Positions 1-64,000 of a stretch of DNA of 64,000 bases are shown piece by piece. Source of the stretch: Methanosarcina vacuolata Z-761 (GTDB lineage Archaea; Halobacteriota; Methanosarcinia; Methanosarcinales; Methanosarcinaceae); assembly GCF_000969905.1 (NCBI RefSeq), contig NZ_CP009520.1, positions 372,001-436,000 on the forward strand. The letters run 5' to 3'. The position numbers were made by a program, and so were the translations under genes. The notes under the pieces are model-generated. The model did no database searches, had not been told where the DNA came from, and saw only the letters and a program-made list of their open reading frames with translations. The stretch's first letter is position 1. Each line of letters starts with the position of its first letter.

Positions 1-288
1 GTTGAGTGCTGTCTGGAATATGAAATTGTTCCAGCTGTTGATTTCATTTTTGGCCTTCCCACCGAAAATGAGGAAGACCAGGAAAAAAGCCTTGACCTTG
101 TCCGCTGGATCTGCAAGAAAGGAGGCACTGTAAGAGCCCACTACCTGACCCCTTTGCCGGGAACTCCATATGCATCGGCTGTTCCCTCAGAAGTTAGCGA
201 TAGGGTCAGGCGAGAACTTGGAAAATTTGCCCTTGGGGGCAAACTTACAGGATACTGGGAAATACACCGAAAATTTGATAAAAAGTAA
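1..288 (+). CDS. Radical SAM protein, C-terminal part (5' end outside window)
   Basis: Frame 1 is open from the first base to a TAA at 286-288, giving 95 residues of the C-terminal end of a larger protein. It contains VDFIFGLPTENEEDQ and, about 30 residues later, YLTPLPGTPYA. These are typical of the end of the radical SAM barrel in B12-binding/radical SAM proteins: the IFGLPxE strand and the PxPGTPY loop. The archaeal MJ1487-like family is the best guess. The [4Fe-4S] CxxxCxxC motif and any B12 domain would lie upstream and cannot be seen. The substrate is unknown. Confidence 0.7.
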   Translation, partial: VECCLEYEIVPAVDFIFGLPTENEEDQEKSLDLVRWICKKGGTVRAHYLTPLPGTPYASAVPSEVSDRVRRELGKFALGGKLTGYWEIHRKFDKK

Positions 289-892
289 AATTAGAGGGAT
301 AAGGTTGAAGGTCGATATACGGATTTCGTTACCGGCTTTGAAACCAAATCTTACTGTTCTGGATTCATAAATTCCCTGAGACGTTGAGCACAATTTATTT
401 ATTTATTTTTGAGATTTACGCACATGTTATCTACTCTGGTTCTGTTGCTATCTTTCTTCTATCTTTCTCCTATCAACTCCATAACTTGAATTCGAGTTTT
501 AATCCATAGCTTCATTTCACATTTAATTTTTTGAATAGGCTTTATTTAGTTTCATTTTGACAGAGTCTGCAATTTTCAAATTTATTTGTAAATTTATTTG
601 TTGGTCTTGCACTTTCGATTGATCTTGTACTACCGGCTGTTCCTTTAATCAAACAATACTTAGAGCTTTTACTACATTTTCAGTTTAGAATAGATACTCT
701 TTGAGCTTAGGAGGCTCTTATACTGACACACTTCTATAAATTAGGACCGCTCATTTTTAGTCCCATATGTAATAAAGTGATTAATGTATTTATAATTTGT
801 TGCTACTAATATCAAAATAAAGCATACCAGTTAAATAAAATACTCATCTGAGTTCTGCAGCCTTCCCGGAGAAAGCTTAACCAAAGCTCAAA
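289..892. other. AT-rich intergenic region, no gene seen
   Basis: About 600 bp of AT-rich sequence between the radical SAM gene and the dispersed repeat beside glmM. Short ORFs here are random and lack ribosome binding sites. No RNA gene or clear terminator was recognised. Confidence 0.5.
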
Positions 893-1096
893 GTGGTGCA
901 AGTCTTTTAAAAAAGTTTGAGCAAAAACTGCTCTAAGTTTGAGTTTAAGGATTTTATCCCAGCCCCTCTCCGGCGTGATCGCAAGCCTTTTAAAAAACGG
1001 CTTGAGCAAAAACCACGGGCCAACATTTGGGTCTGAGAACCTTATCCCCAAACCCTATCGGCGTGATCAACCGGCGCAACGGTTGTGGGACAACCA
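893..1096 (+). repeat. Dispersed GC-richer repeat, copy A
   Basis: Contains the hairpin core GCAAGCC-ttttaaaaaac-GGCTTGAGC, preceded by a related degenerate unit. It is followed by CGGCGTGATCAACCGGCGCA and an ACGGTTG end. The same blocks recur at 17844-17976 and, reversed, at 33781-33869. It is GC-richer than the surrounding spacer and lies just downstream of the glmM stop (glmM is on the minus strand), so it could also form a transcript end. Confidence 0.6.
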
Positions 1097-1141
1097 TTTT
1101 GAAAAAATGTTTGAGTGGAAGCCCCAGGAGAGATTCGGGAC

Positions 1142-2500
1142 TTATTTGGGAGTTGAAGCTTTTTCTGCTCTTATGACCATTTGCAGGCCTTCCTGCATGA
1201 GTTCTTCGGCTCGTTCTTGCTTCTTTGCTTCGGCAAAGATTCGGAAAATCGGTTCCGTGCCCGAGGGGCGGATAAGGACCCAGCCGTCTTCGTACCGTAT
1301 TTTGACTCCGTCGATGGTGTCCATTTTAAGCCCGAGGCCTGAAGCTTCATATTTTACTCCTTCCATTGTAGCTTGCGTGTTTACAGAAGGAACTTTAGTT
1401 TTTGCGTTGAAGTACTGAGGTACACTCTTAGCAAGCTCGGAAAGCTTTCTCCCACCAGCCAGGATTTCAAGGATTTTGGCACAGGCCATTGCTCCATCCC
1501 TGCAATACTGATGTTTGGGGAAAATAAGGCCTCCATTGCCCTCGCCTCCGAATACTGCATTTACTTCCATCATCTTCCTGGCGACGTTGATGGAGCCAAC
1601 TGCTGTCCAGTAAAGCTCGACTCCTTCTTCTTTTGCTACATCGGCCATCCGCTGTGAGGAGCTAACAGGAGTTACTATAGGCCCTTTTTCGCGTTCAAGC
1701 ATATATTTTGCCATCATGGCAAGCAGAACTTCTTCATTTAAGAACTCGCCATTTTCATCCATAAAGACTATTCTATCTGCATCCCCGTCGTGAGCTGCTC
1801 CGAGATCGGCCCCAGTCATTTTCACAAGTTCGGAGAGCTCGGTTAAAGCATCGGGAGTGGGTTCGGGATTTCGCCAGGGGAAGGTCCCATCGGGCTGAGC
1901 TCCAAGAGTCAGCACATTGCAGCCCAGTTCTCTGAGCAGAAAGGGGAGAGTAAGCGAACCTGCTCCGGAACCTGTATCAATGACTACTTTGAGTTTGCGG
2001 CTGCGAATCTTTTCGGCATCCACTGCGTTAATAATATTTCTGATATAATAGTCATTGACTCCTGGATCGACTCTGAAACTGCCGGTTTTCTCCCAGGATA
2101 CAATGGAATATTTTCCAGATAAGTAAATTTTTTCGATATCTCTTTCTCCATCCCTGGGAAACTCCGTACCATCTCCAGCAATTAATTTGATTCCGTTATA
2201 TTGTCTTGGGTTGTGAGACGCAGTAATAACGATTCCTGCATCGGCATAATCACGCACATAGTATTGAATAGAAGGAGTAGGGAGAGTTCCCACGTCAATT
2301 ACATTCAGACCTGTTGAAAGAGCCCCGGCAATTGCGGCAGACTTCAGCATCTGACCTGAAATCCGGGTATCACAGCCTATAGCAACCGTGCCTTTTGAAC
2401 CCATATATGTACCAAGGCTTCTGGCTAAATTGACTGCCAGTTCTGGATTTATATATTCATTGGCGATACCACGTACACCATTAGTTCCGAATAATGCCAT
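1142..2500 (-). CDS. glmM: Phosphoglucosamine mutase / phosphohexomutase
   Basis: 452 aa, the usual length for the alpha-D-phosphohexomutase superfamily. It begins with the GlmM-type MALFGTNGVRG. The catalytic phosphoserine loop TASHNP is at residues 93-98 (Ser95), the Mg-binding loop DGDADR at 238-243, and the C-terminal phosphate-binding RPSGTEP near residue 413. The predicted reaction is glucosamine-6-phosphate to glucosamine-1-phosphate, feeding cytosolic UDP-GlcNAc synthesis for glycans. Archaeal GlmM and phosphomannomutase are close relatives, so a dual hexose specificity is possible. It is monocistronic and divergent from the larE-like gene at 2781. Confidence 0.9.
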   Translation of the reverse strand: MALFGTNGVRGIANEYINPELAVNLARSLGTYMGSKGTVAIGCDTRISGQMLKSAAIAGALSTGLNVIDVGTLPTPSIQYYVRDYADAGIVITASHNPRQYNGIKLIAGDGTEFPRDGERDIEKIYLSGKYSIVSWEKTGSFRVDPGVNDYYIRNIINAVDAEKIRSRKLKVVIDTGSGAGSLTLPFLLRELGCNVLTLGAQPDGTFPWRNPEPTPDALTELSELVKMTGADLGAAHDGDADRIVFMDENGEFLNEEVLLAMMAKYMLEREKGPIVTPVSSSQRMADVAKEEGVELYWTAVGSINVARKMMEVNAVFGGEGNGGLIFPKHQYCRDGAMACAKILEILAGGRKLSELAKSVPQYFNAKTKVPSVNTQATMEGVKYEASGLGLKMDTIDGVKIRYEDGWVLIRPSGTEPIFRIFAEAKKQERAEELMQEGLQMVIRAEKASTPK

Positions 2501-2780
2501 GTAAGATCTCCGTCTTTATAATTTGAATGAAAATTCTGTAGTTCAGGCAAATTTGCTCTTTACTTTGAATTATTATAATAAATAGAGCTCTGATATAGAA
2601 CAAAGCTCTGGTAATAAAAACATTACAATGATTTCGAAATGCCTCTATTTTGAGAAGATCCTCAAACTTAAAAATAGTATCCATTAGTAAATTCATAAAT
2701 CCTCTCTGTAGGCTGTTTCAAATAGCCTGATCATAGGGCTGGCAAATACATATATCTTATTAGCTAAAAACCCGTTATTA

Positions 2781-3632
2781 ATGGCCAGTGAAAAGATAGA
2801 ACTGATAAAGGAAGCTATAAAAGCCAGAGAAAGTGCAGTCATTGCATTTTCAGGAGGGGTGGACAGTGCTACTCTTGCAGCCCTTGCTTTTGAGGTACTT
2901 GGAGAAAGAGCTCTTGCCGTAACCATAAATTCTCCACTTTTTCCAAGGACACAACTTGAAATAGCTGTCAAGACAGCCTGCGAGATAGGAATTGAGCACA
3001 AAATACTCTCTTTCTCTCAGTTGAGCCTTCCTTATTTTCCCACAAATACACTAAACAGGTGCTATTTCTGTAAAAAGGCGCTGCTTGAAGCCCTGCTGGA
3101 TTTCGCGGAAAAATCGGGATATAATGCTGTACTTGAGGGCACTAATTCCTCTGAAATACACGGGGAAAACCGTCCGGGATACAGGGCGGTCCAGGAAGCC
3201 GGAGAAATGGTCTTTTCTCCTTTTGTGGACTTTAACGTGACAAAAGAAGAAATCAGGGAGTTCGCTTCTGAACTTTCTCTTTCAGCAGCCAGCAGGCCGT
3301 CTGCAGCCTGCCTTGCCACCCGAATTCCTTACGGACAACCAATCACGGAAGAGGCTCTCCAGAAAATCGAAAAAGCTGAAGAATTTCTTTTTTCCCTGGG
3401 TTTTACTCAGTTTAGAGTCAGGATGCACGAAAATTTAGCCCGGATAGAAGTTATTCAAAGTGAATTTGAACATGCTCTGCGGAAAAGAGAGAAAATTTCG
3501 CGTCATTTGAAATCCCTGGGCTTTGACTACATAACTCTTGATCTTGAGGGCTTTCGGAGCGGGAGCATGGATGAGCCTTATACCTTGAAGAAAGCCAGAT
3601 TACCATATGAAGAAAATCTGACTATCAGATAA
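2781..3632 (+). CDS. larE: LarE-type ATP-dependent sulfur transferase (PP-loop)
   Basis: 283 aa with a PP-loop SGGVDS at residues 24-29, which adenylates the substrate carboxylate. Family knowledge: LarE converts adenylated pyridinium dicarboxylate to the thiocarboxylate precursor of the nickel-pincer cofactor of lactate racemase-type enzymes. In the Lactobacillus enzyme the sulfur comes from Cys176. Here the equivalent is Cys177 in SAACLATR, and there is also a CYFC motif (Cys94, Cys97). Three cysteines are typical of the [4Fe-4S]-dependent LarE subclass, so this one is predicted to use a cluster rather than sacrifice a cysteine. No larB/larC is visible here. The last codons overlap a 22-bp tandem repeat. 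Confidence 0.85.
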   Translation: MASEKIELIKEAIKARESAVIAFSGGVDSATLAALAFEVLGERALAVTINSPLFPRTQLEIAVKTACEIGIEHKILSFSQLSLPYFPTNTLNRCYFCKKALLEALLDFAEKSGYNAVLEGTNSSEIHGENRPGYRAVQEAGEMVFSPFVDFNVTKEEIREFASELSLSAASRPSAACLATRIPYGQPITEEALQKIEKAEEFLFSLGFTQFRVRMHENLARIEVIQSEFEHALRKREKISRHLKSLGFDYITLDLEGFRSGSMDEPYTLKKARLPYEENLTIR

Positions 3633-3716
3633 AGAAAATCTGACTCCCATATGAAGAAAATCTGACTCCCAGATGAAGAAAGCCTGACTGCCAGATGAAG
3701 AAAGTCTGACTACAAG
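3607..3716 (+). repeat. 22-bp tandem repeat, five copies
   Basis: Units start at 3607, 3629, 3651, 3673 and 3695 and resemble ATGAAGAAAATCTGACTCCC plus two bases. The first unit and the start of the second encode the last residues and stop of the larE-like gene; the rest fill the spacer before the GNAT gene. A 22-bp unit is not a multiple of three, so expansion or contraction would not preserve a frame. Confidence 0.9.
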
Positions 3717-3744
3717 AAAACAACTAAGGAAAACAAGGGAAATT

Positions 3745-4185
3745 ATGAGAGAGATCTGCATTCGAAAAGCCAGAAATTCTGACCTGCTAGCGATTCAGAG
3801 GCTCCTGTCAACTTACTTTCTTGACATGGAAGGACTTGCACCGGAAGATTTTGTGCTGGCTGAAATCGATGGAAAAATTACAGGATGTGCTGCCCTTATA
3901 AAATCCGAATTCCACGGTAAAAATTTTCTGGAGATTCATTCTATTGCAGTCCATCCGAACTTCCGGGGAAAAGGTGTTGGAACCAGGCTTGTTAAGTATC
4001 TTCTAACAACTACTGGGGACTCATGCTGCGACTTGTATGTCAGGACAACTGCTCCCATCTTTTTTGAAAAACTAGATTTTAAAAAAGTAGAAAATTCTGA
4101 AAAGTTATCCCTCTGGAAAGATTGTAAAAATTGTGAGCATTTTGAAAAGTGTACACAGCATGCAATGAAGTATTCTTATAAGTGA
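3745..4185 (+). CDS. GNAT-family N-acetyltransferase
   Basis: 146 aa. Motif A is clear: EIHSIAVHPNFRGKGVGTRL near residues 69-88, with the R/Q-x-x-G-x-G/A acetyl-CoA pyrophosphate loop (RGKGVG). The arrangement resembles the stand-alone GNAT domain of ArgA-like N-acetylglutamate synthases, but the substrate is not determinable. The C-terminus is odd: CKNCEHFEKCTQH, three cysteines and two histidines that could bind a metal. It sits about 110 bp after larE on the same strand, so cotranscription is possible. Confidence 0.8.
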   Translation: MREICIRKARNSDLLAIQRLLSTYFLDMEGLAPEDFVLAEIDGKITGCAALIKSEFHGKNFLEIHSIAVHPNFRGKGVGTRLVKYLLTTTGDSCCDLYVRTTAPIFFEKLDFKKVENSEKLSLWKDCKNCEHFEKCTQHAMKYSYK

Positions 4186-4257
4186 TAAACTTCCAACTCA
4201 ATTGTTAAGCCTTCACTCCAGATTTTCCGGACACAATATCCATATTTTCTGTTAGAC

Positions 4258-4283
4258 AACTCGAGAAAACAAGAGTTTTTTTT
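4258..4283 (+). terminator. Stem-loop plus T-run after the GNAT gene
   Basis: AACTC (4258-4262) pairs with GAGTT (4273-4277) and runs into eight T residues. It is a good intrinsic-type terminator about 70 bp downstream of the stop. Confidence 0.6.
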
Positions 4284-5057
4284 CATATTCGGAATTTTAA
4301 ATTGATAAGTTAACTGTTGCCGGGTTAGTACATAATTTTGACGATTTCAGACGGAATGAAAAAGATTTCAACGGTATTTTATGTCGGGACAGTTATAGCT
4401 TTCTTTATTAATTATAAAAAGGGATTAAAACGCTTGGCTGAGAGTTAAAAAAGCACCATAAAAATATACAAAAATCACTAGTGTTTTGAAAATTTAGTTA
4501 TTGTTCTTATGTTAAATCTGAATAGATATCTTTTGATGAAAAGCTATCAAAAATTATGTTCGATAATTAAGTTGCCATAACACTAGATTTTGGAACTGAG
4601 CATAAAGTGCTAATTGTTAGATACTTTGGTAATACAAATTATATAGATGTTTATAAGTTGTAATATTTGGAATTCAATCGGGTGTGAAAATTACGATTGG
4701 AACCCAAAAATCTCAAAGCTCGATTAGTTACTGAGCTCGTCCCAAAACTAATTTTATTTATCATATCAAAAATTTCAGAACCTTTTCACGATTGGAAATT
4801 CGATTGGTTATTTGGTTTTTGAAAATTCAGATACACAATTTTGAGTTTTGGGATTGGCTCACTTACAAAATGCGATCTAAAAAAGTAATTTTGAGTTGTA
4901 GGCTCAGCTCAATAAGTACTCAATGTTCTCCGGATTGTCTAGCAATAGTTACCAGTTGCAAGTAAAATCAATGACAGATTTATCAGTACTCGATTTCGAC
5001 AACTCTGGGGGATAATAAGCACTAAAATAAATGAAAAAGATGGGAGAGAAAAGACAA
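4284..5057. other. Long AT-rich leader/spacer before the propeller-PKD gene
   Basis: No ORF or RNA gene was recognised in about 770 bp. The last ~100 bp are similar to the region just before the paralogous gene at 7104. Shared pieces are a CCA(g/a)TTG(c/a)AAG(t/c)AAAATCAATG block and a TTTCGACAA(c/t)T block. This indicates that the two genes were duplicated together with their promoter or leader. Confidence 0.5.
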
Positions 5058-6671
5058 ATGAAAAAGAAAGAAAAAGTGTATTCAATAGCTTTAGCTTCAA
5101 CGTTTCTAATTTTATTTTTGCTTTTTATTTCAACTGCAGCATCGGCGTCTCCTGAACAAAATCAGCGAACCGTTGCTCCACCGGAGATCAGCAGTGGAGC
5201 AGGGGATCCCTCAGATGACCAGATTCTGTCCGATGAGTTATCTACCGAAGAAAACGATACAGCCACGGAATCTATACTTGCTGCCGCACCCAAGATCACT
5301 GAAAAGCGTATCACCACCAATGCAGCAGAGCAGTATTCACCTGTTATCTATGGTAACAAAATTGCGTGGTATGATAATCGTAATGGAAACTGGGATATTT
5401 ACATATATGATCTTTCTACTAAAAAGGAAACCTCTACTCTCAATAAATCAGATCAGTATTCTCCAGATATCTACAGTAATAATATTGTGTGGACAGATAC
5501 GCGTAACGGAAAGACTGAGATCTATCTGGAAGATCTTTCTACTAAAAAACAAACTCGTATAATTAATAATAAAGTAGATAACTGGGATCCTGCAATTTAC
5601 GGTAACAAGATTGTCTGGACAGGTTATCCGGGTGAAGACTACGAAGGTTACAATATTTTCATGTATGACATTTCCACTAAAAAGGAACAAATGATAGCTG
5701 CCCAAGCATATTCTCCTGATATATATGGTAACAGGGTTGTGTGGGTAAACGATAACGCTGGATATAGCGATATCTACATGTACGATCTCTCTACTAAAAA
5801 GCAAACTCAAATTACCAATAACGGACTCGCAAACTCTCCTGCAATCTATGGTAACAAGATTGTATGGCAGGATGCCCGCAATGGAAACGCCGATATATAC
5901 ATGTACGACATTTCCACTAAAAAGGAAAAAAGAATAACCACCAATCCATCAGCTTCATATTCTCCAAAAATCTACGGTGACAGGATAGTCTGGGAGGATG
6001 ATCGCAATGGAAATTGGGATATCTATGTGTACGATTTAGCCACTCGCCAGGAAAGTCATACTACTGATAAATCAGACCAGTACTATCCCGATATCTACGG
6101 CGACAGGATAGTATGGACAGATATGCGCAATGGAAATGCTGATATTTACATGGGTACTCTTTCAACCTCTCCAGTTGCTGCATTTTCTGCATCTCCAACC
6201 TCAGGAAACGCTCCACTGAAAGTAAAATTTACTGACAAAAGTACAGGCTCTCCAACTTCGTGGAAATGGAGCTTTGGAGATGGAAAAACTTCAACATCCA
6301 AGAATCCTTCATACACATACAGTAAAGCCGGAAAATATACTGTCAGCTTAACAGTAAAGAATGCTGCAGGAAGCAACACGAAAACAATAAAGAACTATAT
6401 TGTTGTAAATGCGTTGAAAGCGCCGGTTGCTGCTTTTTCAGCTTCTCCTCGATCAGGAAAAGCCCCACTGAAGGTGCAGTTTACTGATAAAAGTGCCAAT
6501 AGTCCGACTTCCTGGAAATGGAGTTTCGGAGATGGAACGTATTCAACAGCAAAGAGTCCTGCACACAAATATAGTAAAGCCGGAAAATATACTGTCAGCT
6601 TAACAGTAAAGAATGCAAAAGGCAGTAATACCAAAACTATTTCTGGATACATTACGGTTTCCAAAAGATGA
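5058..6671 (+). CDS. Secreted beta-propeller + two PKD domain surface protein
   Basis: 537 aa from the ATG at 5058. An in-frame ATG at 5031 would add nine residues, but the paralog at 7104 begins at the position equivalent to 5058. There is a Sec signal peptide (MKKKEKVYSIALAST, hydrophobic core, ASAS cleavage region). Seven ~45-residue repeats follow, of the form SPxIYGxKIVWxDxRNGNxDIYMYDLSTKKET, consistent with a seven-bladed TolB/YVTN-like propeller. Two PKD domains end the protein, each with FSASPxSGxAPL and WKWSFGDG motifs. Family knowledge: such proteins sit at the Methanosarcina cell surface and mediate interactions. No sorting motif or C-terminal membrane anchor is visible. Confidence 0.88.
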   Translation: MKKKEKVYSIALASTFLILFLLFISTAASASPEQNQRTVAPPEISSGAGDPSDDQILSDELSTEENDTATESILAAAPKITEKRITTNAAEQYSPVIYGNKIAWYDNRNGNWDIYIYDLSTKKETSTLNKSDQYSPDIYSNNIVWTDTRNGKTEIYLEDLSTKKQTRIINNKVDNWDPAIYGNKIVWTGYPGEDYEGYNIFMYDISTKKEQMIAAQAYSPDIYGNRVVWVNDNAGYSDIYMYDLSTKKQTQITNNGLANSPAIYGNKIVWQDARNGNADIYMYDISTKKEKRITTNPSASYSPKIYGDRIVWEDDRNGNWDIYVYDLATRQESHTTDKSDQYYPDIYGDRIVWTDMRNGNADIYMGTLSTSPVAAFSASPTSGNAPLKVKFTDKSTGSPTSWKWSFGDGKTSTSKNPSYTYSKAGKYTVSLTVKNAAGSNTKTIKNYIVVNALKAPVAAFSASPRSGKAPLKVQFTDKSANSPTSWKWSFGDGTYSTAKSPAHKYSKAGKYTVSLTVKNAKGSNTKTISGYITVSKR

Positions 6672-7103
6672 ATATTTTAAACTGAAAAGTGAGCAAAAAG
6701 ATTAGGTCTAAGGGTTAGGTAGGAATATCGATCAAATCTGACAAAAAAGGCAAAAGTAATCATTTTGTCAGATTTGAAAATTCTTTTTTACAATTTTCAA
6801 TATTGATCTTAAAATCCAGCTTTTTAACTTCTTTAAGTTCTTTTGAGACAGTCTCAGCCATTCTCTTATTTTTTGTGTCAACATATATAATATTAAAAAT
6901 TTACAAGGTATTTTATATAAAGACTTAACATTCATTTGATAACTATTGCAAATAGTGGGGATCTTAAGCAAGAAATTTTTTACATTTTCCAGTTTTTCCA
7001 GCGACGCTAGCCAATTGAAAGCAAAATCAATGCTAGAAATGCTTGGTTTCGACAATTGCGGAGAACAGTTTACACTAAAAGGAATGGAAAAGAGGAAGGA
7101 AAA
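6672..7103 (+). repeat. Duplicated spacer downstream of the first propeller gene (copy 1)
   Basis: From about 6740 (AAAAAGGCAAAAGTAATC) to about 7030 this spacer is recognisably similar to 10527-10985, which follows the second propeller gene. The shared order is: the TTTTGTCAGATTT block, a TTGATCTTAAA block, a CAAGGTATTTTATA block, then CTA(t/c)..CAAATAGT and TTTTTCAGTTTT(t/c)C. It therefore marks a tandem duplication of gene plus flank. No gene lies within it. Confidence 0.65.
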
Positions 7104-7343
7104 GTGAAAAAGAGAGAAAAAGCGTATTCAATAGCCTTAGCTTCAACAGCTATGATTTTGTTTTTGATGCTTGCATTATCCATGGCGTCGGCATCTCCTA
7201 AACAAAATGCTTCGTTCACGATCACTGAAACTCTAGTAGTCGCAAATCAATCAGTTGGTGACTTCCCTGTTATCTATGGAGATATTATCGCGTGGACAGA
7301 TGAGCGCAACGACTATGACTATGTCTATATTTATGACTTATCT

Positions 7344-9151
7344 GAGGTTTTACCATTTTTCTTTAAATCACTTATTTTCACCAAATAATACTCAAAAAAA
7401 GTTATTTTACAAAAATATTATTTATTTATCTTTTAAATAGATTTTTAAAATTTATCGTAAGGATTATGTCCGATTAAGGTTATTTTAAGTTGCTAATCTA
7501 AAAACAAACCATAAAAAGGCATAATCCATGATAAAACTTATTGATAAGGGATATAAATATTTATTGCTACAACTGAGTGATTTTTTAGGGATTGCAAAAA
7601 CAATAGTTGTAAGTCTGAAGAGCATTGAAGGTAGAAAAAAATATGAAAATCTATTTGGAAAAAAAGTAAAAGACAAAAAGGAAACTATAAAAGTTTATGT
7701 TCTTCACACCAACCAATCACTACTTATAGATTTTATAAGTCATCTTTTTAAAAAACCAACATCTTCAGCCATCTTCCACGATTATATTCATTCCAAAAAT
7801 TCTAATTTTAAAATAATATTTCAGGACACTAATAAAAAGAACAAGAAAAACGTAAAAAGCAATAGATGTTGCATAACTTTAGTACTTCAAACATTACTTT
7901 CCGACTTTTTTGAAGACACATTAGATGTCCTTAAAAGGAAAATTAATATCCCTTACAAGGTTAAACCTTTGATTGTTAAGGGTAAGGACTACATGGAAAC
8001 TGTTCTCCCCTTGGATCAAATACTTGCTTTTCAACATATTAAAACATTTAAGGGATATTTAGGTAATCTTTTTGCACTAAATCCTTCACTTGACTCTTAT
8101 TTCAATGACCTCCAAGTTTCAATGGGATATATGCCTCAACTTGAAGAATTGGCTTTTAATAACATTTTCAAGTTAGAAGTATCAAGATGCAAACTTGGGT
8201 ACTCCAACCTTGAATCATTTATTAGAGATTACAACCAGAATCAAGCTATAGGACAGGAATTAAAAATCAGAAGCAAGGAAAAGATTACTCTTTCATCTTA
8301 TCGACGAAATCTAAAAATGATTTATCCTTATCTGGACAAATATGCAGGACTACTAATACAAGAATGTAGAAACCTTAACCTTATTGGTGATAAAATCTGG
8401 ATTTGGGATCGAAGATTTTTTGAGTGTAATTGTAGTGGTTTGAAAAATAAAGAAACTGGACTGCTTTCAGACCCAGATGCTGGACATTATGTCAAGAAAA
8501 CAGGCAAATATAGTGTATTATCAGGAACAGGATACACTGATACATGTATTGTTGATAGCTGGTGGGGTTTACCCATTTATTGGGATGCAGTAAATGCTAG
8601 CAAAAATGACAACACTATATTTCAGGATACAATAAACCAGTGTATGGAATCAACAACAGTAAAACCATTTTTTGTGATAGCAGACGCAGGACCTGATAGT
8701 CATCCTTCTAACGAAACCGTAGTTGAAAAAGGGGTTATTCCAATCATAGCAGCAAGAAAAAATAGTGCTGGAAATATCTTAAAAACGGAAAAGGGAACTC
8801 ACTTTAGAGCTAAATACATACCAAGAATTTACCATAAATTGCTTGGAAAATTGTACAATATTAGAACAACTGTTGAAAGAAAAAATTCAAACGATGTTGT
8901 TGGATACAATAGATCAAAAACGCCTACAAGAGGAAAAGTATGGGCCAAAACTTATGTGTCAATAAGCAATATTGCTGCATTACTTACGGCACTTACGGCT
9001 TTTAAAGTTGGAAGACATGAACTGATAAGAGCACCAGGAGCTTTTAGAAGGTTGAATATCTAAGTAATTAAAAGTAAGTTTTTCTTAAAAAGAGGAATTT
9101 AATGGTTTTAATTTAAGATTAAAGCATTAATTAAGAAATTGGCAAAGGCTC
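7344..9151 (+). mobile_element. 1808-bp insertion sequence with 4-bp target duplication
   Basis: Flanked by direct copies of ATCT (7340-7343 and 9152-9155) inside the propeller gene. The ends are imperfect inverted repeats: left GAGGTTTTACCATTTTTC, reverse complement of the right GAGCCTTTGCCAATTTC, about 12 of the first 16 positions matching. It carries one intact transposase gene (7528-9063). The uninterrupted transposase and clean target duplication suggest a fairly recent insertion. The IS family name is not certain; see the transposase entry. Confidence 0.9.
7528..9063 (+). CDS. DDE transposase of the IS
   Basis: 511 aa, intact. Residues consistent with an IS4-type RNase H fold are visible: IWDRRFF (candidate first Asp), PFFVIADAGPD (candidate second Asp), and YNIRTTVE, which fits the Y-x2-R-x3-E signature holding the catalytic Glu. 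The C-terminus (VGYNRSKTPTRGKVWAKTYVSI) follows as in archaeal IS4-superfamily members. It would cut and rejoin the IS ends. The 4-bp target duplication and ~1.8-kb size do not let me separate IS4, ISH3-like or an unclassified family. Codons are more AT-rich than neighbouring housekeeping genes. Confidence 0.85.
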   Translation: MIKLIDKGYKYLLLQLSDFLGIAKTIVVSLKSIEGRKKYENLFGKKVKDKKETIKVYVLHTNQSLLIDFISHLFKKPTSSAIFHDYIHSKNSNFKIIFQDTNKKNKKNVKSNRCCITLVLQTLLSDFFEDTLDVLKRKINIPYKVKPLIVKGKDYMETVLPLDQILAFQHIKTFKGYLGNLFALNPSLDSYFNDLQVSMGYMPQLEELAFNNIFKLEVSRCKLGYSNLESFIRDYNQNQAIGQELKIRSKEKITLSSYRRNLKMIYPYLDKYAGLLIQECRNLNLIGDKIWIWDRRFFECNCSGLKNKETGLLSDPDAGHYVKKTGKYSVLSGTGYTDTCIVDSWWGLPIYWDAVNASKNDNTIFQDTINQCMESTTVKPFFVIADAGPDSHPSNETVVEKGVIPIIAARKNSAGNILKTEKGTHFRAKYIPRIYHKLLGKLYNIRTTVERKNSNDVVGYNRSKTPTRGKVWAKTYVSISNIAALLTALTAFKVGRHELIRAPGAFRRLNI

Positions 9152-10519
9152 ATCTACATCCAAGAAAAGTCGGGTCACTAATAATAAATCAGATCAGTAC
9201 GAACCCGCGATTTACAGTGACAAAGTAGTGTGGGCGGATGGGCGCAATGGGGATTACGATATTTACATGTACAACCTCTCCACTTCCACAGAAACTCCGA
9301 TAGTCATTACCGGATCAACGCAGTTCAGTCCTGCTATCTACGAAAACAGGATAGTGTGGGAAGATGATCGTAACGGAAACCAAGATATCTACATGTATGA
9401 TCTTTCCACTAGTAAAGAAACTCAGATCACCACCGACGAATCCGATCAGTTACGTCCAGCTATTTATGGCCACAAGATAGTGTGGCAGGATCGTCGTAAT
9501 GGAAACTGGGATATCTACATGTACGATATTCCCACCTGCACTGAAACCCAAATAACCAGCGATGAAGGACATCACGCGTACCCTGCTATATATGAAGATA
9601 GGGTCGTTTGGGAAGATACTCGCAATGGAAACTACGATATTTACATGTACAACATTTCCACTTCTAAGGAAACTCAGATCACTACAAATGAATCATGGCA
9701 AGTTAGTCCTGCAATCTACGGGGACAGGATAGTATGGCAGGATGGGCGCAATAATGAAGGCATTAATGACGATATCTACATGTATGACCTTTCTACTTCC
9801 ACGGAAACTCAGATCACTACTAATAAATCAGGGCAGTGTCGCCCTGCAATCTACGGTGACAGGATAGTGTGGATTGATTATCGCAATGGTGATATCCCTG
9901 ATATCTACATGGCTACTCTAGGTTCAAGCCTTCCGGTTGCTGCATTCTCTGCATCCCCAACCTCAGGAAAAGCGCCATTGAATGTTTGTTTTACCGACAA
10001 AAGTACAGGCTCACCGACTAAATGGAAATGGGATTTTGGAGACGGAACTACTTCAACCAAGCAGAACCCAACTCATAAGTATTCCAAAGTAGGTAGTTAT
10101 ACTGTTAAACTTACAGCAACAAATGATAAAGGCAGTAACACGGTAACAAAAAAAGATTATATAAAAATTGTAACAAAGCCGGTTGCTGCATTTTCGGCAA
10201 ACCCAACCTCCGGAAAAGCATCATTAACCGTTGCTTTTACTGATAAAAGTACGGGAATACCAACTAAATGGAAATGGAGTTTTGGAGACGGAAAGACTTC
10301 AACTCAGCAAAATCCAAAACATCAGTATTTACAGGAAGGAAAATACAAGATTACACTTACAGTAAGCAACGCGGCAGGCAGCAGTACTGTAACAAAAACA
10401 AATTACATAAAAGTGACAACAAATACAAGACCCGGTATCTACTCTGAAAGCAAATAAACCCTTAAATTGAAAAACGAAAAAAGATCAAGGTTAAAAGGAT
10501 ATGTATGATTGTCGATAAA

Positions 10520-10985
10520 ATCTGGCAAAAAAGGCGAAAGTAATCCTTTTGTCAGATTTAAAAGTTTTTTAACAGCTTTTCACTAATTGATCTTAAATCC
10601 AATTCTTTAATTTATTTTAAGCTAATTGAGATGTTCTCTATTTTCTCCTTATTTTGATGTCAAGATATCTAGTATTTAAAGATTTCAAGGTATTTTATAC
10701 AAGGACTTTACATTCACTTACTAACCTAACTTCCGCTTTTTTAGGCGCATATGTGCTTTTCTGTATCTCTGCGGGGTCATATGATTGCGATTTAGATATT
10801 TTTACCTTGTATATAATGTGCTTAAGTTTAAGCACATGTATCGATATCAAGCGAGATTTATGTGCTTAAAAATGCGGAACTAAGGTTACTAACCACTACA
10901 AATAGTTAGAATTTTAATCAAAAAATTTTTGATATTTTTCAGTTTTCTAGTGATAGTATACCAGTAGCAGGCGAAATATCAAATT
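10520..10985 (+). repeat. Duplicated spacer (copy 2) after the second propeller gene, split by a MITE
   Basis: Similar to 6740-7030 in block order, but interrupted by the MITE at 10727-10885. After the MITE the similarity resumes (TTACTAACCACTACAAATAGTTAG, then TTTTTCAGTTTTCTAGTGATAGTATACCAG). This matches the leader that precedes the propeller genes at 5058 and 7104. No third propeller gene follows, so this looks like the leftover leader of a lost third copy. Confidence 0.6.
10727..10885. mobile_element. 159-bp MITE-like element with 9-bp target duplication
   Basis: Flanked by TTACTAACC at 10718-10726 and 10886-10894. The ends are inverted: left TTCCGCTTTTTTAGGCGCAT, reverse complement of the right TTCCGCATTTTTAAGCACAT, 17 of 20 matching. 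There is an internal palindrome TGCTTAAGTTTAAGCA. No coding capacity. The uninterrupted ancestral sequence can be read from the paralogous spacer near 6940. A related element is at 48808-48964. Confidence 0.8.
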
Positions 10986-10986
10986 C

Positions 10987-11063
10987 TCCAAAAAACATAT
11001 ATGATATTCTTCGAATAACATGCCCCAAAAATGAAAGTACTTGAGAGCACTTTCATACCAAAT
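10987..11063 (-). repeat. Two-hairpin dispersed element, copy 1
   Basis: Read on the minus strand: ATTTGG, then an inverted repeat ATGAAAGT/ACTTTCAT, a short spacer, then the palindrome ATGTTATTC-gaa-GAATATCAT (11001-11021), then TTTGGA. The same order and a 22-nt exact match occur at 37452-37531 on the plus strand. It lies in a gene-free stretch (10986-11461) with no other recognised feature. Confidence 0.65.
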
Positions 11064-11461
11064 GAGCATATTATATTAAAAAATATATCACAATGCAACA
11101 TATAAAAATAAGTGGGACATTTATACATGAATCTATATCGAAACTCACAATTTGATTTTTGAACCTCAAATTTGGAACAGTTAGTCGAATATATGATCAT
11201 GGAAAATGAGCCTGAAAATTCTTGATGATTCAGTATAAAACAGATTTTAGGATAGAGTCGTAAAACCGATACATAATAAAGTGAAAATTATCATATAGAC
11301 TGTCTTAAATATAAACTCGATTCTACAATTGAGATATTATATTTGACTATAAGGTTAATCTGTAGTAAAAATGGCTTGAGTTTTGAGACCGCTTGAGAAG
11401 AGATGTTCCATATCCTGATACGGTTTGATAAATTTAAATATGTACAAAGTATATATTAATT

Positions 11462-11647
11462 ATGAAATTTTTTAACATAGCTGTTGGGACAACAAATCTG
11501 CTTCATAATAAATGTGAATACAGATCGAGGTGTGCTGGGTATAAAGATGATTCTTACACATGTACAAAAACATTGGATAAAAACTACTGTGGAATCTATA
11601 ATCATTTTTTACAGGAAACCTCTGAAATCTTAAATACAGAACTATAA
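11462..11647 (+). CDS. Small cysteine-rich protein, function unknown
   Basis: 61 aa, not recognised as a named family. The cysteine pattern C-x5-C-x9-C-x8-C followed by GIY (NKCEYRSRCAGY, YTCTKT, YCGIY) is ordered like a small metal-binding module, which argues against a random ORF. An upstream AT-rich TTTAAATATG could be a TATA box 25-30 bp before the start. There is no clear ribosome binding site. It stands alone between repeats and the DUF531 gene. Confidence 0.5.
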   Translation: MKFFNIAVGTTNLLHNKCEYRSRCAGYKDDSYTCTKTLDKNYCGIYNHFLQETSEILNTEL

Positions 11648-11881
11648 TAAAATTATTCAGAGTTATTAGGTTACGCTGACAAACTTCTGTTTTTTGTTTT
11701 GCTGTGAATTAAACAGTAAAATATCAAACTGAAGAACAGGAGCTTTATTCCCTTTTATCTATTTGAAGGTCATTATTTTAAATGCGGTCTAAGTAACTGA
11801 CTGTTCAAGGAGTTATTAAACCCGAAAAACTTAAGAAAAATCAATAAAAGTTGACGAAACATTATTTTACGAAAAAGAATA

Positions 11882-12430
11882 ATGAAGCACCTTATGCTCA
11901 CCCTTGGGATAGTAAATACCTACGATAAAATCAAAGTTCTAGATGCGCATTATCGGGCAATAGCAAGAGCTGCTCCGATCTGCCATGCTTTTGGATTCCA
12001 CCTCGCTCTTTACGATTTTCCTTTCAAGATGACCGCAGAAGAACTGGTAGCTTATGTGATGGAAAAAACCACAATAGGAGAATCGGGAAGTTATCTCAAA
12101 ATCCTTTATGAAAAAAACCACCTGTCAGTATCCGATCTTCCAAAAAAAGGGTTTGCTTCCCAGTTTGGGGAAATCGTAATCACTACCTCAAAACCTGATC
12201 TCAAAAGACAGGTTCTGCCCATAAAGATTGCCGAAGAAGCTCTTCGAAACCGTTCATTTCTGTTTCTTGTAGGGCTCGGGCACAAAGGGCTTCCAAAAGA
12301 GCTTTTCGAGAGAGGAAAATACCATCTTGACATTACCTGCAAAGGGCTTTCTCTTGAGACCTGTACTGCCATAGGGGCGATTCCGGCTCACCTCTCTGGG
12401 CTTATGGCAAATTTGGAAGCTAAAAAATAA
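11882..12430 (+). CDS. DUF531 family protein
   Basis: 182 aa, matching the length and pattern of archaeal DUF531. It opens MLTLGIVNTYDKIKVLDAHYRA, has a central region with GESGSYLKILYE, and near the C-terminus has FLVGLGHKGLPKELF and ITCKGLSLETCTAIG. Family knowledge: widely conserved in methanogens, with a fold related to SPOUT RNA methyltransferases, function not established. It is cytosolic, with no membrane segments. It appears monocistronic. Confidence 0.85.
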   Translation: MKHLMLTLGIVNTYDKIKVLDAHYRAIARAAPICHAFGFHLALYDFPFKMTAEELVAYVMEKTTIGESGSYLKILYEKNHLSVSDLPKKGFASQFGEIVITTSKPDLKRQVLPIKIAEEALRNRSFLFLVGLGHKGLPKELFERGKYHLDITCKGLSLETCTAIGAIPAHLSGLMANLEAKK

Positions 12431-12544
12431 ACACATACTAATTTTTTTAAAGGTTGAAAATTGGGGTTTATTCCAATCGTTTAATCAAAAAATTTAACTC
12501 AATTAAAAAAATTTCAAGCGTATCTAAAAGAAATTCCGGAATCA

Positions 12545-12553
12545 ATATATATT
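12545..12553 (+). promoter_or_regulatory. Candidate TATA box for the leader RNA
   Basis: The ATATATATT block is centred about 25 bp before GTTGT at 12574, where the first hairpin of the structured leader begins. This is the usual archaeal TATA-to-start spacing. Confidence 0.5.
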
Positions 12554-12573
12554 ACGATTGACAATTAATACTT

Positions 12574-12882
12574 GTTGTGGAGAACAACGCATGCTGCGCT
12601 GTCATGGGGTTTTTAGCCCATAGGAAATAGAATTCTGGCCCGCTTTCAGGTTTTATCCAGAACAATTGAGGTTCTGGACCTTATTGCAGGAGTTTGTCCA
12701 CAGGGACTTAGAGAATGACGTTGATTGAATTTCCCTGAAGGGACTGGGAATTCTAACCTGCATTCAATTGCCGCTCCCGAAAAGGCTGAAAACTTTTACC
12801 TGAATTGCATGGCCCTCAAATCCGCAAGGACTACTATGACCCACATTTAAGCGCAGGTTTTGAAGAGACAGGAGGAAATTTT
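12574..12882 (+). ncRNA. Candidate structured leader RNA upstream of a 52-aa gene and cysteine desulfurase gene
   Basis: About 310 nt without a convincing ORF but GC-richer than nearby spacers, with several local stems. GTTGT-GGAGA-ACAAC is at 12574-12588, ATGGG/CCCAT at 12604-12621, TTCTGG/CCAGAA at 12633-12662, and AGGT/ACCT at 12669-12681. A longer GAATTTCCC/GGGAATTC pair lies at 12727-12753 with a competing TCCC-tgaa-GGGA inside. It ends at the AGGAGG ribosome site of the 12883 gene. It could be a 5' leader with a regulatory switch or a separate small RNA processed from it. It does not match the tRNA, SRP or RNase P RNA landmarks I know. Confidence 0.45.
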
Positions 12883-13041
12883 ATGAGTGAATTAATGCAC
12901 GAACACAGAAAAAGAAAAGAATATGGACGTAAGCACCAGGAAAATGGTTATCATGCCGTTGTAAAAGGCTGTACCGACAACCTGGACTCAGATGAACTAG
13001 ACCTTTACCGCTTTATGATAGGCGGGGTGCAGGGTAAATAA
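12883..13041 (+). CDS. 52-aa hydrophilic protein, function unknown
   Basis: The start at 12883 is set by a strong AGGAGG eight bases upstream; the longer upstream ORF lacks one. The product (MSELMHEHRKRKEYGRKH... ending DLYRFMIGGVQGK) is charged and His/Lys/Arg-rich at the N-terminus, with a single Cys in VVKGCTDN. It is followed 42 bp later by the cysteine desulfurase gene on the same strand, so an operon is likely. A role linked to sulfur transfer is only inferred from position. Confidence 0.65.
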   Translation: MSELMHEHRKRKEYGRKHQENGYHAVVKGCTDNLDSDELDLYRFMIGGVQGK

Positions 13042-13083
13042 CCTGCAAAACCTTTTTTTATTTCTCGTTCCTACAAAAGAAGC

Positions 13084-14265
13084 ATGTACGACGTATATGC
13101 GGTCCGTGAAGATTTCCCTGTTCTTAAAGAAGTCGTGTACCTTGACAGTACGGCAACTACTCAAACTCCGATACCTGCAGTTGAAGCTATGGTAGAGTAC
13201 TTTTACAGGTATGCTGGAAATCACGGGAGAGGTGCTCATCGTCTGGCCAGGGAGGCTACAAACCGCTATGAAGATGCAAGGGAAACAGTTGCGCATTTTC
13301 TTAATTCTGAGCCTTCAAAGACCGTTCTTACGAAAAATACCACTGAAGGAATCAATCTTATTGCAAACAGTTACCCATGGGAGGCTGGAGACCATATCGT
13401 TACAACCGTTCTCGAACACCATTCTAATCTCCTGCCCTGGCTGCGCCTGCAGAAAAAAGGAGTAAATGTTACGGTTGTAAGTCCGAACAGTAATGGAAAA
13501 ATCGATGTCTCTTCGATAGAAAAAGCCTTTACTGAAAAAACCAGATTGGTGGCCATAAATCATATTTCAAATGTCTTCGGTTCTGTCCAGGATGTAAAAA
13601 CCATTACTAAACTTGCCCACCGATACGGTATAAAAGTCCTGGTTGACGGGGCTCAGTCTGCAGGACATATGCCGGTCAGCCTTAAAGACCTGAACTGTGA
13701 TTTTTTTGCGACTGCCGGACATAAAGGCTTGCTTGGGCCGCAGGGCACTGGTGTCCTCTATATCAAAGAACCGGATGTGCTCGATAGCGCTTCAGTGGGG
13801 GGCGGTACGGTTTCGGATGTTGAGGGATGTACTTACGTGCTGGAGCCTTCTCCAGCCTGCTTTGAAGCCGGCACTCCTAATATCCCTGGAGTTATAGGCT
13901 TGGGAAGAGCAGTCGAATATGTAGAAAAAATAGGGGTGCCGGAAATCGAGGCACATGAAATAAAGTTGTCCAGGGAAGCTGCAAAAAGGCTCTCTGAATT
14001 TGAGCATGTAGAGGTATATGGGCCTGAAGACAGGGCAGGGATAGTACCTTTTAATGTAAAAGGGCTTCATGCCCATGATGTTGCACTGATCCTTGACCAG
14101 ACAAGGAAAATCTGTGTCAGGAGTGGGCATCACTGTGCAATCCCAACCATTCGCTTCCTGAATGTAGACAGCACTGTAAGAGCTTCTTTTGCACTCTATA
14201 ATACCGAAGAAGAAGTGGATATACTGGTAAATGCAGTTGCAGGGCTTAAGGCATTGGTTTCTTAA
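13084..14265 (+). CDS. SufS-like class V cysteine desulfurase
   Basis: 393 aa PLP enzyme of aminotransferase class V. The Schiff-base lysine is Lys214 in ATAGHKGLLGPQG. The PLP Asp/Gln region is VLVDGAQSAGH (residues 185-195), with EHHSNLLPW at 111-119. The persulfide cysteine is Cys351 in RSGHHCA, in the short loop typical of SufS/CsdA (type II) enzymes. Predicted reaction: L-cysteine to L-alanine with persulfide transfer for Fe-S cluster or thio-cofactor assembly. The N-terminus YLDSTATTQTP differs slightly from the usual YLDNAATT, so a selenocysteine-lyase or other class V activity is possible. No sufBC genes are adjacent. Confidence 0.88.
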   Translation: MYDVYAVREDFPVLKEVVYLDSTATTQTPIPAVEAMVEYFYRYAGNHGRGAHRLAREATNRYEDARETVAHFLNSEPSKTVLTKNTTEGINLIANSYPWEAGDHIVTTVLEHHSNLLPWLRLQKKGVNVTVVSPNSNGKIDVSSIEKAFTEKTRLVAINHISNVFGSVQDVKTITKLAHRYGIKVLVDGAQSAGHMPVSLKDLNCDFFATAGHKGLLGPQGTGVLYIKEPDVLDSASVGGGTVSDVEGCTYVLEPSPACFEAGTPNIPGVIGLGRAVEYVEKIGVPEIEAHEIKLSREAAKRLSEFEHVEVYGPEDRAGIVPFNVKGLHAHDVALILDQTRKICVRSGHHCAIPTIRFLNVDSTVRASFALYNTEEEVDILVNAVAGLKALVS

Positions 14266-14282
14266 CTTCCCGCGTTCCGCCA

Positions 14283-14300
14283 CCCGAGTCCCGTCTCGGG
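14283..14300 (+). terminator. GC-rich hairpin after the desulfurase gene
   Basis: CCCGAG (14283-14288) pairs with CTCGGG (14295-14300) around a 6-nt loop, 17 bp after the stop. The T-run that follows is weak, so this may be a transcript-end stabiliser rather than a full intrinsic terminator. The rest of the spacer to 14703 shows nothing else. Confidence 0.5.
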
Positions 14301-14703
14301 AGGACGGTGCCCTTTTCGCTCGCTCCGCTTTGCTCAAGAGGGCTGAATTGTAGTAATATGGCTTAATCAATACAGAATTTTCAAGATTGCTATTCTTCAA
14401 GAAAATTTATCGGATAGTCTCAAAAGCCATTAGATAAGGAAATCTTTCAGGTTCATCTTTCTTGTTATCGATAATTGAAATTGATGAATATAATCTACCG
14501 TTGCTTGAATTTGTATACCAGTAAATTTGATTTTGGAATAATAATCGGACTGCAGGACACCTGGAGTGCAAAATTAAGCACAAAAGACATTGATGTAAAA
14601 TATGCGTTTTAGATAGTTGAAGGGTAAAGGCATATCGATTTTCCGGTTCAACCACGCAAGTCCTAAATAATATAAACACTGATTGAGGAAAGTGATTAAA
14701 ACT

Positions 14704-15513
14704 ATGTCAGAAGTTAATTTTAATTCCAAGGCTTTTACATATGCAGATAATGCACTGGTTCAAAAGTCAGCCTCTGAAGTTCTCTTGAATTTATTATCAA
14801 TTCAACCTGAAGAAGATATACTTGATATAGGCTGTGGACCAGGTCATATCACGAAAAAAATTGCACAAATTACAAAAGGAACTGTACTGGGCATCGATGT
14901 CTCTCAAGGTATGATAGAACAGGCAGTAAGTTCCAACAAAGAGCTTCCCAACTTAAAATATTCTGTCATGGATGCTGAAAGTTTTGAGCTAAATACAAAA
15001 TTTGATGTTATTGTGTGTAACTCGTGTTTTCAGTGGTTTCAAAAACCAGAACAAGTATTAATGCGTTGTTTTAATGTGCTTAAGGAAGGAGGTAGAATAG
15101 GGATACAGGCTCCGGCTACTCAATCTTATTGCCCTAACTTTATTTCAGCAATAGAAAAAATCCGTATGCATCCATATACACGAGAGGTATTTAATCACTT
15201 TAAAAGTCCATGGTTTTTCTTTGACAGCAAGGACGAATACGAGCAACTTTTTAGAAATCCTGGATTTGATATAATTTATAGCGAACTTCGTGAAGAGTCA
15301 ACTCTCTTTTCTGTTGAACAGGCGTATAAAATATATCAATCAGGAGCCGAAAATGGTTACTTGAACCAATCGTTTTACACAGTAACTTTGACAGATGATT
15401 ATATTAGTGCTTTTCGTGAATTAGTTAAAGAAGCTCTTCAAGAACAGGCAGATAATTCAGGAATGATTAACTTAAAGTTTAAAAGAATCTATTTAGTTGC
15501 TAAAAAACAATGA
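14704..15513 (+). CDS. SAM-dependent class I methyltransferase
   Basis: 269 aa from the ATG at 14704; an upstream TTG at 14683 has no ribosome site. Motif I is DILDIGCGPGHITKKIA near residues 39-55, acidic motif II GIDVSQGMIEQA about 20 residues later, then DVIVCNSCFQWFQKPEQVL, all typical of the methyltransferase-11/UbiE-BioC group. The substrate is unknown; BioC-like malonyl-ACP methylation is conceivable from the FQWF motif but there are no biotin genes here. The gene appears to stand alone. Confidence 0.8.
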   Translation: MSEVNFNSKAFTYADNALVQKSASEVLLNLLSIQPEEDILDIGCGPGHITKKIAQITKGTVLGIDVSQGMIEQAVSSNKELPNLKYSVMDAESFELNTKFDVIVCNSCFQWFQKPEQVLMRCFNVLKEGGRIGIQAPATQSYCPNFISAIEKIRMHPYTREVFNHFKSPWFFFDSKDEYEQLFRNPGFDIIYSELREESTLFSVEQAYKIYQSGAENGYLNQSFYTVTLTDDYISAFRELVKEALQEQADNSGMINLKFKRIYLVAKKQ

Positions 15514-15690
15514 ATTTCAAGCCTTATAATTCTTGCATGCTTACGTGACCGGGTTGCGTCTCTAAGTTACTGAACCGGAATTCTGAATGTTAATAGTTTC
15601 CTTTAAACTCTACATGTGATCAGCTATTTTTTCGGCCACTGATGGAGTTTTTTGGAACCATTTTCTATTTCCAGAGTCAATTTTCAGGAA

Positions 15691-15869
15691 TCATTCCAGG
15701 TTCTTAAAACTTTTTTTCTGAGGAATGTCGAGTCCAAAAAATGCTGTACCTCTGGTTTCACTAAAGTAATGCTTGCAGGTTTTACATTTAAGAAGTTCAT
15801 AGTTATTTTTACCGTATCTTTCTTTAAGGACTATATTCCTTTGATTTTCATTCCATAATTAGGACAATC
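15691..15869 (-). pseudogene. Decayed transposase N-terminal fragment
   Basis: On the minus strand, two short frames read CPNYG (15869 leftward) and then, after a frameshift, KERYGKNNYELLKCKTC followed by KHYFSETRGTAFFGL. The paired cysteines and the FSETRGTxFFGL motif match the zinc-ribbon start of IS1-like/other archaeal transposases. A TGA soon follows and no catalytic region is found. It is a relic in a 620-bp spacer (15514-16137) otherwise without genes. Confidence 0.6.
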
Positions 15870-16137
15870 TTTATTCAATCCCTATATTTATGAGAAATCT
15901 ATTTTGGAAACTCAAGGACACGACCAATTCCTAAATTGTAAGTACTTATTAAACTTCTTAAGGAAAATAGGCAAGCCGAATTCTCGTGAAAATGGTTTAG
16001 AATCAAGAAAAACAGCATGCTGCGTTAGGAAATTTTGATTTGGATACCTTACTGTTTACCAGGTTTCATCTTAACATGTAAAGTTTTTATAAGATGTTTA
16101 TCTTATATGACCTAAGAAGAAACCTGAAGGCGAGAGT

Positions 16138-17814
16138 TTGAATGATGTAAAAGGAAAGCTAGCGAAGAATAAGGTTGTTTCGGGGTTATTTGGGAAAAAA
16201 AGTAACTCCAACTCCATAGCTGAGGTCGTAAAAAAGGCTAGAAGCTACTTTGATAAGCCTTTGAGGACTCTACCAGCTTATGACCCGGAAAAAGAAGGAC
16301 CTCTTGTAGATTTTATAGTGCCTGACGGGTTAAAAGAACTCGAAAGATACTGGCTTCAGGAACCTTACTCTTTTGTATCGATCCTGGAAGACCGTAGATC
16401 AACATATTACAGGCTTATTGAACCTTCTCTGACAAAATTTGATAAGGAGCTTCTTGAAAGAATATATGAAGATTTTCAAGATATCCTGATTCTTGGGTCT
16501 ACGCATTCTAAATCCGAAAAGGATGCATTTCTGGTAGATAGAGCCCTCTTTCTTCTTGAACGTTATAAAGCTGACATTTCGAAAGCCACACTTCTAAAAA
16601 TTATATACTATCTTAAAAGAAACCTGCTAGGCTACGAGAAAATCGATCCTCTCCTTTATGATCCTTATATAGAAGATATTTCATGTGATGGAGTGGGAGT
16701 CCCTCTCTATGTTTATCATAACAGATATCTCAATGTTGAATGTAATATTACTTTTGAAGAAGAGGAACTTGATGCTCTTGTAATCAAGATGTGCCAGTTG
16801 AACAATAAACACGTTTCTGTAAGCCAGCCAATCGTGGATGCAACAATTCAGGACGGTTCCAGACTTCAGGCTGTTCTAGGAAGAGAGATTACGCCCAGAG
16901 GCAGTTCTTTTACTATCCGTAAGTTCAGAAAAGATCCAATGACTCCTATAGACCTGCTTGGCTATAAGACGTGCGACCTTGACATGCTTGTATATTTCTG
17001 GATGGTCATCGAAAACGGCCACAACATGCTTTTTGCAGGGGGGACGGCGTCAGGAAAAACGTCTATACTGAACGCTACATCCCTGTTCATGCCTTCTACA
17101 ACGAAGATAGTATCGATAGAAGATACAAGGGAACTCTTACTCTACCACAATAACTGGGTTTCCGGGGTTGCAAGAGAGGGTTTTGCTGCAGACTCTTCGG
17201 GAGAAATTACCATGTACGACCTTTTGAGAGCTGCTCTCAGACAGCGCCCAGATTATATTATTGTGGGTGAAGTGAGAGGCAGTGAAGCTCTGACTCTTTT
17301 CCAGGCAATGTCAACAGGACATGCAACAAGCTCAACAATGCACGCAGGAGATGTACAGACCGTTGTAAACAGGCTCACCCACGAGCCAATAAACGTGCCT
17401 CACGTCATGCTGCAGTCTCTGAATGTGCTCTGTATTCAGGAGCAAGTGTACATAGAAGAAAAAAGAGTTAGACGAACTCGAAGTCTTGTAGAAGTCCTGA
17501 ATGTCGATCCTGAAACAGGAGATCTGGGTATAAATGAGCTTTTTAACTGGGAACCTTTAGAGGACTGCTTCACTAAGGTAGGAGATTCTCATATCCTGCA
17601 GGAAATTATGAATGTAAGAGGATGGGATACCAGTCAGTTGAGAAACGAGATGGAAAATCGGAGAAAAATTCTGGCTTATATGTACGAAAAAAGCATAAGG
17701 AACTATGTTCAGGTGTCCATTGTAGTTCAGGCATACCAGACTCATCCAAAGATGGTTATGGAAGCTATAGAAAACGATACTCTGGAGAGTATGATACAAA
17801 GTATAGCTGCTTAA
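16138..17814 (+). CDS. Type II/IV secretion system ATPase (GspE/TadA/FlaI family)
   Basis: 558 aa from TTG 16138, with GGCGAG upstream. The N-terminal part carries the family motif IEDISCDG (near residue 180). The ATPase core has a Walker A-type loop FAGGTASGKTS near residue 299, the Asp box KIVSIEDTRELLLYH, Walker B DYIIVGEVRGSEALTLFQAMSTGH and the His box STMHAGD. It would form a hexameric cytoplasmic motor powering a type IV pilus-like assembly or secretion apparatus. The next gene is the matching membrane platform protein. No pilin or prepilin peptidase gene is adjacent, so pilus versus secretion cannot be settled. Confidence 0.9.
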   Translation: MNDVKGKLAKNKVVSGLFGKKSNSNSIAEVVKKARSYFDKPLRTLPAYDPEKEGPLVDFIVPDGLKELERYWLQEPYSFVSILEDRRSTYYRLIEPSLTKFDKELLERIYEDFQDILILGSTHSKSEKDAFLVDRALFLLERYKADISKATLLKIIYYLKRNLLGYEKIDPLLYDPYIEDISCDGVGVPLYVYHNRYLNVECNITFEEEELDALVIKMCQLNNKHVSVSQPIVDATIQDGSRLQAVLGREITPRGSSFTIRKFRKDPMTPIDLLGYKTCDLDMLVYFWMVIENGHNMLFAGGTASGKTSILNATSLFMPSTTKIVSIEDTRELLLYHNNWVSGVAREGFAADSSGEITMYDLLRAALRQRPDYIIVGEVRGSEALTLFQAMSTGHATSSTMHAGDVQTVVNRLTHEPINVPHVMLQSLNVLCIQEQVYIEEKRVRRTRSLVEVLNVDPETGDLGINELFNWEPLEDCFTKVGDSHILQEIMNVRGWDTSQLRNEMENRRKILAYMYEKSIRNYVQVSIVVQAYQTHPKMVMEAIENDTLESMIQSIAA

Positions 17815-17843
17815 GAATAAGCCTTTTAAAATAACTGCTTGCC

Positions 17844-17976
17844 CGCAAGCCTTTTAAAAAAAGGCTTGACCGAAAAACCAAGCAACAAAGTGGTCGGCGT
17901 GATCAACCGGCGCAACGGTTGCGGGTCAACGGTTGTGGGTCAACGGTTGCGGGTCAACGGTTGCACTTAACGGTTT
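17844..17976 (+). repeat. Dispersed repeat copy B with a 14-bp tandem array
   Basis: Begins CGCAAGCC-ttttaaaaaaa-GGCTTGACC, a hairpin, then GTGGTCGGCGTGATCAACCG. It ends in three 14-bp units of GGGTCAACGGTTG(c/t). It separates the secretion ATPase gene from its membrane partner, inside what should be an operon. The matching blocks are in copies A (893-1096) and C (33781-33869, reversed). Confidence 0.7.
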
Positions 17977-18010
17977 CTGTACAGGAATATGGTTGCTTAA
18001 GAGGGGGAAT

Positions 18011-19993
18011 ATGACTTATACTATTCTGGATGAATTAGCATACCTATTTTATGGGGACTTTTTCTATAAAAATAAAGAATATTTTCAGGATTTAAAGGTA
18101 AAAATACGTCATTCTCATATCTCGATGTCAGTAGACCAATATCTGGCTTCTACCTTCATGTACTCCGTAATTGTAGGAATTACTTCAGGAATCTTTGGCT
18201 TATGGCTGGGACTAAAAATCTTTGGGAGTCCGGTTTCCCGACTTAGCCTTTTTGTAGACCCTGCACGTGCCGACATTGCAGGTGAATATGTGTATCCTCT
18301 TGCGCTTCTAGTTGGCCTTATACTGTTTCTTGTAAGTTTTTTTGCCGTATTTCTCGTGGCATATATCTATCCTTATTTCCAGGCAAATAACCGGCAAGCA
18401 TCTATCGATAAATCCATGCTTCCGGCAATAACTTACATGTATGCTCTGACAAAAGGAGGCATGTCAATTTATGATGTTTTCCGGTCTTTGAGCAGGTACA
18501 GCTATATATTTGGGGCAACTGCGGAAGAAATCTCCTACGTTGTAAGAGATATGGACTACCTGGGAAAAGATTTCATAAGTTCCCTTAAAATTGCCAAGGA
18601 ACGTACTCCTTCTGAAATTTTCAAAGACTTTGTTGATGGATTGATTATTGTTTCAAGCAGTGGAACCATAACCGAATATATCAAAAATAAGTCTGAACAA
18701 TATCAGGGTCTGGCCGAGATGGCAAATAGAAACTTATTACAGAGACTAGATGTACTTGCCGAAATCTACGTGACGGCTCTTGTTGCAGGCCCTCTTTTCG
18801 TAATGGTAACCCTTGTTGTGCTACAGTTTTTCCGGCCAGCTTCAGCTCAGATCCTTTACATGCTTATTTATATAATATTACCTCTCGCAACCCTGCTCTA
18901 TTTAGTACTTCTCGATACTGTGGGAGAACTCTCCATTGATCCGAAAAAAGGTGATATTCGAAGTTTTACAATAAACCTTTCCGATATCCCGGAAATCAAT
19001 TCCGGATTTACTGAAGAGGTGGAGCAAAAAAGGAAAAAGATGTACATGCTGTACAGGGAGCTTCACAGGCTAAAAGACATGGTGCTTAACCCTTACAGGA
19101 CTATCCGGAATGAGCCAAGATACACGTTTTTCTTCGGAGTTCCACTCGGATTGTACTATCTTACCCAACTTCCAAGAAACCTTAGAAACAGCCTATTTTC
19201 TAGTTTTCATCATCTGAACATAAGTTTTGACCATGTCACTGACAGTGCTATAAAGCTAGTTACTGCTGTTGATGATTATTTTGTCATCTTTATTGTCGTT
19301 GCCCTTATTCCTTTTATAATTTTTTACGAAATAAAGGCCTGGAGGATGCGCAAAATCGACGAGAAAATGCCCGATTTTTTGAAAAGCCTTTCCAGCATGA
19401 ATGAATCGGGGATTATGCTTGCCAACTCCTTAAAAATAATTGCTGAATCCAAAATGGGGATCCTAAGTAAAGAACTTAAAAAGTTAAAAGAAGACCTTTC
19501 CTGGGGCACTTCCACCTCTAAAGCCCTTATGAACCTTGAAAACAGCATCAGAACACCTTCTTCAAGTCGAATCCTTCACATTCTGGTAAAAGCAAATGAA
19601 TCAACAAGTGACCTTAAAAACGTACTCTCGATTACTGCTAGACAGGTTAGAAATGACGAGGATATGAAAAAAGAGCGCTCATCAGCAATGGTAGTCTACG
19701 TTATTACAATCTATGTAGCCTTTTTCGTATTCCTTTTCATAGTTTATATCCTTGCTACTAACTTCTTCCCACAAACGGCTTCTTTTTCCACCTCTTCACA
19801 GGGAATGGGGGGAATCGGCGGATATTTTAACGTCGAAGAGTACAGTATGCTTATGTTCCACTCCGCCTTGGTGCAGGCTTTCACCTCCGGGATTGTTGCC
19901 GGGAAGATGGGGCAGGGCTCGGCGTATCTGGGCCTGAAATACAGCGTAAGCATGGTAATAATAACTTACGTGGCTTTCACCATGTTTGTTTGA
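18011..19993 (+). CDS. TadC/GspF-type membrane platform protein
   Basis: 660 aa from ATG 18011, set by GAGGGGGAAT just upstream. The longer ORF start at 17933 lies inside a repeat. It has two tandem T2SSF domains: the first cytoplasmic helical domain around residues 140-250 (LPAITYMYALTKGGMSIYDV) and the second around 445-560 (MPDFLKSLSSMNESG). Each is bordered by hydrophobic membrane segments, the last near the C-terminus. It should anchor the ATPase encoded at 16138 and the pilus or pseudopilus. The double-domain layout is typical of archaeal FlaJ/TadC-like proteins. Confidence 0.88.
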   Translation: MTYTILDELAYLFYGDFFYKNKEYFQDLKVKIRHSHISMSVDQYLASTFMYSVIVGITSGIFGLWLGLKIFGSPVSRLSLFVDPARADIAGEYVYPLALLVGLILFLVSFFAVFLVAYIYPYFQANNRQASIDKSMLPAITYMYALTKGGMSIYDVFRSLSRYSYIFGATAEEISYVVRDMDYLGKDFISSLKIAKERTPSEIFKDFVDGLIIVSSSGTITEYIKNKSEQYQGLAEMANRNLLQRLDVLAEIYVTALVAGPLFVMVTLVVLQFFRPASAQILYMLIYIILPLATLLYLVLLDTVGELSIDPKKGDIRSFTINLSDIPEINSGFTEEVEQKRKKMYMLYRELHRLKDMVLNPYRTIRNEPRYTFFFGVPLGLYYLTQLPRNLRNSLFSSFHHLNISFDHVTDSAIKLVTAVDDYFVIFIVVALIPFIIFYEIKAWRMRKIDEKMPDFLKSLSSMNESGIMLANSLKIIAESKMGILSKELKKLKEDLSWGTSTSKALMNLENSIRTPSSSRILHILVKANESTSDLKNVLSITARQVRNDEDMKKERSSAMVVYVITIYVAFFVFLFIVYILATNFFPQTASFSTSSQGMGGIGGYFNVEEYSMLMFHSALVQAFTSGIVAGKMGQGSAYLGLKYSVSMVIITYVAFTMFV

Positions 19994-20013
19994 TTTATAT
20001 GACGAAGCGTAAA

Positions 20014-20038
20014 ACCCCTGAGTCTTTAGCTGAGGGGT
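20014..20038 (+). terminator. Hairpin after the secretion genes (or IS605-type end)
   Basis: ACCCCTGAG pairs with CTGAGGGGT (one bulge/mismatch) around TCTTTAG, about 20 bp after the stop. It can serve as a transcript end. The sequence also resembles the subterminal hairpins of archaeal IS200/IS605 elements, so it may be a relic end. There is no tnpA/tnpB nearby. Confidence 0.45.
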
Positions 20039-20054
20039 AGTTCATGTGGAGAAC

Positions 20055-20082
20055 TTGGGGGATCTATCCAAAACACCCCCAA
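20055..20082. other. Second perfect hairpin
   Basis: TTGGGGG (20055-20061) pairs perfectly with CCCCCAA (20076-20082) over a 14-nt loop. It follows the hairpin at 20014 closely, giving a double stem-loop in the spacer. Confidence 0.5.
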
Positions 20083-20247
20083 TTTCATTCATTAGTTTTA
20101 AATTGTCAGACGGGGCCGGAAAAATTTAAACCTTGATATCGAGAAAAAAGCTCTTAAATGAAAAATAATTAATCTTGATCGCCATTTTCAGTCTGCTTAT
20201 TTTTTCCTGCGCATTTACCTTTATTGCTTATATGTGTAGTGGATTAT

Positions 20248-20289
20248 TTGTAATCAGCAGTCCCGAGGGTTCGAGCCCCTCCGGCAGCT
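20248..20289 (+). other. 3' half of a tRNA-Thr(UGU) gene, candidate integration site
   Basis: Reads from the anticodon loop (TTGTAA) through the variable loop, a perfect T arm (GAGGG TTCGAGC CCCTC) and the 3' acceptor strand CGGCAGC plus T. The 5' half, which should start GCTGCCG and contain a D arm, is absent upstream. Family knowledge: tyrosine integrases often use the anticodon loop to 3' end of tRNA genes and leave such a fragment at the distal end. No integrase gene is in the window. The surrounding spacer (20083-20482) is otherwise empty. Confidence 0.7.
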
Positions 20290-20482
20290 GTTTGTTTTTG
20301 GTTCAGAACCTGTCTTTATAGACCATTAAGTAACGGAAATATCAATTTATAAACCAAGTTGTTAATTTTCAGGGCAACTCTGTTCCTTCAGAAAGCTGTC
20401 TACGTTTTCCCCCACTTTACAATAATATAATATGTTGTAATGCTCCTGTCTTGGCCTTACTGACTTTCATTGGACTGTTTCA

Positions 20483-20845
20483 TCAGAATGTTTCCGTTAT
20501 AGTATCTACTTCTTTCGACATCTCGTTGATGTACTTTCGATAGCCTACAAGTTCTGCAATCAGGTAATTTCTTGCTTCAGATAACTCACGGATAAATTCA
20601 TTCCGAAGAGAAAGCATTGCCGTAGCATCGGTTACTGACATTTGATCTTTCTCTTCTTTGAAGTAATCTCGTGAAAGAGCTTCTATGACATCGCTGAGTT
20701 TACTCAATGCATCTTCCATTAAAAGATCGCATTCTTCTATTGAATTTGTAATATATTCTTCAGTATATTCATTTGTGTTCTTATTCTTTTCAAATGTGGC
20801 ATATGAAGAATGCATCACTGTACTTGCCGTTTCACCAATTGTCAT
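20483..20845 (-). CDS. Helical 120-aa protein, function unknown
   Basis: ATG 20845 has AGGATGG upstream on the minus strand. The product is acidic and probably all helical (SIEECDLLMEDALSKLSDVIEALS, RNEFIRELSEARNYLIAEL), with phasin-like spacing but no family I can name. No Cys, no signal peptide. It lies alone between the tRNA-Thr fragment and the peptidase cluster, and points away from the latter. Confidence 0.65.
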   Translation of the reverse strand: MTIGETASTVMHSSYATFEKNKNTNEYTEEYITNSIEECDLLMEDALSKLSDVIEALSRDYFKEEKDQMSVTDATAMLSLRNEFIRELSEARNYLIAELVGYRKYINEMSKEVDTITETF

Positions 20846-21480
20846 TAATTACCATCCTATGGAGACTTAGCCATAATATAGAAACATCTTACAATATATA
20901 CAAAGGTTTTCCATGGATTTGATTCAAGTGTAAGTTATTTCTCAAGACAAAATATTGCAAAAAGATGAAATTGGTGTATTAGTTGGGTACCAGAGAGATT
21001 TATCTAATGAGGACCTGGGCTTTCTTTTTTTGCGAAAAACCTGAAAACGAAATGAAAGGCTTTTGAAAGAGTTTTTAATGTTCCTTAGTACTATTAAGGA
21101 TCTTAAATTCGGTTATTATTATATTATATTTATATTATTCATTAAATTAACTAAATACTCCGGAGATCTAATTTATTTTTAATTGTTAAACTAAACTACC
21201 GTATTGAATTTAACTACCGTATTAAATTCAACTGCCTTCTTAAATTCAAAATGTTTAAAATTCTTTTCCGGATGTCAAAATACGTAATATTATCCGTAAC
21301 ATTATCCGTAACAGGGCAACAGATAATCATAATTCTTGATCGCTCGTTCATTCTAGGAATTTTGGATGGCATATTTATTTCAGGCGATATGCCCATATTA
21401 TTATTACATATAAAATATAATACATAAAGTTTCAATAAATCACTGAGTGGTAGTAAAATTGAGTAGGGGGATGTATACAC
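20846..21480. other. AT-rich spacer before the peptidase cluster
   Basis: About 635 bp with very low GC and no convincing gene. It should hold the promoters of both the 20845 gene (leftward) and the M43 gene (rightward). Long A/T tracts around 21120-21180 prevent a unique TATA choice. Confidence 0.4.
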
Positions 21481-22497
21481 ATGGCTAAGAAATTTGAAAA
21501 TAAGGAGATAAGGGAAGAGTCTTCGGAAGCACCAACCCAACGTAGATGCGGAGCGATGGAAGTTCATCACAGGTTGTTAGCGGAATCTGAATCATATGCC
21601 AGAAATCGCGATCAAATTGAAAATCTGGCTCTTGCATATAAACGAGGGCTTCGAGCGGTATCTCGGACCGGGATTGTCCAGATTCCTGTGGTCGTTCATG
21701 TTGTATGGAATAAAGAAGAAGAGGATATTTCTGATGCTCAGATCCAGAGCCAGATAGATGTCCTTAATAAAGACTTCCGCAAGTCGAATTCAGACATATC
21801 GCAGGTTCCTTCTGTCTGGAGCAATCTTACGGCAGACCTGGGAATTGAATTTTCTCTCGCAACGAAAGATCCAGATGGGCATCCGACTTCAGGAATAACT
21901 CGCACTCAAACCTCAGTGACATCTTTCACTGTCGATGACAAAGTTAAATCCAAATCTTCTGGCGGTGAGGATGCATGGCCGGCTGACCGTTATCTGAATA
22001 TGTGGGTATGTAAGCTTGGCGGGGGTCTTCTGGGTTACGCACAGTTCCCAGGAGGGCCAGCTGAAACAGACGGTGTTGTTATTACTTACACAGGATTTGG
22101 TACCACTGGAACTGCCAGACCACCATTTAACGAAGGGAGGACAGCTACCCACGAAATAGGCCACTGGTTAGACCTATATCATATATGGGGTGATGAATTG
22201 AGTTTTGAAGACCCATGTTCACGCTCGGATCAAGTTGATGATACTCCAAACCAGGCAAATGAAAACATTGGCGTTCCGGCATTTCCACATATTAGTTGTA
22301 ACAACGGGCCTAATGGTGATATGTTCATGAATTACATGGACTACGTTGATGACAGATGCATGGTTATGTTCACACAGGGCCAGGCAGTTCGTGTAAATGC
22401 ATGTCTTGAAGGGTCACGGTCATCATTCCTTACTGCGGCGCAAAAAGCAGAGGTCAAGAGAGCATCATCTGAAGGTAAAATGCCTATGCCAAGGTGA
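21481..22497 (+). CDS. M43 (pappalysin/cytophagalysin-type) zinc metalloprotease
   Basis: 338 aa; the start has GGGGGATG eight bases upstream. The zinc site is [11 protein letters not shown] (about residues 224-234), i.e. HExxHxxxxxH with the usual Gly replaced by Asp. The Met-turn [15 protein letters not shown] lies near residue 285. An N-terminal [13 protein letters not shown] resembles the cysteine-switch region of bacterial M43 proteins (RCGTMEVHERL). There is no hydrophobic signal peptide, unlike most secreted M43 enzymes, so location is uncertain. First of four co-directional genes; M43 is mainly bacterial, suggesting acquisition. Confidence 0.88.
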
Positions 22498-22688
22498 AGT
22501 ATCTCTGAGGAAGATAAAAGTATCATTGCCTGAGGAAGGAATACCTTGCCGTTTTCTTCCTCTGTATCAATTTTGTCCTGTGTCACAATGAAACAACTCG
22601 AAATGGAACCAGTCAGTAAATGTTCTGAATAAATGGATGAGGTTACTGCTAACTTTTGATTTTGTATGGTATATATAAAGGACAGGCT

Positions 22689-23018
22689 ATGACCGAATTA
22701 CCTGACGAGATCTTCCGAAAATGGATACATTCCTTTGAAGAAGATACGAATGGAATAACTGTGTATAGGCCAGTTGAGTATGATTTTCCACTAGCGCGCG
22801 GTCGAGGTGGTATTGAGTTCAGGCCAGATGGAGTGTTTATCTCCTGGGAAATTGGTCCTACTGATGCCACTCGTGGAATTAATGGACACTGGAAGATAGA
22901 GGGTTCTGGGCGTGTAAGTGTGTCTTTTGAAGAGAGCACTCGACCTTCTACAGTCATAGAGATCCTTCAATGTGATTCAGAAGTATTGAAGGTGCGAAAA
23001 TTGCCAGAATCTTCATGA
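22689..23018 (+). CDS. 109-aa protein in the peptidase cluster, function unknown
   Basis: ATG 22689 is preceded by AAAGGACAG. The sequence is beta-rich, with FRPDGVFISWEIGPTD and GHWKIEGSGRVSVSFEE, which suggests a small beta-barrel or lipocalin-like fold. No signal peptide and no catalytic motif. Its stop overlaps an alternative start of the M28 gene, so the two are probably translated from one mRNA. A role as inhibitor or partner of the neighbouring peptidases is only a guess from position. Confidence 0.65.
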   Translation: MTELPDEIFRKWIHSFEEDTNGITVYRPVEYDFPLARGRGGIEFRPDGVFISWEIGPTDATRGINGHWKIEGSGRVSVSFEESTRPSTVIEILQCDSEVLKVRKLPESS

Positions 23019-23038
23019 TTCGTGTTCGAGGTGAAATT

Positions 23039-24277
23039 ATGGGGAGATATATAGTACTCTCGGATTCAAGCGAAAAACGCAGTGTTGAAGAATCTGCAAG
23101 GAACTTCGGAGCGCACTGGGCTCGTCTGGGAGATAAAACTGTAGTATGGACAGTTTCTAAAGAATGGGACACTTTCGCCAATAAAGCCATAGAGGCAGGC
23201 ATGAGTCTCGACCAGGCAGAAGGTCGCAAATTGGAAGGTCAGTTTTATCTTGTTATCCAGACTGGAAGGGCATTCCAGGATGAACATCCTGAAGTTCGGA
23301 TAATCATGGAAAAAGGCCGTTACCTGGTGGCCGATTTGCTTCCCGAAGAATTAAGCCGTTTCTCTAAACGTGAAAACGATTGGTGGGCGATACGCCCTCT
23401 GGCAATGGACAGCGTGATTATGGATATAATAAAACCGGAAGTAAGAGCGGCAGTTCCCAGAGTACAGGCAAATGTCGATGTTGTATCACAATCTACCTAT
23501 AGTTCTTATCTGACTTCGCTGGTGAATTTCCTGACTCGCCATTCCTTAAGCTCTCAATTTACCAGTGCAGCAAAATGGGCTGCAGATCAGTTGCAAAGCT
23601 TTGGTTACCAGGTAAAACTGTATCCAATCAATATTGGAGACGGCAATAGCTATAATATCGTGGCAGATCGACCAGGTAGTGAAAGTGGGTCCTGTAAACT
23701 GGTGCTTGTTACTGCTCACCTGGATTCAATTAACATCAAAGGTGGAGTGGATGCACCTGCTCCAGGTGCAGACGACAATGCAAGCGGTGCTGCAGGAGTT
23801 CTGGAGATTGCACGCGTGCTTGCTGAGCGTCCTGCAAAAAATGACCTGCGACTTATCCTTTTTGGAGGAGAAGAGGAGGGACTTCATGGGAGTAAACAGT
23901 ATGTCAGCGGGTTGTCAAAAAATGAGCGTACCCGTATTAGTGCAGTTATCAATATGGATATGATCGCGACCTTAAATACCGCATCGAAATCTGTCCTGCT
24001 TGAGGGTGATCCAGTTTCCCGGACTTTAATGGAAGAACTTGCAGGAGCCGCTGCCACATACACATCCCTGATTGTCCAGACATCCGAAAGTTCATTCGGA
24101 AGCGACCACGTACCTTTTATCGGTGAACTTATTCCCGCGGTTCTAACGATTGAGGGAACTGACAGCTCAAATCTCAATGTCCATACTGCTAATGATACTC
24201 TTGATCACATCAATTACGGACTCGCGCTGGACATTATTAGGATGAATCTCGCTGTTACTTCGAAGCTACTTGCTTGA
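23039..24277 (+). CDS. M28 family zinc aminopeptidase
   Basis: 412 aa from ATG 23039, which has GAGGTG upstream; the alternative ATG at 23015 overlaps the preceding stop. The M28 ligand set is complete: His in AHLDS (near residue 226), bridging Asp in GADDNASG, catalytic Glu in GGEEEGLHGS, Asp in INMDMIA, and His in NVHTANDT. The first ~150 residues precede the peptidase domain and may be a propeptide or regulatory region. No signal peptide is seen. Predicted to remove N-terminal amino acids from peptides, possibly finishing digestion begun by the neighbouring endopeptidases. Confidence 0.88.
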   Translation: MGRYIVLSDSSEKRSVEESARNFGAHWARLGDKTVVWTVSKEWDTFANKAIEAGMSLDQAEGRKLEGQFYLVIQTGRAFQDEHPEVRIIMEKGRYLVADLLPEELSRFSKRENDWWAIRPLAMDSVIMDIIKPEVRAAVPRVQANVDVVSQSTYSSYLTSLVNFLTRHSLSSQFTSAAKWAADQLQSFGYQVKLYPINIGDGNSYNIVADRPGSESGSCKLVLVTAHLDSINIKGGVDAPAPGADDNASGAAGVLEIARVLAERPAKNDLRLILFGGEEEGLHGSKQYVSGLSKNERTRISAVINMDMIATLNTASKSVLLEGDPVSRTLMEELAGAAATYTSLIVQTSESSFGSDHVPFIGELIPAVLTIEGTDSSNLNVHTANDTLDHINYGLALDIIRMNLAVTSKLLA

Positions 24278-24472
24278 GTAAATAGTCTTGATTGTTCGAA
24301 AGTGCTTTGCTTTCTTTGCGAGAATCAGGAAGGCATGGAAAATATACTAACTTTAAGATTAAAACACAAGTAATAAATGTTTTAAATAATGTAAATAAAA
24401 TAATAATTATGTGTAGGTAAATTGTCATAATGGATAAAAAATATTATTCTCTAAGTGAGTGGGGTAAATGAA

Positions 24473-25447
24473 ATGATTGGTATAGCAGCTGCTTTTGAAA
24501 AGGTGAAGATTCCGGAGACTGGGGAAACTTTTTCAACTGGTTGGCTTCCTCCATTGCCGGACTTGAGAGATTACACAGAAGGAACAACAGAAGAAGATGC
24601 CCAAATTCCTGAAATAACAAAAAAACTCGGGCTCCTGTCTTTCAAAAAGAAATCTAAAGCTTCTGAGCTGCACGCATCGGTAGACCTTAGAAGCTGGTGT
24701 TCGCCGGTTGAAAACCAGATGGATCTGGGTTCCTGTACTGCCCACGCAGGCGTAGGAGTGATTGAATACTTCCAGAGGCGGGCTTTTGGAAAGCACATTG
24801 AAGGGTCAAGGCTTTTTGTTTACAAGACGACAAGAAACCTGATGGGCGTTAAGGGAGACACCGGAGCCTGGCTTCGAGATACTATGGCAGCTCTTGTTCT
24901 TTGCGGGGTCCCTCCTGAAAAATATCACCCTTATACTGACAGGAAAATCCCGGGACCGGCAGGGGAACCGACCTTTGATGAAGAACCTTCGAATTTTGTA
25001 TATTCGCTTGCCGACGATTTTGAGGCCCTTAAGTACTTCTGCCACGACCCGCAGGGTATGAACATCCTGCCTTCAGATGTTCTTTTTAGCGTGAAAAAGT
25101 ACCTTGCAGCAGGAATACCTTCAATGTTTGGTTTCTTTGGTTTTCCCTCTTTCAACGATACAGATGTAAAAGGCGGAATCCCTTTCCCAGGTCCCAAAGA
25201 ACAGGCAATATGGGGTCATGCAGTCGTTGCTGTAGGATATGACGATGATATAAAACTCAAAAACACCCTCAGCAACCAGGAAACCACTGGGGCCCTCCTG
25301 ATTCGCAACTCCTGGGGGACAGGGTGGGGAGATCAGGGATATGGCTGGCTACCCTATGAATATGTCCTGAGTAAGTTCGCAGTGGATTTCTGGTCTCTTA
25401 TCTCAATGAACTGGATTGACACAGGGAATTTCGGACTTAAACTCTGA
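24473..25447 (+). CDS. C1A papain-family cysteine peptidase
   Basis: 324 aa from ATG 24473, with GGGGT eight bases before; GTG 24455 is a less likely start. The catalytic set is complete: oxyanion Gln and Cys in ENQMDLGSCTAHA (Cys88), His in WGHAVVAVGYD (His249) and Asn in IRNSWGTGWGDQGYG (Asn279). The N-terminal GWLPPLPDLRDYTEG is a known lead-in of microbial C1A enzymes and may act as a short propeptide. No Sec signal. Separated from the M28 gene by ~195 bp, so it may have its own promoter. Confidence 0.9.
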   Translation: MIGIAAAFEKVKIPETGETFSTGWLPPLPDLRDYTEGTTEEDAQIPEITKKLGLLSFKKKSKASELHASVDLRSWCSPVENQMDLGSCTAHAGVGVIEYFQRRAFGKHIEGSRLFVYKTTRNLMGVKGDTGAWLRDTMAALVLCGVPPEKYHPYTDRKIPGPAGEPTFDEEPSNFVYSLADDFEALKYFCHDPQGMNILPSDVLFSVKKYLAAGIPSMFGFFGFPSFNDTDVKGGIPFPGPKEQAIWGHAVVAVGYDDDIKLKNTLSNQETTGALLIRNSWGTGWGDQGYGWLPYEYVLSKFAVDFWSLISMNWIDTGNFGLKL

Positions 25448-25676
25448 CGGTTCCACACCATTGAGGCACGGCCATCGGGGTTTAAAAGAGGTAATTGAGA
25501 ACGTCTTCGATATTCAGCAACTCTATTCCAGTTCAGTAGTTAACATCCAGAAAACAAGATTTCGTCCTCAGCAATGCTGTTTTGCAGCAGGATTGCAGCA
25601 GGATATCTAAAACACTGAACTATATCACAGAGGCTATAAGTTTATTTTTATACCACGTTTATATAAATACTCACAT

Positions 25677-27068
25677 ATGCCAGAAGAAAGCAAAACTGCC
25701 CGGAACTTCAAGGAACTTAAATGGAGTGACCTCCAGGATTGGGCTGGAGGGAAAGCAACTGCAAAGGGGATTAAGTATCAAGAAGAGGGGCGTGTGAAGG
25801 AAATAAAATGCACTTCCACAGGCAGTCTGGTCGCGCGGGTAGAAGGGACGATAGAGTATTTCACTGAAGTTTCCCTTGAAAACGGGAAACTGAGTTCTAT
25901 CTGTACCTGTCCTGTCGGGTATGACTGCAAACACGGAGTTGCAACTGTACTTGAATATCTTGACCTTATTGAACAGGGAGAAGATGTGTCGGTTGTTACT
26001 GAGGAAGATCCCCTTATTAAAAGATCCAGAAGAGGATTTGCAGGAGCCGGAACTTCTGGAGCTTACCAGGTCGAAAAATCTTCACGGATTCTCCAGGAAT
26101 ATCTAGAAAAGCTGGAGAAGCCGGAATTAATCCAGATACTGACAACGTTCGCAAAAAAAGATAACATGCTTGGCATATATCTGACAGACCGTCAGCACCT
26201 TTCATCTGAAAATCCGGAAGGAGTTATTGGAAATATCTATTCCGAGCTGGATGGGCTCTGGAGAGAATTAAAAAGTTTTGATTTCTGGTCTTACGAAAGC
26301 GAAGAAGTGCCTGATTTTTCAAAGTTACAGGTTCGGCTTGAAAGCCTCCTCGATTCAGGTTATCCTGATGAGATTCTTGATATCGGAAAAGAGCTCATGG
26401 ACCGATATAATGAAATTGAGGAATATGACGAAGAAAGGGATATCGGAACACAAATCTCCAGTTGCATGGATGTGGTGTTCAGAGCCTTATCTCAATCCTC
26501 TCTTCCTGCACATGAGAAAATGCTTTACACTCTTGATCTTGAGCTAAAAGATAATCACAGTATTCTTAATGAACCTGTTATCTGGAGAGAAGCCTATTCT
26601 CGGGAAGAGTGGAATCTATTTGCAGAAACCCTGAAAGTCCGGTTGCAAAAAGAAACAGAAAAAGAAACAGAAAAAGAAACAGAAAAAGAAACAGATATCC
26701 TGTACGAGTCATTCTGGGAACGAGATTATGCTGTTGACAGACTTATCGATGCCCTGAAAAAAGCTGGGCGTTCGGAGGAGATTATCCCGATCTCCGAGCT
26801 CGAAGTCGAAAGGACAGGCAATTATACGAGGCTTGTTAGAGAACTGCTCGATTCCGGGCAAAAAAAGAGAGCAGAAGACTGGATTCATAAAGGGATCAAA
26901 GAACTAAGAGAATATGACCCTGGCACTGCCTACGAGCTCTTGCAAACCCTTATTGAAATTAAAGAAAGCGAAGGAAACTGGCTTTTCATAGCTGCCCTTG
27001 AAACGGAAGATTTTTTCAGATATCCCCAACTTTCCAGTTATATTAAAATGCAGAAAAAGCAGCCATGA
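25677..27068 (+). CDS. SWIM zinc-finger protein, N-terminal part (probable frameshift)
   Basis: 463 aa. The SWIM motif CTCPVGYDCKH is at about residues 79-89, after an alpha/beta N-terminus (WSDLQDWAGGKATAKG). The remaining ~370 residues are helical, with TPR-like pairs. Family knowledge: SWIM domains bind zinc and contact DNA or protein; the archaeal stand-alone proteins are uncharacterised. A KETE x4 repeat (12-bp units, 26649-26696) lies in the helical part. The frame ends at 27068 just after a run of five A (27054-27058). Adding one base there joins it to the next ORF as IKMQKKAAMKIGKWPE. Confidence 0.8.
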   Translation: MPEESKTARNFKELKWSDLQDWAGGKATAKGIKYQEEGRVKEIKCTSTGSLVARVEGTIEYFTEVSLENGKLSSICTCPVGYDCKHGVATVLEYLDLIEQGEDVSVVTEEDPLIKRSRRGFAGAGTSGAYQVEKSSRILQEYLEKLEKPELIQILTTFAKKDNMLGIYLTDRQHLSSENPEGVIGNIYSELDGLWRELKSFDFWSYESEEVPDFSKLQVRLESLLDSGYPDEILDIGKELMDRYNEIEEYDEERDIGTQISSCMDVVFRALSQSSLPAHEKMLYTLDLELKDNHSILNEPVIWREAYSREEWNLFAETLKVRLQKETEKETEKETEKETDILYESFWERDYAVDRLIDALKKAGRSEEIIPISELEVERTGNYTRLVRELLDSGQKKRAEDWIHKGIKELREYDPGTAYELLQTLIEIKESEGNWLFIAALETEDFFRYPQLSSYIKMQKKQP

Positions 27069-27631
27069 AAATTGGAAAGTGGCCGGAAATCCGAGAGGTT
27101 GCTCTCCAGTACTTGAGAAACGGAGAGTTGCCAGTCCGCCAGTCCAGAACTACGGAGGATTTTTCAATCATTCCGGGCATTCTCCCGGAATCAGGGCTGC
27201 TGGAAGTAAGCTGGTTAGAAAAAATTAAACCTCCTGTCCTTGATCTGTTGATTCATATAGCTATTCAAGAAAATGACGCTGATGAGGTAGTCCACTGGTA
27301 TGAAGAGCTTAAAAAAAGCAAAGGTGCAGCCGAAATAGCCATACAATCTATCTTAGGAGAAGAAATTGCAAATGCTATAAAGGACAAATACCCTGAGGTT
27401 GCGATTGAAATCTGGAAAACCATTGCAGAAGAATTGATCTCAAAGACAAAAGTAAACTCATATGAAGTAGCATCAATATACCTCCGAAAAATAAAGGAGA
27501 CGCTGGAATCTATTGGAAAGAAAGAGGAGTGGGAAGTATATCTTAACCAGATTCGGAAAGTCAACAGGTTCAAAAAGAAGCTGCTTGAAATACTAAATCG
27601 GTTGGAAAAATCCCGAATTCTCGACAAGTGA
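27065..27631 (+). CDS. C-terminal continuation of the SWIM protein in another frame
   Basis: 188 aa helical ORF (WPEIREVALQYLRNGELP to KKLLEILNRLEKSRILDK) that looks like the natural C-terminal half of the SWIM protein. It overlaps the upstream stop by ATGA (27065-27068), so it could be translated by coupling. Its first residues read as the middle of a helix rather than a start, and no ribosome site is present. The simplest reading is a one-base loss in the A5 run, making a split pseudogene or a sequencing error. A true two-gene arrangement is the alternative. Confidence 0.65.
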   Translation: MKIGKWPEIREVALQYLRNGELPVRQSRTTEDFSIIPGILPESGLLEVSWLEKIKPPVLDLLIHIAIQENDADEVVHWYEELKKSKGAAEIAIQSILGEEIANAIKDKYPEVAIEIWKTIAEELISKTKVNSYEVASIYLRKIKETLESIGKKEEWEVYLNQIRKVNRFKKKLLEILNRLEKSRILDK

Positions 27632-27756
27632 AAAAGAACAAAAAGAAAACTTTGCTGGTAAAATGGGTTGAAAAATTTATACACTTAAATTTATATATTT
27701 AATCTGATATAATTAAGAATAGGTTCAGGCTAACCTTAACTTCAGACACATATAGA

Positions 27757-27945
27757 ATGCCAGCAAAAGTCAATAAAGAAGAATGTACGGGCTGTGGAAC
27801 CTGTGTGGACGAGTGTCCGGTAGAAGCAATCGTTATTGATGAGGACGAAGGTTGTGCAGTTGTCGATGAAGATGAATGTGTTGAATGCGGAGCCTGTGAA
27901 GAAGCCTGTCCCAATGAAGCCATAACGATCGAACAACCTGAATGA
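27757..27945 (+). CDS. 2[4Fe-4S] ferredoxin
   Basis: 62 aa with two complete clusters: [12 protein letters not shown] (CxxCxxCxxxCP) near residues 10-21 and [12 protein letters not shown] near 40-51. It is very acidic, as for soluble clostridial-type ferredoxins. It would carry low-potential electrons in the cytosol; partners cannot be told from the neighbours. A TATA-like tract (TTTATATATTTAA) lies about 70 bp upstream. Confidence 0.93.
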
Positions 27946-28031
27946 GTCGGGATTCCACGTTTTAAATAGATTCAACAAAATCCGATTATTCAGAAGAATG
28001 GGTACAAAGCTGGTCAATAAGGAAAAGTCGA

Positions 28032-28508
28032 TCAACGCTTGAAAGCGGCGTCCCATTCCGATTTTCGACTTTGTAAAGATCGCCGGTTTGCTCCGCTTGA
28101 CGAAGGGAGGACTTTTGTTTCATATCCCATTACCTTCAAAATCGGCTCATATTCTCCGGATTTCTTGCCATTAAAAAGAACCAGCTTCAGGTTCGGAGCC
28201 ATGTCTTTCAGCATTGAAAATTGGTTTATTTCTTCGTCCTTTATCTTTGTATCTTCGCTTCCTTGTCTTTTTCCGGCTTTGAAAACATCCCAGAGCCCTA
28301 TTTTATTGTGTTTCAGGGTCTCAAGCCGATTTTGATAATCCATGCTCTGAAGGTCTTCTCCGATAATACTGCCAAGCAGCCTCCAAAAATCATTGCCTGG
28401 ATGCCCGTAGTATTGATGCTTCCTTATAGAAATGTCTCCCGGAAGAGACCCAAGAATCAGGATTTCGGTATTTTCGTCAACGATTGCTGGGAAACCTTGC
28501 TTTTTCAT
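28032..28508 (-). CDS. Family-6 uracil-DNA glycosylase superfamily protein, hypoxanthine-DNA glycosylase
   Basis: 158 aa from the ATG at 28508 (MKKQGFPAIV). A start at 28571 would add 21 residues of AT-rich sequence next to a tandem repeat. Motif 1 is ILGSLPGD, followed by QYYGHPGNDFW, the signature of the HDG family first described in Methanosarcina. Motif 2 is in LPSSSGANRR. Family knowledge: these enzymes excise hypoxanthine (deaminated adenine) from DNA and have little uracil activity. No partner repair genes lie nearby. Confidence 0.85.
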   Translation of the reverse strand: MKKQGFPAIVDENTEILILGSLPGDISIRKHQYYGHPGNDFWRLLGSIIGEDLQSMDYQNRLETLKHNKIGLWDVFKAGKRQGSEDTKIKDEEINQFSMLKDMAPNLKLVLFNGKKSGEYEPILKVMGYETKVLPSSSGANRRSLQSRKSEWDAAFKR

Positions 28509-28563
28509 TCTAAATAATCTGGAACTTAAGATTATTTCAAACTTTGGAAACGAAAAAATTAAA

Positions 28564-28644
28564 CTGATCAAAAACTAAACTGATCAAAAACTAAACTGAT
28601 CAAAAACTAAACTGATCAAAAACTAAACTGATCAAAAAACTAGA
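28564..28644. repeat. 16-bp tandem repeat
   Basis: Four to five copies of CTGATCAAAAACTAAA, then degenerate versions to about 28690, filling the space between the glycosylase gene and the first Msr-like gene. TGATCA in each unit is a palindrome. Confidence 0.85.
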
Positions 28645-28688
28645 TTAGTTGGAAACTAAACTGTTTGAAAATTAAATTGATTAAAAAA

Positions 28689-29480
28689 TTAAATTTGAGT
28701 TATTTGTTTGGACAGGTCTTTGTAATAGTTAAAAAGTTCCTGTCCCCAGACAAGGGCGCTTTTCTCGAAACTTACCATCTCATGGTTATAGTACCTTCCT
28801 TCTTTAGAGATCATGGATAAGGAGATAAACCGATCTGTAACAATGCTGGAAGCAAGCTCAATTTTATGGTCGCAGACAAAAAGGTGCGTATTTTCCATAT
28901 TTAAGAACTCTTCCACATCTGCCCTGTAGTCGGAAACTAGTTTTTCACATATTTGCCTTTCCAGAACAAGCGAAACCTCAATGCCTCTTTTTGCAAGGTC
29001 CAGATATAGACTCGGATATCCGGGGCGGAAAATTGAAGAAATCTCCATGACTGTCCTGGACTTGTAAAGAGGGTCCATAATTTCAGGAGGGTAATCAAAA
29101 ATATGGGTTTTTCCAGGTAAAAGCTCTTTACAGCTACCAAGTTCTCCAATTCGGTCCAGCAAGTGAGGAGGAAGAGTCCGCAAATTCTGCCTTGCCCAGT
29201 ACTCATGGTTTTCGTCGAAAACCCGAAAAGTGGAGAGAAGAGGTTCCATTTTTGGGACAATAAGCTTTCCTTTTACAGAGAGACAATAACTGTCCCCTTT
29301 TTGCACCAGCAGCCCTTCTTTGAGAAGGATTCGGATCTGGGCCATTATAGGACTGGAACTGACTTTAAGCCCTTTCTTAATTTCTTCAATTGTCTTTGGC
29401 CCGTCCTTCAGGAGTAAAAGCAAATTTTTCCTCTTGTCCGAAAAAAAAATTGTATCTATTAACTGAAGTTCTGTACTCAT
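28689..29480 (-). CDS. Msr/FilR1-type winged-helix regulator 1
   Basis: 263 aa. GGAGG lies just before ATG 29480. The N-terminal winged helix (residues ~10-75) contains LLLLLKDGPKTIEEIKKGLKVSS and IRILLKEGLLVQKGD. The C-terminal part is the FilR1/DUF1724 effector domain, with LPPHLLDRIGELG and CDHKIELASSIVTDRFISLSM. Family knowledge: in Methanosarcina acetivorans this family (Msr proteins) controls the mtaCB methanol methyltransferase operons, usually encoded beside them. Here it is one of a tandem pair divergent from mtaCB, so activation of mtaCB is the natural prediction. Confidence 0.85.
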   Translation of the reverse strand: MSTELQLIDTIFFSDKRKNLLLLLKDGPKTIEEIKKGLKVSSSPIMAQIRILLKEGLLVQKGDSYCLSVKGKLIVPKMEPLLSTFRVFDENHEYWARQNLRTLPPHLLDRIGELGSCKELLPGKTHIFDYPPEIMDPLYKSRTVMEISSIFRPGYPSLYLDLAKRGIEVSLVLERQICEKLVSDYRADVEEFLNMENTHLFVCDHKIELASSIVTDRFISLSMISKEGRYYNHEMVSFEKSALVWGQELFNYYKDLSKQITQI

Positions 29481-29629
29481 TTAATTTAACCTCCGGAAAG
29501 GGATTCTGAAGTGATTCTGAAAGTTGGTTGGAGATTCGACTCTGATGGTTTACATCTGAACAAACTGCCTTACCAACCGCGCTTACAAATTGCCTTATGT
29601 ATGTTCTTGCCAATTGGTTGCTTTATTTA

Positions 29630-30484
29630 TCAGTGCAGGCTGAACATCATGGATTCCGGGAAAGCTTCGCTTTCGGCTGTACCAATAAAATTATCGATAC
29701 ATTGCTCGTTCTCGATCTGCCAGGCTCTTGATTTATAGAACTCAATAAGCTCTTTTGCCCAGATTATGGCTTCAGGTCCGGAACAGGACATATACTCGTA
29801 ATAAAATCTTCCATTGCTATCAAAGAGAGAAATTATCATCCCGCGGTCTGAGACCATAAGTTCAGCCAGCTTGACCCCGTCATTACAGACAAAAAGCTCG
29901 GTGTTTTCCAGCGTAGCAAGTTTTCTTATCTTCTTTTCATAATTCTGCATAATTTTTTCGAGTACCGACTCAGTGAAAATAAGGGTAACATCTGACTCCA
30001 GCCTTCCAAGCCTTGTGTAAAGGGGGAGAAATTCAGGCCTATAGAAAGACGAAAATACCATCAGATAACGTGATGAGGAGAAAAAATTCAAAAGTTCAGT
30101 ACTCGGCTCAAAAATCTGGCTAGGATCGGGTTCAACCAGCTTGCAGTCCTTCAGGTCTCCTATTCTGTCGAGGAGATACTTAGGAATTCCACTCAGGTCG
30201 TGTTCGATCCAGTAATTATCTTGTTCGAGTAAAGTAAGGACATTGACAAGAGACTGAACTTTTTTAAAGACCTGATCTCCCATATCTGTCAATTCATAGC
30301 TGCCATTTTTTTGAATAACAAGGTTACTGTCTGTAAGCCTTTTGATCTGGGGTAAGATAGCCGTGGGAGAAACATCAAGAAAGGTCTTAATTTCTTCCAT
30401 TGTTCTTGGTTCCTCTCCCAAGAGTAAAAGGAGGTCTTTTCTTTTCTGGGAACGAAATACTACATCTATTAACTCGTGTTGCAT
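29630..30484 (-). CDS. Msr/FilR1-type winged-helix regulator 2
   Basis: 284 aa paralog of the 28689 gene with the same layout: winged helix with LLLLLGEEPRTMEEIKTFLDVSP, then the FilR1 domain with IPKYLLDRIGDLKDCKL and FVCNDGVKLAELMVSDRG. It carries a C-terminal tail of about 25 residues lacking in regulator 1. It lies upstream of regulator 1 (149-bp gap) on the minus strand, with its start facing the mtaC leader across 912 bp. A two-regulator arrangement beside mtaCB is known from M. acetivorans; which of the two acts here is not visible. Confidence 0.85.
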   Translation of the reverse strand: MQHELIDVVFRSQKRKDLLLLLGEEPRTMEEIKTFLDVSPTAILPQIKRLTDSNLVIQKNGSYELTDMGDQVFKKVQSLVNVLTLLEQDNYWIEHDLSGIPKYLLDRIGDLKDCKLVEPDPSQIFEPSTELLNFFSSSRYLMVFSSFYRPEFLPLYTRLGRLESDVTLIFTESVLEKIMQNYEKKIRKLATLENTELFVCNDGVKLAELMVSDRGMIISLFDSNGRFYYEYMSCSGPEAIIWAKELIEFYKSRAWQIENEQCIDNFIGTAESEAFPESMMFSLH

Positions 30485-31396
30485 TCAAACCACTTCTATC
30501 GCGTTTTTGTATTAATATAGAATCTCTGTATCATGTGACACTAAAGTCTCCGCACAAAGACAGATGTAAATTCTACCTTCAGTCTGCTTTATACGACCTG
30601 AATAGGAAGAAGCGTTTGTGCCATTATTGAGATTCGATATATCCATTTATATAAAAGAGTTTGGATTAATAATTTTAAACGCGAAGGCATCTTGTAGATA
30701 TAATTCAAAAAGTCTTAAACTAATTTCAGATACTCATAAAAACGATAGCTTTAAATGCATTTTTAAATTTTTACGGTCTTATATGACAGAATAATCAAGT
30801 TGTATAAAATTGAAATCGTAGAGTACGATCATTGAAATTTTTGATAGGCTTTATCTTAATAATCACATTGTTTAAACAATTTTGATATGTTTCCCCTCAC
30901 GAATCTCAAAATTCATGAATCTAAAAAATATTCAAATGTATTTCAAATTTACTTCAAATATTTGAGGGGCATATCTCCTGAAAAACGGGTACATAAAATT
31001 TCGTGGCAAAATGCTCTGTAATCGATTCAAAATTTCAGACCTCTTATTGTCCTGTAAAAATCTTAAAAAAATTCCCGTCGGTTATGGTATATGTGATAAT
31101 CTCCCCTAATAATGCTGTAAAGACGTGTCAGCATTAGCAGACATGCAAATTAATCAAAAAGGAAAAGTTCCGGTGAGAAGAAGTAAATTCTTTCGCTGGT
31201 AGACCCTGAGTAAAGTCTGGAGATAGAATCCTGTAAAATTGATGGATTGTAGATTTTTCCAGGGCTAGGGATCCTCGAAAGAAATGACTTCACGGAGGTA
31301 AAGTCGGAACCTCACAATACCGAGCATGTCCGGGACTGCAGACCCGGTAACGGTAGCGACCTTTTTGCTAAAAAACCAAAACGGAGGTTTAAAAAT
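30485..31396 (+). promoter_or_regulatory. Long regulatory and leader region of mtaCB
   Basis: 912 bp between the divergent regulator gene and mtaC. The left ~600 bp are AT-rich, with TATA-like TTTATATAAAAG at about 30649. The right ~260 bp are GC-richer and look transcribed. Features are an 8-bp perfect inverted repeat TAATGCTG/CAGCATTA (31110-31136), a GACTT/AAGTC stem enclosing GGAGG (31286-31305), and a CCGGG/CCCGG stem (31330-31347). The real ribosome site ACGGAGG is about 8 bp before ATG 31397. Family knowledge: Methanosarcina mta operons have long 5' UTRs. Confidence 0.65.
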
Positions 31397-32173
31397 ATGT
31401 TGGACTTTACAGAGGCAAGTCTGAAAAAGGTTTTAACCAGATACAATGTGGCTCTGGAAAAGGCAATGACGCCTGAAGAAGCCGCAGAAGAGATCTATCC
31501 TAAAGACGAACTGATTTACCCGATCGCAAAGGCCATCTTTGAAGGAGAAGAAGATGACGTTATCGAGGGTCTCCAGGCCGCAATCGATGCAGGCAAGGAC
31601 CCAATTACACTTATCGATGACGCTCTCATGGTCGGTATGGGCGTTGTCACAAGACTCTATGATGAAGGTATCATTTTCCTTCCAAATGTCATGATGTCCG
31701 CTGACGCCATGCTCGAAGGTATCGAATTCTGTAAGGAAAACTCCGAAACTGCTCCTGTAACCAAGGGAACCGTTGTCTGCCACGTCGCAGAAGGTGACGT
31801 TCACGACATCGGAAAGAATATCGTTACCGCTCTCCTCAGGGCAAACGGTTACAATGTAGTCGACCTTGGAAGGGACGTTCCTGTGGATGAAGTTCTCAAG
31901 GCAGTTGCTGAAAACAACCCAATCATGGTCACAGGTACTGCACTCATGACCACCACAATGTACGCATTCAAGGAAGTTAATGACAAACTCCTCGAGAAAG
32001 GATATAAGATTCCGTTCGCATGCGGTGGCGGCGCAGTTAACCAGGACTTCGTATCCCAGTTTGCACTTGGTGTATATGGAGAAGAAGCCGCTGATGCCCC
32101 CAAGATTGCTGATGCAATCATCGCAGGTACCACAGATGTCGCAACATTAAGAGATAAATTCCACAAGCACTGA
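31397..32173 (+). CDS. mtaC: Methanol corrinoid protein MtaC
   Basis: 258 aa. An N-terminal helical cap domain (~1-120) is followed by a B12-binding Rossmann domain with EGDVHDIGKNIV. His136 is the cobalt ligand, the same position as in the characterised M. barkeri MtaC. Later loops are VTGTALMTTTM and ACGGGAVN. Cytosolic: it accepts the methyl group from methanol via MtaB and donates it to coenzyme M via MtaA. First gene of the mtaCB operon, 10 bp before mtaB. Codon use is strongly biased to C/G-ending codons, as expected for a highly expressed gene. Confidence 0.98.
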   Translation: MLDFTEASLKKVLTRYNVALEKAMTPEEAAEEIYPKDELIYPIAKAIFEGEEDDVIEGLQAAIDAGKDPITLIDDALMVGMGVVTRLYDEGIIFLPNVMMSADAMLEGIEFCKENSETAPVTKGTVVCHVAEGDVHDIGKNIVTALLRANGYNVVDLGRDVPVDEVLKAVAENNPIMVTGTALMTTTMYAFKEVNDKLLEKGYKIPFACGGGAVNQDFVSQFALGVYGEEAADAPKIADAIIAGTTDVATLRDKFHKH

Positions 32174-32183
32174 GGTGAGTTAA

Positions 32184-33569
32184 ATGGCAGCAAAAAGATA
32201 CACTTCAATGGCATACGCAAGCGCAGATGAAATGACCTTCGGCGTATCCAAGTACCCTGTAAAGGCAGGTCTCGGCCTCGAAATCGGTGCAGGTTACACA
32301 ATTCCTGAAATTAACTATGCTCCTAGACCTGAAGCCGGTTCATCCAAGGAAAAGCTCGTAAAGGAATACGAGAGGATCACAACCGACATTATGTCAAGAA
32401 TGGTTCAGGTCGGTTTCCCGGCAGTTATCCTCGAAACCGAGCACGTTCAGCAGATGTCCAACAACCCATCCTGGGGAGCAGAAGTTGCACATGCCCAGAA
32501 GACCATCATGGAAGAATTCCACGATGAATATGGTATAAAGTGTGCACTCCGCCACACAATCGGTGACATCCGTGAGAACAGGGATTTCCTCCAGCTCAGA
32601 GGCGACAAGTACTCTGTCTTCCTCGAAGCCTTCGAAGAATGCGCAAAGGCCGGTGCTGACCTGCTTTCCGTTGAATCAATGGGTGGTAAGGAAGTATTCG
32701 ACTACGCAGTTCTTAGGAACGACATCGCTGGTATGCTCTACGCAATTGGCTGTCTTGGTTCCATTGACATGGAACTCATCTGGTCCGACATCTCCGCAAT
32801 TGCAAAGAAGACCGGAACTGTTTCTGCAGGTGACACTGACTGTGCCCAGGCAAACACTGCAATGTTCATCGGCGGTGGACTGCTCGACAAGAACCTCGCC
32901 CACACCCTTGCAATCCTTGCAAGAGCAATCTCTGCTCCAAGATCACTCGTCGCATACGAATGTGGTGCTGTTGGTCCAGGTAAGGACTGCGGATATGAAA
33001 ACGTCGTTGTCAAAGCCATCACAGGTATGCCAATGACCCAGGAAGGTAAGACCTCAACCTGCGCTCACTCTGATGTAATGGGTAACCTCATTATGCAGTG
33101 CTGTGACTGCTGGTCCAACGAGTCTGTTGAGTACCACGGTGAATTCGGCGGTACAACTGTTCAGTGCTGGTCCGAGTCCCTTGCATACGACTGCGCCCTT
33201 ATGAATACCGCTCTTGAAACCAAGAACGACAAAGTTCTCAGGGACCTCCTGATGCTCTCCGACAGGTACAGAGACCCACAGGCGTACGTACTTGCATACG
33301 ACAACGCCTACAAGGTCGGTCAGGCAATTGTTAAGGACGGAGACAACATCTATCTCAGAGCAAAGAACGCTGCAGTCGAATGTTGCAACATTGTCGAAGA
33401 AGGTGCAGCTGGCAAGCTTGAGCTCTCCAGGTTCGAAGCCAAAGCCCTCGCAGACGCAAAGGCAGCTCTCGAAGCTCTTCCAGACGACATGGACAAGTTC
33501 ATGGACGACTGCTTTACAAAATACAAGAATGAAATTAAAGTCTTCCTGCCGGAGAACTACGGCCTTTAA
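32184..33569 (+). CDS. mtaB: Methanol:corrinoid methyltransferase MtaB
   Basis: 461 aa, full length. The zinc ligands known from M. barkeri MtaB are all present at the same positions: Glu164 (LLSVESMGG), Cys220 (AGDTDCAQ) and Cys269 (GPGKDCG). It activates methanol and methylates Co(I) on MtaC, forming the tight MtaBC complex that starts methylotrophic methanogenesis. Translation starts at ATG 32184, preceded by GAGGTGAG right after the mtaC stop. Codon bias is as in mtaC. Confidence 0.98.
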   Translation: MAAKRYTSMAYASADEMTFGVSKYPVKAGLGLEIGAGYTIPEINYAPRPEAGSSKEKLVKEYERITTDIMSRMVQVGFPAVILETEHVQQMSNNPSWGAEVAHAQKTIMEEFHDEYGIKCALRHTIGDIRENRDFLQLRGDKYSVFLEAFEECAKAGADLLSVESMGGKEVFDYAVLRNDIAGMLYAIGCLGSIDMELIWSDISAIAKKTGTVSAGDTDCAQANTAMFIGGGLLDKNLAHTLAILARAISAPRSLVAYECGAVGPGKDCGYENVVVKAITGMPMTQEGKTSTCAHSDVMGNLIMQCCDCWSNESVEYHGEFGGTTVQCWSESLAYDCALMNTALETKNDKVLRDLLMLSDRYRDPQAYVLAYDNAYKVGQAIVKDGDNIYLRAKNAAVECCNIVEEGAAGKLELSRFEAKALADAKAALEALPDDMDKFMDDCFTKYKNEIKVFLPENYGL

Positions 33570-33572
33570 GCC

Positions 33573-33597
33573 GAACCCTCCGGTTCTCTTTTTTTTT
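33573..33597 (+). terminator. mtaCB terminator
   Basis: GAACC-ctcc-GGTTC hairpin (33573-33586) followed by nine T residues, four bases after the mtaB stop. Confidence 0.8.
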
Positions 33598-33780
33598 AAA
33601 TTTGTTTTGAATCTCCATAATTCTTAATATTTCTGGCTGTTTTGGTTTTGCATGTTTTTGTCGTTTTCTTCTGTTCTGAGTTCCTGTGTAATTCCATTTT
33701 GCATGTAAGCGCTTCACTTTTATTCATAGAATTTATAATCACAAGCTTCTCCCCACTTGACCACACTTCACAATGTTTTA

Positions 33781-33869
33781 GCTCAAGCTTTTTTTTAAAA
33801 GAGTTGCGGTCACGCCGACCATATTGTTGTTGAGGTTTTCGGTCAGGCCTTTTCAAAAAAAGCTTGCAG
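33781..33869 (-). repeat. Dispersed repeat copy C
   Basis: Read on the minus strand: TGCAAGCTTTTTTTGAAAAGG, CTGACCGAAAACC, ATGGTCGGCGTGACCGCAA, then a second TTTTAAAAAAAAGCTTGAGC hairpin half. It matches copy B (17844) and copy A (893) in order and wording. It lies in the spacer after mtaB. Confidence 0.65.
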
Positions 33870-34583
33870 AACTCGGGCGAGATGTTACCCTAATTAATAG
33901 ACCGATAAAAAAAGAAAGTAATATATAGAACAACATGATAAAAATAAAACAACCAATGTCGAAATATTGTGCAATTAAATTTGAGGAACAGAATATTTTT
34001 TCAGAGCATGAGAATATATCTTTTCAGAACATAAGAATATATCTTTTTAGAACATAAGAATATATTTAATTTAATAATTACATAGAAAAAAAGAAAAAAC
34101 ATATATACATTAGTGGAGTATCGATAATTAGTAGCGTGGGACAAAAAAATATACCATCAGAAAAAAATATACGAACAGACAAAAACCGTGCCATCAATAA
34201 GGAGTTAAAATAATTCTCCCATGTTACTTTTTCTTCCTTTAATTTTGAACTCTTAAAATGATCCCGTTTTAGGGTTAATATGTTTCATTTATATATGGAA
34301 GCTGTTACAGTAGTTCCTCAACAATTTCTAAAGCTGAATTTTTGATCTGTTTTTCCAGGAGAACTCTATCAGGTTGTGTATGAAATAAGCACTCGAAATG
34401 ACCAGGTTTGTGAATGCTCAGTTTAAATACTGATTTTGAATACATTACTAATTTTCGATTATTTAGACGGATCAGGGCTTATCCGCAAATTCTTTGAAAA
34501 AAGCCCGGAATATAGAATTACAAATCGAGAATTAAGGAGAGAATAAAGAGAAAGAAATGTATTTTTAAGGGGGACGGATAAAA
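33870..34583. other. AT-rich spacer before the glycosyltransferase gene
   Basis: About 700 bp without a credible gene. Around 33994-34070 the phrase TTTTCAGAACATAAGAATATA recurs two to three times as a short degenerate tandem repeat. Nothing else was recognised. Confidence 0.45.
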
Positions 34584-35723
34584 TTGAAAATAATTATTCT
34601 GATATGTGGAGAAGGGCTTGGTCATACCAGCCGGTGCCTTGCGTTGGGGAAAGAACTCCTTTCTGGCGGACACGAAGTGCATTTCGGAGCATATGGATAT
34701 TCAAAGGAGCTGGTCGAAAAAACAGGGTATTCGGCACATGAAATCCCTTCAGAAATAAAGCTGATCGGAAAAGCTGGAGCCCTAGATCTTACAAGTTCAA
34801 TTGAGGCTACCCTTAAAAGTGCTGACATTTTTGGAGGACCAAAACTCCTTAAACTGATCAAAGAGATTGGTCCTGATGTCGTTATTTCGGACAGCTATTA
34901 TCTGGGAACTCTCGCTGGCTTTACACTTAGAATTCCGGTATACCTCATCCTGAACCAATCAAATATGGAAGAGTTTTTCAAAAACCGTGGAGTATCCTTG
35001 AGGCTTCTTGGAGAAGTGACCAGAAAGTTCTATACCCAGATTTTTGAAAAAGTAGACAAAATAATTATTCCTGATTACCCGCTTCCTTATACCGTTTGCA
35101 AGAAAAACCTTAATTTTCGGGGTAGAGTTCAGGAAAAGCTATTCTTCAGCGGTCCCCTTATAAAAGAAAAATACGAAGATGTGGAGTCAATTCCCCTTAA
35201 GAAACCACATATTGTTTCACTTATAGGGGGCTTCGGATACAGAGAGCCTATTTTCAGAAAGGTGCTCGAAACAGCAAAACTTGATTCGTCCATTAATTAC
35301 ACCCTGATTTCAGGTCCTTCCCTCGATCCCTCAAACCTGGTTGACCTGCCAGAAAATGTACAGATTCTTAAGTTCATAAAAGATACATATCCATACCTGA
35401 AAAGTTCTGATGCAGTAATAGCTCCAGGAGGGCACAGTACTATGATGGAAGCCCTGAGCTTTGGGATTCCTATCCTTTCTTTTCCTGACAGGGGGCATAG
35501 TGAGCAGGAAAATAATGCTGAAGTAATCGAGGAAGAAGGCTACGGAAGGATGCTCAGCTATTCCACGCCTCCTGAAGTCGTACTCGAATGTATTCGGGAA
35601 GTCCTTGAGGAAAAAAGATACAGGAATAAAACCGAAAGGCTACGAAGACTTGCCAGAGAACTGGACGGGCCTCGTGCTGTAAGAGAAATGCTTGAAAAAG
35701 ATTGTAGAGAGAAAATTTTGTGA
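34584..35723 (+). CDS. GT-B glycosyltransferase, MJ1255-like
   Basis: 379 aa from TTG 34584, supported by AAGGGGGAC upstream. The N-terminus ICGEGLGHTSRCLALGKEL is the Gly-rich acceptor-side loop of MurG-like GT-B enzymes. The C-terminal half has the donor-nucleotide region APGGHSTMMEALSFGIPILSFP near residue 285 and SEQENNAEVIEEEGYG. The MJ1255 group is archaeal and its sugar donor is not known. No membrane segments. The gene stands alone, convergent with the HAD gene. Confidence 0.85.
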   Translation: MKIIILICGEGLGHTSRCLALGKELLSGGHEVHFGAYGYSKELVEKTGYSAHEIPSEIKLIGKAGALDLTSSIEATLKSADIFGGPKLLKLIKEIGPDVVISDSYYLGTLAGFTLRIPVYLILNQSNMEEFFKNRGVSLRLLGEVTRKFYTQIFEKVDKIIIPDYPLPYTVCKKNLNFRGRVQEKLFFSGPLIKEKYEDVESIPLKKPHIVSLIGGFGYREPIFRKVLETAKLDSSINYTLISGPSLDPSNLVDLPENVQILKFIKDTYPYLKSSDAVIAPGGHSTMMEALSFGIPILSFPDRGHSEQENNAEVIEEEGYGRMLSYSTPPEVVLECIREVLEEKRYRNKTERLRRLARELDGPRAVREMLEKDCREKIL

Positions 35724-35808
35724 AAAGTCTCTTCAGTTTCCGCAATACTTCTACAAATCCTGCATAATGAATAAAGTGATCCGGAAAAACCATGATCACT
35801 TTGTAATA

Positions 35809-36453
35809 TCACTTTGGAATGAGATTCTTCAGATACTTGAAAAGAGCAGCATGGTTTTCGAGCACGAGATCCGCATGCTCAATCTTTTCAGGTTCAAGCA
35901 TACCCGTAACTGCAACACAGTAAATCCCTGCCCTCTTGGCGGCGGTTATCCCCAGAGGTGCATTTTCAATTACCATGCACTCGTTTTTTGCCAGGTCAAG
36001 TTTCTCAAGGGCTTTAAGGTAAGGGTCCGGGTCCGGTTTTCCGCGCTCAAGGTCACTCCCGGTAATTATGACATCAAAACAGTTAGAGAAATACTTATTG
36101 ACAACTTTATTTACGGTATCAGTATGTGACCCTGAAACCAGAGCGAGCTTGAAATGCCGTTTCAATGCCTTAAGGCAGTCCGGGATACCTTCATAAGGCT
36201 TTATCCGATCAAACTCGAGAACCTCACGTTTCTTTTCAGGCAATTGCTCTAAATGCCAGGGTTCAGGCTCCTTTCCGGCCTCTTCGAAAATTGATTTAAT
36301 TAATCTTTTGTTGTTTGAGCCTTCGAGCTCATAAATGTCTTCTCTGGTAATGTTAATACCAATTTCCTTGAAGGTTTTAACCCAGGCATCGGCCTGGAAA
36401 CGCATGGAATCTATAAGAACTCCGTCCACATCAAAAATTATTGCTTTTAACAT
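35809..36453 (-). CDS. HAD-superfamily hydrolase, beta-phosphoglucomutase-like
   Basis: 214 aa with all four HAD motifs: nucleophile DVDGVLIDS (Asp8, Asp10), Ser/Thr motif LVSGSHTD, Lys in RGKPDPDPY, and the acidic motif VIENAPLGI. The cap domain (residues ~17-90) is of the C1 helical type found in beta-PGM and phosphoglycolate phosphatase. Substrate unknown. Minus strand, downstream of a small membrane-protein gene. Confidence 0.88.
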   Translation of the reverse strand: MLKAIIFDVDGVLIDSMRFQADAWVKTFKEIGINITREDIYELEGSNNKRLIKSIFEEAGKEPEPWHLEQLPEKKREVLEFDRIKPYEGIPDCLKALKRHFKLALVSGSHTDTVNKVVNKYFSNCFDVIITGSDLERGKPDPDPYLKALEKLDLAKNECMVIENAPLGITAAKRAGIYCVAVTGMLEPEKIEHADLVLENHAALFKYLKNLIPK

Positions 36454-36568
36454 CTATTTAATAGATTGCTATAATCTATAATAAATATTATGAAAAATAA
36501 AGTTCTATAAAATCTCTATATAGAGATCTATTAGGTTGTGATAACCTGATTATTTTTGAGCAGATTTT

Positions 36569-36757
36569 TCATTTGAAATACTTCTCGTACAGGATCCCTC
36601 CCAGCCAATATCCTAAGAGGGCAAAAAGGAGTGTGCCCGGAAAATAAATAGAGGGCCCTAATCCCTTAACAGAAAATAATATATTGAAAAATAAAATATA
36701 GGAAATTAAAAAGATAAAAAATCCAATTATCTCAAAGTATATTTTTGCTGGTTTCAA
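36569..36757 (-). CDS. Small two-helix membrane protein
   Basis: 62 aa with two hydrophobic segments (IIGFFIFLISYILFFNILF and LLFALLGYWLGGILY) and a short lysine tail. The start is a TTG with GAGGGGGCT upstream. No family recognised. Hydrophobic composition and ribosome site support a real gene; the small size keeps confidence moderate. Confidence 0.55.
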   Translation of the reverse strand: MKPAKIYFEIIGFFIFLISYILFFNILFSVKGLGPSIYFPGTLLFALLGYWLGGILYEKYFK

Positions 36758-36835
36758 GTTTTATCTGAGCCCCCTCTCCCTAATCCATAAACTTATAAAT
36801 CACAAGATCTGGCTTGTTGAACTTTACTTCCTACT

Positions 36836-36957
36836 TTCTTTCTACTTTTTTCCTTTCTTTCTACTTTTTTCCTTTCTTTCTACTTTTTTCCTTTCTTTCT
36901 ACTTTTTTCCTTTCTTTCTACTTTTTTCCTTTCTTTCTACTTTTTTCCTTTCTTTCT
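36836..36957. repeat. 19-bp tandem repeat
   Basis: At least six near-perfect copies of TCTACTTTTTTCCTTTCTT. On the minus strand the purine-rich units enter the 3' end of msrB and supply its stop codon and last residues ([10 protein letters not shown]). 19 is not a multiple of three. Confidence 0.9.
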
Positions 36958-37376
36958 CCGCCTTGCTTGTCTTCTTCTCCTTCTTTCTTGAAATTAAGAG
37001 AAATGGAGTTAATGCAGTAGCGTTTTCCGGTTGGTGCAGGTCCGTCTTCAAATACATGGCCCAGGTGGCTTCCGCAGCGAGAACAGACTACTTCTATCCT
37101 GTTCATGAAATAACTGGTGTCTTCTTTGAGCCTTACCCTGTCGCTGGAAATAACGTCAGAGAAACTTGGCCAGCCGGTTCCGGACTCGAATTTTGTGTCC
37201 GAGGAAAAGAGCTCCTGCCCGCAGGCAGCACAGGTGTAAACTCCTTTTTCCTTGTTATAGTACAGGTTGCCGGAAAAGGGACTTTCCGTACCTTTCTTTC
37301 GCAGGACGTGATATTGTTCAGGAGTAAGTACTTTTTTCCATTCTTCTTCAGATTTTTCGCCCACTTTCTGTTCCAT
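36918..37376 (-). CDS. msrB: Peptide-methionine (R)-S-oxide reductase MsrB
   Basis: 152 aa. Zinc is held by CAAC (residues ~49-52) and CSRC (~98-101). The substrate motif is GTGWPSF, and the catalytic Cys lies in [11 protein letters not shown] near residue 120. It reduces methionine-R-sulfoxide in proteins using thioredoxin-like donors in the cytosol. The core ends at about residue 128. The following [23 protein letters not shown] tail is encoded partly by a 19-bp tandem repeat and is probably non-conserved. Confidence 0.93.
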
Positions 37377-37451
37377 TTGTGAACCCCCTTTGTATATGAT
37401 TTAGTTGTTCCAGCGATATTACTATTTTTTGAGTCAGCAAAGAACAATTGT

Positions 37452-37531
37452 ATTTGGCATGAAAATGCTGCCATCTGCAAGCATTTTCATTGATTGTGCA
37501 TGTTATTCGAAGAATATCATGTGCGTTTGGA
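37452..37531 (+). repeat. Two-hairpin dispersed element, copy 2
   Basis: ATTTGG, then the inverted repeat ATGAAAATGC/GCATTTTCAT (37459-37490), then the palindrome ATGTTATTC-gaa-GAATATCAT (37500-37520), then TTTGGA. It matches 10987-11063 in reverse. It sits between the divergent msrB and 37730 genes, where a regulatory role is possible. Confidence 0.65.
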
Positions 37532-37729
37532 AGTAAAATCAATGGTAAATTTGCATTTGGAGTAAAAGGGGAAACTACATTTATATAAATCACATAATTA
37601 AATTACAACGTGAACTAAAATGGTAAAAGCTGCATATTAAAATCGAGAATCAAATGATAAGTATAATAATGAATTATATTATATGTAAATATAATGATTC
37701 TGAAATAAAACATGTTGGTTTGGGGCAAC

Positions 37730-38179
37730 ATGGGAGAGAATCTGACAGGAAGAAAAGACCATAGTATAATAGTCGCTGCACTTATCTTTGCATTTCTTGC
37801 AGCAGTCTTTATAGTTGTCGTTTTTAAACAAATTAACCCTGGAAAGTTTACTCTGCCTTTTTATTTTCTAGTAATGGGACTGTATTTCTTTGCTACAGCT
37901 ATGGAATCCGAAAGTAAGCTAGGAGAAAGGCTTGCTTCTTTGAGCTGGACTCTTAACATGCTTGGCTTCGTTCTCTTTTATCAATACTTAACAGGAAACC
38001 TGCAAAGCTGGATCTATATGTGGCCGCTGATTTTTCCCTCCGGAATTGGATTGGGGCAGGTCTGCTATGGAACGGTTAAAGCCAAAAAAGAGCCCATTGA
38101 GCGTGGGAAAGTACTCATCCAGGTGGGTTTTGGGCTCTTTATCCTGATTTTTGTAATCTTCAAGCTCTTTTTCCAGTAA
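37730..38179 (+). CDS. Four-helix integral membrane protein, function unknown
   Basis: 149 aa from ATG 37730; ATG 37712 would add six residues. Four hydrophobic segments: IIVAALIFAFLAAVFIVVVF, PFYFLVMGLYFFATA, a WTLNMLGFVLFYQYL segment, and IQVGFGLFILIFVIFKLFF. The conserved-looking loop MWPLIFPSGIGLGQ lies between helices 3 and 4. The pattern resembles small DUF-type membrane proteins of methanogens but I cannot name the family. Confidence 0.7.
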   Translation: MGENLTGRKDHSIIVAALIFAFLAAVFIVVVFKQINPGKFTLPFYFLVMGLYFFATAMESESKLGERLASLSWTLNMLGFVLFYQYLTGNLQSWIYMWPLIFPSGIGLGQVCYGTVKAKKEPIERGKVLIQVGFGLFILIFVIFKLFFQ

Positions 38180-38840
38180 AATCCGATTTGAACGCTCAAT
38201 TCTTTAATCTGGCCTATTTAAGGCTATATGCTCTTAAAAGCCTTTAAGAAATATAGTTTTTAGCTCTTTCTTGACTTATTCATTCAGAGAAGGCTTGTAA
38301 TTCCTTTCTTTCTGTAATGCCGTAACTTACAGTTATCTCCAGTAAAAGTACAGCTAAAGAACAGTATTTTTGGACAGAGCTCCCTGTAAGTATTTGCCTG
38401 CAAGATCTCATCTCAAAAAGTTTTTAATATTTTGGATAACAATTTTCATTTGAAATTTTCGTTTAGTGGTATAAATGGAGCTTTCACAATACATAGCCAG
38501 GGGAGATTATACGTGCTCCTCACTAAAATTTGCGGTTTTTAGGAAGGTTAATTGGATTTTAACCTGAAAGAAATGGTAATTTTTTTGTAGAGACTCGTAT
38601 CTTAGTTAATTGTCTGAAAAAAGGAGGAATAAATTCCAGTTTGGTAGTGAATTTAAGAGGACCCTATTACTCTTATTCAGTTAAAAACTCCGAGGTAAGG
38701 CATCAGTTCTTATGCTGCTCTTTAAAACCCTGATTCAAAATGAGCTAGAATAAAAAACTCGAAGCAGACATACTATGAGTATGTACTCCATGACTCCGCT
38801 CTTCGCTTCTATCAGGATATGAGGGTGCCTAAAAGGAACG
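38180..38840. other. Spacer without recognised genes
   Basis: 660 bp between the four-helix protein and the DUF2807 gene. No ORF with a ribosome site, no RNA gene and no dispersed repeat known from elsewhere in the window. Confidence 0.4.
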
Positions 38841-38882
38841 ATGTCAAAAGAAAAGGGACAAAGGTATGAAGGAGATAGAGAT

Positions 38883-39716
38883 ATGACCGGAAATGAGAAG
38901 GGAATGAAAAAACGGCTTGAAAGGGCAGGAAAAGTAAGATGGGAAAAAATATCGATTGGGAAAATGAAAGGAAAAGTGAGCGTAACCAAGCCTGCAGGGA
39001 CTTCTGTTTTTCTCCTGGGAATCCTATTGCTGGCTGTGGTGATGGCTGAAAGCGGATGTACGGACTATGATTGCGAACGTGGCTCAGGAAATGTGGAAAC
39101 TATAACCCGTAGCATTGAACCTTTTCACAGCTTGGATTCACGTATTTCAGGAAACGTATTTATTGAGCAAGGGAACAGCAGCCTTAGAATCGAAGCAGAA
39201 GATAACATCCTGCCCCTCCTGGAGACCAGCGTGGAAAACGGAGTTCTGGTAATCAATGCGAAAAAATGCATCCGCCCCCAGAAAACTATTAAGATCTATG
39301 CAGGGATGGAAGAAGTCCGGAGCCTTTCCCTCAGTGGTTCGGGGGATATTATAGGAACTACGCCGATTGATTCTAAAAACCTGGATCTCGCAATCACAGG
39401 TTCAGGTAATATCAAACTGGAGACAAATGCCAGCTCTCTGAAGAGCCTGATTTCCGGTTCTGGGGGTGTCCTCCTGAAAGGCAATGCCTCTTCACATGAA
39501 ATAAATATAGAAGGTTCGGGAAGTGTTGATGCTCCTGAACTCAGGACCGAGATGACCAGAGTAAGTATCAGGGGTGCGGGAAATGCAAATGTCTACGCGG
39601 ACCGGAAACTTGACACTAATATAAGCGGAAGTGGAAATGTATTCTATGGAGGGGACCCGGATGAGTGCAACACGCAGGTTTCAGGCAGCGGCAAAGTCAC
39701 AAATAAAGGCAGATAA
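38883..39716 (+). CDS. DUF2807 (head GIN domain) predicted lipoprotein
   Basis: 277 aa from ATG 38883 (GGAG eight bases upstream); ATG 38841 with AAAGGA would add 14 residues. After a basic leader there is one hydrophobic segment and a lipobox-like MAESGC, so lipid anchoring at the outer face is likely. The rest is the DUF2807 beta-helix: regularly spaced SGSGDI, TGSGNI, SGSGGV, EGSGSV, RGAGNA, SGSGNV and SGSGKV turns. Family knowledge: called putative auto-transporter adhesin head domain; function in archaea unknown. Confidence 0.85.
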   Translation: MTGNEKGMKKRLERAGKVRWEKISIGKMKGKVSVTKPAGTSVFLLGILLLAVVMAESGCTDYDCERGSGNVETITRSIEPFHSLDSRISGNVFIEQGNSSLRIEAEDNILPLLETSVENGVLVINAKKCIRPQKTIKIYAGMEEVRSLSLSGSGDIIGTTPIDSKNLDLAITGSGNIKLETNASSLKSLISGSGGVLLKGNASSHEINIEGSGSVDAPELRTEMTRVSIRGAGNANVYADRKLDTNISGSGNVFYGGDPDECNTQVSGSGKVTNKGR

Positions 39717-39820
39717 ATTAAAAGCAGATAAATAATTGAGTAAAAAATTAAGTAAATCATTGGATAGAAATCCGTCAAGTATTCTTAAATTAAATCATTC
39801 ATTTCAATTTTTGCTGAAGT

Positions 39821-41032
39821 TTACTCGTGCCTTAGTGAGTCCACAGGCTTCATTTTTGCGGCTTTTCTTGCAGGGTAGACTCCCGAGACAAAGCCCACGA
39901 AAACAGCTACGAAGAATCCGGCCGCAATTAGGCTGAAAGGAAAGACGACAGGCAGTTTGAGGAGGGTTTCAACACTGTATGCACCTGCGATTCCAACCGT
40001 ACTCCCCAGGAGGCCCCCGAAAACTCCGAGCAGGATTGATTCTATCATGAAAAGAAAAAGAATGTCAAAGCCTGTAAATCCAAGAGATTTGAGCACTCCT
40101 ATTTCCCTCGTCCTTTCAGTTACGCTTACGAGCATGATATTCATGATTCCTATCGAGCCAACCAGCAGCGAGATTAGCGCAACGGCCGTCAGGAAAGAAC
40201 TTAAAGCTGCAGCCATCATATCCGTCTGTTCCAGTACCTCTGCCTGATTGACAATGATATAAGGGCGGGAATCTTTATCTTCAAGTTCCCTTTCAGAAAT
40301 CCCAAAATTTCTGGCAAGACGCTCATCGACCTCATCCGAAGTCTCCTTAACTGTTGCGGGGTCATCAGCCATTGCAAAAACCCCGCCATAATCTTTTTCG
40401 CCAAGTATTTCGTTCATGACATCGATTGGGATAAGAACGGCTTCGTTATCATTGTACGCCTGGATAACAGTGTTCTCCGGGTTCTGGATTATTGCTTTAA
40501 CTTTAAAGGTCTTTGTAACTTTTTCGTCTTCTCCTACCCTGAAGGTTATGTTTATGGAGTTTCGGGCCGAGATGTTCCGGTCGAATTTCTCGTTTGCAAC
40601 CTTGTACCCGATAACTGCCACATACCCGTCGTTGTCAGTAATAAAATCTCCTTTCTGAAGCTTTGTGTTTGCCACCTCATCATAGGATTTCCCTACGCCG
40701 CTAACCATAATATTTTTGGTTTCGGACATGTACGTGACTTCTGCAGTTTGTGATTTCAAAGGAGAAACTCCCGAAATTCCGGGTGTGTTCTCAACGATCT
40801 TCAACTCATTGTCGTAAAAAAGTTTGGGCTGCATCCCCTGAATATAAATGAAATTAGATCCTATATTGGTTACTTCATTCGTAAAATGCTGGTTGAAACT
40901 TGCCCCAAGAGACACATTTGCAATTACAGCTGCAACTCCTATGACGATTCCAAGCACTGTAAGGGTCGAACGCAGCTTTGCACTTTTAATGCTTCCAAAA
41001 GCGAGTTTTCCTGCACTGAAAAGGTGGATCAT
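39821..41032 (-). CDS. ABC transporter permease, MacB/FtsX-type
   Basis: 403 aa. One N-terminal membrane helix (STLTVLGIVIGVAAVIANV), an extracellular MacB-PCD-like domain (~45-270), and three C-terminal helices around LTAVALISLLVGSIGIMNIMLVS, SILLGVFGGLLGS and the final PVVFPFSL region. The signature RTREIGVLKSLG lies after helix 2. It would work with a LolD/MacB-like ATPase as a mechanotransmission exporter, but no ATPase gene is adjacent on this strand. Confidence 0.88.
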   Translation of the reverse strand: MIHLFSAGKLAFGSIKSAKLRSTLTVLGIVIGVAAVIANVSLGASFNQHFTNEVTNIGSNFIYIQGMQPKLFYDNELKIVENTPGISGVSPLKSQTAEVTYMSETKNIMVSGVGKSYDEVANTKLQKGDFITDNDGYVAVIGYKVANEKFDRNISARNSINITFRVGEDEKVTKTFKVKAIIQNPENTVIQAYNDNEAVLIPIDVMNEILGEKDYGGVFAMADDPATVKETSDEVDERLARNFGISERELEDKDSRPYIIVNQAEVLEQTDMMAAALSSFLTAVALISLLVGSIGIMNIMLVSVTERTREIGVLKSLGFTGFDILFLFMIESILLGVFGGLLGSTVGIAGAYSVETLLKLPVVFPFSLIAAGFFVAVFVGFVSGVYPARKAAKMKPVDSLRHE

Positions 41033-41250
41033 AAATGGAGCTCCGTTTTACAGATTTTATAAGGACAGGCTGGAGGAGTGTAAAATTATGAACTCATATA
41101 AAACCATTTTTTTCTTAAACTTTCTTTAAATGAATCTCTCAAACATATAAATTCTACTAAAAAAGGTATCTCGATAATTAGCTCTATACTTTTTATAAAA
41201 ATTATCTAATATTGGTTAGAACTTTTTCAAATTGAGAGGAGATTTTTACC

Positions 41251-41563
41251 GTCAAATCTGAAGTAATCAATCTTGCTTTCGGGCAGCCCAATGAAGGAAA
41301 GCTCGTTGAATACCTCTGTAAAAACCCGAAATTTGTTCCCGAACTATCACTTGTAGCTTAATTTGATGGAAAAATAGCCTGGCATATTCTCTTTTTCTCT
41401 GTAGTAATCAAACTCGGGTACGGGAAAGAAACGATTTCACTTGCCCCACTTGCAGTTTTACATGAATTTCAGAGGCAGAGAACAGGAGGCGGACTCCTAT
41501 GAGAAGGGTGAAAGCGTGCAAGCGGCTTGGATACGATTTCATTATTGTGTTGGAGCTTTGATC
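41251..41563 (+). pseudogene. Decayed GNAT acetyltransferase
   Basis: Frame-by-frame reading gives VKSEVINLAFGQPNEGKLVEYL, PELSLVA, a stop, FDGKIAWHILF, ETISLAPLAVLHEFQ, then frameshifts and further stops before LGYDFIIVLEL. This is the order of a GNAT protein of the SLVA-E-DGxIxGHILF / LAPLAVLPEYQGxGIG type. The acetyl-CoA loop (RQRTGGGLL) is degenerate and the start codon is lost. A GAGAGGAG ribosome-like site remains upstream. The rest of 41033-41799 shows no gene. Confidence 0.7.
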
Positions 41564-41799
41564 TTTTCCATCCAAATCTGGAAGTTCAGACTTTGCTGAA
41601 ACGAGATGAACAGAAAAAGATATGAAGTCTTAAAATTAAACTCCATATTGGTAATTAGATTGATATGCAGGTAATTAAATAATATTATATTAAACAGCTA
41701 GTTAATGCTAAAGTTGCCCGGCTACGAATTATTCACGTGCAAGTAAAATTTTTTGTTTTAAGAGGGAAGGCATTTATTTTCAGGAAGGAGTGCATTTTC

Positions 41800-42606
41800 T
41801 TGCTTAAAGACAGAGTATTCGACAGACTTTCAGATGCAGGTTTCAAGATCCGAAGTAAATCCAAATCCAGAAAGGCTTCATCACGTGAAGCTATCTTTGG
41901 GTCCAGTCCTATAATTGATGCTGATTTCGTTGAGATCGATGACGTTGAGGTAGATAACGTTGAAGTAGGTAACTTTGAAGTAGATGACGTTGAAGTAGAT
42001 GACATTGAGGTAGATAAGGAATTTTTCAGCGATTCGAACTCATCTCATGAAGCGGATTCAGAACCAATCGACTCGGACCTTCTGGAAAAACTCAGAGAAT
42101 ACCTTAAAACGAGGTCTGAAGAGGAGATTTTGGAGATCTTTAGGGAAGTCCGTAAAATTCTGGAGAGCCGAGGCTCTGAAAATGATTTCCGAAAGGCATC
42201 TGGAGAGGAGATCCCTATTAATCAAAGAGCAAGACTAAAAAAGATCTCACAGAATGCTTTCAAAGTCTTTCTGGAAACGGCTTCCTATGGAAGAAAACAG
42301 ATAATAAACGCCTCAAAAGTAGCTTCCTCAAAAGCCTCAACAATAGCATCCGAAGGAAAAGAATCAATAATTGATTCCTCGAAAAAGATAAACGAAAAAT
42401 GGAATAACCTGAGTCCCAGAGATCAAAAAATCATTTCCGAATTAATTGTTGCAATGATCGAGATTGGGCTGCTTAAAGGAGCCAGCCGGAGTAAACAGGC
42501 TGCATTTTCCGTTCTTTCAAGCATATCCAGGCGCCAGACCCCCGCACGGAAAGACCTGGAAGATTTTGGAGAAGGCCTGCAGAAACTTTTCAAGCGCAGG
42601 CATTAA
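41800..42606 (+). CDS. Acidic/helical protein with pentapeptide repeats, function unknown
   Basis: 268 aa from TTG 41800 (GGAAGGAG nine bases before); an ATG at 41737 would add 21 residues. Residues ~44-73 are six 5-residue repeats of the type V-E-V-D-D/N, encoded by 15-bp units at 41929-42018. The remainder is helical: KLREYLKTRSEEEILEIFREV, then a Lys/Ser-rich stretch NASKVASSKASTIASEG, and a hydrophobic helix ISELIVAMIEIGLL. No family recognised. Confidence 0.65.
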   Translation: MLKDRVFDRLSDAGFKIRSKSKSRKASSREAIFGSSPIIDADFVEIDDVEVDNVEVGNFEVDDVEVDDIEVDKEFFSDSNSSHEADSEPIDSDLLEKLREYLKTRSEEEILEIFREVRKILESRGSENDFRKASGEEIPINQRARLKKISQNAFKVFLETASYGRKQIINASKVASSKASTIASEGKESIIDSSKKINEKWNNLSPRDQKIISELIVAMIEIGLLKGASRSKQAAFSVLSSISRRQTPARKDLEDFGEGLQKLFKRRH

Positions 42607-42761
42607 AGTACGAAGGACCAAAAATATCTACAGTGCGAAATACCAAAAACATCTTAATAAATGCTACGCAGTCCGGAATGCTAGAGAATCAAAAATATCC
42701 GGGAACTTATATCCGGAAACTTATATCCAGGAACTTTATCCGGGAACTTATATCCAGGAAC

Positions 42762-44600
42762 TTAAAACCTGTAAGGTTTGCTTATAGCTTTCACAAAACT
42801 TGCAGGGCTTTCTGCAACATCCCAGTTTTCGGCATTCCCTATGAGATATGTGTGGTCAGAAATCTGTTGCAGTCCGCCGGCATCATAATTTCCGATAATC
42901 AGGGAAAAGATCCGGGCTCTTCTTTCGGCTTTTATCTCATTCCATTCCCTAATAAGGGGTTTTTCTGAGAGTTCGGAATAACCATCGGTAAGGAAAAGAA
43001 GATCAGCTCCCTCGAAGGCTTTTTCGTTTTTCATAGCCTTAAGACCTGCGCGAAGTGCAGTATTAAAATCGGTGCCGCCGCCAAAAGTAAACTTCAGGAA
43101 CTCCAGAAACTCCTCACCCATGCGCTTTTTATTCGTAAGTTCAATTTCGACTGTCTGCCATTTAGAGGAGAAGAGGATCACTTTAACGTCCCTGCTTTCT
43201 GTTAACATTCTTCTCGTAACTGCCAGAACTACAGCTTTTGCAAGAAGCTCTGGGCTTCCCCGCATCGACGCCGAGGTATCTACAAGGGCGACGACAGGCC
43301 CTTTTCTCTTTTTTCCTGCATTATCCGAGTTCCAGTTTTCTCCTTTTAGCTGGTAGGTCAGGAGTTTTCCTTCAAGCATATCAGCATAGAATTTACGCTT
43401 CAATAGAGGATTTTTTAGCTTTACGGTTTCCGCTGGAAGTAATGTCTGGATATCTCCCGATAAAGTGACCGAATGGACTTCGCTTTTACTGTACGGAGAT
43501 AAACTCAGCTTTTTTGAACCGTACTCAAGTTCGATTCTTCCGACCTGCTCAAGAATTTCGTGAATAGCCGAGCTCTTTCTAAGAAGTGCGGCGTATTTTT
43601 CAAGGTTTCCGAAGTATTCTCTGTGAAGAGCCCTCAAGGAGTAATCCCATGCTCTGCCCGGAAAGAGCATTGAGAGAATTTCCAGCATTTCAAGGTGGTC
43701 TTCAAGCACAGGGATAAGCTCTTCAATTTTTACAGCGATGCTTTCTTCGATAACAGAATCAAGGGCTTCTCCTGCCTTTTCTGAAGACATAAAGTTCAGA
43801 GTCATTGAAGCAAGTCTTTCGGACCCCACAGTATTTCCAGTCTGCATATCTGGATTTTCCCAGGTCTCATGCTCGAAGTCTTGCAGAGAACTTTCCTCTT
43901 TGAGAGAATTTTCCTGCTGGAAGGAACGCTCCTGTGGAAGAGAATTTTCCTGTGTAAGGGAGCTTTCTTCTTTGAGAAAATTTTCCTGTGTAAGGGAACT
44001 TTCTTGTTCGAGGGGACTTTCCGGTCTTCTTTCTGGAGTTGCCTGTTGATTGGATGTGTTAGGATTTTCCTGCAACCAGGAATTTTCTTCAAGATCTCTT
44101 ATTCTGCTTCGTTCCCACGCCGATTGAGTTTCATCGATTAGCTTCCTCAGGGCTTTAAGGCTTTTTTCCAGGTTTCTTGCGAACTTTTTCGAAAATTCAG
44201 ATTCCAACTTTCCATAGTCATCCAAAAGTGTAAAAATTTCTTCAAGCAGGGCCCTGAGTATAAAAACACCTGCCAGGTTGTTGGCTCCTGCAAGAGTTTT
44301 TATTTCAGCCCAGACCCCAAAATCCCTTAAACCTAAAAATATTGGATAAAAAGCTCCAAATTTACTCATAAACAGCTTTTCATCTTTTATTTCGTACCCA
44401 TCTTCTGAAAAGAGCTCATAAACAAGAATTTCTGCAATTTCTTCCCTGACTTGCCTTGGTATTTTTCGTGGAGTTGCCAGGACACCCCTGAGCTCAATAT
44501 TCAATATTGTGGAAGGATTGAAGGCGTGGCTAAACGATAAAGATGAGCCTGATCTGTGAATGCCCTCGAAATCTTCTTTCCGCTTTTTTAATTCCTGCAT
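42762..44600 (-). CDS. VWA-domain (ViaA/CoxE-like) partner of the MoxR ATPase
   Basis: 612 aa from ATG 44600; TTG 44627 is an alternative. The C-terminal VWA domain (~430-610) has a MIDAS motif VDTSASM, then the Thr in FGGGTDFNTAL and the Asp in FLTDGYSEL, so metal-dependent protein binding is likely. A low-complexity region at ~200-250 is made of SLTQENS/LKEESS/LPQERS repeats (44020-43880). It is encoded downstream of the RavA-like ATPase; family knowledge says RavA-ViaA pairs act as metal-site or complex chaperones. The target is unknown. Confidence 0.85.
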   Translation of the reverse strand: MQELKKRKEDFEGIHRSGSSLSFSHAFNPSTILNIELRGVLATPRKIPRQVREEIAEILVYELFSEDGYEIKDEKLFMSKFGAFYPIFLGLRDFGVWAEIKTLAGANNLAGVFILRALLEEIFTLLDDYGKLESEFSKKFARNLEKSLKALRKLIDETQSAWERSRIRDLEENSWLQENPNTSNQQATPERRPESPLEQESSLTQENFLKEESSLTQENSLPQERSFQQENSLKEESSLQDFEHETWENPDMQTGNTVGSERLASMTLNFMSSEKAGEALDSVIEESIAVKIEELIPVLEDHLEMLEILSMLFPGRAWDYSLRALHREYFGNLEKYAALLRKSSAIHEILEQVGRIELEYGSKKLSLSPYSKSEVHSVTLSGDIQTLLPAETVKLKNPLLKRKFYADMLEGKLLTYQLKGENWNSDNAGKKRKGPVVALVDTSASMRGSPELLAKAVVLAVTRRMLTESRDVKVILFSSKWQTVEIELTNKKRMGEEFLEFLKFTFGGGTDFNTALRAGLKAMKNEKAFEGADLLFLTDGYSELSEKPLIREWNEIKAERRARIFSLIIGNYDAGGLQQISDHTYLIGNAENWDVAESPASFVKAISKPYRF

Positions 44601-44701
44601 ATTTTTCCTTTTCCGGAAATTCTCCAAAGTTTTAGGAGTTTTTGATACATTTTAAGAGTTTTATATTTAAGTTGTCTTCTTATCTATTATATTTCAGAGA
44701 A

Positions 44702-44832
44702 ACTCTTCAGCCATATTTTAGAGTTTTTCATCTATATTTCAAGGTTTTTCAGTCATATTTTAGAGTTTTTCATCCATATTTTAAAGGTTTTTCAGCTATA
44801 TTTTAAAGGTTTTTCAGCTATATTTTGGAGAT
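44702..44832. repeat. 21-22-bp degenerate tandem repeat between the two chaperone genes
   Basis: Six units of the form TTTTTCAGCTATATTTTAAAG with varied spelling. They begin at CTTCAGCCATATTTTAGAG and end just before the stop of the RavA-like gene at 44835. They fill most of the 234-bp intergenic gap in an otherwise compact operon. Confidence 0.8.
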
Positions 44833-44834
44833 AT

Positions 44835-46355
44835 TCAGGTTTCAGCTATCTCTCCTGCTTTTTCAGTGGTTACGTCAAATACCCTGGGTTTTTCAAGCAG
44901 GATCCGCACCTCGTTTAGACTGCTTGCAATCTCGTAAACATCGGTATTTTTGGAGCGATATTTCATCAGGATTTCCTGGCTGTCCTGCCCTGAAACCCAG
45001 ATATTTTCTCTCAGGGTGTTCTCAAGCGCTTTTTCTTCTTCCTGGATCTGCCTTCTGAAATAGTTCAGTCTTTCTTCCAGATTTTCGTACTCTTTTTCAT
45101 AGAGCTTCTTATCTCCGTAATCAAGGCTGATCTTGAATTCAAACCCGTATTTTCTGCGGAATTGTTCTGCCAGGGACTCAAAGTTCAGGGAACTGTTGAC
45201 ATTGCTGTAATCGAGCCCGAAACTGTAAGTATGGGTTGGAAATTCGGTATGGTGTTTTAGCAGGTCAAGGGCATTGTCGAATGTGAGGTTCCTCTGCGCT
45301 TTGACCCCTGAAAACCTTGAGCTTTTCAGGCTGCCTGTTGTCCTTCTTTCTTCTTCGTAGCACTTATTACAGGCTACAAGATCCGGAAGTTCCTGCTGCA
45401 AACAACTGTAAATGGAATTTTTCAGATCAAGGACATCCAGTTTCAATTTGCCAGTATCCGTGCCACCTGAAACAACCCTGTCCAGAATAAGTTTCCTGAT
45501 TGCTTCTTTCTGTTCCGGTACTTCCCAGAGTACGTGCTGCAGCAGGACAGCAGTCATCCGGTCTACACTGGTATGCCCGTTTACGAATGAAGCTACCCTG
45601 AGTACATTTACAATTTTCTTCCAGCGCCTGTCCGAGACAAAAATATTTGAGTTCCTGAGTTCTCTTCGGAGTGCCTTTATAATTGACCGAACCTCAGGAT
45701 CAACAGGAAGGTCTCTTGCTCTCTTCTGAGTTTCCTTTATATCTTCTATGCTGAGTTTCGTTGAGGGTACGAAATCTTCGGTGTTTTTGAAGATCAGGTC
45801 TTCAAGGTTCTCTTCGTGCTGGATATAATCCACCCTATACCGGAACAAAAAACGGTCGTAGAGAGCTTCGAGGCTTTCATCTTCTTCCGGCAGCTCGTTG
45901 GAAGCCCCAAAAACCGTAAACAGAGGCACCTCAATAAGTTCCTTGCCGTTATGGTACTTTCTCTCATTCAGTACAGTCAACATGCTGTTTAAGATGGAAC
46001 TGTTTGCCTTGAAAATCTCATCGAGCAGGGCTATATGGGCAGTTGGAAGGTAACCTTCTATCCGCCTGCTGAACTCGTCCCTTTCAAGCGCTTTAAGGGA
46101 AAGCGGCCCAAATACCTCTTCAGGCGTGGAAAAACGGGTAAGAAGATAATGGAAAAAATTTCCCCCCTCTATAGTTTCGCAGATTTTGCTTGCAAGCAGG
46201 GTTTTCGCAGTTCCGGGTGGGCCAAGTAAAAGGACATGCTCACCGGAGAGGAGTGCAAGAAGAGACCCGTTAATTTCAGCATCTCGTTCTTTAAAGTAGC
46301 CTGAAAACTCCTGTTTGATATTGATAACCGTATTCTTTAAATCCAGAATTCTCAT
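44835..46355 (-). CDS. RavA/MoxR-type AAA+ ATPase
   Basis: 506 aa from ATG 46355 (MRILDLKN). Walker A is GPPGTAKT near residue 48 and Walker B IALLDEIFKAN near 110. Sensor 1 lies in FTVFGASNELPEEDE, the arginine finger in LYDRFLFRYRVD, and the RavA-type sensor-2 motif in SDRRWKKIVN. The C-terminal ~200 residues are family-specific and include CNKCYEEE. It is expected to form hexamers that remodel a protein together with the VWA partner encoded downstream. Confidence 0.9.
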   Translation of the reverse strand: MRILDLKNTVINIKQEFSGYFKERDAEINGSLLALLSGEHVLLLGPPGTAKTLLASKICETIEGGNFFHYLLTRFSTPEEVFGPLSLKALERDEFSRRIEGYLPTAHIALLDEIFKANSSILNSMLTVLNERKYHNGKELIEVPLFTVFGASNELPEEDESLEALYDRFLFRYRVDYIQHEENLEDLIFKNTEDFVPSTKLSIEDIKETQKRARDLPVDPEVRSIIKALRRELRNSNIFVSDRRWKKIVNVLRVASFVNGHTSVDRMTAVLLQHVLWEVPEQKEAIRKLILDRVVSGGTDTGKLKLDVLDLKNSIYSCLQQELPDLVACNKCYEEERRTTGSLKSSRFSGVKAQRNLTFDNALDLLKHHTEFPTHTYSFGLDYSNVNSSLNFESLAEQFRRKYGFEFKISLDYGDKKLYEKEYENLEERLNYFRRQIQEEEKALENTLRENIWVSGQDSQEILMKYRSKNTDVYEIASSLNEVRILLEKPRVFDVTTEKAGEIAET

Positions 46356-46808
46356 AAATTCCAAGACCTATACAAATTTCTTTTTTTCAGCATCCCGCCT
46401 TTAGTATGTGAGAAAGATGCTACAATAGTGAATTGCAATAGCCGGTTAGAATAATATAAAAAAATGAATTTCCTATTTTTATGGGCCTTGCCTTAATTAA
46501 TTTTTCTAAAAATTCTTATCCCTACCACCGATATGCCTGCGGATTATATTTCTTCCCCGAGATATACCTTTCTGCTTTGATACTGAAGCCCAGTTTTTAT
46601 TAGGTCTCATACGCTGGGATCCATCTTGTAAAAGTTTTTCCCGACCCTATCGGCCCCACTGATCCTGTCTTTTACCATCCGAAGAGGTTATGCATAAGGA
46701 AGGTGATGATTAATGAGAATGATTTAAATTCACCTGAATGAGAATATTCCTGGTGACGAATAAATAAAAATCGCATCCTGAAATAAATCAAATTCCGGAA
46801 GTCACTGC
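46356..46808 (-). other. Spacer with a possible gene relic
   Basis: On the minus strand, 46661 to 46515 reads FYKMDPSV, a stop, DLIKTG, then with a frame change LGFSIKAERYISGKKYNPQAYRW and stop. This looks like the decayed C-terminus of a protein I cannot identify. No ribosome site or start is visible. The rest of the spacer is AT-rich. Confidence 0.3.
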
Positions 46809-47552
46809 ATGAATGATTTCGAGCGTGAAAAATACAGCCGTCAGATTCTTCTTTTTGGGGAAGAGGGACAGGAAAAGTTGAAGAATGCAAAAGTGCTGGT
46901 TGCCGGGGCAGGCGGGTTGGGAAGTCCGGTTTCCACCTATCTAGCAATAGCAGGAATCGGAAAAATAATTCTTGCAGATTTCGATTCCGTGGACCCCAGT
47001 AATCTAAATAGACAGTTTCTTCACCATCAAAAGGACATCGGAAGGCTTAAGGTAGAGTCCGCAAAGGAAAAACTGCTCTCCATGAACCCGGATATTGAGG
47101 TTGAAACTATAGCAGAGATGCTTACCGAATCAAATCTCGAAGCCCTTGTTCCTGAATGTGATGTTATAGTTGATGCGCTTGATAATCTCGAAACCAGACA
47201 TATGCTTAACAGGCTTGCCATTAAAAGAAGGATTCCTTTAATACATGGAGCAGTTACCGGTTATGACGGCCAGGTAACAACAATAGTTCCTGGAGAAACT
47301 CCCTGTTTTTACTGTATTTTCCCACGCATTTCCAAAAAGGAAGTTTTCCCGGTTTTAGGGACAACCCCAGGGATCATCGGTTCCATCCAGGCAAATGAAG
47401 TTATTAAATTCCTGACAGGACAGGGAAAGCTTCTGGAAGGTCGCCTCCTGTTCTGGAATGGGCTTTCTGGAAATTTCAGCGAAATATCACTCTCAAAGCT
47501 AAATAATTGTCCTGTTTGTGGAAATCTTAAGACAATGCGTGGAAACAAATGA
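46809..47552 (+). CDS. ThiF/MoeB/HesA-family E1-like adenylyltransferase
   Basis: 247 aa. The start region YSRQILLFGEEGQEKL and nucleotide loop VAGAGGLGSPVSTYLA (residues ~31-46) are canonical. Then come the acidic ADFDSVDPSNLNRQFL, the catalytic Asp in DALDNLETR, and zinc pairs CFYC and CPVC. The crossover Cys typical of ubiquitin E1 is absent, as in MoeB/HesA. It activates the C-terminal glycine of a small sulfur carrier (SAMP/MoaD/ThiS-like) for molybdopterin or thiamine synthesis or protein modification. The carrier gene is not adjacent. Confidence 0.9.
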   Translation: MNDFEREKYSRQILLFGEEGQEKLKNAKVLVAGAGGLGSPVSTYLAIAGIGKIILADFDSVDPSNLNRQFLHHQKDIGRLKVESAKEKLLSMNPDIEVETIAEMLTESNLEALVPECDVIVDALDNLETRHMLNRLAIKRRIPLIHGAVTGYDGQVTTIVPGETPCFYCIFPRISKKEVFPVLGTTPGIIGSIQANEVIKFLTGQGKLLEGRLLFWNGLSGNFSEISLSKLNNCPVCGNLKTMRGNK

Positions 47553-47721
47553 GAGTTTTACTATTTTAAATCCAGATAAAATTTTATTTCGATTCCCTGC
47601 CGCCTATTAACCAATTTATATATATCTTCAGTAATAATATCTTATAGGGTATATCTCATAGGGTAATATCTCATAGGGTATAGGGTAATATCTTATATGG
47701 TATCTTATTAAAGGGGATTTT

Positions 47722-48792
47722 GTGCGAGGGAATTGGATGAAAAAGAAGACCATGCCAGTTGAGAAGGAAGTCAATGGTTTGAACGGAAACTCAAATTTAT
47801 GGTCTTATGGGTTTCAGGATCTGAATTATGGGTTTCAGGATCTGAATTATGGGTTTCAGGATCTGAATTATGGATTTCAGGATTTGAATATTTCTTCACC
47901 GACTTCACTTCCTGCTTCACTTCCTGCTTCACTTCCTGCTTCACTTCCTGCTCTTATTCCGAATGCACCTTATTTTGACCTTCGGATCTATAGGGAGCCC
48001 ATGATAAAGTCGTTGATCAAGGTACACAGTAAAGATATGTACCGGCTGCTTGAGAAAGTTCACTTTGATGGAAACTACTACAGGGTAAAGTGTGTAAGTT
48101 CAGGGGAGTGGGAGTACTGCTGGGATCTTGCCGTCAGAATTCAATTTTTTGGAAAAATGCTGGGAATGACTCTTTATCCCAAGCGCCTGGTTTCACAGAA
48201 AGAAAAAAGAATTGTCTACAGGTCTATGATCCTCGTTAACCCTTACCAGCTCTGGGACGAAGCTCTTGTAAACAAATTCTGGAATTTGCAGGAGAGGGTT
48301 GAGTTCCTGATAGCCAGAATTCTTTTTCACGAGTGTATTCACGTTATGATTTCGCTTGGAAACATCCTGCCTTCAGGTTTTGGAAACACAGGCATTTACC
48401 TTGAGTTTAAGAAGATGCTGGAAATCTCGGTTTCCGAGATGCTTTCTCATGAGCTTCATAATGTACAGTTCCGCCTCTGGAATCTTGTGCTGTTTGGATC
48501 GTCAGGTTCTGAAAGTGAAAAAAAACTGCTTGAAAGAGTTCAGGAAATATACGAGTTCCTGATCAACGAAAAATACGCTAACCAGAAAACTGGAAAAGCT
48601 TTCCGTTTCCCATCAAACAACAAAAAAATTGCCAGAAAATACTCCTGGATAGCAGCTGTTAAAGCCGGGGGAGACAAGCAGGTTAGCAAAAGAATCTGGC
48701 AGGTAGAGGTCCGCAGGCTCTGGATCGCACTGAGGGAACTCTTTGAGGGGATTGATACGGAATTAAGTAATATGGGATTTACAATGGATTAA
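47722..48792 (+). CDS. Putative zinc metallopeptidase (HExxH) with N-terminal peptide repeats
   Basis: 356 aa from GTG 47722 (AAGGGGA upstream); ATG 47737 with GAGGG is also possible. Residues ~29-56 are four copies of YGFQDLN (21-bp units, 47806-47889), then ~62-77 four copies of SLPA (12-bp units, 47905-47952). The body has one HECIH motif in LIARILFHECIHVMISLG near residue 210, with nearby HELHN as a possible third-ligand region. No signal peptide. I do not recognise the family; SprT-like or other HExxH folds are possible. Confidence 0.6.
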   Translation: MRGNWMKKKTMPVEKEVNGLNGNSNLWSYGFQDLNYGFQDLNYGFQDLNYGFQDLNISSPTSLPASLPASLPASLPALIPNAPYFDLRIYREPMIKSLIKVHSKDMYRLLEKVHFDGNYYRVKCVSSGEWEYCWDLAVRIQFFGKMLGMTLYPKRLVSQKEKRIVYRSMILVNPYQLWDEALVNKFWNLQERVEFLIARILFHECIHVMISLGNILPSGFGNTGIYLEFKKMLEISVSEMLSHELHNVQFRLWNLVLFGSSGSESEKKLLERVQEIYEFLINEKYANQKTGKAFRFPSNNKKIARKYSWIAAVKAGGDKQVSKRIWQVEVRRLWIALRELFEGIDTELSNMGFTMD

Positions 48793-48807
48793 ATCATATA
48801 AATCCCA

Positions 48808-48964
48808 GGTTCCTCATTTTTAGGCACACAAATGTCTCCTGATATCGGAGTATGCGCTTAAGTTTAAACACATGATCTTTGTAGTAAAATTTTCAAAATC
48901 GGGATCTTATGACCTCACCGATTCTTCTTACTACCGATATGCGCTTAAGATTTGGGAACTAAGG
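48808..48964. mobile_element. MITE-like element related to 10727-10885
   Basis: Same layout as the 10727 element: left TTCCTCATTTTTAGGCACA, internal TATGCGCTTAAGTTTAAACACATG, right TATGCGCTTAAGATTTGGGAACTAAGG. The ends are imperfect inverted repeats, length 157 versus 159 bp, and no ORF is present. A target duplication is not clear, so this copy may be older. The rest of 48793-49137 is empty. Confidence 0.65.
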
Positions 48965-49137
48965 ATAAATGGATAATTATGGGTAAATTAAATGAAAAAA
49001 GTTGAATAATTATAGAACTGATGGATTTTCTGACCTTTTTCTTTTTCCCGCCTTCATTCTATGATTCGTAGTTTACTTTTCCCCTTCTTTCTTCCCGTAA
49101 TTTTATTACTTACTTTATCTCTCTATTGCTTTGTTTT

Positions 49138-49614
49138 TTAGAGCTGAACCTTACTCCCTTGTTCCAGAACTTTTACAATCTTTTCCATATCGGGAAGTTC
49201 ATGCACAGGATATTCTTCGAAGAATATAACCTTCTGTTCCTCGTCGATAATTATGTTCGCCCTCTGAGATACCCCTTCTTTTTCTCTGAATATTCCATAT
49301 GCTCTGGCAACCTCCCCATGAGGCCAGAAGTCTGAAATAAGCTTGATGTGTGTAATTCCAAGTTCCTTAGCCCAGGCTCTTTTTGAAGGTATAGGGTCCA
49401 CACTTATACCAAAAGCCACCGTGTTCAATCTGGAGAACATTTCGTGATTTTCCTCAAGTGATTTCATCTGTTCTGCACACACGCTTGTCCAGGCGAGTGG
49501 ATGGAATGATAAAAGAACCTTCTTGCCAGCGAAATCATAGAGGTGCACCTCTTTTTGTTTCTGGTCTCTTAGCCTGAAATCCTGAATTTTGTCTCCGATT
49601 TTAATCTCGCTCAT
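49138..49614 (-). CDS. Peroxiredoxin (AhpC/TSA family)
   Basis: 158 aa; GGGG precedes ATG 49614. The peroxidatic site is in HPLAWTSVCAEQM: the usual P-x-x-x-T-x-x-C is present (Pro, Thr, Cys near residue 46). No second resolving Cys is seen, so a 1-Cys or thiol-dependent mechanism is expected. It reduces H2O2 or organic peroxides in the cytosol. Closest in style to thioredoxin-peroxidase/AhpE-like proteins. Confidence 0.9.
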   Translation of the reverse strand: MSEIKIGDKIQDFRLRDQKQKEVHLYDFAGKKVLLSFHPLAWTSVCAEQMKSLEENHEMFSRLNTVAFGISVDPIPSKRAWAKELGITHIKLISDFWPHGEVARAYGIFREKEGVSQRANIIIDEEQKVIFFEEYPVHELPDMEKIVKVLEQGSKVQL

Positions 49615-50072
49615 GATAATTTCCCCAATTTAATAAAATCCCCTATGTTTAATAAATTGTCTGTCTGCTGACCTGTTTAAACTGCTGGCAGTTTGACATT
49701 TTTGACAGCGAGAAGTAAAGATTGGAATGCAAAAAAGGTTCAAAGCGGGAGTAACATATAAAAATAACTTGAAGGGCAGTTCATATTAAAAAAATAATGG
49801 AAAACAAAAAAAGTAGTAAAAATAAAAATGACGACGGAATGATTCAATTATAATATCAAAGTATTTATTGCCAAGAATCATTATTGGGATACTGAAATTA
49901 AGGGTCAGTTCCTGAACTGCAAATTTGAGGTTATATTTTTATCATTCCTGAATAATCAACAGTCTTTAATTGATTATAAAAACTTTGTTTTTCTTCTCTA
50001 TATAAAGCGTATCTATATAAAGCGTATAGTGAACTTGAAATCATGGTAAAAGTAATTTTCAATTTTATTTAC
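49615..50072. other. AT-rich spacer
   Basis: 458 bp with no recognised gene. TATATAAAGCGTATC/TATATAAAGCGTATA (about 50000-50027) is a short direct repeat that includes TATA-like blocks. Confidence 0.4.
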
Positions 50073-50222
50073 TTAATTCTCCGAATTTTTTCTCTTGAGA
50101 AGGTTCTTGCATTTTTCAATTATACCTTCATTAACTGATTCTGATTTGTTATTATTTACTCTATTGCGTTTCATTTGATCGTGTTCTCTACGAGACATCG
50201 GTTTAGAAGTTTTTTTAGACAT
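50073..50222 (-). CDS. 49-aa basic protein, function unknown
   Basis: Starts MSKKTSKPMSRREHDQMKRN at 50222 (GGTG upstream; a longer frame to 50285 has no ribosome site). Highly charged, with Arg/Lys clusters at both ends. No family known to me. Supported only by start context and composition. Confidence 0.4.
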   Translation of the reverse strand: MSKKTSKPMSRREHDQMKRNRVNNNKSESVNEGIIEKCKNLLKRKNSEN

Positions 50223-50515
50223 TGTTAAACACCGTTTAAAAGTAATAAAATCAATCTTTCTTAGGTTATGTCCGTGAATTGTCAATCAATTATAAAAAAT
50301 GAGTGGATTTGTTGTTTTTGAGTAAACATATGCAAATTTATATACATGTTGTTTTTCGATAACTGACAGACACTGTTATTCTTATTTATACTCGAGTTGG
50401 TGCAATAACCCGGTATAATGTTAGTGACTCTAACCTTTTCTTAAGATTGAAATTATACACCCATATTTACTGTAAAACTTAAATATAAGAGTAACGAAAG
50501 TCCCTGAGAGAATTC

Positions 50516-53500
50516 TTATTCCTTCACTGGTATTGCAAACTTTATAGTAAATTCAGTTCCGGAGTCTCTTTTTAGTTCAAGTTTACCTTCTAGCTGATCT
50601 ACAAGGATAGCAATTAATTGAAAGCCAAGGGTATCAGAACCTTCTATATTAATGTTTTCTGGGATACCCACTCCATTGTCCGAAACGGTTAAGATAAAGT
50701 TAGCAACCTTATTTTCGTAATCACCTTTTATGCTTCCTGATACATCATTTAAAATACCTGTGTCTTCTTCCTTACAAAGCTCCTTACAAAGCTCCTTACA
50801 AAGCTCCTTACAAAGCCTGATTTGAATTATTCCGTTAGTTCTGCCTGAGAATGCATACTTTAGAGAGTTTGAAATAATTTCGTTGACAATCAGCCCTAGA
50901 GGAACTGCAATATCGATATCGAAGAAAATGTTATCTTCAAGATCCATATCTAAGCCAATGTTCATATCTTTAAAACTGTAAGCCTGGAAAAGGTTCTTAA
51001 CAAGCTTCTCAAGATATGGAGAAAAGTTCAATTCATTATTTCCATTGCCTTCATGCAGTTCTTCATGAATCAGGGCAATTGAGATTATTCTGTCCTGACT
51101 TTCCCTGAAGGCCTCAAGAACTTCCAAATACTCAACGCGCCCTCTACTTTTGAATTTTTCAACCTCAAGATCCAGCAGGGATGAGATCACTTGAAGGTTG
51201 TTTTTAATACGATGATGGATTTCCCTTTTACGGGCATTTTCGATATTCGCAAGGAAAATTTCTGTCTTTTTTCTTTCTGTGATGTTTTTAGATGCCCCAA
51301 TAATCCTATATGCATTCCCGTTCTCGTCTCTCTGACAGATGAAGTTGTCCTCAATAAAAATATATTCTTCATTCTTATTTCTAAAACGGTACTCGATTCT
51401 GTAAGTATCTTCGGGCATCTGAAATTTTTCGTGATTTTCAAGGAATAGATTTCGGTCTTCCGGATGAATACGGGACAGACAGAAATCACGACTCTTATTT
51501 CTTAAACCGATATTTTTAAACTCATCAGGAGTAAATCCTGTTATCTTCTCGACATCGCCTGCCCAGGCAAAAGTATCTTCCTTAATATTATACTCGTATA
51601 TGATCTGTCCTGTCTGTTCGGCCACTATACGGTATCTTTCCTCGCTTAACCTGAGCGCTTTTTCAGTTTTCTTACGCTCGGTAATGTCCTGAAGTATACC
51701 CCTAATTCTAACAGGATTATTTTCCTCGTTAAAAGTGATTTCTGGCTGTACATGAACTATTTTTTCTCCTCCGCCGGGTAAAATAATCCGATGGTCAATG
51801 CTGAAAAGTTTCCCATTTGAAGCTTCTTTAATTGCATTAATCACAACGTCTCGATCTTCAGGATGTATATAACTTAAAAACTCATTATAAGTTGGAGTTG
51901 ATCCCTGGGGTTTAAGTCCAAAAATTCTGTAATATTCATCAGACCACCATATTTCATTAGTTATAAGATTCCAGTACCAACTTCCAAGGTGTGCTATTTT
52001 TTGAGCTTCTGCAAGGTTTTTTTCGCTTTCCTTCAATGAATTGTAAGATTTCTCAAGCTCTGACGTACGCTCTTCAACCAGTTTTTCTAAATTATCATGC
52101 GCTCGTTTTAGAGCTTCTTCTGCCTTTTTAAGCTCTGTAATATCACGTGCGGCAGCAAAAACCCCAATAACCTTACCATTCTCGTCTTTATAAAATGAAG
52201 CATTATACAAAACAGGAGTTATATGCCCGTCCCTATGATGAATTCCCAGAGAATAATCCCTAACTTCACCATCTAGAAACACCTGTTGGTATCCTGTAAG
52301 GGCTTTCTCAGGTTCAGTGAAATAATATGAAAAATCAGTTCCAATCAATTCGTTTCTGGAATATCCAGTAACCTGTTCTGTAGCGCCATTTACATCCGTA
52401 ATTTTGCCGTCAGGCCCGATGGTTATTAATGGGTCTAGGCTAGCTTCAATCAGGCTACGATTATAAAGATTTGAGAATTTCAGAGCTTCTTCCGACTTTT
52501 TCCTTTGCAGAGCCTGCGTCACTGCCGGTGCTATAGCTTCAAGATCCTCCTGCTGCTCGTAACTATAGCCGTTTTTACGGTTTGCAACCGCAATCAAGCC
52601 TATTGTTTTCCCGTCCTGAACAAGGGGCACTCCAAGAAACGATCTGATTAGGGGATGCCCTTCCGGCAATCCTCTGCTGTCTGGGTGTGACTGCGGATCA
52701 TTGGTAAAGAAAGCGTTCCCTTTGTTAATGACACTGCCGTAAAGACCATGAACAGCAAATGGACTACGATGCTCTGTCTTGTCGTACATAAGGCACTGTT
52801 CCCATGCAAGCTCGCTTTTTGCAACATCGTGCAGCAACCCGTCGGCATCCATTCCATTGATGAAACCAAACTGGCTGCCGGTCATTTTCAGGGCGACAGA
52901 TAAACATGTATTTCCCAGTTCTTCTTCTGTTTTTGCCTGTACTACATTGCTGAAAATTTTATTTATTCCTTCAAGAATTCGGTTGTATCTGCAAATACGG
53001 TTCTCTTCTTGCTTGCGCCTGGTGATGTCAGTAAACATGCCTATAGAGCCTGCAAACTTGCCATCTTTGCCAAAGCAGGATCTAGTATTTACAAGAGTCC
53101 ATAAGGGTGAGCCGTCTCTGCATATTAGTTTAAATTCATGGCTCTCACCAATATCTTGCTGTCTTTTTTCAATATTCAGTATGGAAACAACTTTATTTTC
53201 TTCATCTATGAAATTCCACCCAGATCTGCCAATCATTTCTTCCTGGCTAAATCCTAACATATCTGTCATTTTTTTATTTACATAGATAGTCTTGTTTTCA
53301 GCGTCAACTACCCATATACCCTCGTTTGCTGTCTCTACGATGTTGCGGTACTTATCCTCGCTCTCCCGCAGTGCATCAAGCAGAGTATCGCATTCGGCCA
53401 GCGATTGTGAAAGCTTGAAATTACTGTGGCTTAGTTGCGAGATCATGTTGGCAAGTTTCATGAAGAAAGACATGTTTTTGTTTACAGCCTGTCTGCTCAG

Positions 53501-54052
53501 CCGTGGAACTTTTTCAAGCGCTGCTATATACTCCTCTTCATTGAAGCCGTATTTTCTAGCCTGGGACCGGAAAAATTCATATTCAATAGGCTCATCCTCA
53601 AAAAAGAAGTGCCCTGAGAAGATATTGCCTATGTGCTGGCCACCCACAATAAGAGGGGTCGCGACATCCCACATGTTATTCTTGCACCTGTACAGCTTAA
53701 GTTCTCCAGGAGCAACACCCAGGGACAGTTTTGTATCACTTTCTACGCAGTATTTGCAGGTTTCGGGATGAAACCTGTGGAATTTTGAGCAAATCTCTTG
53801 CCGCCCAGCAATTGCAGGAACATTACCTTTGAGGTCGACCAGTGCTGTAGTAATGTGAGTAAGTTCATATAAGTCATCCATGAGAGACTGAATCGCTGGA
53901 ATATCAAGAATATCAGCCAGCTCAAGGTTTTCTGCCATCCTGGAAGGTGAGAGGTTATTATCTAACTTCAGCCCAAAATATTGCTCATTCTGGCTCAGTG
54001 CTTCCTCTACTTGCTTCTTCTCAGTACAAGGTTTCCTCAATTTTTCTCCCAT
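50516..54052 (-). CDS. Soluble multi-sensor histidine kinase (PocR-PAS-GAF-PAS x3-HisKA_2)
   Basis: 1178 aa without membrane segments. Domains in order: PocR ligand-binding (~40-210, Cys in ICSKFHRFHPETCKYC), PAS (~230-350), GAF (~360-520), PAS (~530-650), coiled coil (~645-690), PAS (~690-800), PAS (~810-930), HisKA_2 with phospho-acceptor His near 946 (REIHHRIKNNLQVISSLLDLE), then the ATPase domain with N box IVNEIISNSLKYAF and G box SDNGVGIPENI. A four-copy LCKE repeat (12-bp units, 50769-50816) is inserted between the N and G boxes. No response regulator gene is adjacent. Confidence 0.9.
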   Translation of the reverse strand: MGEKLRKPCTEKKQVEEALSQNEQYFGLKLDNNLSPSRMAENLELADILDIPAIQSLMDDLYELTHITTALVDLKGNVPAIAGRQEICSKFHRFHPETCKYCVESDTKLSLGVAPGELKLYRCKNNMWDVATPLIVGGQHIGNIFSGHFFFEDEPIEYEFFRSQARKYGFNEEEYIAALEKVPRLSRQAVNKNMSFFMKLANMISQLSHSNFKLSQSLAECDTLLDALRESEDKYRNIVETANEGIWVVDAENKTIYVNKKMTDMLGFSQEEMIGRSGWNFIDEENKVVSILNIEKRQQDIGESHEFKLICRDGSPLWTLVNTRSCFGKDGKFAGSIGMFTDITRRKQEENRICRYNRILEGINKIFSNVVQAKTEEELGNTCLSVALKMTGSQFGFINGMDADGLLHDVAKSELAWEQCLMYDKTEHRSPFAVHGLYGSVINKGNAFFTNDPQSHPDSRGLPEGHPLIRSFLGVPLVQDGKTIGLIAVANRKNGYSYEQQEDLEAIAPAVTQALQRKKSEEALKFSNLYNRSLIEASLDPLITIGPDGKITDVNGATEQVTGYSRNELIGTDFSYYFTEPEKALTGYQQVFLDGEVRDYSLGIHHRDGHITPVLYNASFYKDENGKVIGVFAAARDITELKKAEEALKRAHDNLEKLVEERTSELEKSYNSLKESEKNLAEAQKIAHLGSWYWNLITNEIWWSDEYYRIFGLKPQGSTPTYNEFLSYIHPEDRDVVINAIKEASNGKLFSIDHRIILPGGGEKIVHVQPEITFNEENNPVRIRGILQDITERKKTEKALRLSEERYRIVAEQTGQIIYEYNIKEDTFAWAGDVEKITGFTPDEFKNIGLRNKSRDFCLSRIHPEDRNLFLENHEKFQMPEDTYRIEYRFRNKNEEYIFIEDNFICQRDENGNAYRIIGASKNITERKKTEIFLANIENARKREIHHRIKNNLQVISSLLDLEVEKFKSRGRVEYLEVLEAFRESQDRIISIALIHEELHEGNGNNELNFSPYLEKLVKNLFQAYSFKDMNIGLDMDLEDNIFFDIDIAVPLGLIVNEIISNSLKYAFSGRTNGIIQIRLCKELCKELCKELCKEEDTGILNDVSGSIKGDYENKVANFILTVSDNGVGIPENINIEGSDTLGFQLIAILVDQLEGKLELKRDSGTEFTIKFAIPVKE

Positions 54053-54633
54053 TCAGAACCTTCTCCGAAAATCAAGGGGTCACTTTGTTTGTTGCTTTAA
54101 GCAGACTAGATCAAAAATGTACTCACCATTGGGCCTAAGCGAATTCTATCTTGATAGCAATTAAATCATTTTAAAGTTATAAAAACAACTGCAAAATATC
54201 TTTATAATAATGATATTGCACAAATTATTTAAAGAAATTGTACTTTTTTTAAAAAAAGTTTGAATAGAAATAGCCTTTCAATATATAGAAAAGTGTTTTA
54301 TCCCAAAATTATTTTATCCCAAAATTATTTCGCTTTTTTAATTTCTGTTATTACAGCCATATATCGTATACAAGTGATCCATGACTTTACTCCAACTTCG
54401 ATAATGTGTATCAATCTGCAGATAAATACCACAACGGAAGAATCACAAAGAGGGGATCAAAGGGAGCAAGGTGGATTCTGACACAAATTGCTCAAGCAGC
54501 GGCAAAAAAGAATAACAGTAAGTTAAAAGAGTTTTTTAACAGGAAAAATTAGTTTTTAGTTAGACCTTTCCAGATAATTTTTCAAATCTCTGTTCTCATG
54601 ATTTTGCTTTGCTCATTGTATCTTGTCCTTCGA
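54053..54633. other. Spacer upstream of the kinase gene
   Basis: 580 bp between the kinase start and the end of the redox operon. It should hold the kinase promoter. Only a short direct repeat of TTATCCCAAAATTATTT (54299-54330) was noticed. Confidence 0.4.
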
Positions 54634-55173
54634 TTAAACCGTTTTTCCCATTTCATATGCCTGTTCCATTGCTTTTGTTTCTTTGATGTCTCCAATGTTC
54701 CAGGCACCAGTTCCATAGATAATACCCTTTTCCTTTGCTCCTTCAAGACAGGAAGTAAATCCCCGGAATCCTTCAAATGTTCTCTCCATAGCCTGCTTAC
54801 TATCGTCGGCTGCCGTCGCAATAAAATAAAAATCCTTATCGCTGATTTCCATGTAACGGGAGCAAGTGCGGTCAATTAGAGTCTTCATTTGACCGTTCAT
54901 TGTGTAGAAGTAAACCGGCGTTGCCATTACAATCGCATCTGCCGCAATCATTTTTTCCAGGATTTCTGCCATGTCGTCTTTTTGGGGGCAGCCCTCTCCC
55001 ATGTTAAAACAGGTTCCACATCCTGTGCAGTAATTGATTGTTTTATCTCTCAAAAAGATCTTTTCTGTCTGATTATCTGCTTCTTTTGCTCCAAGCATAA
55101 ACTGGTCGCACAACATGTCGGAGTTTCCGCCTTTCCTCGGGCTGGCGGATAGTATCAATACTTTTTTACTCAT
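54634..55173 (-). CDS. NAD(P)H-dependent FMN reductase / iron-sulfur flavoprotein-like
   Basis: 179 aa from ATG 55173 (TGGAG upstream). Flavodoxin-like fold: SASPRKGGNSDML phosphate loop near residue 8, then TGCGTCFNMGEGC, a cysteine group like that of methanogen iron-sulfur flavoproteins, and the FMN loop ATPVYFYTMNGQMKTLIDR. Last gene of a minus-strand group starting at 59060. Likely a cytosolic flavin/quinone or oxygen-detoxifying reductase; substrate not defined. Confidence 0.85.
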   Translation of the reverse strand: MSKKVLILSASPRKGGNSDMLCDQFMLGAKEADNQTEKIFLRDKTINYCTGCGTCFNMGEGCPQKDDMAEILEKMIAADAIVMATPVYFYTMNGQMKTLIDRTCSRYMEISDKDFYFIATAADDSKQAMERTFEGFRGFTSCLEGAKEKGIIYGTGAWNIGDIKETKAMEQAYEMGKTV

Positions 55174-55272
55174 TGAAATTATCTCCATATCTTGAGTTAT
55201 CCTGATTTCTCAAAAGATTGTATCCAGCATCCTGTTATGGATTACCACATGGATTTCTTTGTATCATTAGAC

Positions 55273-56025
55273 CTACTCGGGTATTACTTCATTCAAACAC
55301 GCAATCGCATTCAATGTCCTGGGATATCCGATATATGGCAATAGCTGCGTAACTGCGTTAAGCAATGTTTCTTTATCGTTTCCAACATTTAGATTGCCCT
55401 GTATATGCCCTTTTAACTGGGGCTCACATCCTCCCAGGGATAAAATCACAGAGAATGTCAAGAGTTCTCTTGTTTTTATATCCAGTCCTTTTCTGGTGTA
55501 GTAATCACCAAAACAGTTTGCAGATAAGTATTTTTGAATATGGATCTGGTTTGCTGGTGCTGCCTCGTACATTTTATCGATTATGTCACCAAATATTTCC
55601 TTCTGAACTTCCAGCCCGTTTTCAAATCGTGTTTCCGGTGAAGTCGTAGACTGGCCTTCTAAGGGTAGTTTTATTCCCCTGCTTTCCAGTATTTCATTTG
55701 TGGCATGGATAAAATCAAATGCTTTTGCCATCCCGACATATGGTACGGATTGATATACAATCTCTTTAACCTCGATTGGAGTCACATCGACATTGAGTGC
55801 AGCACCAAGCATTACTTTATATTCGCTTAAAGTCTGGCTTGCGATTAGAGATGCCAAGATGACCATCAATCTGGTTTTTGTATCTAAATTTCCATAACTG
55901 ATCACTTCATCAAAAGCAAAATTATCGAAAACTTCTATGAGTTCCGGATCTGTTATTTTTAGTGTTGATTTATGATTGGGAAATAATTTTTCATGGTTCT
56001 TGTTTGCTGTTTCACTGATACTCAT
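55273..56025 (-). CDS. Carboxymuconolactone decarboxylase (CMD/AhpD-like) family protein
   Basis: 250 aa with two CMD domains. The first is around LDTKTRLMVILASLIASQT and VYQSVPYVGMAKAFDF. The second is around IKTRELLTFSVILSLGGCEPQLKGH and VTQLLPYIGYPRTLNA. Only one Cys is near the usual active site, so the AhpD CxxC disulfide chemistry is probably absent. Found in many bacterial redox clusters; role here unknown. Follows the aldo/keto reductase gene in the same operon. Confidence 0.85.
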   Translation of the reverse strand: MSISETANKNHEKLFPNHKSTLKITDPELIEVFDNFAFDEVISYGNLDTKTRLMVILASLIASQTLSEYKVMLGAALNVDVTPIEVKEIVYQSVPYVGMAKAFDFIHATNEILESRGIKLPLEGQSTTSPETRFENGLEVQKEIFGDIIDKMYEAAPANQIHIQKYLSANCFGDYYTRKGLDIKTRELLTFSVILSLGGCEPQLKGHIQGNLNVGNDKETLLNAVTQLLPYIGYPRTLNAIACLNEVIPE

Positions 56026-56139
56026 AATTTACCTCTCTTTTTGCCCAGGAGGATATTCGGAATCCTTTTCACCGTTTCACCGTTTCCTCCTGACAGCCAG
56101 TTTGTTCCGAAAATTGTTCGGTCAAATTCTCATTCATCT

Positions 56140-57279
56140 TTATTTTGTCGGCAATCCGGGTCCGGCCTCAAATTCCGCTGACACATCTTTTAAGTACTCT
56201 GTTATCTTCAGATGCTGAGGGCATGACTTTTCACACTGTTTACAGTCTATGCAATCGCTAGCCTTGCCATGATTTGAAGTAAGGTTCAGATAATAAACAA
56301 ACTGGCTTGAGATATTATCAGTTACAGCACGCTTTGCACTATTATACAATGCAAAGTAATCAGGTATTGCAATATTCTCAGGACACCCTGCTTCACAATA
56401 TCTACAGGTTGTGCAGGGAATCGCAGTATCTTTATTTATAATATCAATTACCTGGCTGATGGTCCTGTATTCTTCCTCATTCAGAGGCTCGAAGTCTGCC
56501 ATATATGAGGTATTATCAAGGATCTGTTCCATGGTATTCATACCGCTAAGGACCATCATGACGCCTTCCTGACTGGCAGCAAATCTGATTGCCCAGGAGG
56601 CAATGGATAATTCAGGATTATATGCTTTCATCAATTCTTCTGCTTTTTCTGGAACTGATGCAAGATTTCCACCCTTGCAGGGTTCCATTACAACAATTGG
56701 CTTGTTATGTTTTCTTGCAACTTCATAGCATCTTTTTGACTGAATGCCTGGATTCTCCCAGTCAATGTAATTGATCTGTAACTGAACAAAATCCAGTTCA
56801 GGATGAGCAGTTAGAATTTCATCCAGTAATTCCGGCGTGTCATGAAAAGAGATGCCCAGATTCTTTATTTTGCCTTCTTCTTTTTTCTTCAAAGCAAAAC
56901 CAAATGTATCAAATTTGCATGCCTGCTCATAAGCACTCACACCAATATTGTGAAGCAGGTAATAATCAAAAAATTCAACACCACAATTTTCCAGTTGCTC
57001 ATTAAAAATTCTATCCTGATCTTCCACTGCTTTTAACATTCTGGGAGGAAGTTTCGTCGCAAGAGTAAATTCATCTCTGTCATGTCTTTTTACTAAAGCT
57101 TCTCTAACAGCTTCCTCGCTCTTGAATCCATGGTATGTATATGCTGTATCAAAGTAAGTAAATCCTCTTTCCAAAAATGTATCTACCAATTTGTTTAATG
57201 CTTCTGTGTCAAATGATGTCTGATCATCTTTGTCCAGAAGTGGTAATCTCATACAGCCAAAACCTAATCGTTTTGCCAT
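56140..57279 (-). CDS. Aldo/keto reductase with C-terminal 2[4Fe-4S] ferredoxin domain
   Basis: 379 aa from ATG 57279 (AAGGGGAG just upstream). The AKR barrel has GFGCMRLP, YFDTAYTYHG (catalytic Tyr region), a Lys in ATKLPPRM and His in YYLLHNIG. The C-terminal module has CTTCRYCEAGCP and CIDCKQCEKSCP, which bind two clusters. Such fusions are common in anaerobes and probably link NAD(P)H or flavin chemistry to ferredoxin. Operon member between CMD and flavodoxin genes. Confidence 0.9.
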   Translation of the reverse strand: MAKRLGFGCMRLPLLDKDDQTSFDTEALNKLVDTFLERGFTYFDTAYTYHGFKSEEAVREALVKRHDRDEFTLATKLPPRMLKAVEDQDRIFNEQLENCGVEFFDYYLLHNIGVSAYEQACKFDTFGFALKKKEEGKIKNLGISFHDTPELLDEILTAHPELDFVQLQINYIDWENPGIQSKRCYEVARKHNKPIVVMEPCKGGNLASVPEKAEELMKAYNPELSIASWAIRFAASQEGVMMVLSGMNTMEQILDNTSYMADFEPLNEEEYRTISQVIDIINKDTAIPCTTCRYCEAGCPENIAIPDYFALYNSAKRAVTDNISSQFVYYLNLTSNHGKASDCIDCKQCEKSCPQHLKITEYLKDVSAEFEAGPGLPTK

Positions 57280-57330
57280 TTTATCTCCCCTTGCTAAATG
57301 ATCCACAAATGTCCTGTGGACTCGACCAGC

Positions 57331-57870
57331 TCACAAGGTCATACTGATTTTATTCAACCAATCTGCGACATCTTTTTTCGCTGCACTTACACGAGAGCCC
57401 TGGATCGCGAGCCCCTTCAAAAGTGTTGCTTTCGGACAAAGTTTTGCAATGTCTTTTTCACTGCGGCCTAATCCGCTTCCTTCATGTGTACAAAATGGAA
57501 CAATGGTCTTTCCGGAAAAATCATATTCTTCCAGGAATGTAAACACCGGCATCGGCATCGTTCCCCACCAGTTGGGATAACCCAGGAATATCACATTATA
57601 AGGGTCCATATTTTCTACATGGCTGGAAAGCTCAGGCCTGGCATTGTCATTCAATTCTTTTTTTGCCACGTTGGTTGTTGCAGTATAATCCCTGGGATAA
57701 GACTTTACTGTATCAATACTGAAAACATCGCCTCCTGTTATTTCCCGGATCATGTCGGCTACTACTTTTGTGTTACCGACAGGCAGATTCACGATCTTTC
57801 CACTGACATAGTTATTCCCCTCACGTGAAAAACAGGCTATCAGGCATTTCTCTTCTTTTAAAGTCGCCAT
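57331..57870 (-). CDS. Flavodoxin
   Basis: 179 aa from ATG 57870, with GAGGGACAAGGA upstream; earlier starts would add 13 residues. Flavodoxin fold: CLIACFSREGNNY phosphate loop, GYPNWWGTMPMPVFTFLEEYDF FMN loop region (read as GYPNWWGTMPMPV then FTFLEEYDF), and PFCTHEGSGLG. Of the flavodoxin_4 type found in bacterial anaerobes. A one- or two-electron carrier, presumably for the reductases in the operon. Confidence 0.85.
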   Translation of the reverse strand: MATLKEEKCLIACFSREGNNYVSGKIVNLPVGNTKVVADMIREITGGDVFSIDTVKSYPRDYTATTNVAKKELNDNARPELSSHVENMDPYNVIFLGYPNWWGTMPMPVFTFLEEYDFSGKTIVPFCTHEGSGLGRSEKDIAKLCPKATLLKGLAIQGSRVSAAKKDVADWLNKISMTL

Positions 57871-57922
57871 TCCTTGTCCCTCGCCTTCTTTTTGTTTATT
57901 CATATCCAAAATTAACTACTGA

Positions 57923-58558
57923 TTATTCCCGGATGAAATTTGTATAGATGCTTTTTTCTTTCATCGGCAACTGTACGCCAGCCTTCATGCCAGCCTCCTT
58001 GCATTTCAGGAACCATGCCATATTCCTTGCAAGCACACGCATGATCTGCAATCCTTCCAGGTCTTTTTTCACATTTTCGGGTTTTGCTCCATGAACCATA
58101 TTCCAATAGCGGGAAGAAACAATAGGCATCTCCGAAATGGTGAAATACTTATTAAGCTGGTCAAGTGTGGCTGTCGTCCCTGCTCTCCTTGCGGAAACAA
58201 CTGCTGCCGCTGGTTTCAGATAAAAAGACTGTCTTCCTCCCTGCAGGTCAGCATAGAAAACGCAATCCATAAAAGACGTAATCGCACCACCCGCAGCTGC
58301 ATAATGCACCGGAGAACCGAAAATAAATCCATCTGCATCTTTGGCAATGTTAAGAAAATCGTTGACGCGGTCATTAAATGCACAGAGCCCTGTTTTGGCA
58401 CAGCTCTTGCAGGCAGTGCACCCGGTAAGAGGCTTTTTTCCGATCCAAAAAATTTCTGTGTCAATCTCTTCTTCATTCAAGGTCTTTGCTACTTCTGAAA
58501 GAGCCGTATAGGTACAGCCTTTCTCATGCGGACTTCCGTTTACTAATAATACTTTCAC
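57923..58558 (-). CDS. Flavodoxin-family NAD(P)H-dependent oxidoreductase
   Basis: 211 aa from GTG 58558 (GGTGG upstream). An ORF back to 58663 overlaps the cupin gene but lacks a ribosome site. It has VNGSPHEKGCTYTAL as phosphate loop, CTACKSCAKTGLC as a Cys cluster, and FGSPVHYAAAGGAITSFMD as FMN loop. Similar to bacterial multimeric flavodoxin WrbA-like/NADPH-dependent FMN reductases. Second gene of the operon. Confidence 0.85.
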   Translation of the reverse strand: MKVLLVNGSPHEKGCTYTALSEVAKTLNEEEIDTEIFWIGKKPLTGCTACKSCAKTGLCAFNDRVNDFLNIAKDADGFIFGSPVHYAAAGGAITSFMDCVFYADLQGGRQSFYLKPAAAVVSARRAGTTATLDQLNKYFTISEMPIVSSRYWNMVHGAKPENVKKDLEGLQIMRVLARNMAWFLKCKEAGMKAGVQLPMKEKSIYTNFIRE

Positions 58559-58640
58559 TCTTATGCCACCAATTGCATTTTTTATCTTTTTTAACTCTCT
58601 ATTCTGTTTCCAGTGATTTTTATTTTTGATAGTGATGCTA

Positions 58641-59060
58641 TCATAAATTGTTATATTCTTCATCTGTTACGGGTTCTAGCCATTCAGCAGGACCCGCATT
58701 GACATTTGTCTCTACAGAAAGGTGTATGAACCAACTGTCTGGAGCCGCTCCATGCCAGTGCTTTACATTTGGATGAATTTTTACTACATCACCAGGATTA
58801 AGTTCCTGTGCAGGCTTTCCTTCCTCCTGATAGTAACCACGTCCGCCTGTTACTAACAGGATCTGTCCGCCCGGATGCTTATGCCAGTTATTCCGACAGC
58901 CGGGTTCAAATGTCACATTGCCTATGGGACAATTAAATTCATTATCCCTGTCTACCAGCATGCTAAGCCATGCTTTACCTGAAAAATACTTGCTGAACTG
59001 TTCCGGAAGTTTTTCACCTTTCGGGAAAATTACACTTTCACTTAAGTTTGATTTGTCCAT
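58641..59060 (-). CDS. Cupin-domain protein
   Basis: 139 aa from ATG 59060, which has AAGGGGGAC upstream; the reading frame extends to 59111 without a site. Cupin motif 1 is NWHKHPGGQILLVTGGRGYY and motif 2 PGDVVKIHPNVKHWHGA, with the His/Glu metal ligands mostly present. First gene of the redox operon, about 190 bp after the operator at 59248. In bacteria such cupins are often encoded with CMD and flavodoxin-type genes. Confidence 0.88.
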   Translation of the reverse strand: MDKSNLSESVIFPKGEKLPEQFSKYFSGKAWLSMLVDRDNEFNCPIGNVTFEPGCRNNWHKHPGGQILLVTGGRGYYQEEGKPAQELNPGDVVKIHPNVKHWHGAAPDSWFIHLSVETNVNAGPAEWLEPVTDEEYNNL

Positions 59061-59247
59061 ATTTTGGTCCCCCTTTTCATTTTTCATGATGCTTAATTTC
59101 TTGAATGTCAAATATTCTTACTGAAAAGTCTACTAGCCGTGGCCTACCGTTAATACCGACAACTTTCATAATGTTCTCTCTTATTTTACTTTCATTATGA
59201 TTGTCACAATTTTCTTTCTTAATCGTTTACTCGATCAACTACATGAG

Positions 59248-59261
59248 TGACTGATCAGTCA
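59248..59261. promoter_or_regulatory. Perfect TGACTGATCAGTCA palindrome: predicted TetR operator of the redox operon
   Basis: A 14-bp perfect palindrome in the 399-bp gap between the cupin start (59060) and the MBL gene end (59460). It matches the site just before tetR (61430-61443) in 13 of 14 positions. It is the only such strong copy ahead of the six-gene operon. The rest of the gap holds no gene. Confidence 0.7.
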
Positions 59262-59459
59262 TCGTATAAGATTTAATGGTATATAAAAGTAAGCCATACA
59301 GAGAAAGGTAAAATGTAAAAAATTGAAAAATAATTTTTCAACATGCCTAGATTCTTCTCCTTCGCTCAAACCGCTTTTCTCATTCATATCCCAACTCTAT
59401 GACTTTGTTTCCTCTGATATCCCCCCATTCCAGGCATCATCTCCTTAGATAATGTTCTT

Positions 59460-60587
59460 TCAAAAATCCCACCAGGGAGTCGAAGGCATGTGTAGGTCTG
59501 AATCTAATAGAACGGTTTCACCAATTTCCGGGGCAATTATGTTTACTTCTCTTTTTTTTGCCTCCTTTTGTGCTCTTTCTATTGGTTCATTCCAACCATG
59601 ATTAGCTAATGTAAATGCTCCCCAATGCATCAACATCATGGTCTCACCATTCGCATCCAGATTAGCCTGAACAGATTGTTCCGGTACCATATGAATATCC
59701 GACCAGCTCGGATCATATTGGGCACCTTCGATCAAGGTTATATCAAAAGGTCCGTATTTATTTCCGATCTCCTTAAAATGTGGACCGTATCCACCGTCTC
59801 CACTGGTATATATTCGAGTTTTATTTCCCAGGATGACCCATCCACCCCATAGAGTAGTATCGATATTAAACGGATCTCTTCCGGAGAAATGTCTGGCTGG
59901 TGTCAAAACAACGGTTAAGCCCTGATATTCCGTTTCTTCCCACCAATTGAGTTCCGTAATTTTTTCTTTTGGAATACCCCATCGAAACAGATGAGCACTA
60001 ACTCCAAGAGGAACAAAGAAATGTGATACTTTGCTGTTTAGTTTAACAATAGATTGATAATCTAAGTGGTCATAATGGTCATGTGTGATAAAAACTGCAT
60101 CAATAGGCGGCATTTCATCAATAAGATGCAGCATAATATCTTCACTGTATTCATATCTTTTAATTCCCACAAATGAAACCGGCGAGGCAATAGGACTCAG
60201 CATAGGATCTATCAATAACTTTTTATTATCAATACTAAGCAGAAAAGCAGAGTGTCCAAACCAGGTCAGACTATCATTTTCACTTTTAATTTTGTTCCAG
60301 TCAATGGCAGAAACAGGAATTGGACCACTCGGGTTGCGGTCTTTAGCCTCTGAAGCAGAATCCTCATTCATTAATGAAGCGTCTGAGGAATTTATAACAA
60401 ACTCTGTAGGATCCTCATTAATAAATTTCCCATCAACATAATTATTTAAATGTTGATACATTTCTGTTTGTTCTTTTGTTGGATTCCCACCGAAAGCCGG
60501 GTCTATGTTTATAAACAAGATAATAAAGACACCCAATAGAAGCAAAAAACTGAGTAAATATAACCCCATTTTTTTAATCCTTTTCAT
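59460..60587 (-). CDS. Membrane-anchored metallo-beta-lactamase-fold hydrolase (NAPE-PLD/UlaG-like)
   Basis: 375 aa. An N-terminal hydrophobic segment (YLLSFLLLLGVFIILFINI) is a signal or anchor. The catalytic domain has WFGHSAFLL, the metal motif THDHYDHLDY, ARHFSGRD, and later GAQYDPSWSDIHM and MMLMHWGAFTLANH. This is the RomA/NAPE-PLD-like subgroup. Substrate unknown. It lies between the TetR gene and the redox operon on the same strand, with a weaker operator-like site at 60802. Confidence 0.85.
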   Translation of the reverse strand: MKRIKKMGLYLLSFLLLLGVFIILFINIDPAFGGNPTKEQTEMYQHLNNYVDGKFINEDPTEFVINSSDASLMNEDSASEAKDRNPSGPIPVSAIDWNKIKSENDSLTWFGHSAFLLSIDNKKLLIDPMLSPIASPVSFVGIKRYEYSEDIMLHLIDEMPPIDAVFITHDHYDHLDYQSIVKLNSKVSHFFVPLGVSAHLFRWGIPKEKITELNWWEETEYQGLTVVLTPARHFSGRDPFNIDTTLWGGWVILGNKTRIYTSGDGGYGPHFKEIGNKYGPFDITLIEGAQYDPSWSDIHMVPEQSVQANLDANGETMMLMHWGAFTLANHGWNEPIERAQKEAKKREVNIIAPEIGETVLLDSDLHMPSTPWWDF

Positions 60588-60801
60588 ATTTTCACTTCTG
60601 TAATTCCAATTTTACGCAGCCAATTGGAGATCCCATTCTGCGCTTTTTTACGTTTCTACTCAGGACTGCAAAACCATCCAGAATAGGGCAGGACGACTCT
60701 TACTGTATACACTGAGGAGTTATTATGGTACGATGGAAAGGAGATGCCTTTGATTTCCTGTTTATTTTATAGATAGTGAATATCTTAATCGAGCATATGA
60801 C

Positions 60802-60815
60802 TGACTAATCACTTT
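60802..60815. promoter_or_regulatory. Weak operator-like site upstream of the MBL gene
   Basis: TGACTAATCACTTT matches the reverse of the tetR site (TGACTAATCAGTCA) in 11 of 14 positions and overlaps an extra TGACTGACT half-site. It lies about 215 bp before the MBL start and just after the tetR stop. Confidence 0.45.
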
Positions 60816-60834
60816 AATATTGAGTGAAAAAAAA

Positions 60835-61413
60835 TTAGTTATTAGCCAGACCTTTCCAAATAATCTGGAATCCATCTTCTATAACCTTATTTTCATCCAG
60901 TGATAAATCTGAATCAATGATAAGGTTCACTACCGCCCTGCTACCCTGATAAAACATTGCAATGGTAAGCTCCGCAGAAAAATCTCTGATTTCTCCCGCT
61001 TTTATTCCTTCATCCACAAGCTTATGGAGGAATACATACTCTTTCATCACTTCATCACGTGTAAACTTTGTGATGTAAGGAGATGAACAGAACTGCCCGA
61101 CAAAAAGGAATTCTTCCTGATTTGCTACTCCCCATTTGATTAGATTTGACCATATTTTTTTTAATTTATCCTTGAAGGTATTCTGTGCCTCAATTTCTTT
61201 TCCCATACTGCGGCTTAAATCTCCTTTTACCTCAAAATACAGACTATTGATAAGGTCTTCCTTTGTAGGAAAATAGTTGAAAAGCGTGCCTGTGGCTACA
61301 CCTGCTTCTTTTGAAATCTGAGCAGTGGATGTACCGTGGAAGCCTCTTTCTGTGAAGAGCTTTAAGGCTGCTTCCAGAATGGCTGTTTTTTTGTCTTTGA
61401 CCTGTTCTTTCAT
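60835..61413 (-). CDS. TetR/AcrR-family transcriptional regulator
   Basis: 192 aa. The N-terminal HTH is standard: ILEAALKLFTERGFHGTSTAQI followed by SKEAGVATGTLFNYFPTKEDL (residues ~11-53). The C-terminal ligand domain has DEVMKEYVFLHKLVDEGIKAGE. A 14-bp palindrome lies 17 bp before the start, so self-repression is likely. The same site before the cupin operon suggests control of the redox genes; the inducer is unknown. TetR proteins of this kind are mostly bacterial. Confidence 0.9.
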   Translation of the reverse strand: MKEQVKDKKTAILEAALKLFTERGFHGTSTAQISKEAGVATGTLFNYFPTKEDLINSLYFEVKGDLSRSMGKEIEAQNTFKDKLKKIWSNLIKWGVANQEEFLFVGQFCSSPYITKFTRDEVMKEYVFLHKLVDEGIKAGEIRDFSAELTIAMFYQGSRAVVNLIIDSDLSLDENKVIEDGFQIIWKGLANN

Positions 61414-61429
61414 GTATTATCTCTATAAT

Positions 61430-61443
61430 TGACTGATTAGTCA
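61430..61443. promoter_or_regulatory. TGACTGATTAGTCA palindrome: predicted TetR autoregulatory operator
   Basis: TGACT and AGTCA half-sites separated by GATT, one base off a perfect palindrome, immediately upstream of the tetR start codon (61413). Confidence 0.7.
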
Positions 61444-61599
61444 TTTATGTTTTAATATTAAGTTATTATAAATACTTTATGGCATTTTATTCTTGGCTTT
61501 TAGCAGGTATTGCAGTACATAAGGGATTTTTGGCAACTTAAGTAAAAAATATCCAGCGATACATTTAAAAATCCGAATTGTTAATGTGTAGAGATCATC

Positions 61600-62301
61600 A
61601 TGCTCATAGTACTCTCATTAGGCGGTTCAATTCTCGCAAAAAATCTAGATCCCGATCGTTTTTTAAAATATGCGGATGTTCTCCGTAAGCTCTCGAAAAA
61701 GCATACCCTGCTTGTAGTAGCCGGAGGAGGAGAAGCGGCAAGGAATTACATCGAAACTGCAAGGGCAGTTGGTGCCGATGAAGTTACATGCGACTACATA
61801 GGTATCGAAATTACTCGCCTGAATGCACACTTGCTTGCTGCAGCTCTTGGGCCCGATGCCTCTCCGGAAATTCCTACAAATTATCTGGAAGCTGCAAAGG
61901 CTATACGTCCCGGAAAGGTAGTCGTCATGGGAGGAATTACCCCTGGCCAGACAACGGATGCCGTTGCTGCAATTCTTGCAGAGTTCCTGCGGGCAGACCT
62001 GCTGGCAATTGCAACCTCGATTGACGGAGTTTATTCCGCAGACCCTAACTGTGACCCTTCGGCCGTAAAGTACGATAAAATCTCTCCTGAGAAGCTCATA
62101 AACATAGTCATGGCAATCGAGATGAAAGCAGGTTCCAAGTCCCCTGTTGACCCTGTAGCCGCAAAAATTATAGAACGCTGCAAGCTCGATGCACTTGTCA
62201 TGGATGCCCGGAATCCTGCCATGCTCGGAGAAGTTCTCGATGGGGAAGCCGTCAAAAAATCTCCAATATCCTGCGGGACCTGGATTACGACAAAGATGTG
62301 A
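61600..62301 (+). CDS. pyrH: UMP kinase, archaeal type
   Basis: 233 aa amino-acid-kinase fold. It has SLGGSIL at residues 6-12, VVAGGGEAARNYIETAR near 39-55, GGITPGQTTDAVAA near 110, and the nucleotide-binding TSIDGVYSADP with Lys in PSAVKYDKI. It phosphorylates UMP to UDP with ATP in pyrimidine synthesis, cytosol. The archaeal form is shorter than bacterial PyrH. Monocistronic; ATG 61600 has GAGAT upstream. Confidence 0.9.
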   Translation: MLIVLSLGGSILAKNLDPDRFLKYADVLRKLSKKHTLLVVAGGGEAARNYIETARAVGADEVTCDYIGIEITRLNAHLLAAALGPDASPEIPTNYLEAAKAIRPGKVVVMGGITPGQTTDAVAAILAEFLRADLLAIATSIDGVYSADPNCDPSAVKYDKISPEKLINIVMAIEMKAGSKSPVDPVAAKIIERCKLDALVMDARNPAMLGEVLDGEAVKKSPISCGTWITTKM

Positions 62302-62310
62302 GGCTCAAAA

Positions 62311-62371
62311 CTCAAACCAATCAAGACTTAAAGTTCAAACCAATTAAGACTTAAAGTTCAAACCAATTAAG
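62311..62371. repeat. 23-bp tandem repeat after pyrH
   Basis: Two and a half copies of TTCAAACCAATTAAGACTT plus AAAG (62311-62371) between pyrH and the exported protein gene. The rest of the gap to 62595 has no other feature. Confidence 0.7.
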
Positions 62372-62595
62372 GCTCAGACCAGTATTAACAGCCAGACAAG
62401 ATAGAGTTCGAAAAATAAAAGCTGGCTTCAAAATCTTTATTTTTACAGAAAATGAAAACTTAAACATAGAGGTTCCGACATATATCCCAATAACAGAAAA
62501 CAGACGGAAGTGTCGGTTTAGAGTTTAGAACTCCTACAAAGCCAGTTTCCTGAAGTTTCTGTCCTGATATTTCTTAAAGGGAGGAGGAGTCGGGT

Positions 62596-63774
62596 TTGAG
62601 CTTGCCTGAAAGAAAGAGTTCTTTTAGACAGAGAGGGTTTATTTTCCACTTTTTTTTCATTCTTCTATTCCTGATAATCTTCTGCGCTGATCTCATTCCT
62701 GCTTTCGCTGCAGTAGATGGGACAGCCTTTGAAAAGGAAAGGCAGAGAGATGCCGTTATCATGGATTTTTTCTCGGACAATGTGCTCGCGGATACTACAG
62801 TACGGTTTGAGCAGCCTCTTGAAAATGTTTCTCTTGTTTTTACTTTGAATTCGGAGACGAAACTGCTGAAATCGGAAACTTTTCTTCTAGGGCCTGTTAA
62901 GAAAGGGCAGGAAGTTACAAAAGTACTTTTCTGGGGAATTGAGAATGATTTTGGAAAAGATACGGACTCTTATACAGCGCAGGTTTATGTTAAAAACGGG
63001 AATGAAAGCCTTGCTTTCAGAAAACTTTCATTTTCCGACCGCAATCCCATCCTTTCAAAACTTAAACTTGTTGACTTCTCCGCAGATTCCGAGAAAGCTT
63101 CAGTTTTAATGAGTCTTACAAGCCCTGCTAACCTCAGGAGTATACAGGCGCCTGAACCCGGCGTGATCGACCTTGACCTTAAACTTCTCTCAGGAACGGA
63201 AATCGTGTATTCTGAAAAGCATAAGAATATCCCTGTTACCAGCACTTATTACAATGTAAGCTACTGGCCTTTCCTGCTTGAGAAAAATAAAAACTACACT
63301 GCCCTTTTGAAGGTCCATTCCCACTCTCCTGATGTCACTGCAGCCTACATATCGAACTTCAAGTCCGAAGAAAAAGTGGAAATTGTTGACCGGGATATTG
63401 ATGTGGATGAATACGGAGCAAGTGTTACTGTCATCGGAAGATCCCAGGTGCCCTTTGACGGATTTGTAAGGGTTGTGCTGACTCCTAAAGATGGGAAGGT
63501 ACAGGTTTTTGAGGAAACCGCAGATATCCTGACCTCGAGAAAAGAAGATACGGTAGGAATAATTTGGCAGGGAGTCCCGAAGGGAGATTATAATGTAAAG
63601 ATCTATGTGCTTAATTCCGAAGGAGAAATTCTGGACAGCCATGAAACGGTTTTGAGGGTTTTTGAGCCGGTTGCTGAAGCAACCCCCGTCGAAGAATCTC
63701 CGTCTATTTGCTTCTTCACAGTTCTGGGGATTTTTCTCTGCGCTGGAATCTTGTCTGGAAGGAAAAGGAAATAA
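62596..63774 (+). CDS. Exported protein with C-terminal membrane anchor, function unknown
   Basis: 392 aa from TTG 62596 with GGGAGGAGGAG upstream. N-terminal signal (RQRGFIFHFFFILLFLIIF, AFA cleavage region). A large beta-rich extracellular part of roughly three Ig-like segments follows, e.g. VRFEQPLENVSLVFTLNS, AQVYVKNGNESLAF and VKIYVLNSEGEILDSHE. The C-terminal SICFFTVLGIFLCAGILS plus GRKRK is a stop-transfer anchor. It precedes a MacB-like permease gene at 63909, so an export or envelope role is possible. Confidence 0.75.
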   Translation: MSLPERKSSFRQRGFIFHFFFILLFLIIFCADLIPAFAAVDGTAFEKERQRDAVIMDFFSDNVLADTTVRFEQPLENVSLVFTLNSETKLLKSETFLLGPVKKGQEVTKVLFWGIENDFGKDTDSYTAQVYVKNGNESLAFRKLSFSDRNPILSKLKLVDFSADSEKASVLMSLTSPANLRSIQAPEPGVIDLDLKLLSGTEIVYSEKHKNIPVTSTYYNVSYWPFLLEKNKNYTALLKVHSHSPDVTAAYISNFKSEEKVEIVDRDIDVDEYGASVTVIGRSQVPFDGFVRVVLTPKDGKVQVFEETADILTSRKEDTVGIIWQGVPKGDYNVKIYVLNSEGEILDSHETVLRVFEPVAEATPVEESPSICFFTVLGIFLCAGILSGRKRK

Positions 63775-63802
63775 AGAGTTCTGAAAAAGGAAAATAAAAA
63801 GT

Positions 63803-63875
63803 CCTGAAAGCTTTGAAAATCTTGAAAGCTTTGGAAACTTTGAAAATCTTGAAAGCTTTGAAAGCCTTGAAAGCC
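63803..63875. repeat. Degenerate 9/18-bp tandem repeat
   Basis: Repeated TTGAAAGCTTTGAAAATC-type phrases (units CTTGAAAGC / TTTGAAAAT / TTTGGAAAC) filling the space before the last gene. Confidence 0.75.
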
Positions 63876-63908
63876 CAAAATAGTATAAAACTCGAACGCA
63901 GGATCATT

Positions 63909-64000
63909 ATGTTTGACCTCATCATCCGAAATATAATGAACAGGAAGGTCAGGAGTGCACTAACAATCTGCGGGATTGCCCTCGGGATCTTTGCAGTTAT
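63909..64000 (+). CDS. MacB/FtsX-type ABC permease, N-terminal fragment (runs off window)
   Basis: From ATG 63909: MFDLIIRNIMNRKVRSALTI then CGIALGIFAV, open to the window end. The RNIMNRKVRSALTxxGIALG pattern matches the first cytoplasmic turn and membrane helix of MacB-like permeases, including the one at 39821. The rest of the gene lies outside. Confidence 0.75.
   Translation, partial: MFDLIIRNIMNRKVRSALTICGIALGIFAV

Follow-up and report, generated by a model that had tools for sequence, protein, structure and literature searches.

The sequence comparison indicated that the TetR-family regulator encoded in the window (the whole stretch of 64,000 nucleotides of Methanosarcina vacuolata Z-761 that was analysed) is very probably an autoregulated, RamR-like repressor, which would act through conserved palindromes, including those at a redox operon and a hydrolase-AKR operon. 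The initial annotation had predicted TetR control of three units, namely tetR itself, the redox operon and a gene for an MBL-fold hydrolase (MBL), and the gene positions determined here agreed with it. Control of tetR and the redox operon was well supported by the conservation and specificity of the site; control of the MBL gene is likely, with less certainty. The redox operon consists of six minus-strand genes running from 59111 to 54634, with the cupin gene first and a second FMN reductase gene last. The genes are as follows:

60835 to 61413, minus strand: tetR, RamR/FadR-like TetR-family regulator of 192 aa (PF00440, E 2.4e-18)
59460 to 60587, minus strand: RomA-like MBL-fold hydrolase (PF12706; 33% over 372 columns to Klebsiella variicola RomA)
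58641 to 59111, minus strand: cupin (PF07883; near the NCBIfam mandelonitrile-lyase model NF049940, at 137.5 slightly under the cut-off of 140), the true start of which is probably the ATG at 59060
57923 to 58663, minus strand: NADPH-dependent FMN reductase family protein (PF03358)
57331 to 57909, minus strand: flavodoxin (Flavodoxin_4, PF12682)
56140 to 57306, minus strand: aldo/keto reductase (AKR) with a C-terminal 4Fe-4S domain (PF00248, Fer4)
55273 to 56025, minus strand: carboxymuconolactone decarboxylase family protein with two CMD stretches (PF02627)
54634 to 55188, minus strand: NADPH-dependent FMN reductase family protein, final gene of the redox run (PF03358)

A scan of the window allowing up to three mismatches to TGACTGATCAGTCA returned three matches, at 59248-59261 (0 mismatches), 61430-61443 (1) and 60798-60811 (3). 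A perfect copy before the redox operon and a 13/14 copy 17 bp before tetR were both found where the initial annotation had placed them, and its statement that the window held no match beyond the three that it named was correct. Shuffled windows yielded 2.63 +/- 1.50 matches at this looseness, so the third, 11/14 copy was not significant by count; the two strong copies, being exact or one-mismatch 14-mers, were significant. At the redox operon, positions 59244-59247 together with the palindrome formed TGACTG-N6-CACTCA (59244-59261, minus strand). The two strong operators and their TATA boxes are as follows:

59248 to 59261, no strand assigned: predicted redox-operon operator, a perfect copy of the palindrome TGACTGATCAGTCA with 0 mismatches (motif scan)
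59280 to 59287, minus strand: TATA box (TTTATATA) serving the redox operon and beginning 26 bp ahead of its operator (sequence, TATA-operator spacing)
61430 to 61443, no strand assigned: predicted operator of tetR, TGACTRATYAGTCA, 13/14 to TGACTGATCAGTCA, 17 bp before the start codon (motif scan, orthologue comparison)
61467 to 61474, minus strand: TATA box (TATTTATA) serving tetR and beginning 31 bp ahead of its operator (sequence, TATA-operator spacing)

TetR was present in 20 of the 31 Methanosarcina genomes, and further genera with it included Methanolobus and Methanohalophilus. In Methanosarcina and these two genera, each of the 30 tetR orthologues examined carried the palindrome at most 60 bp upstream (exact to TGACTRATYAGTCA in 24 and with one mismatch in six; no shuffle matched this), and the upstream sequence was TGACTRANYAGTCA or a near form, located mostly 30 bp from the start codon. 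When 32 tetR-upstream sequences were aligned, with 'proximal' and 'distal' site sets chosen partly by motif resemblance, TGACT and AGTCA were invariant and most flanking columns varied. Exact TGACTRATYAGTCA occurred 40 times across the 31 Methanosarcina genomes, in 19/20 TetR-positive versus 0/11 TetR-negative genomes, compared with about 1.3 copies expected from base composition in the TetR-positive set; these counts are not independent, because the genomes are related and orthologous promoters have a common ancestry. According to our tally, 39 of the 40 copies could be assigned to tetR or redox/detoxification promoters: 23 before tetR, a tetR paralogue or a pseudogene, and 16 before cupin, hydrolase, AKR, Fe-ADH, DUF3737, flavodoxin-lipoprotein or MBL genes. 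The palindrome before the cupin gene was conserved in seven genomes, and cupin orthologues were found only together with TetR (10/20 TetR-positive versus 0/11 TetR-negative genomes). At the level of sequence, the operator is thus conserved, fixed in position, specific genome-wide and co-occurrent with tetR. The proposed control circuit is very likely real, because the site is nearly unchanged in dozens of relatives and even in distant bacteria, and stands at the tetR promoter and at promoters of redox and detoxification genes. Against this reading, some promoters had no site of their own; for example, the second FMN reductase gene (54634 to 55188) lacked an operator in the window, while its orthologues in G001 and G007 have one.

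The remaining exact copy (G015:C40:194-231, L173) had a second palindrome close by and no recognisable target gene, and this contig may be foreign to its genome. Broken or split tetR copies were observed at G001 C1:421757-422328, G010 C1:1961591, G022 C303 and G024 C34, several of them with an intact palindrome upstream. The reversed TGACTRATYAGTCA was discarded as a negative control, since the frequent tetR promoter sequence ACTGACTAATCAGT includes it, so that the reversed pattern tracks TetR too.

The genome-wide motif scan proposed in the initial annotation revealed few copies and no excess of unrelated ones. The window is C2:372001-436000 of a genome of 4.56 Mb; within the 58 kb second contig of this genome, a 20 kb stretch matched a plasmid of Methanosarcina sp. 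Kolksee (98% identity over 62% of its length), which makes the vacuolata/Kolksee lineage the probable one. In the own genome, TGASTNNNNAGTCA gave five matches, of which one was intragenic and four fell at three regulon promoters: hydrolase-AKR (C2:343489 and C2:343539), cupin and tetR. The hydrolase-AKR operon, comprising an alpha/beta-hydrolase and a second 4Fe-4S AKR, is located at C2:343489-345900 (L123 9490-11882), approximately 28 kb left of the window and 88 kb from tetR. The description of the regulon as local was therefore too narrow, because this operon outside the window belongs to it. Its operators form a pair 50 bp apart, and both sites were kept in 7/7 hydrolase orthologues. As a point against the reading, one hydrolase copy with both operators was in G028, where no TetR was found, but this assembly is only 60% complete. 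Seven more own-genome sites appeared at one or two mismatches, most of them intragenic, and the two extra TGANTG-N6-CANTCA sites in this genome were both intragenic. Two intergenic two-mismatch sites mark possible targets, namely C2:3009112 (117 bp before a 495-aa ORF) and C2:2167886 (167 bp before a 306-aa ORF). Across the family, the predicted targets comprised cupin, FMN reductase, flavodoxin, AKR, Fe-ADH, Zn-ADH, dienelactone-hydrolase-like, DUF362, DUF3737 and MBL genes, and this gene set suggests that the regulon may answer reactive carbonyls, quinones or other electrophiles.

Control by TetR is less certain for the MBL gene than for the other two predicted units in the window. The 11/14 match had been placed at 60798-60811, which is 4 bp off the register obtained by alignment with the orthologues:

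60802 to 60815, minus strand: partly decayed operator between tetR and the MBL gene, AAAGTGATTAGTCA (alignment to the post-tetR operator of orthologues)

The initial annotation was thus right that an operator is marked here and wrong in its register. The site belongs to a second class with the consensus TGAGTGATYAGTCANTCA, which lies either upstream of a TATA box or about 17-24 nt past the tetR stop codon. It is possible, if less probable than control, that the reach of TetR in the window is limited to its own gene and the redox operon (with distant units in addition), and that the MBL-side site is a decayed relic. Consistent with this, the window copy no longer has the two leading bases of the consensus, stands approximately 211-215 bp from the MBL start and belongs to a match class whose window count is at chance level; moreover, MBL orthologues that do not directly follow tetR had no recognisable site upstream, so that MBL control would depend on location behind tetR. 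However, the post-tetR position was conserved, with at most two mismatches at 17-24 nt past the stop codon in 27/30 orthologues versus 0.3% of shuffles, and the site was usually near-perfect there whatever gene came next. In addition, the bases past the window site, including the TATA-like CTATAAAATA, resembled by eye the post-tetR stretch of G001, in which the site is intact, and an MBL paralogue in G008 had a perfect site 113-115 bp upstream. The MBL gene is a likely, if less certain, target of TetR.

The arrangement of promoters suggested how the regulator may act. The TATA box started 25-31 bp ahead of the operator in 46/64 promoters. Archaeal TATA boxes usually lie about 25 bp from the transcription start, so the operator is predicted to cover the start. 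We infer that TetR, a member of the RamR/FadR branch that would repress its own gene, binds TGACTRATYAGTCA-type palindromes (extended form TGANTG-N6-CANTCA) over the transcription start, that the direction of control is repression and that a small compound releases it. Because the palindromes cover the start, TetR on its operator would block RNA polymerase at the tetR promoter and the redox operon. The related operator just past tetR precedes the TATA box belonging to the next unit, here MBL. Promoters with both site classes had operators 50-61 bp apart with the core promoter between them, and the alpha/beta-hydrolase-AKR operon would likewise be controlled through its bracketing pair. The gene set leads us to guess that the releasing compound may be small and hydrophobic or electrophilic, such as a reactive carbonyl or quinone. 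It is improbable that TetR is instead an activator, or a dual regulator acting through distal sites upstream of the TATA box. Several promoters do have distal operators in this location, where archaeal activators can bind, but the most conserved sites lie downstream of the TATA box over the inferred transcription start, which favours repression, and the closest characterised relatives of TetR are repressors. Within the library searched, literature on a Methanosarcina TetR of the RamR-like kind yielded nothing relevant. The repressor reading makes a concrete prediction that can be tested in the genetically tractable Methanosarcina; if true, these archaea would have a repressor of their own that responds to a ligand and whose operators are mapped, a candidate tool for controlled expression.

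To place the protein among known systems, we compared its sequence and predicted structure with those of characterised regulators. The tetR product has the N-terminal TetR_N helix-turn-helix (PF00440, above cut-off) and the all-helical ligand domain typical of the TetR family, and its C-terminal domain matched TetR_C_10. The AlphaFold model (pLDDT 90.7, nine helices) gave 3ppb, 3pas and RamR as the best structural matches by Foldseek, and the nearest solved structures by sequence were 3ppb, RamR and FadR. Klebsiella RamR is a full-length homologue with 32% identity and a near-identical recognition region (GVAxGTLFxYFxTK). Its operator, atgagtgn6cactcat (PMC4310594), has half-sites TGAGTG/CACTCA with N6, the layout of TGANTG-N6-CANTCA here, and was seen as TGAGTGAGTACGCACTCA in Klebsiella locus L208. 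The distal sites (TGAGTG-N6-CANTCA) fit this operator, whereas the proximal ones use TGACTG and a dominant 14-bp inner palindrome; this difference from RamR is seen at the start site, where the symmetric TGACTRATYAGTCA prevails. A dimer of dimers is the binding mode proposed for RamR (PMC6336783). The romA MBL gene adjoins ramR in the enterobacterial ramR-romA-ramA locus and is homologous over its length to the window MBL gene (33%); a romA-type MBL gene also adjoins tetR here, though not in every orthologue. No AraC-type regulator (ramA) was found among the neighbours or regulon genes, and we therefore call the system RamR-like rather than RamR. In contrast to RamR, no efflux targets were found, redox/aldehyde-type enzymes taking their place, and the promoter is archaeal. 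Bacillus FadR, a TetR-type regulator of similar fold, provided the best named NCBIfam model (NF053878, E 8.5e-20), the score of 71.3 bits not reaching the cut-off of 200, and no fatty-acid degradation genes were among the targets here. By description, the system also resembles Sulfolobus acidocaldarius FadR, a TetR repressor from an archaeon whose operators are semi-palindromic and whose genomic sites are few; that repressor differs in controlling a fatty-acid cluster and in binding acyl-CoA (PMC6449355). Taken together, the sequence comparisons point to a RamR-like archaeal TetR regulon. Cys109 is conserved in 28/30 archaeal TetR orthologues; it was considered as a candidate thiol sensor, and was not among the invariant columns once bacteria were included.

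Distant bacterial homologues were also informative. Three of the four nearest (Bacillales, Maritalea, Anaerolineae) had TGACTN4AGTCA before tetR, which occurred in 2/8000 shuffles. With regulators of 33-36% identity, the palindromes before bacterial tetR were TGACTGATCAGTCA, TGACTGATTAGTCA (twice) and TGACTGCTCAGTCA. It is very unlikely that another regulator binds a genuine palindrome and that tetR is a mere neighbour and target. The link between protein and site is itself predicted here, which leaves room for this reading, but the motif was absent from all 11 Methanosarcina genomes without TetR, and bacterial homologues sharing little else with the locus had the same palindrome before tetR. 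Furthermore, RamR and FadR are the closest characterised relatives, and the RamR operator shares half-sites and spacing (PMC4310594). A conserved palindrome stands where a TetR-family protein that regulates its own gene would be expected to bind. That the palindromes arose by chance is barely conceivable, as only the lack of a window excess at three mismatches speaks for it, and conservation, genome-wide specificity and phyletic co-occurrence refute it for the two strong sites (59248-59261, 61430-61443).

An operator was also found past tetR in two of the three palindrome-carrying nearest bacterial homologues, and homologues from Acinetobacter, Azospirillum, Komagataeibacter and Rhizobium had palindrome variants both before and just past tetR. 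In other genomes, the distal operators of the hydrolase and AKR genes were embedded in a duplicated tetR 3' end together with its T-tract (alignment scores 25-40 versus shuffle maxima of 19-23). The own-genome hydrolase promoter had no such remnant by alignment, and one was detected in the window:

54544 to 54610, minus strand: remnant of the tetR 3' end, 67 nt, located beyond the second FMN reductase gene that closes the redox run (local alignment 29 versus shuffle maximum 22)

It is about as likely as not that Methanosarcinaceae share a bacterial detoxification switch of the RamR-RomA type together with its operator, and that in this family the switch grew into a defence regulon of several operons through copies of the tetR 3' end and operator before new genes, giving archaeal core promoters bracketed by two operators 50-61 bp apart. 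The copied segments suggest a route by which such a regulon grows. Since methanogens have the operator in common with Bacillales, Chloroflexi and Proteobacteria, a repressor and its operator may be able to persist as a pair across domains whose promoters differ greatly. Related palindromes before tetR were also observed at bacterial loci L069, L070, L072, L204 and L206-L210, most of which had one just after tetR as well, as in Methanosarcina.
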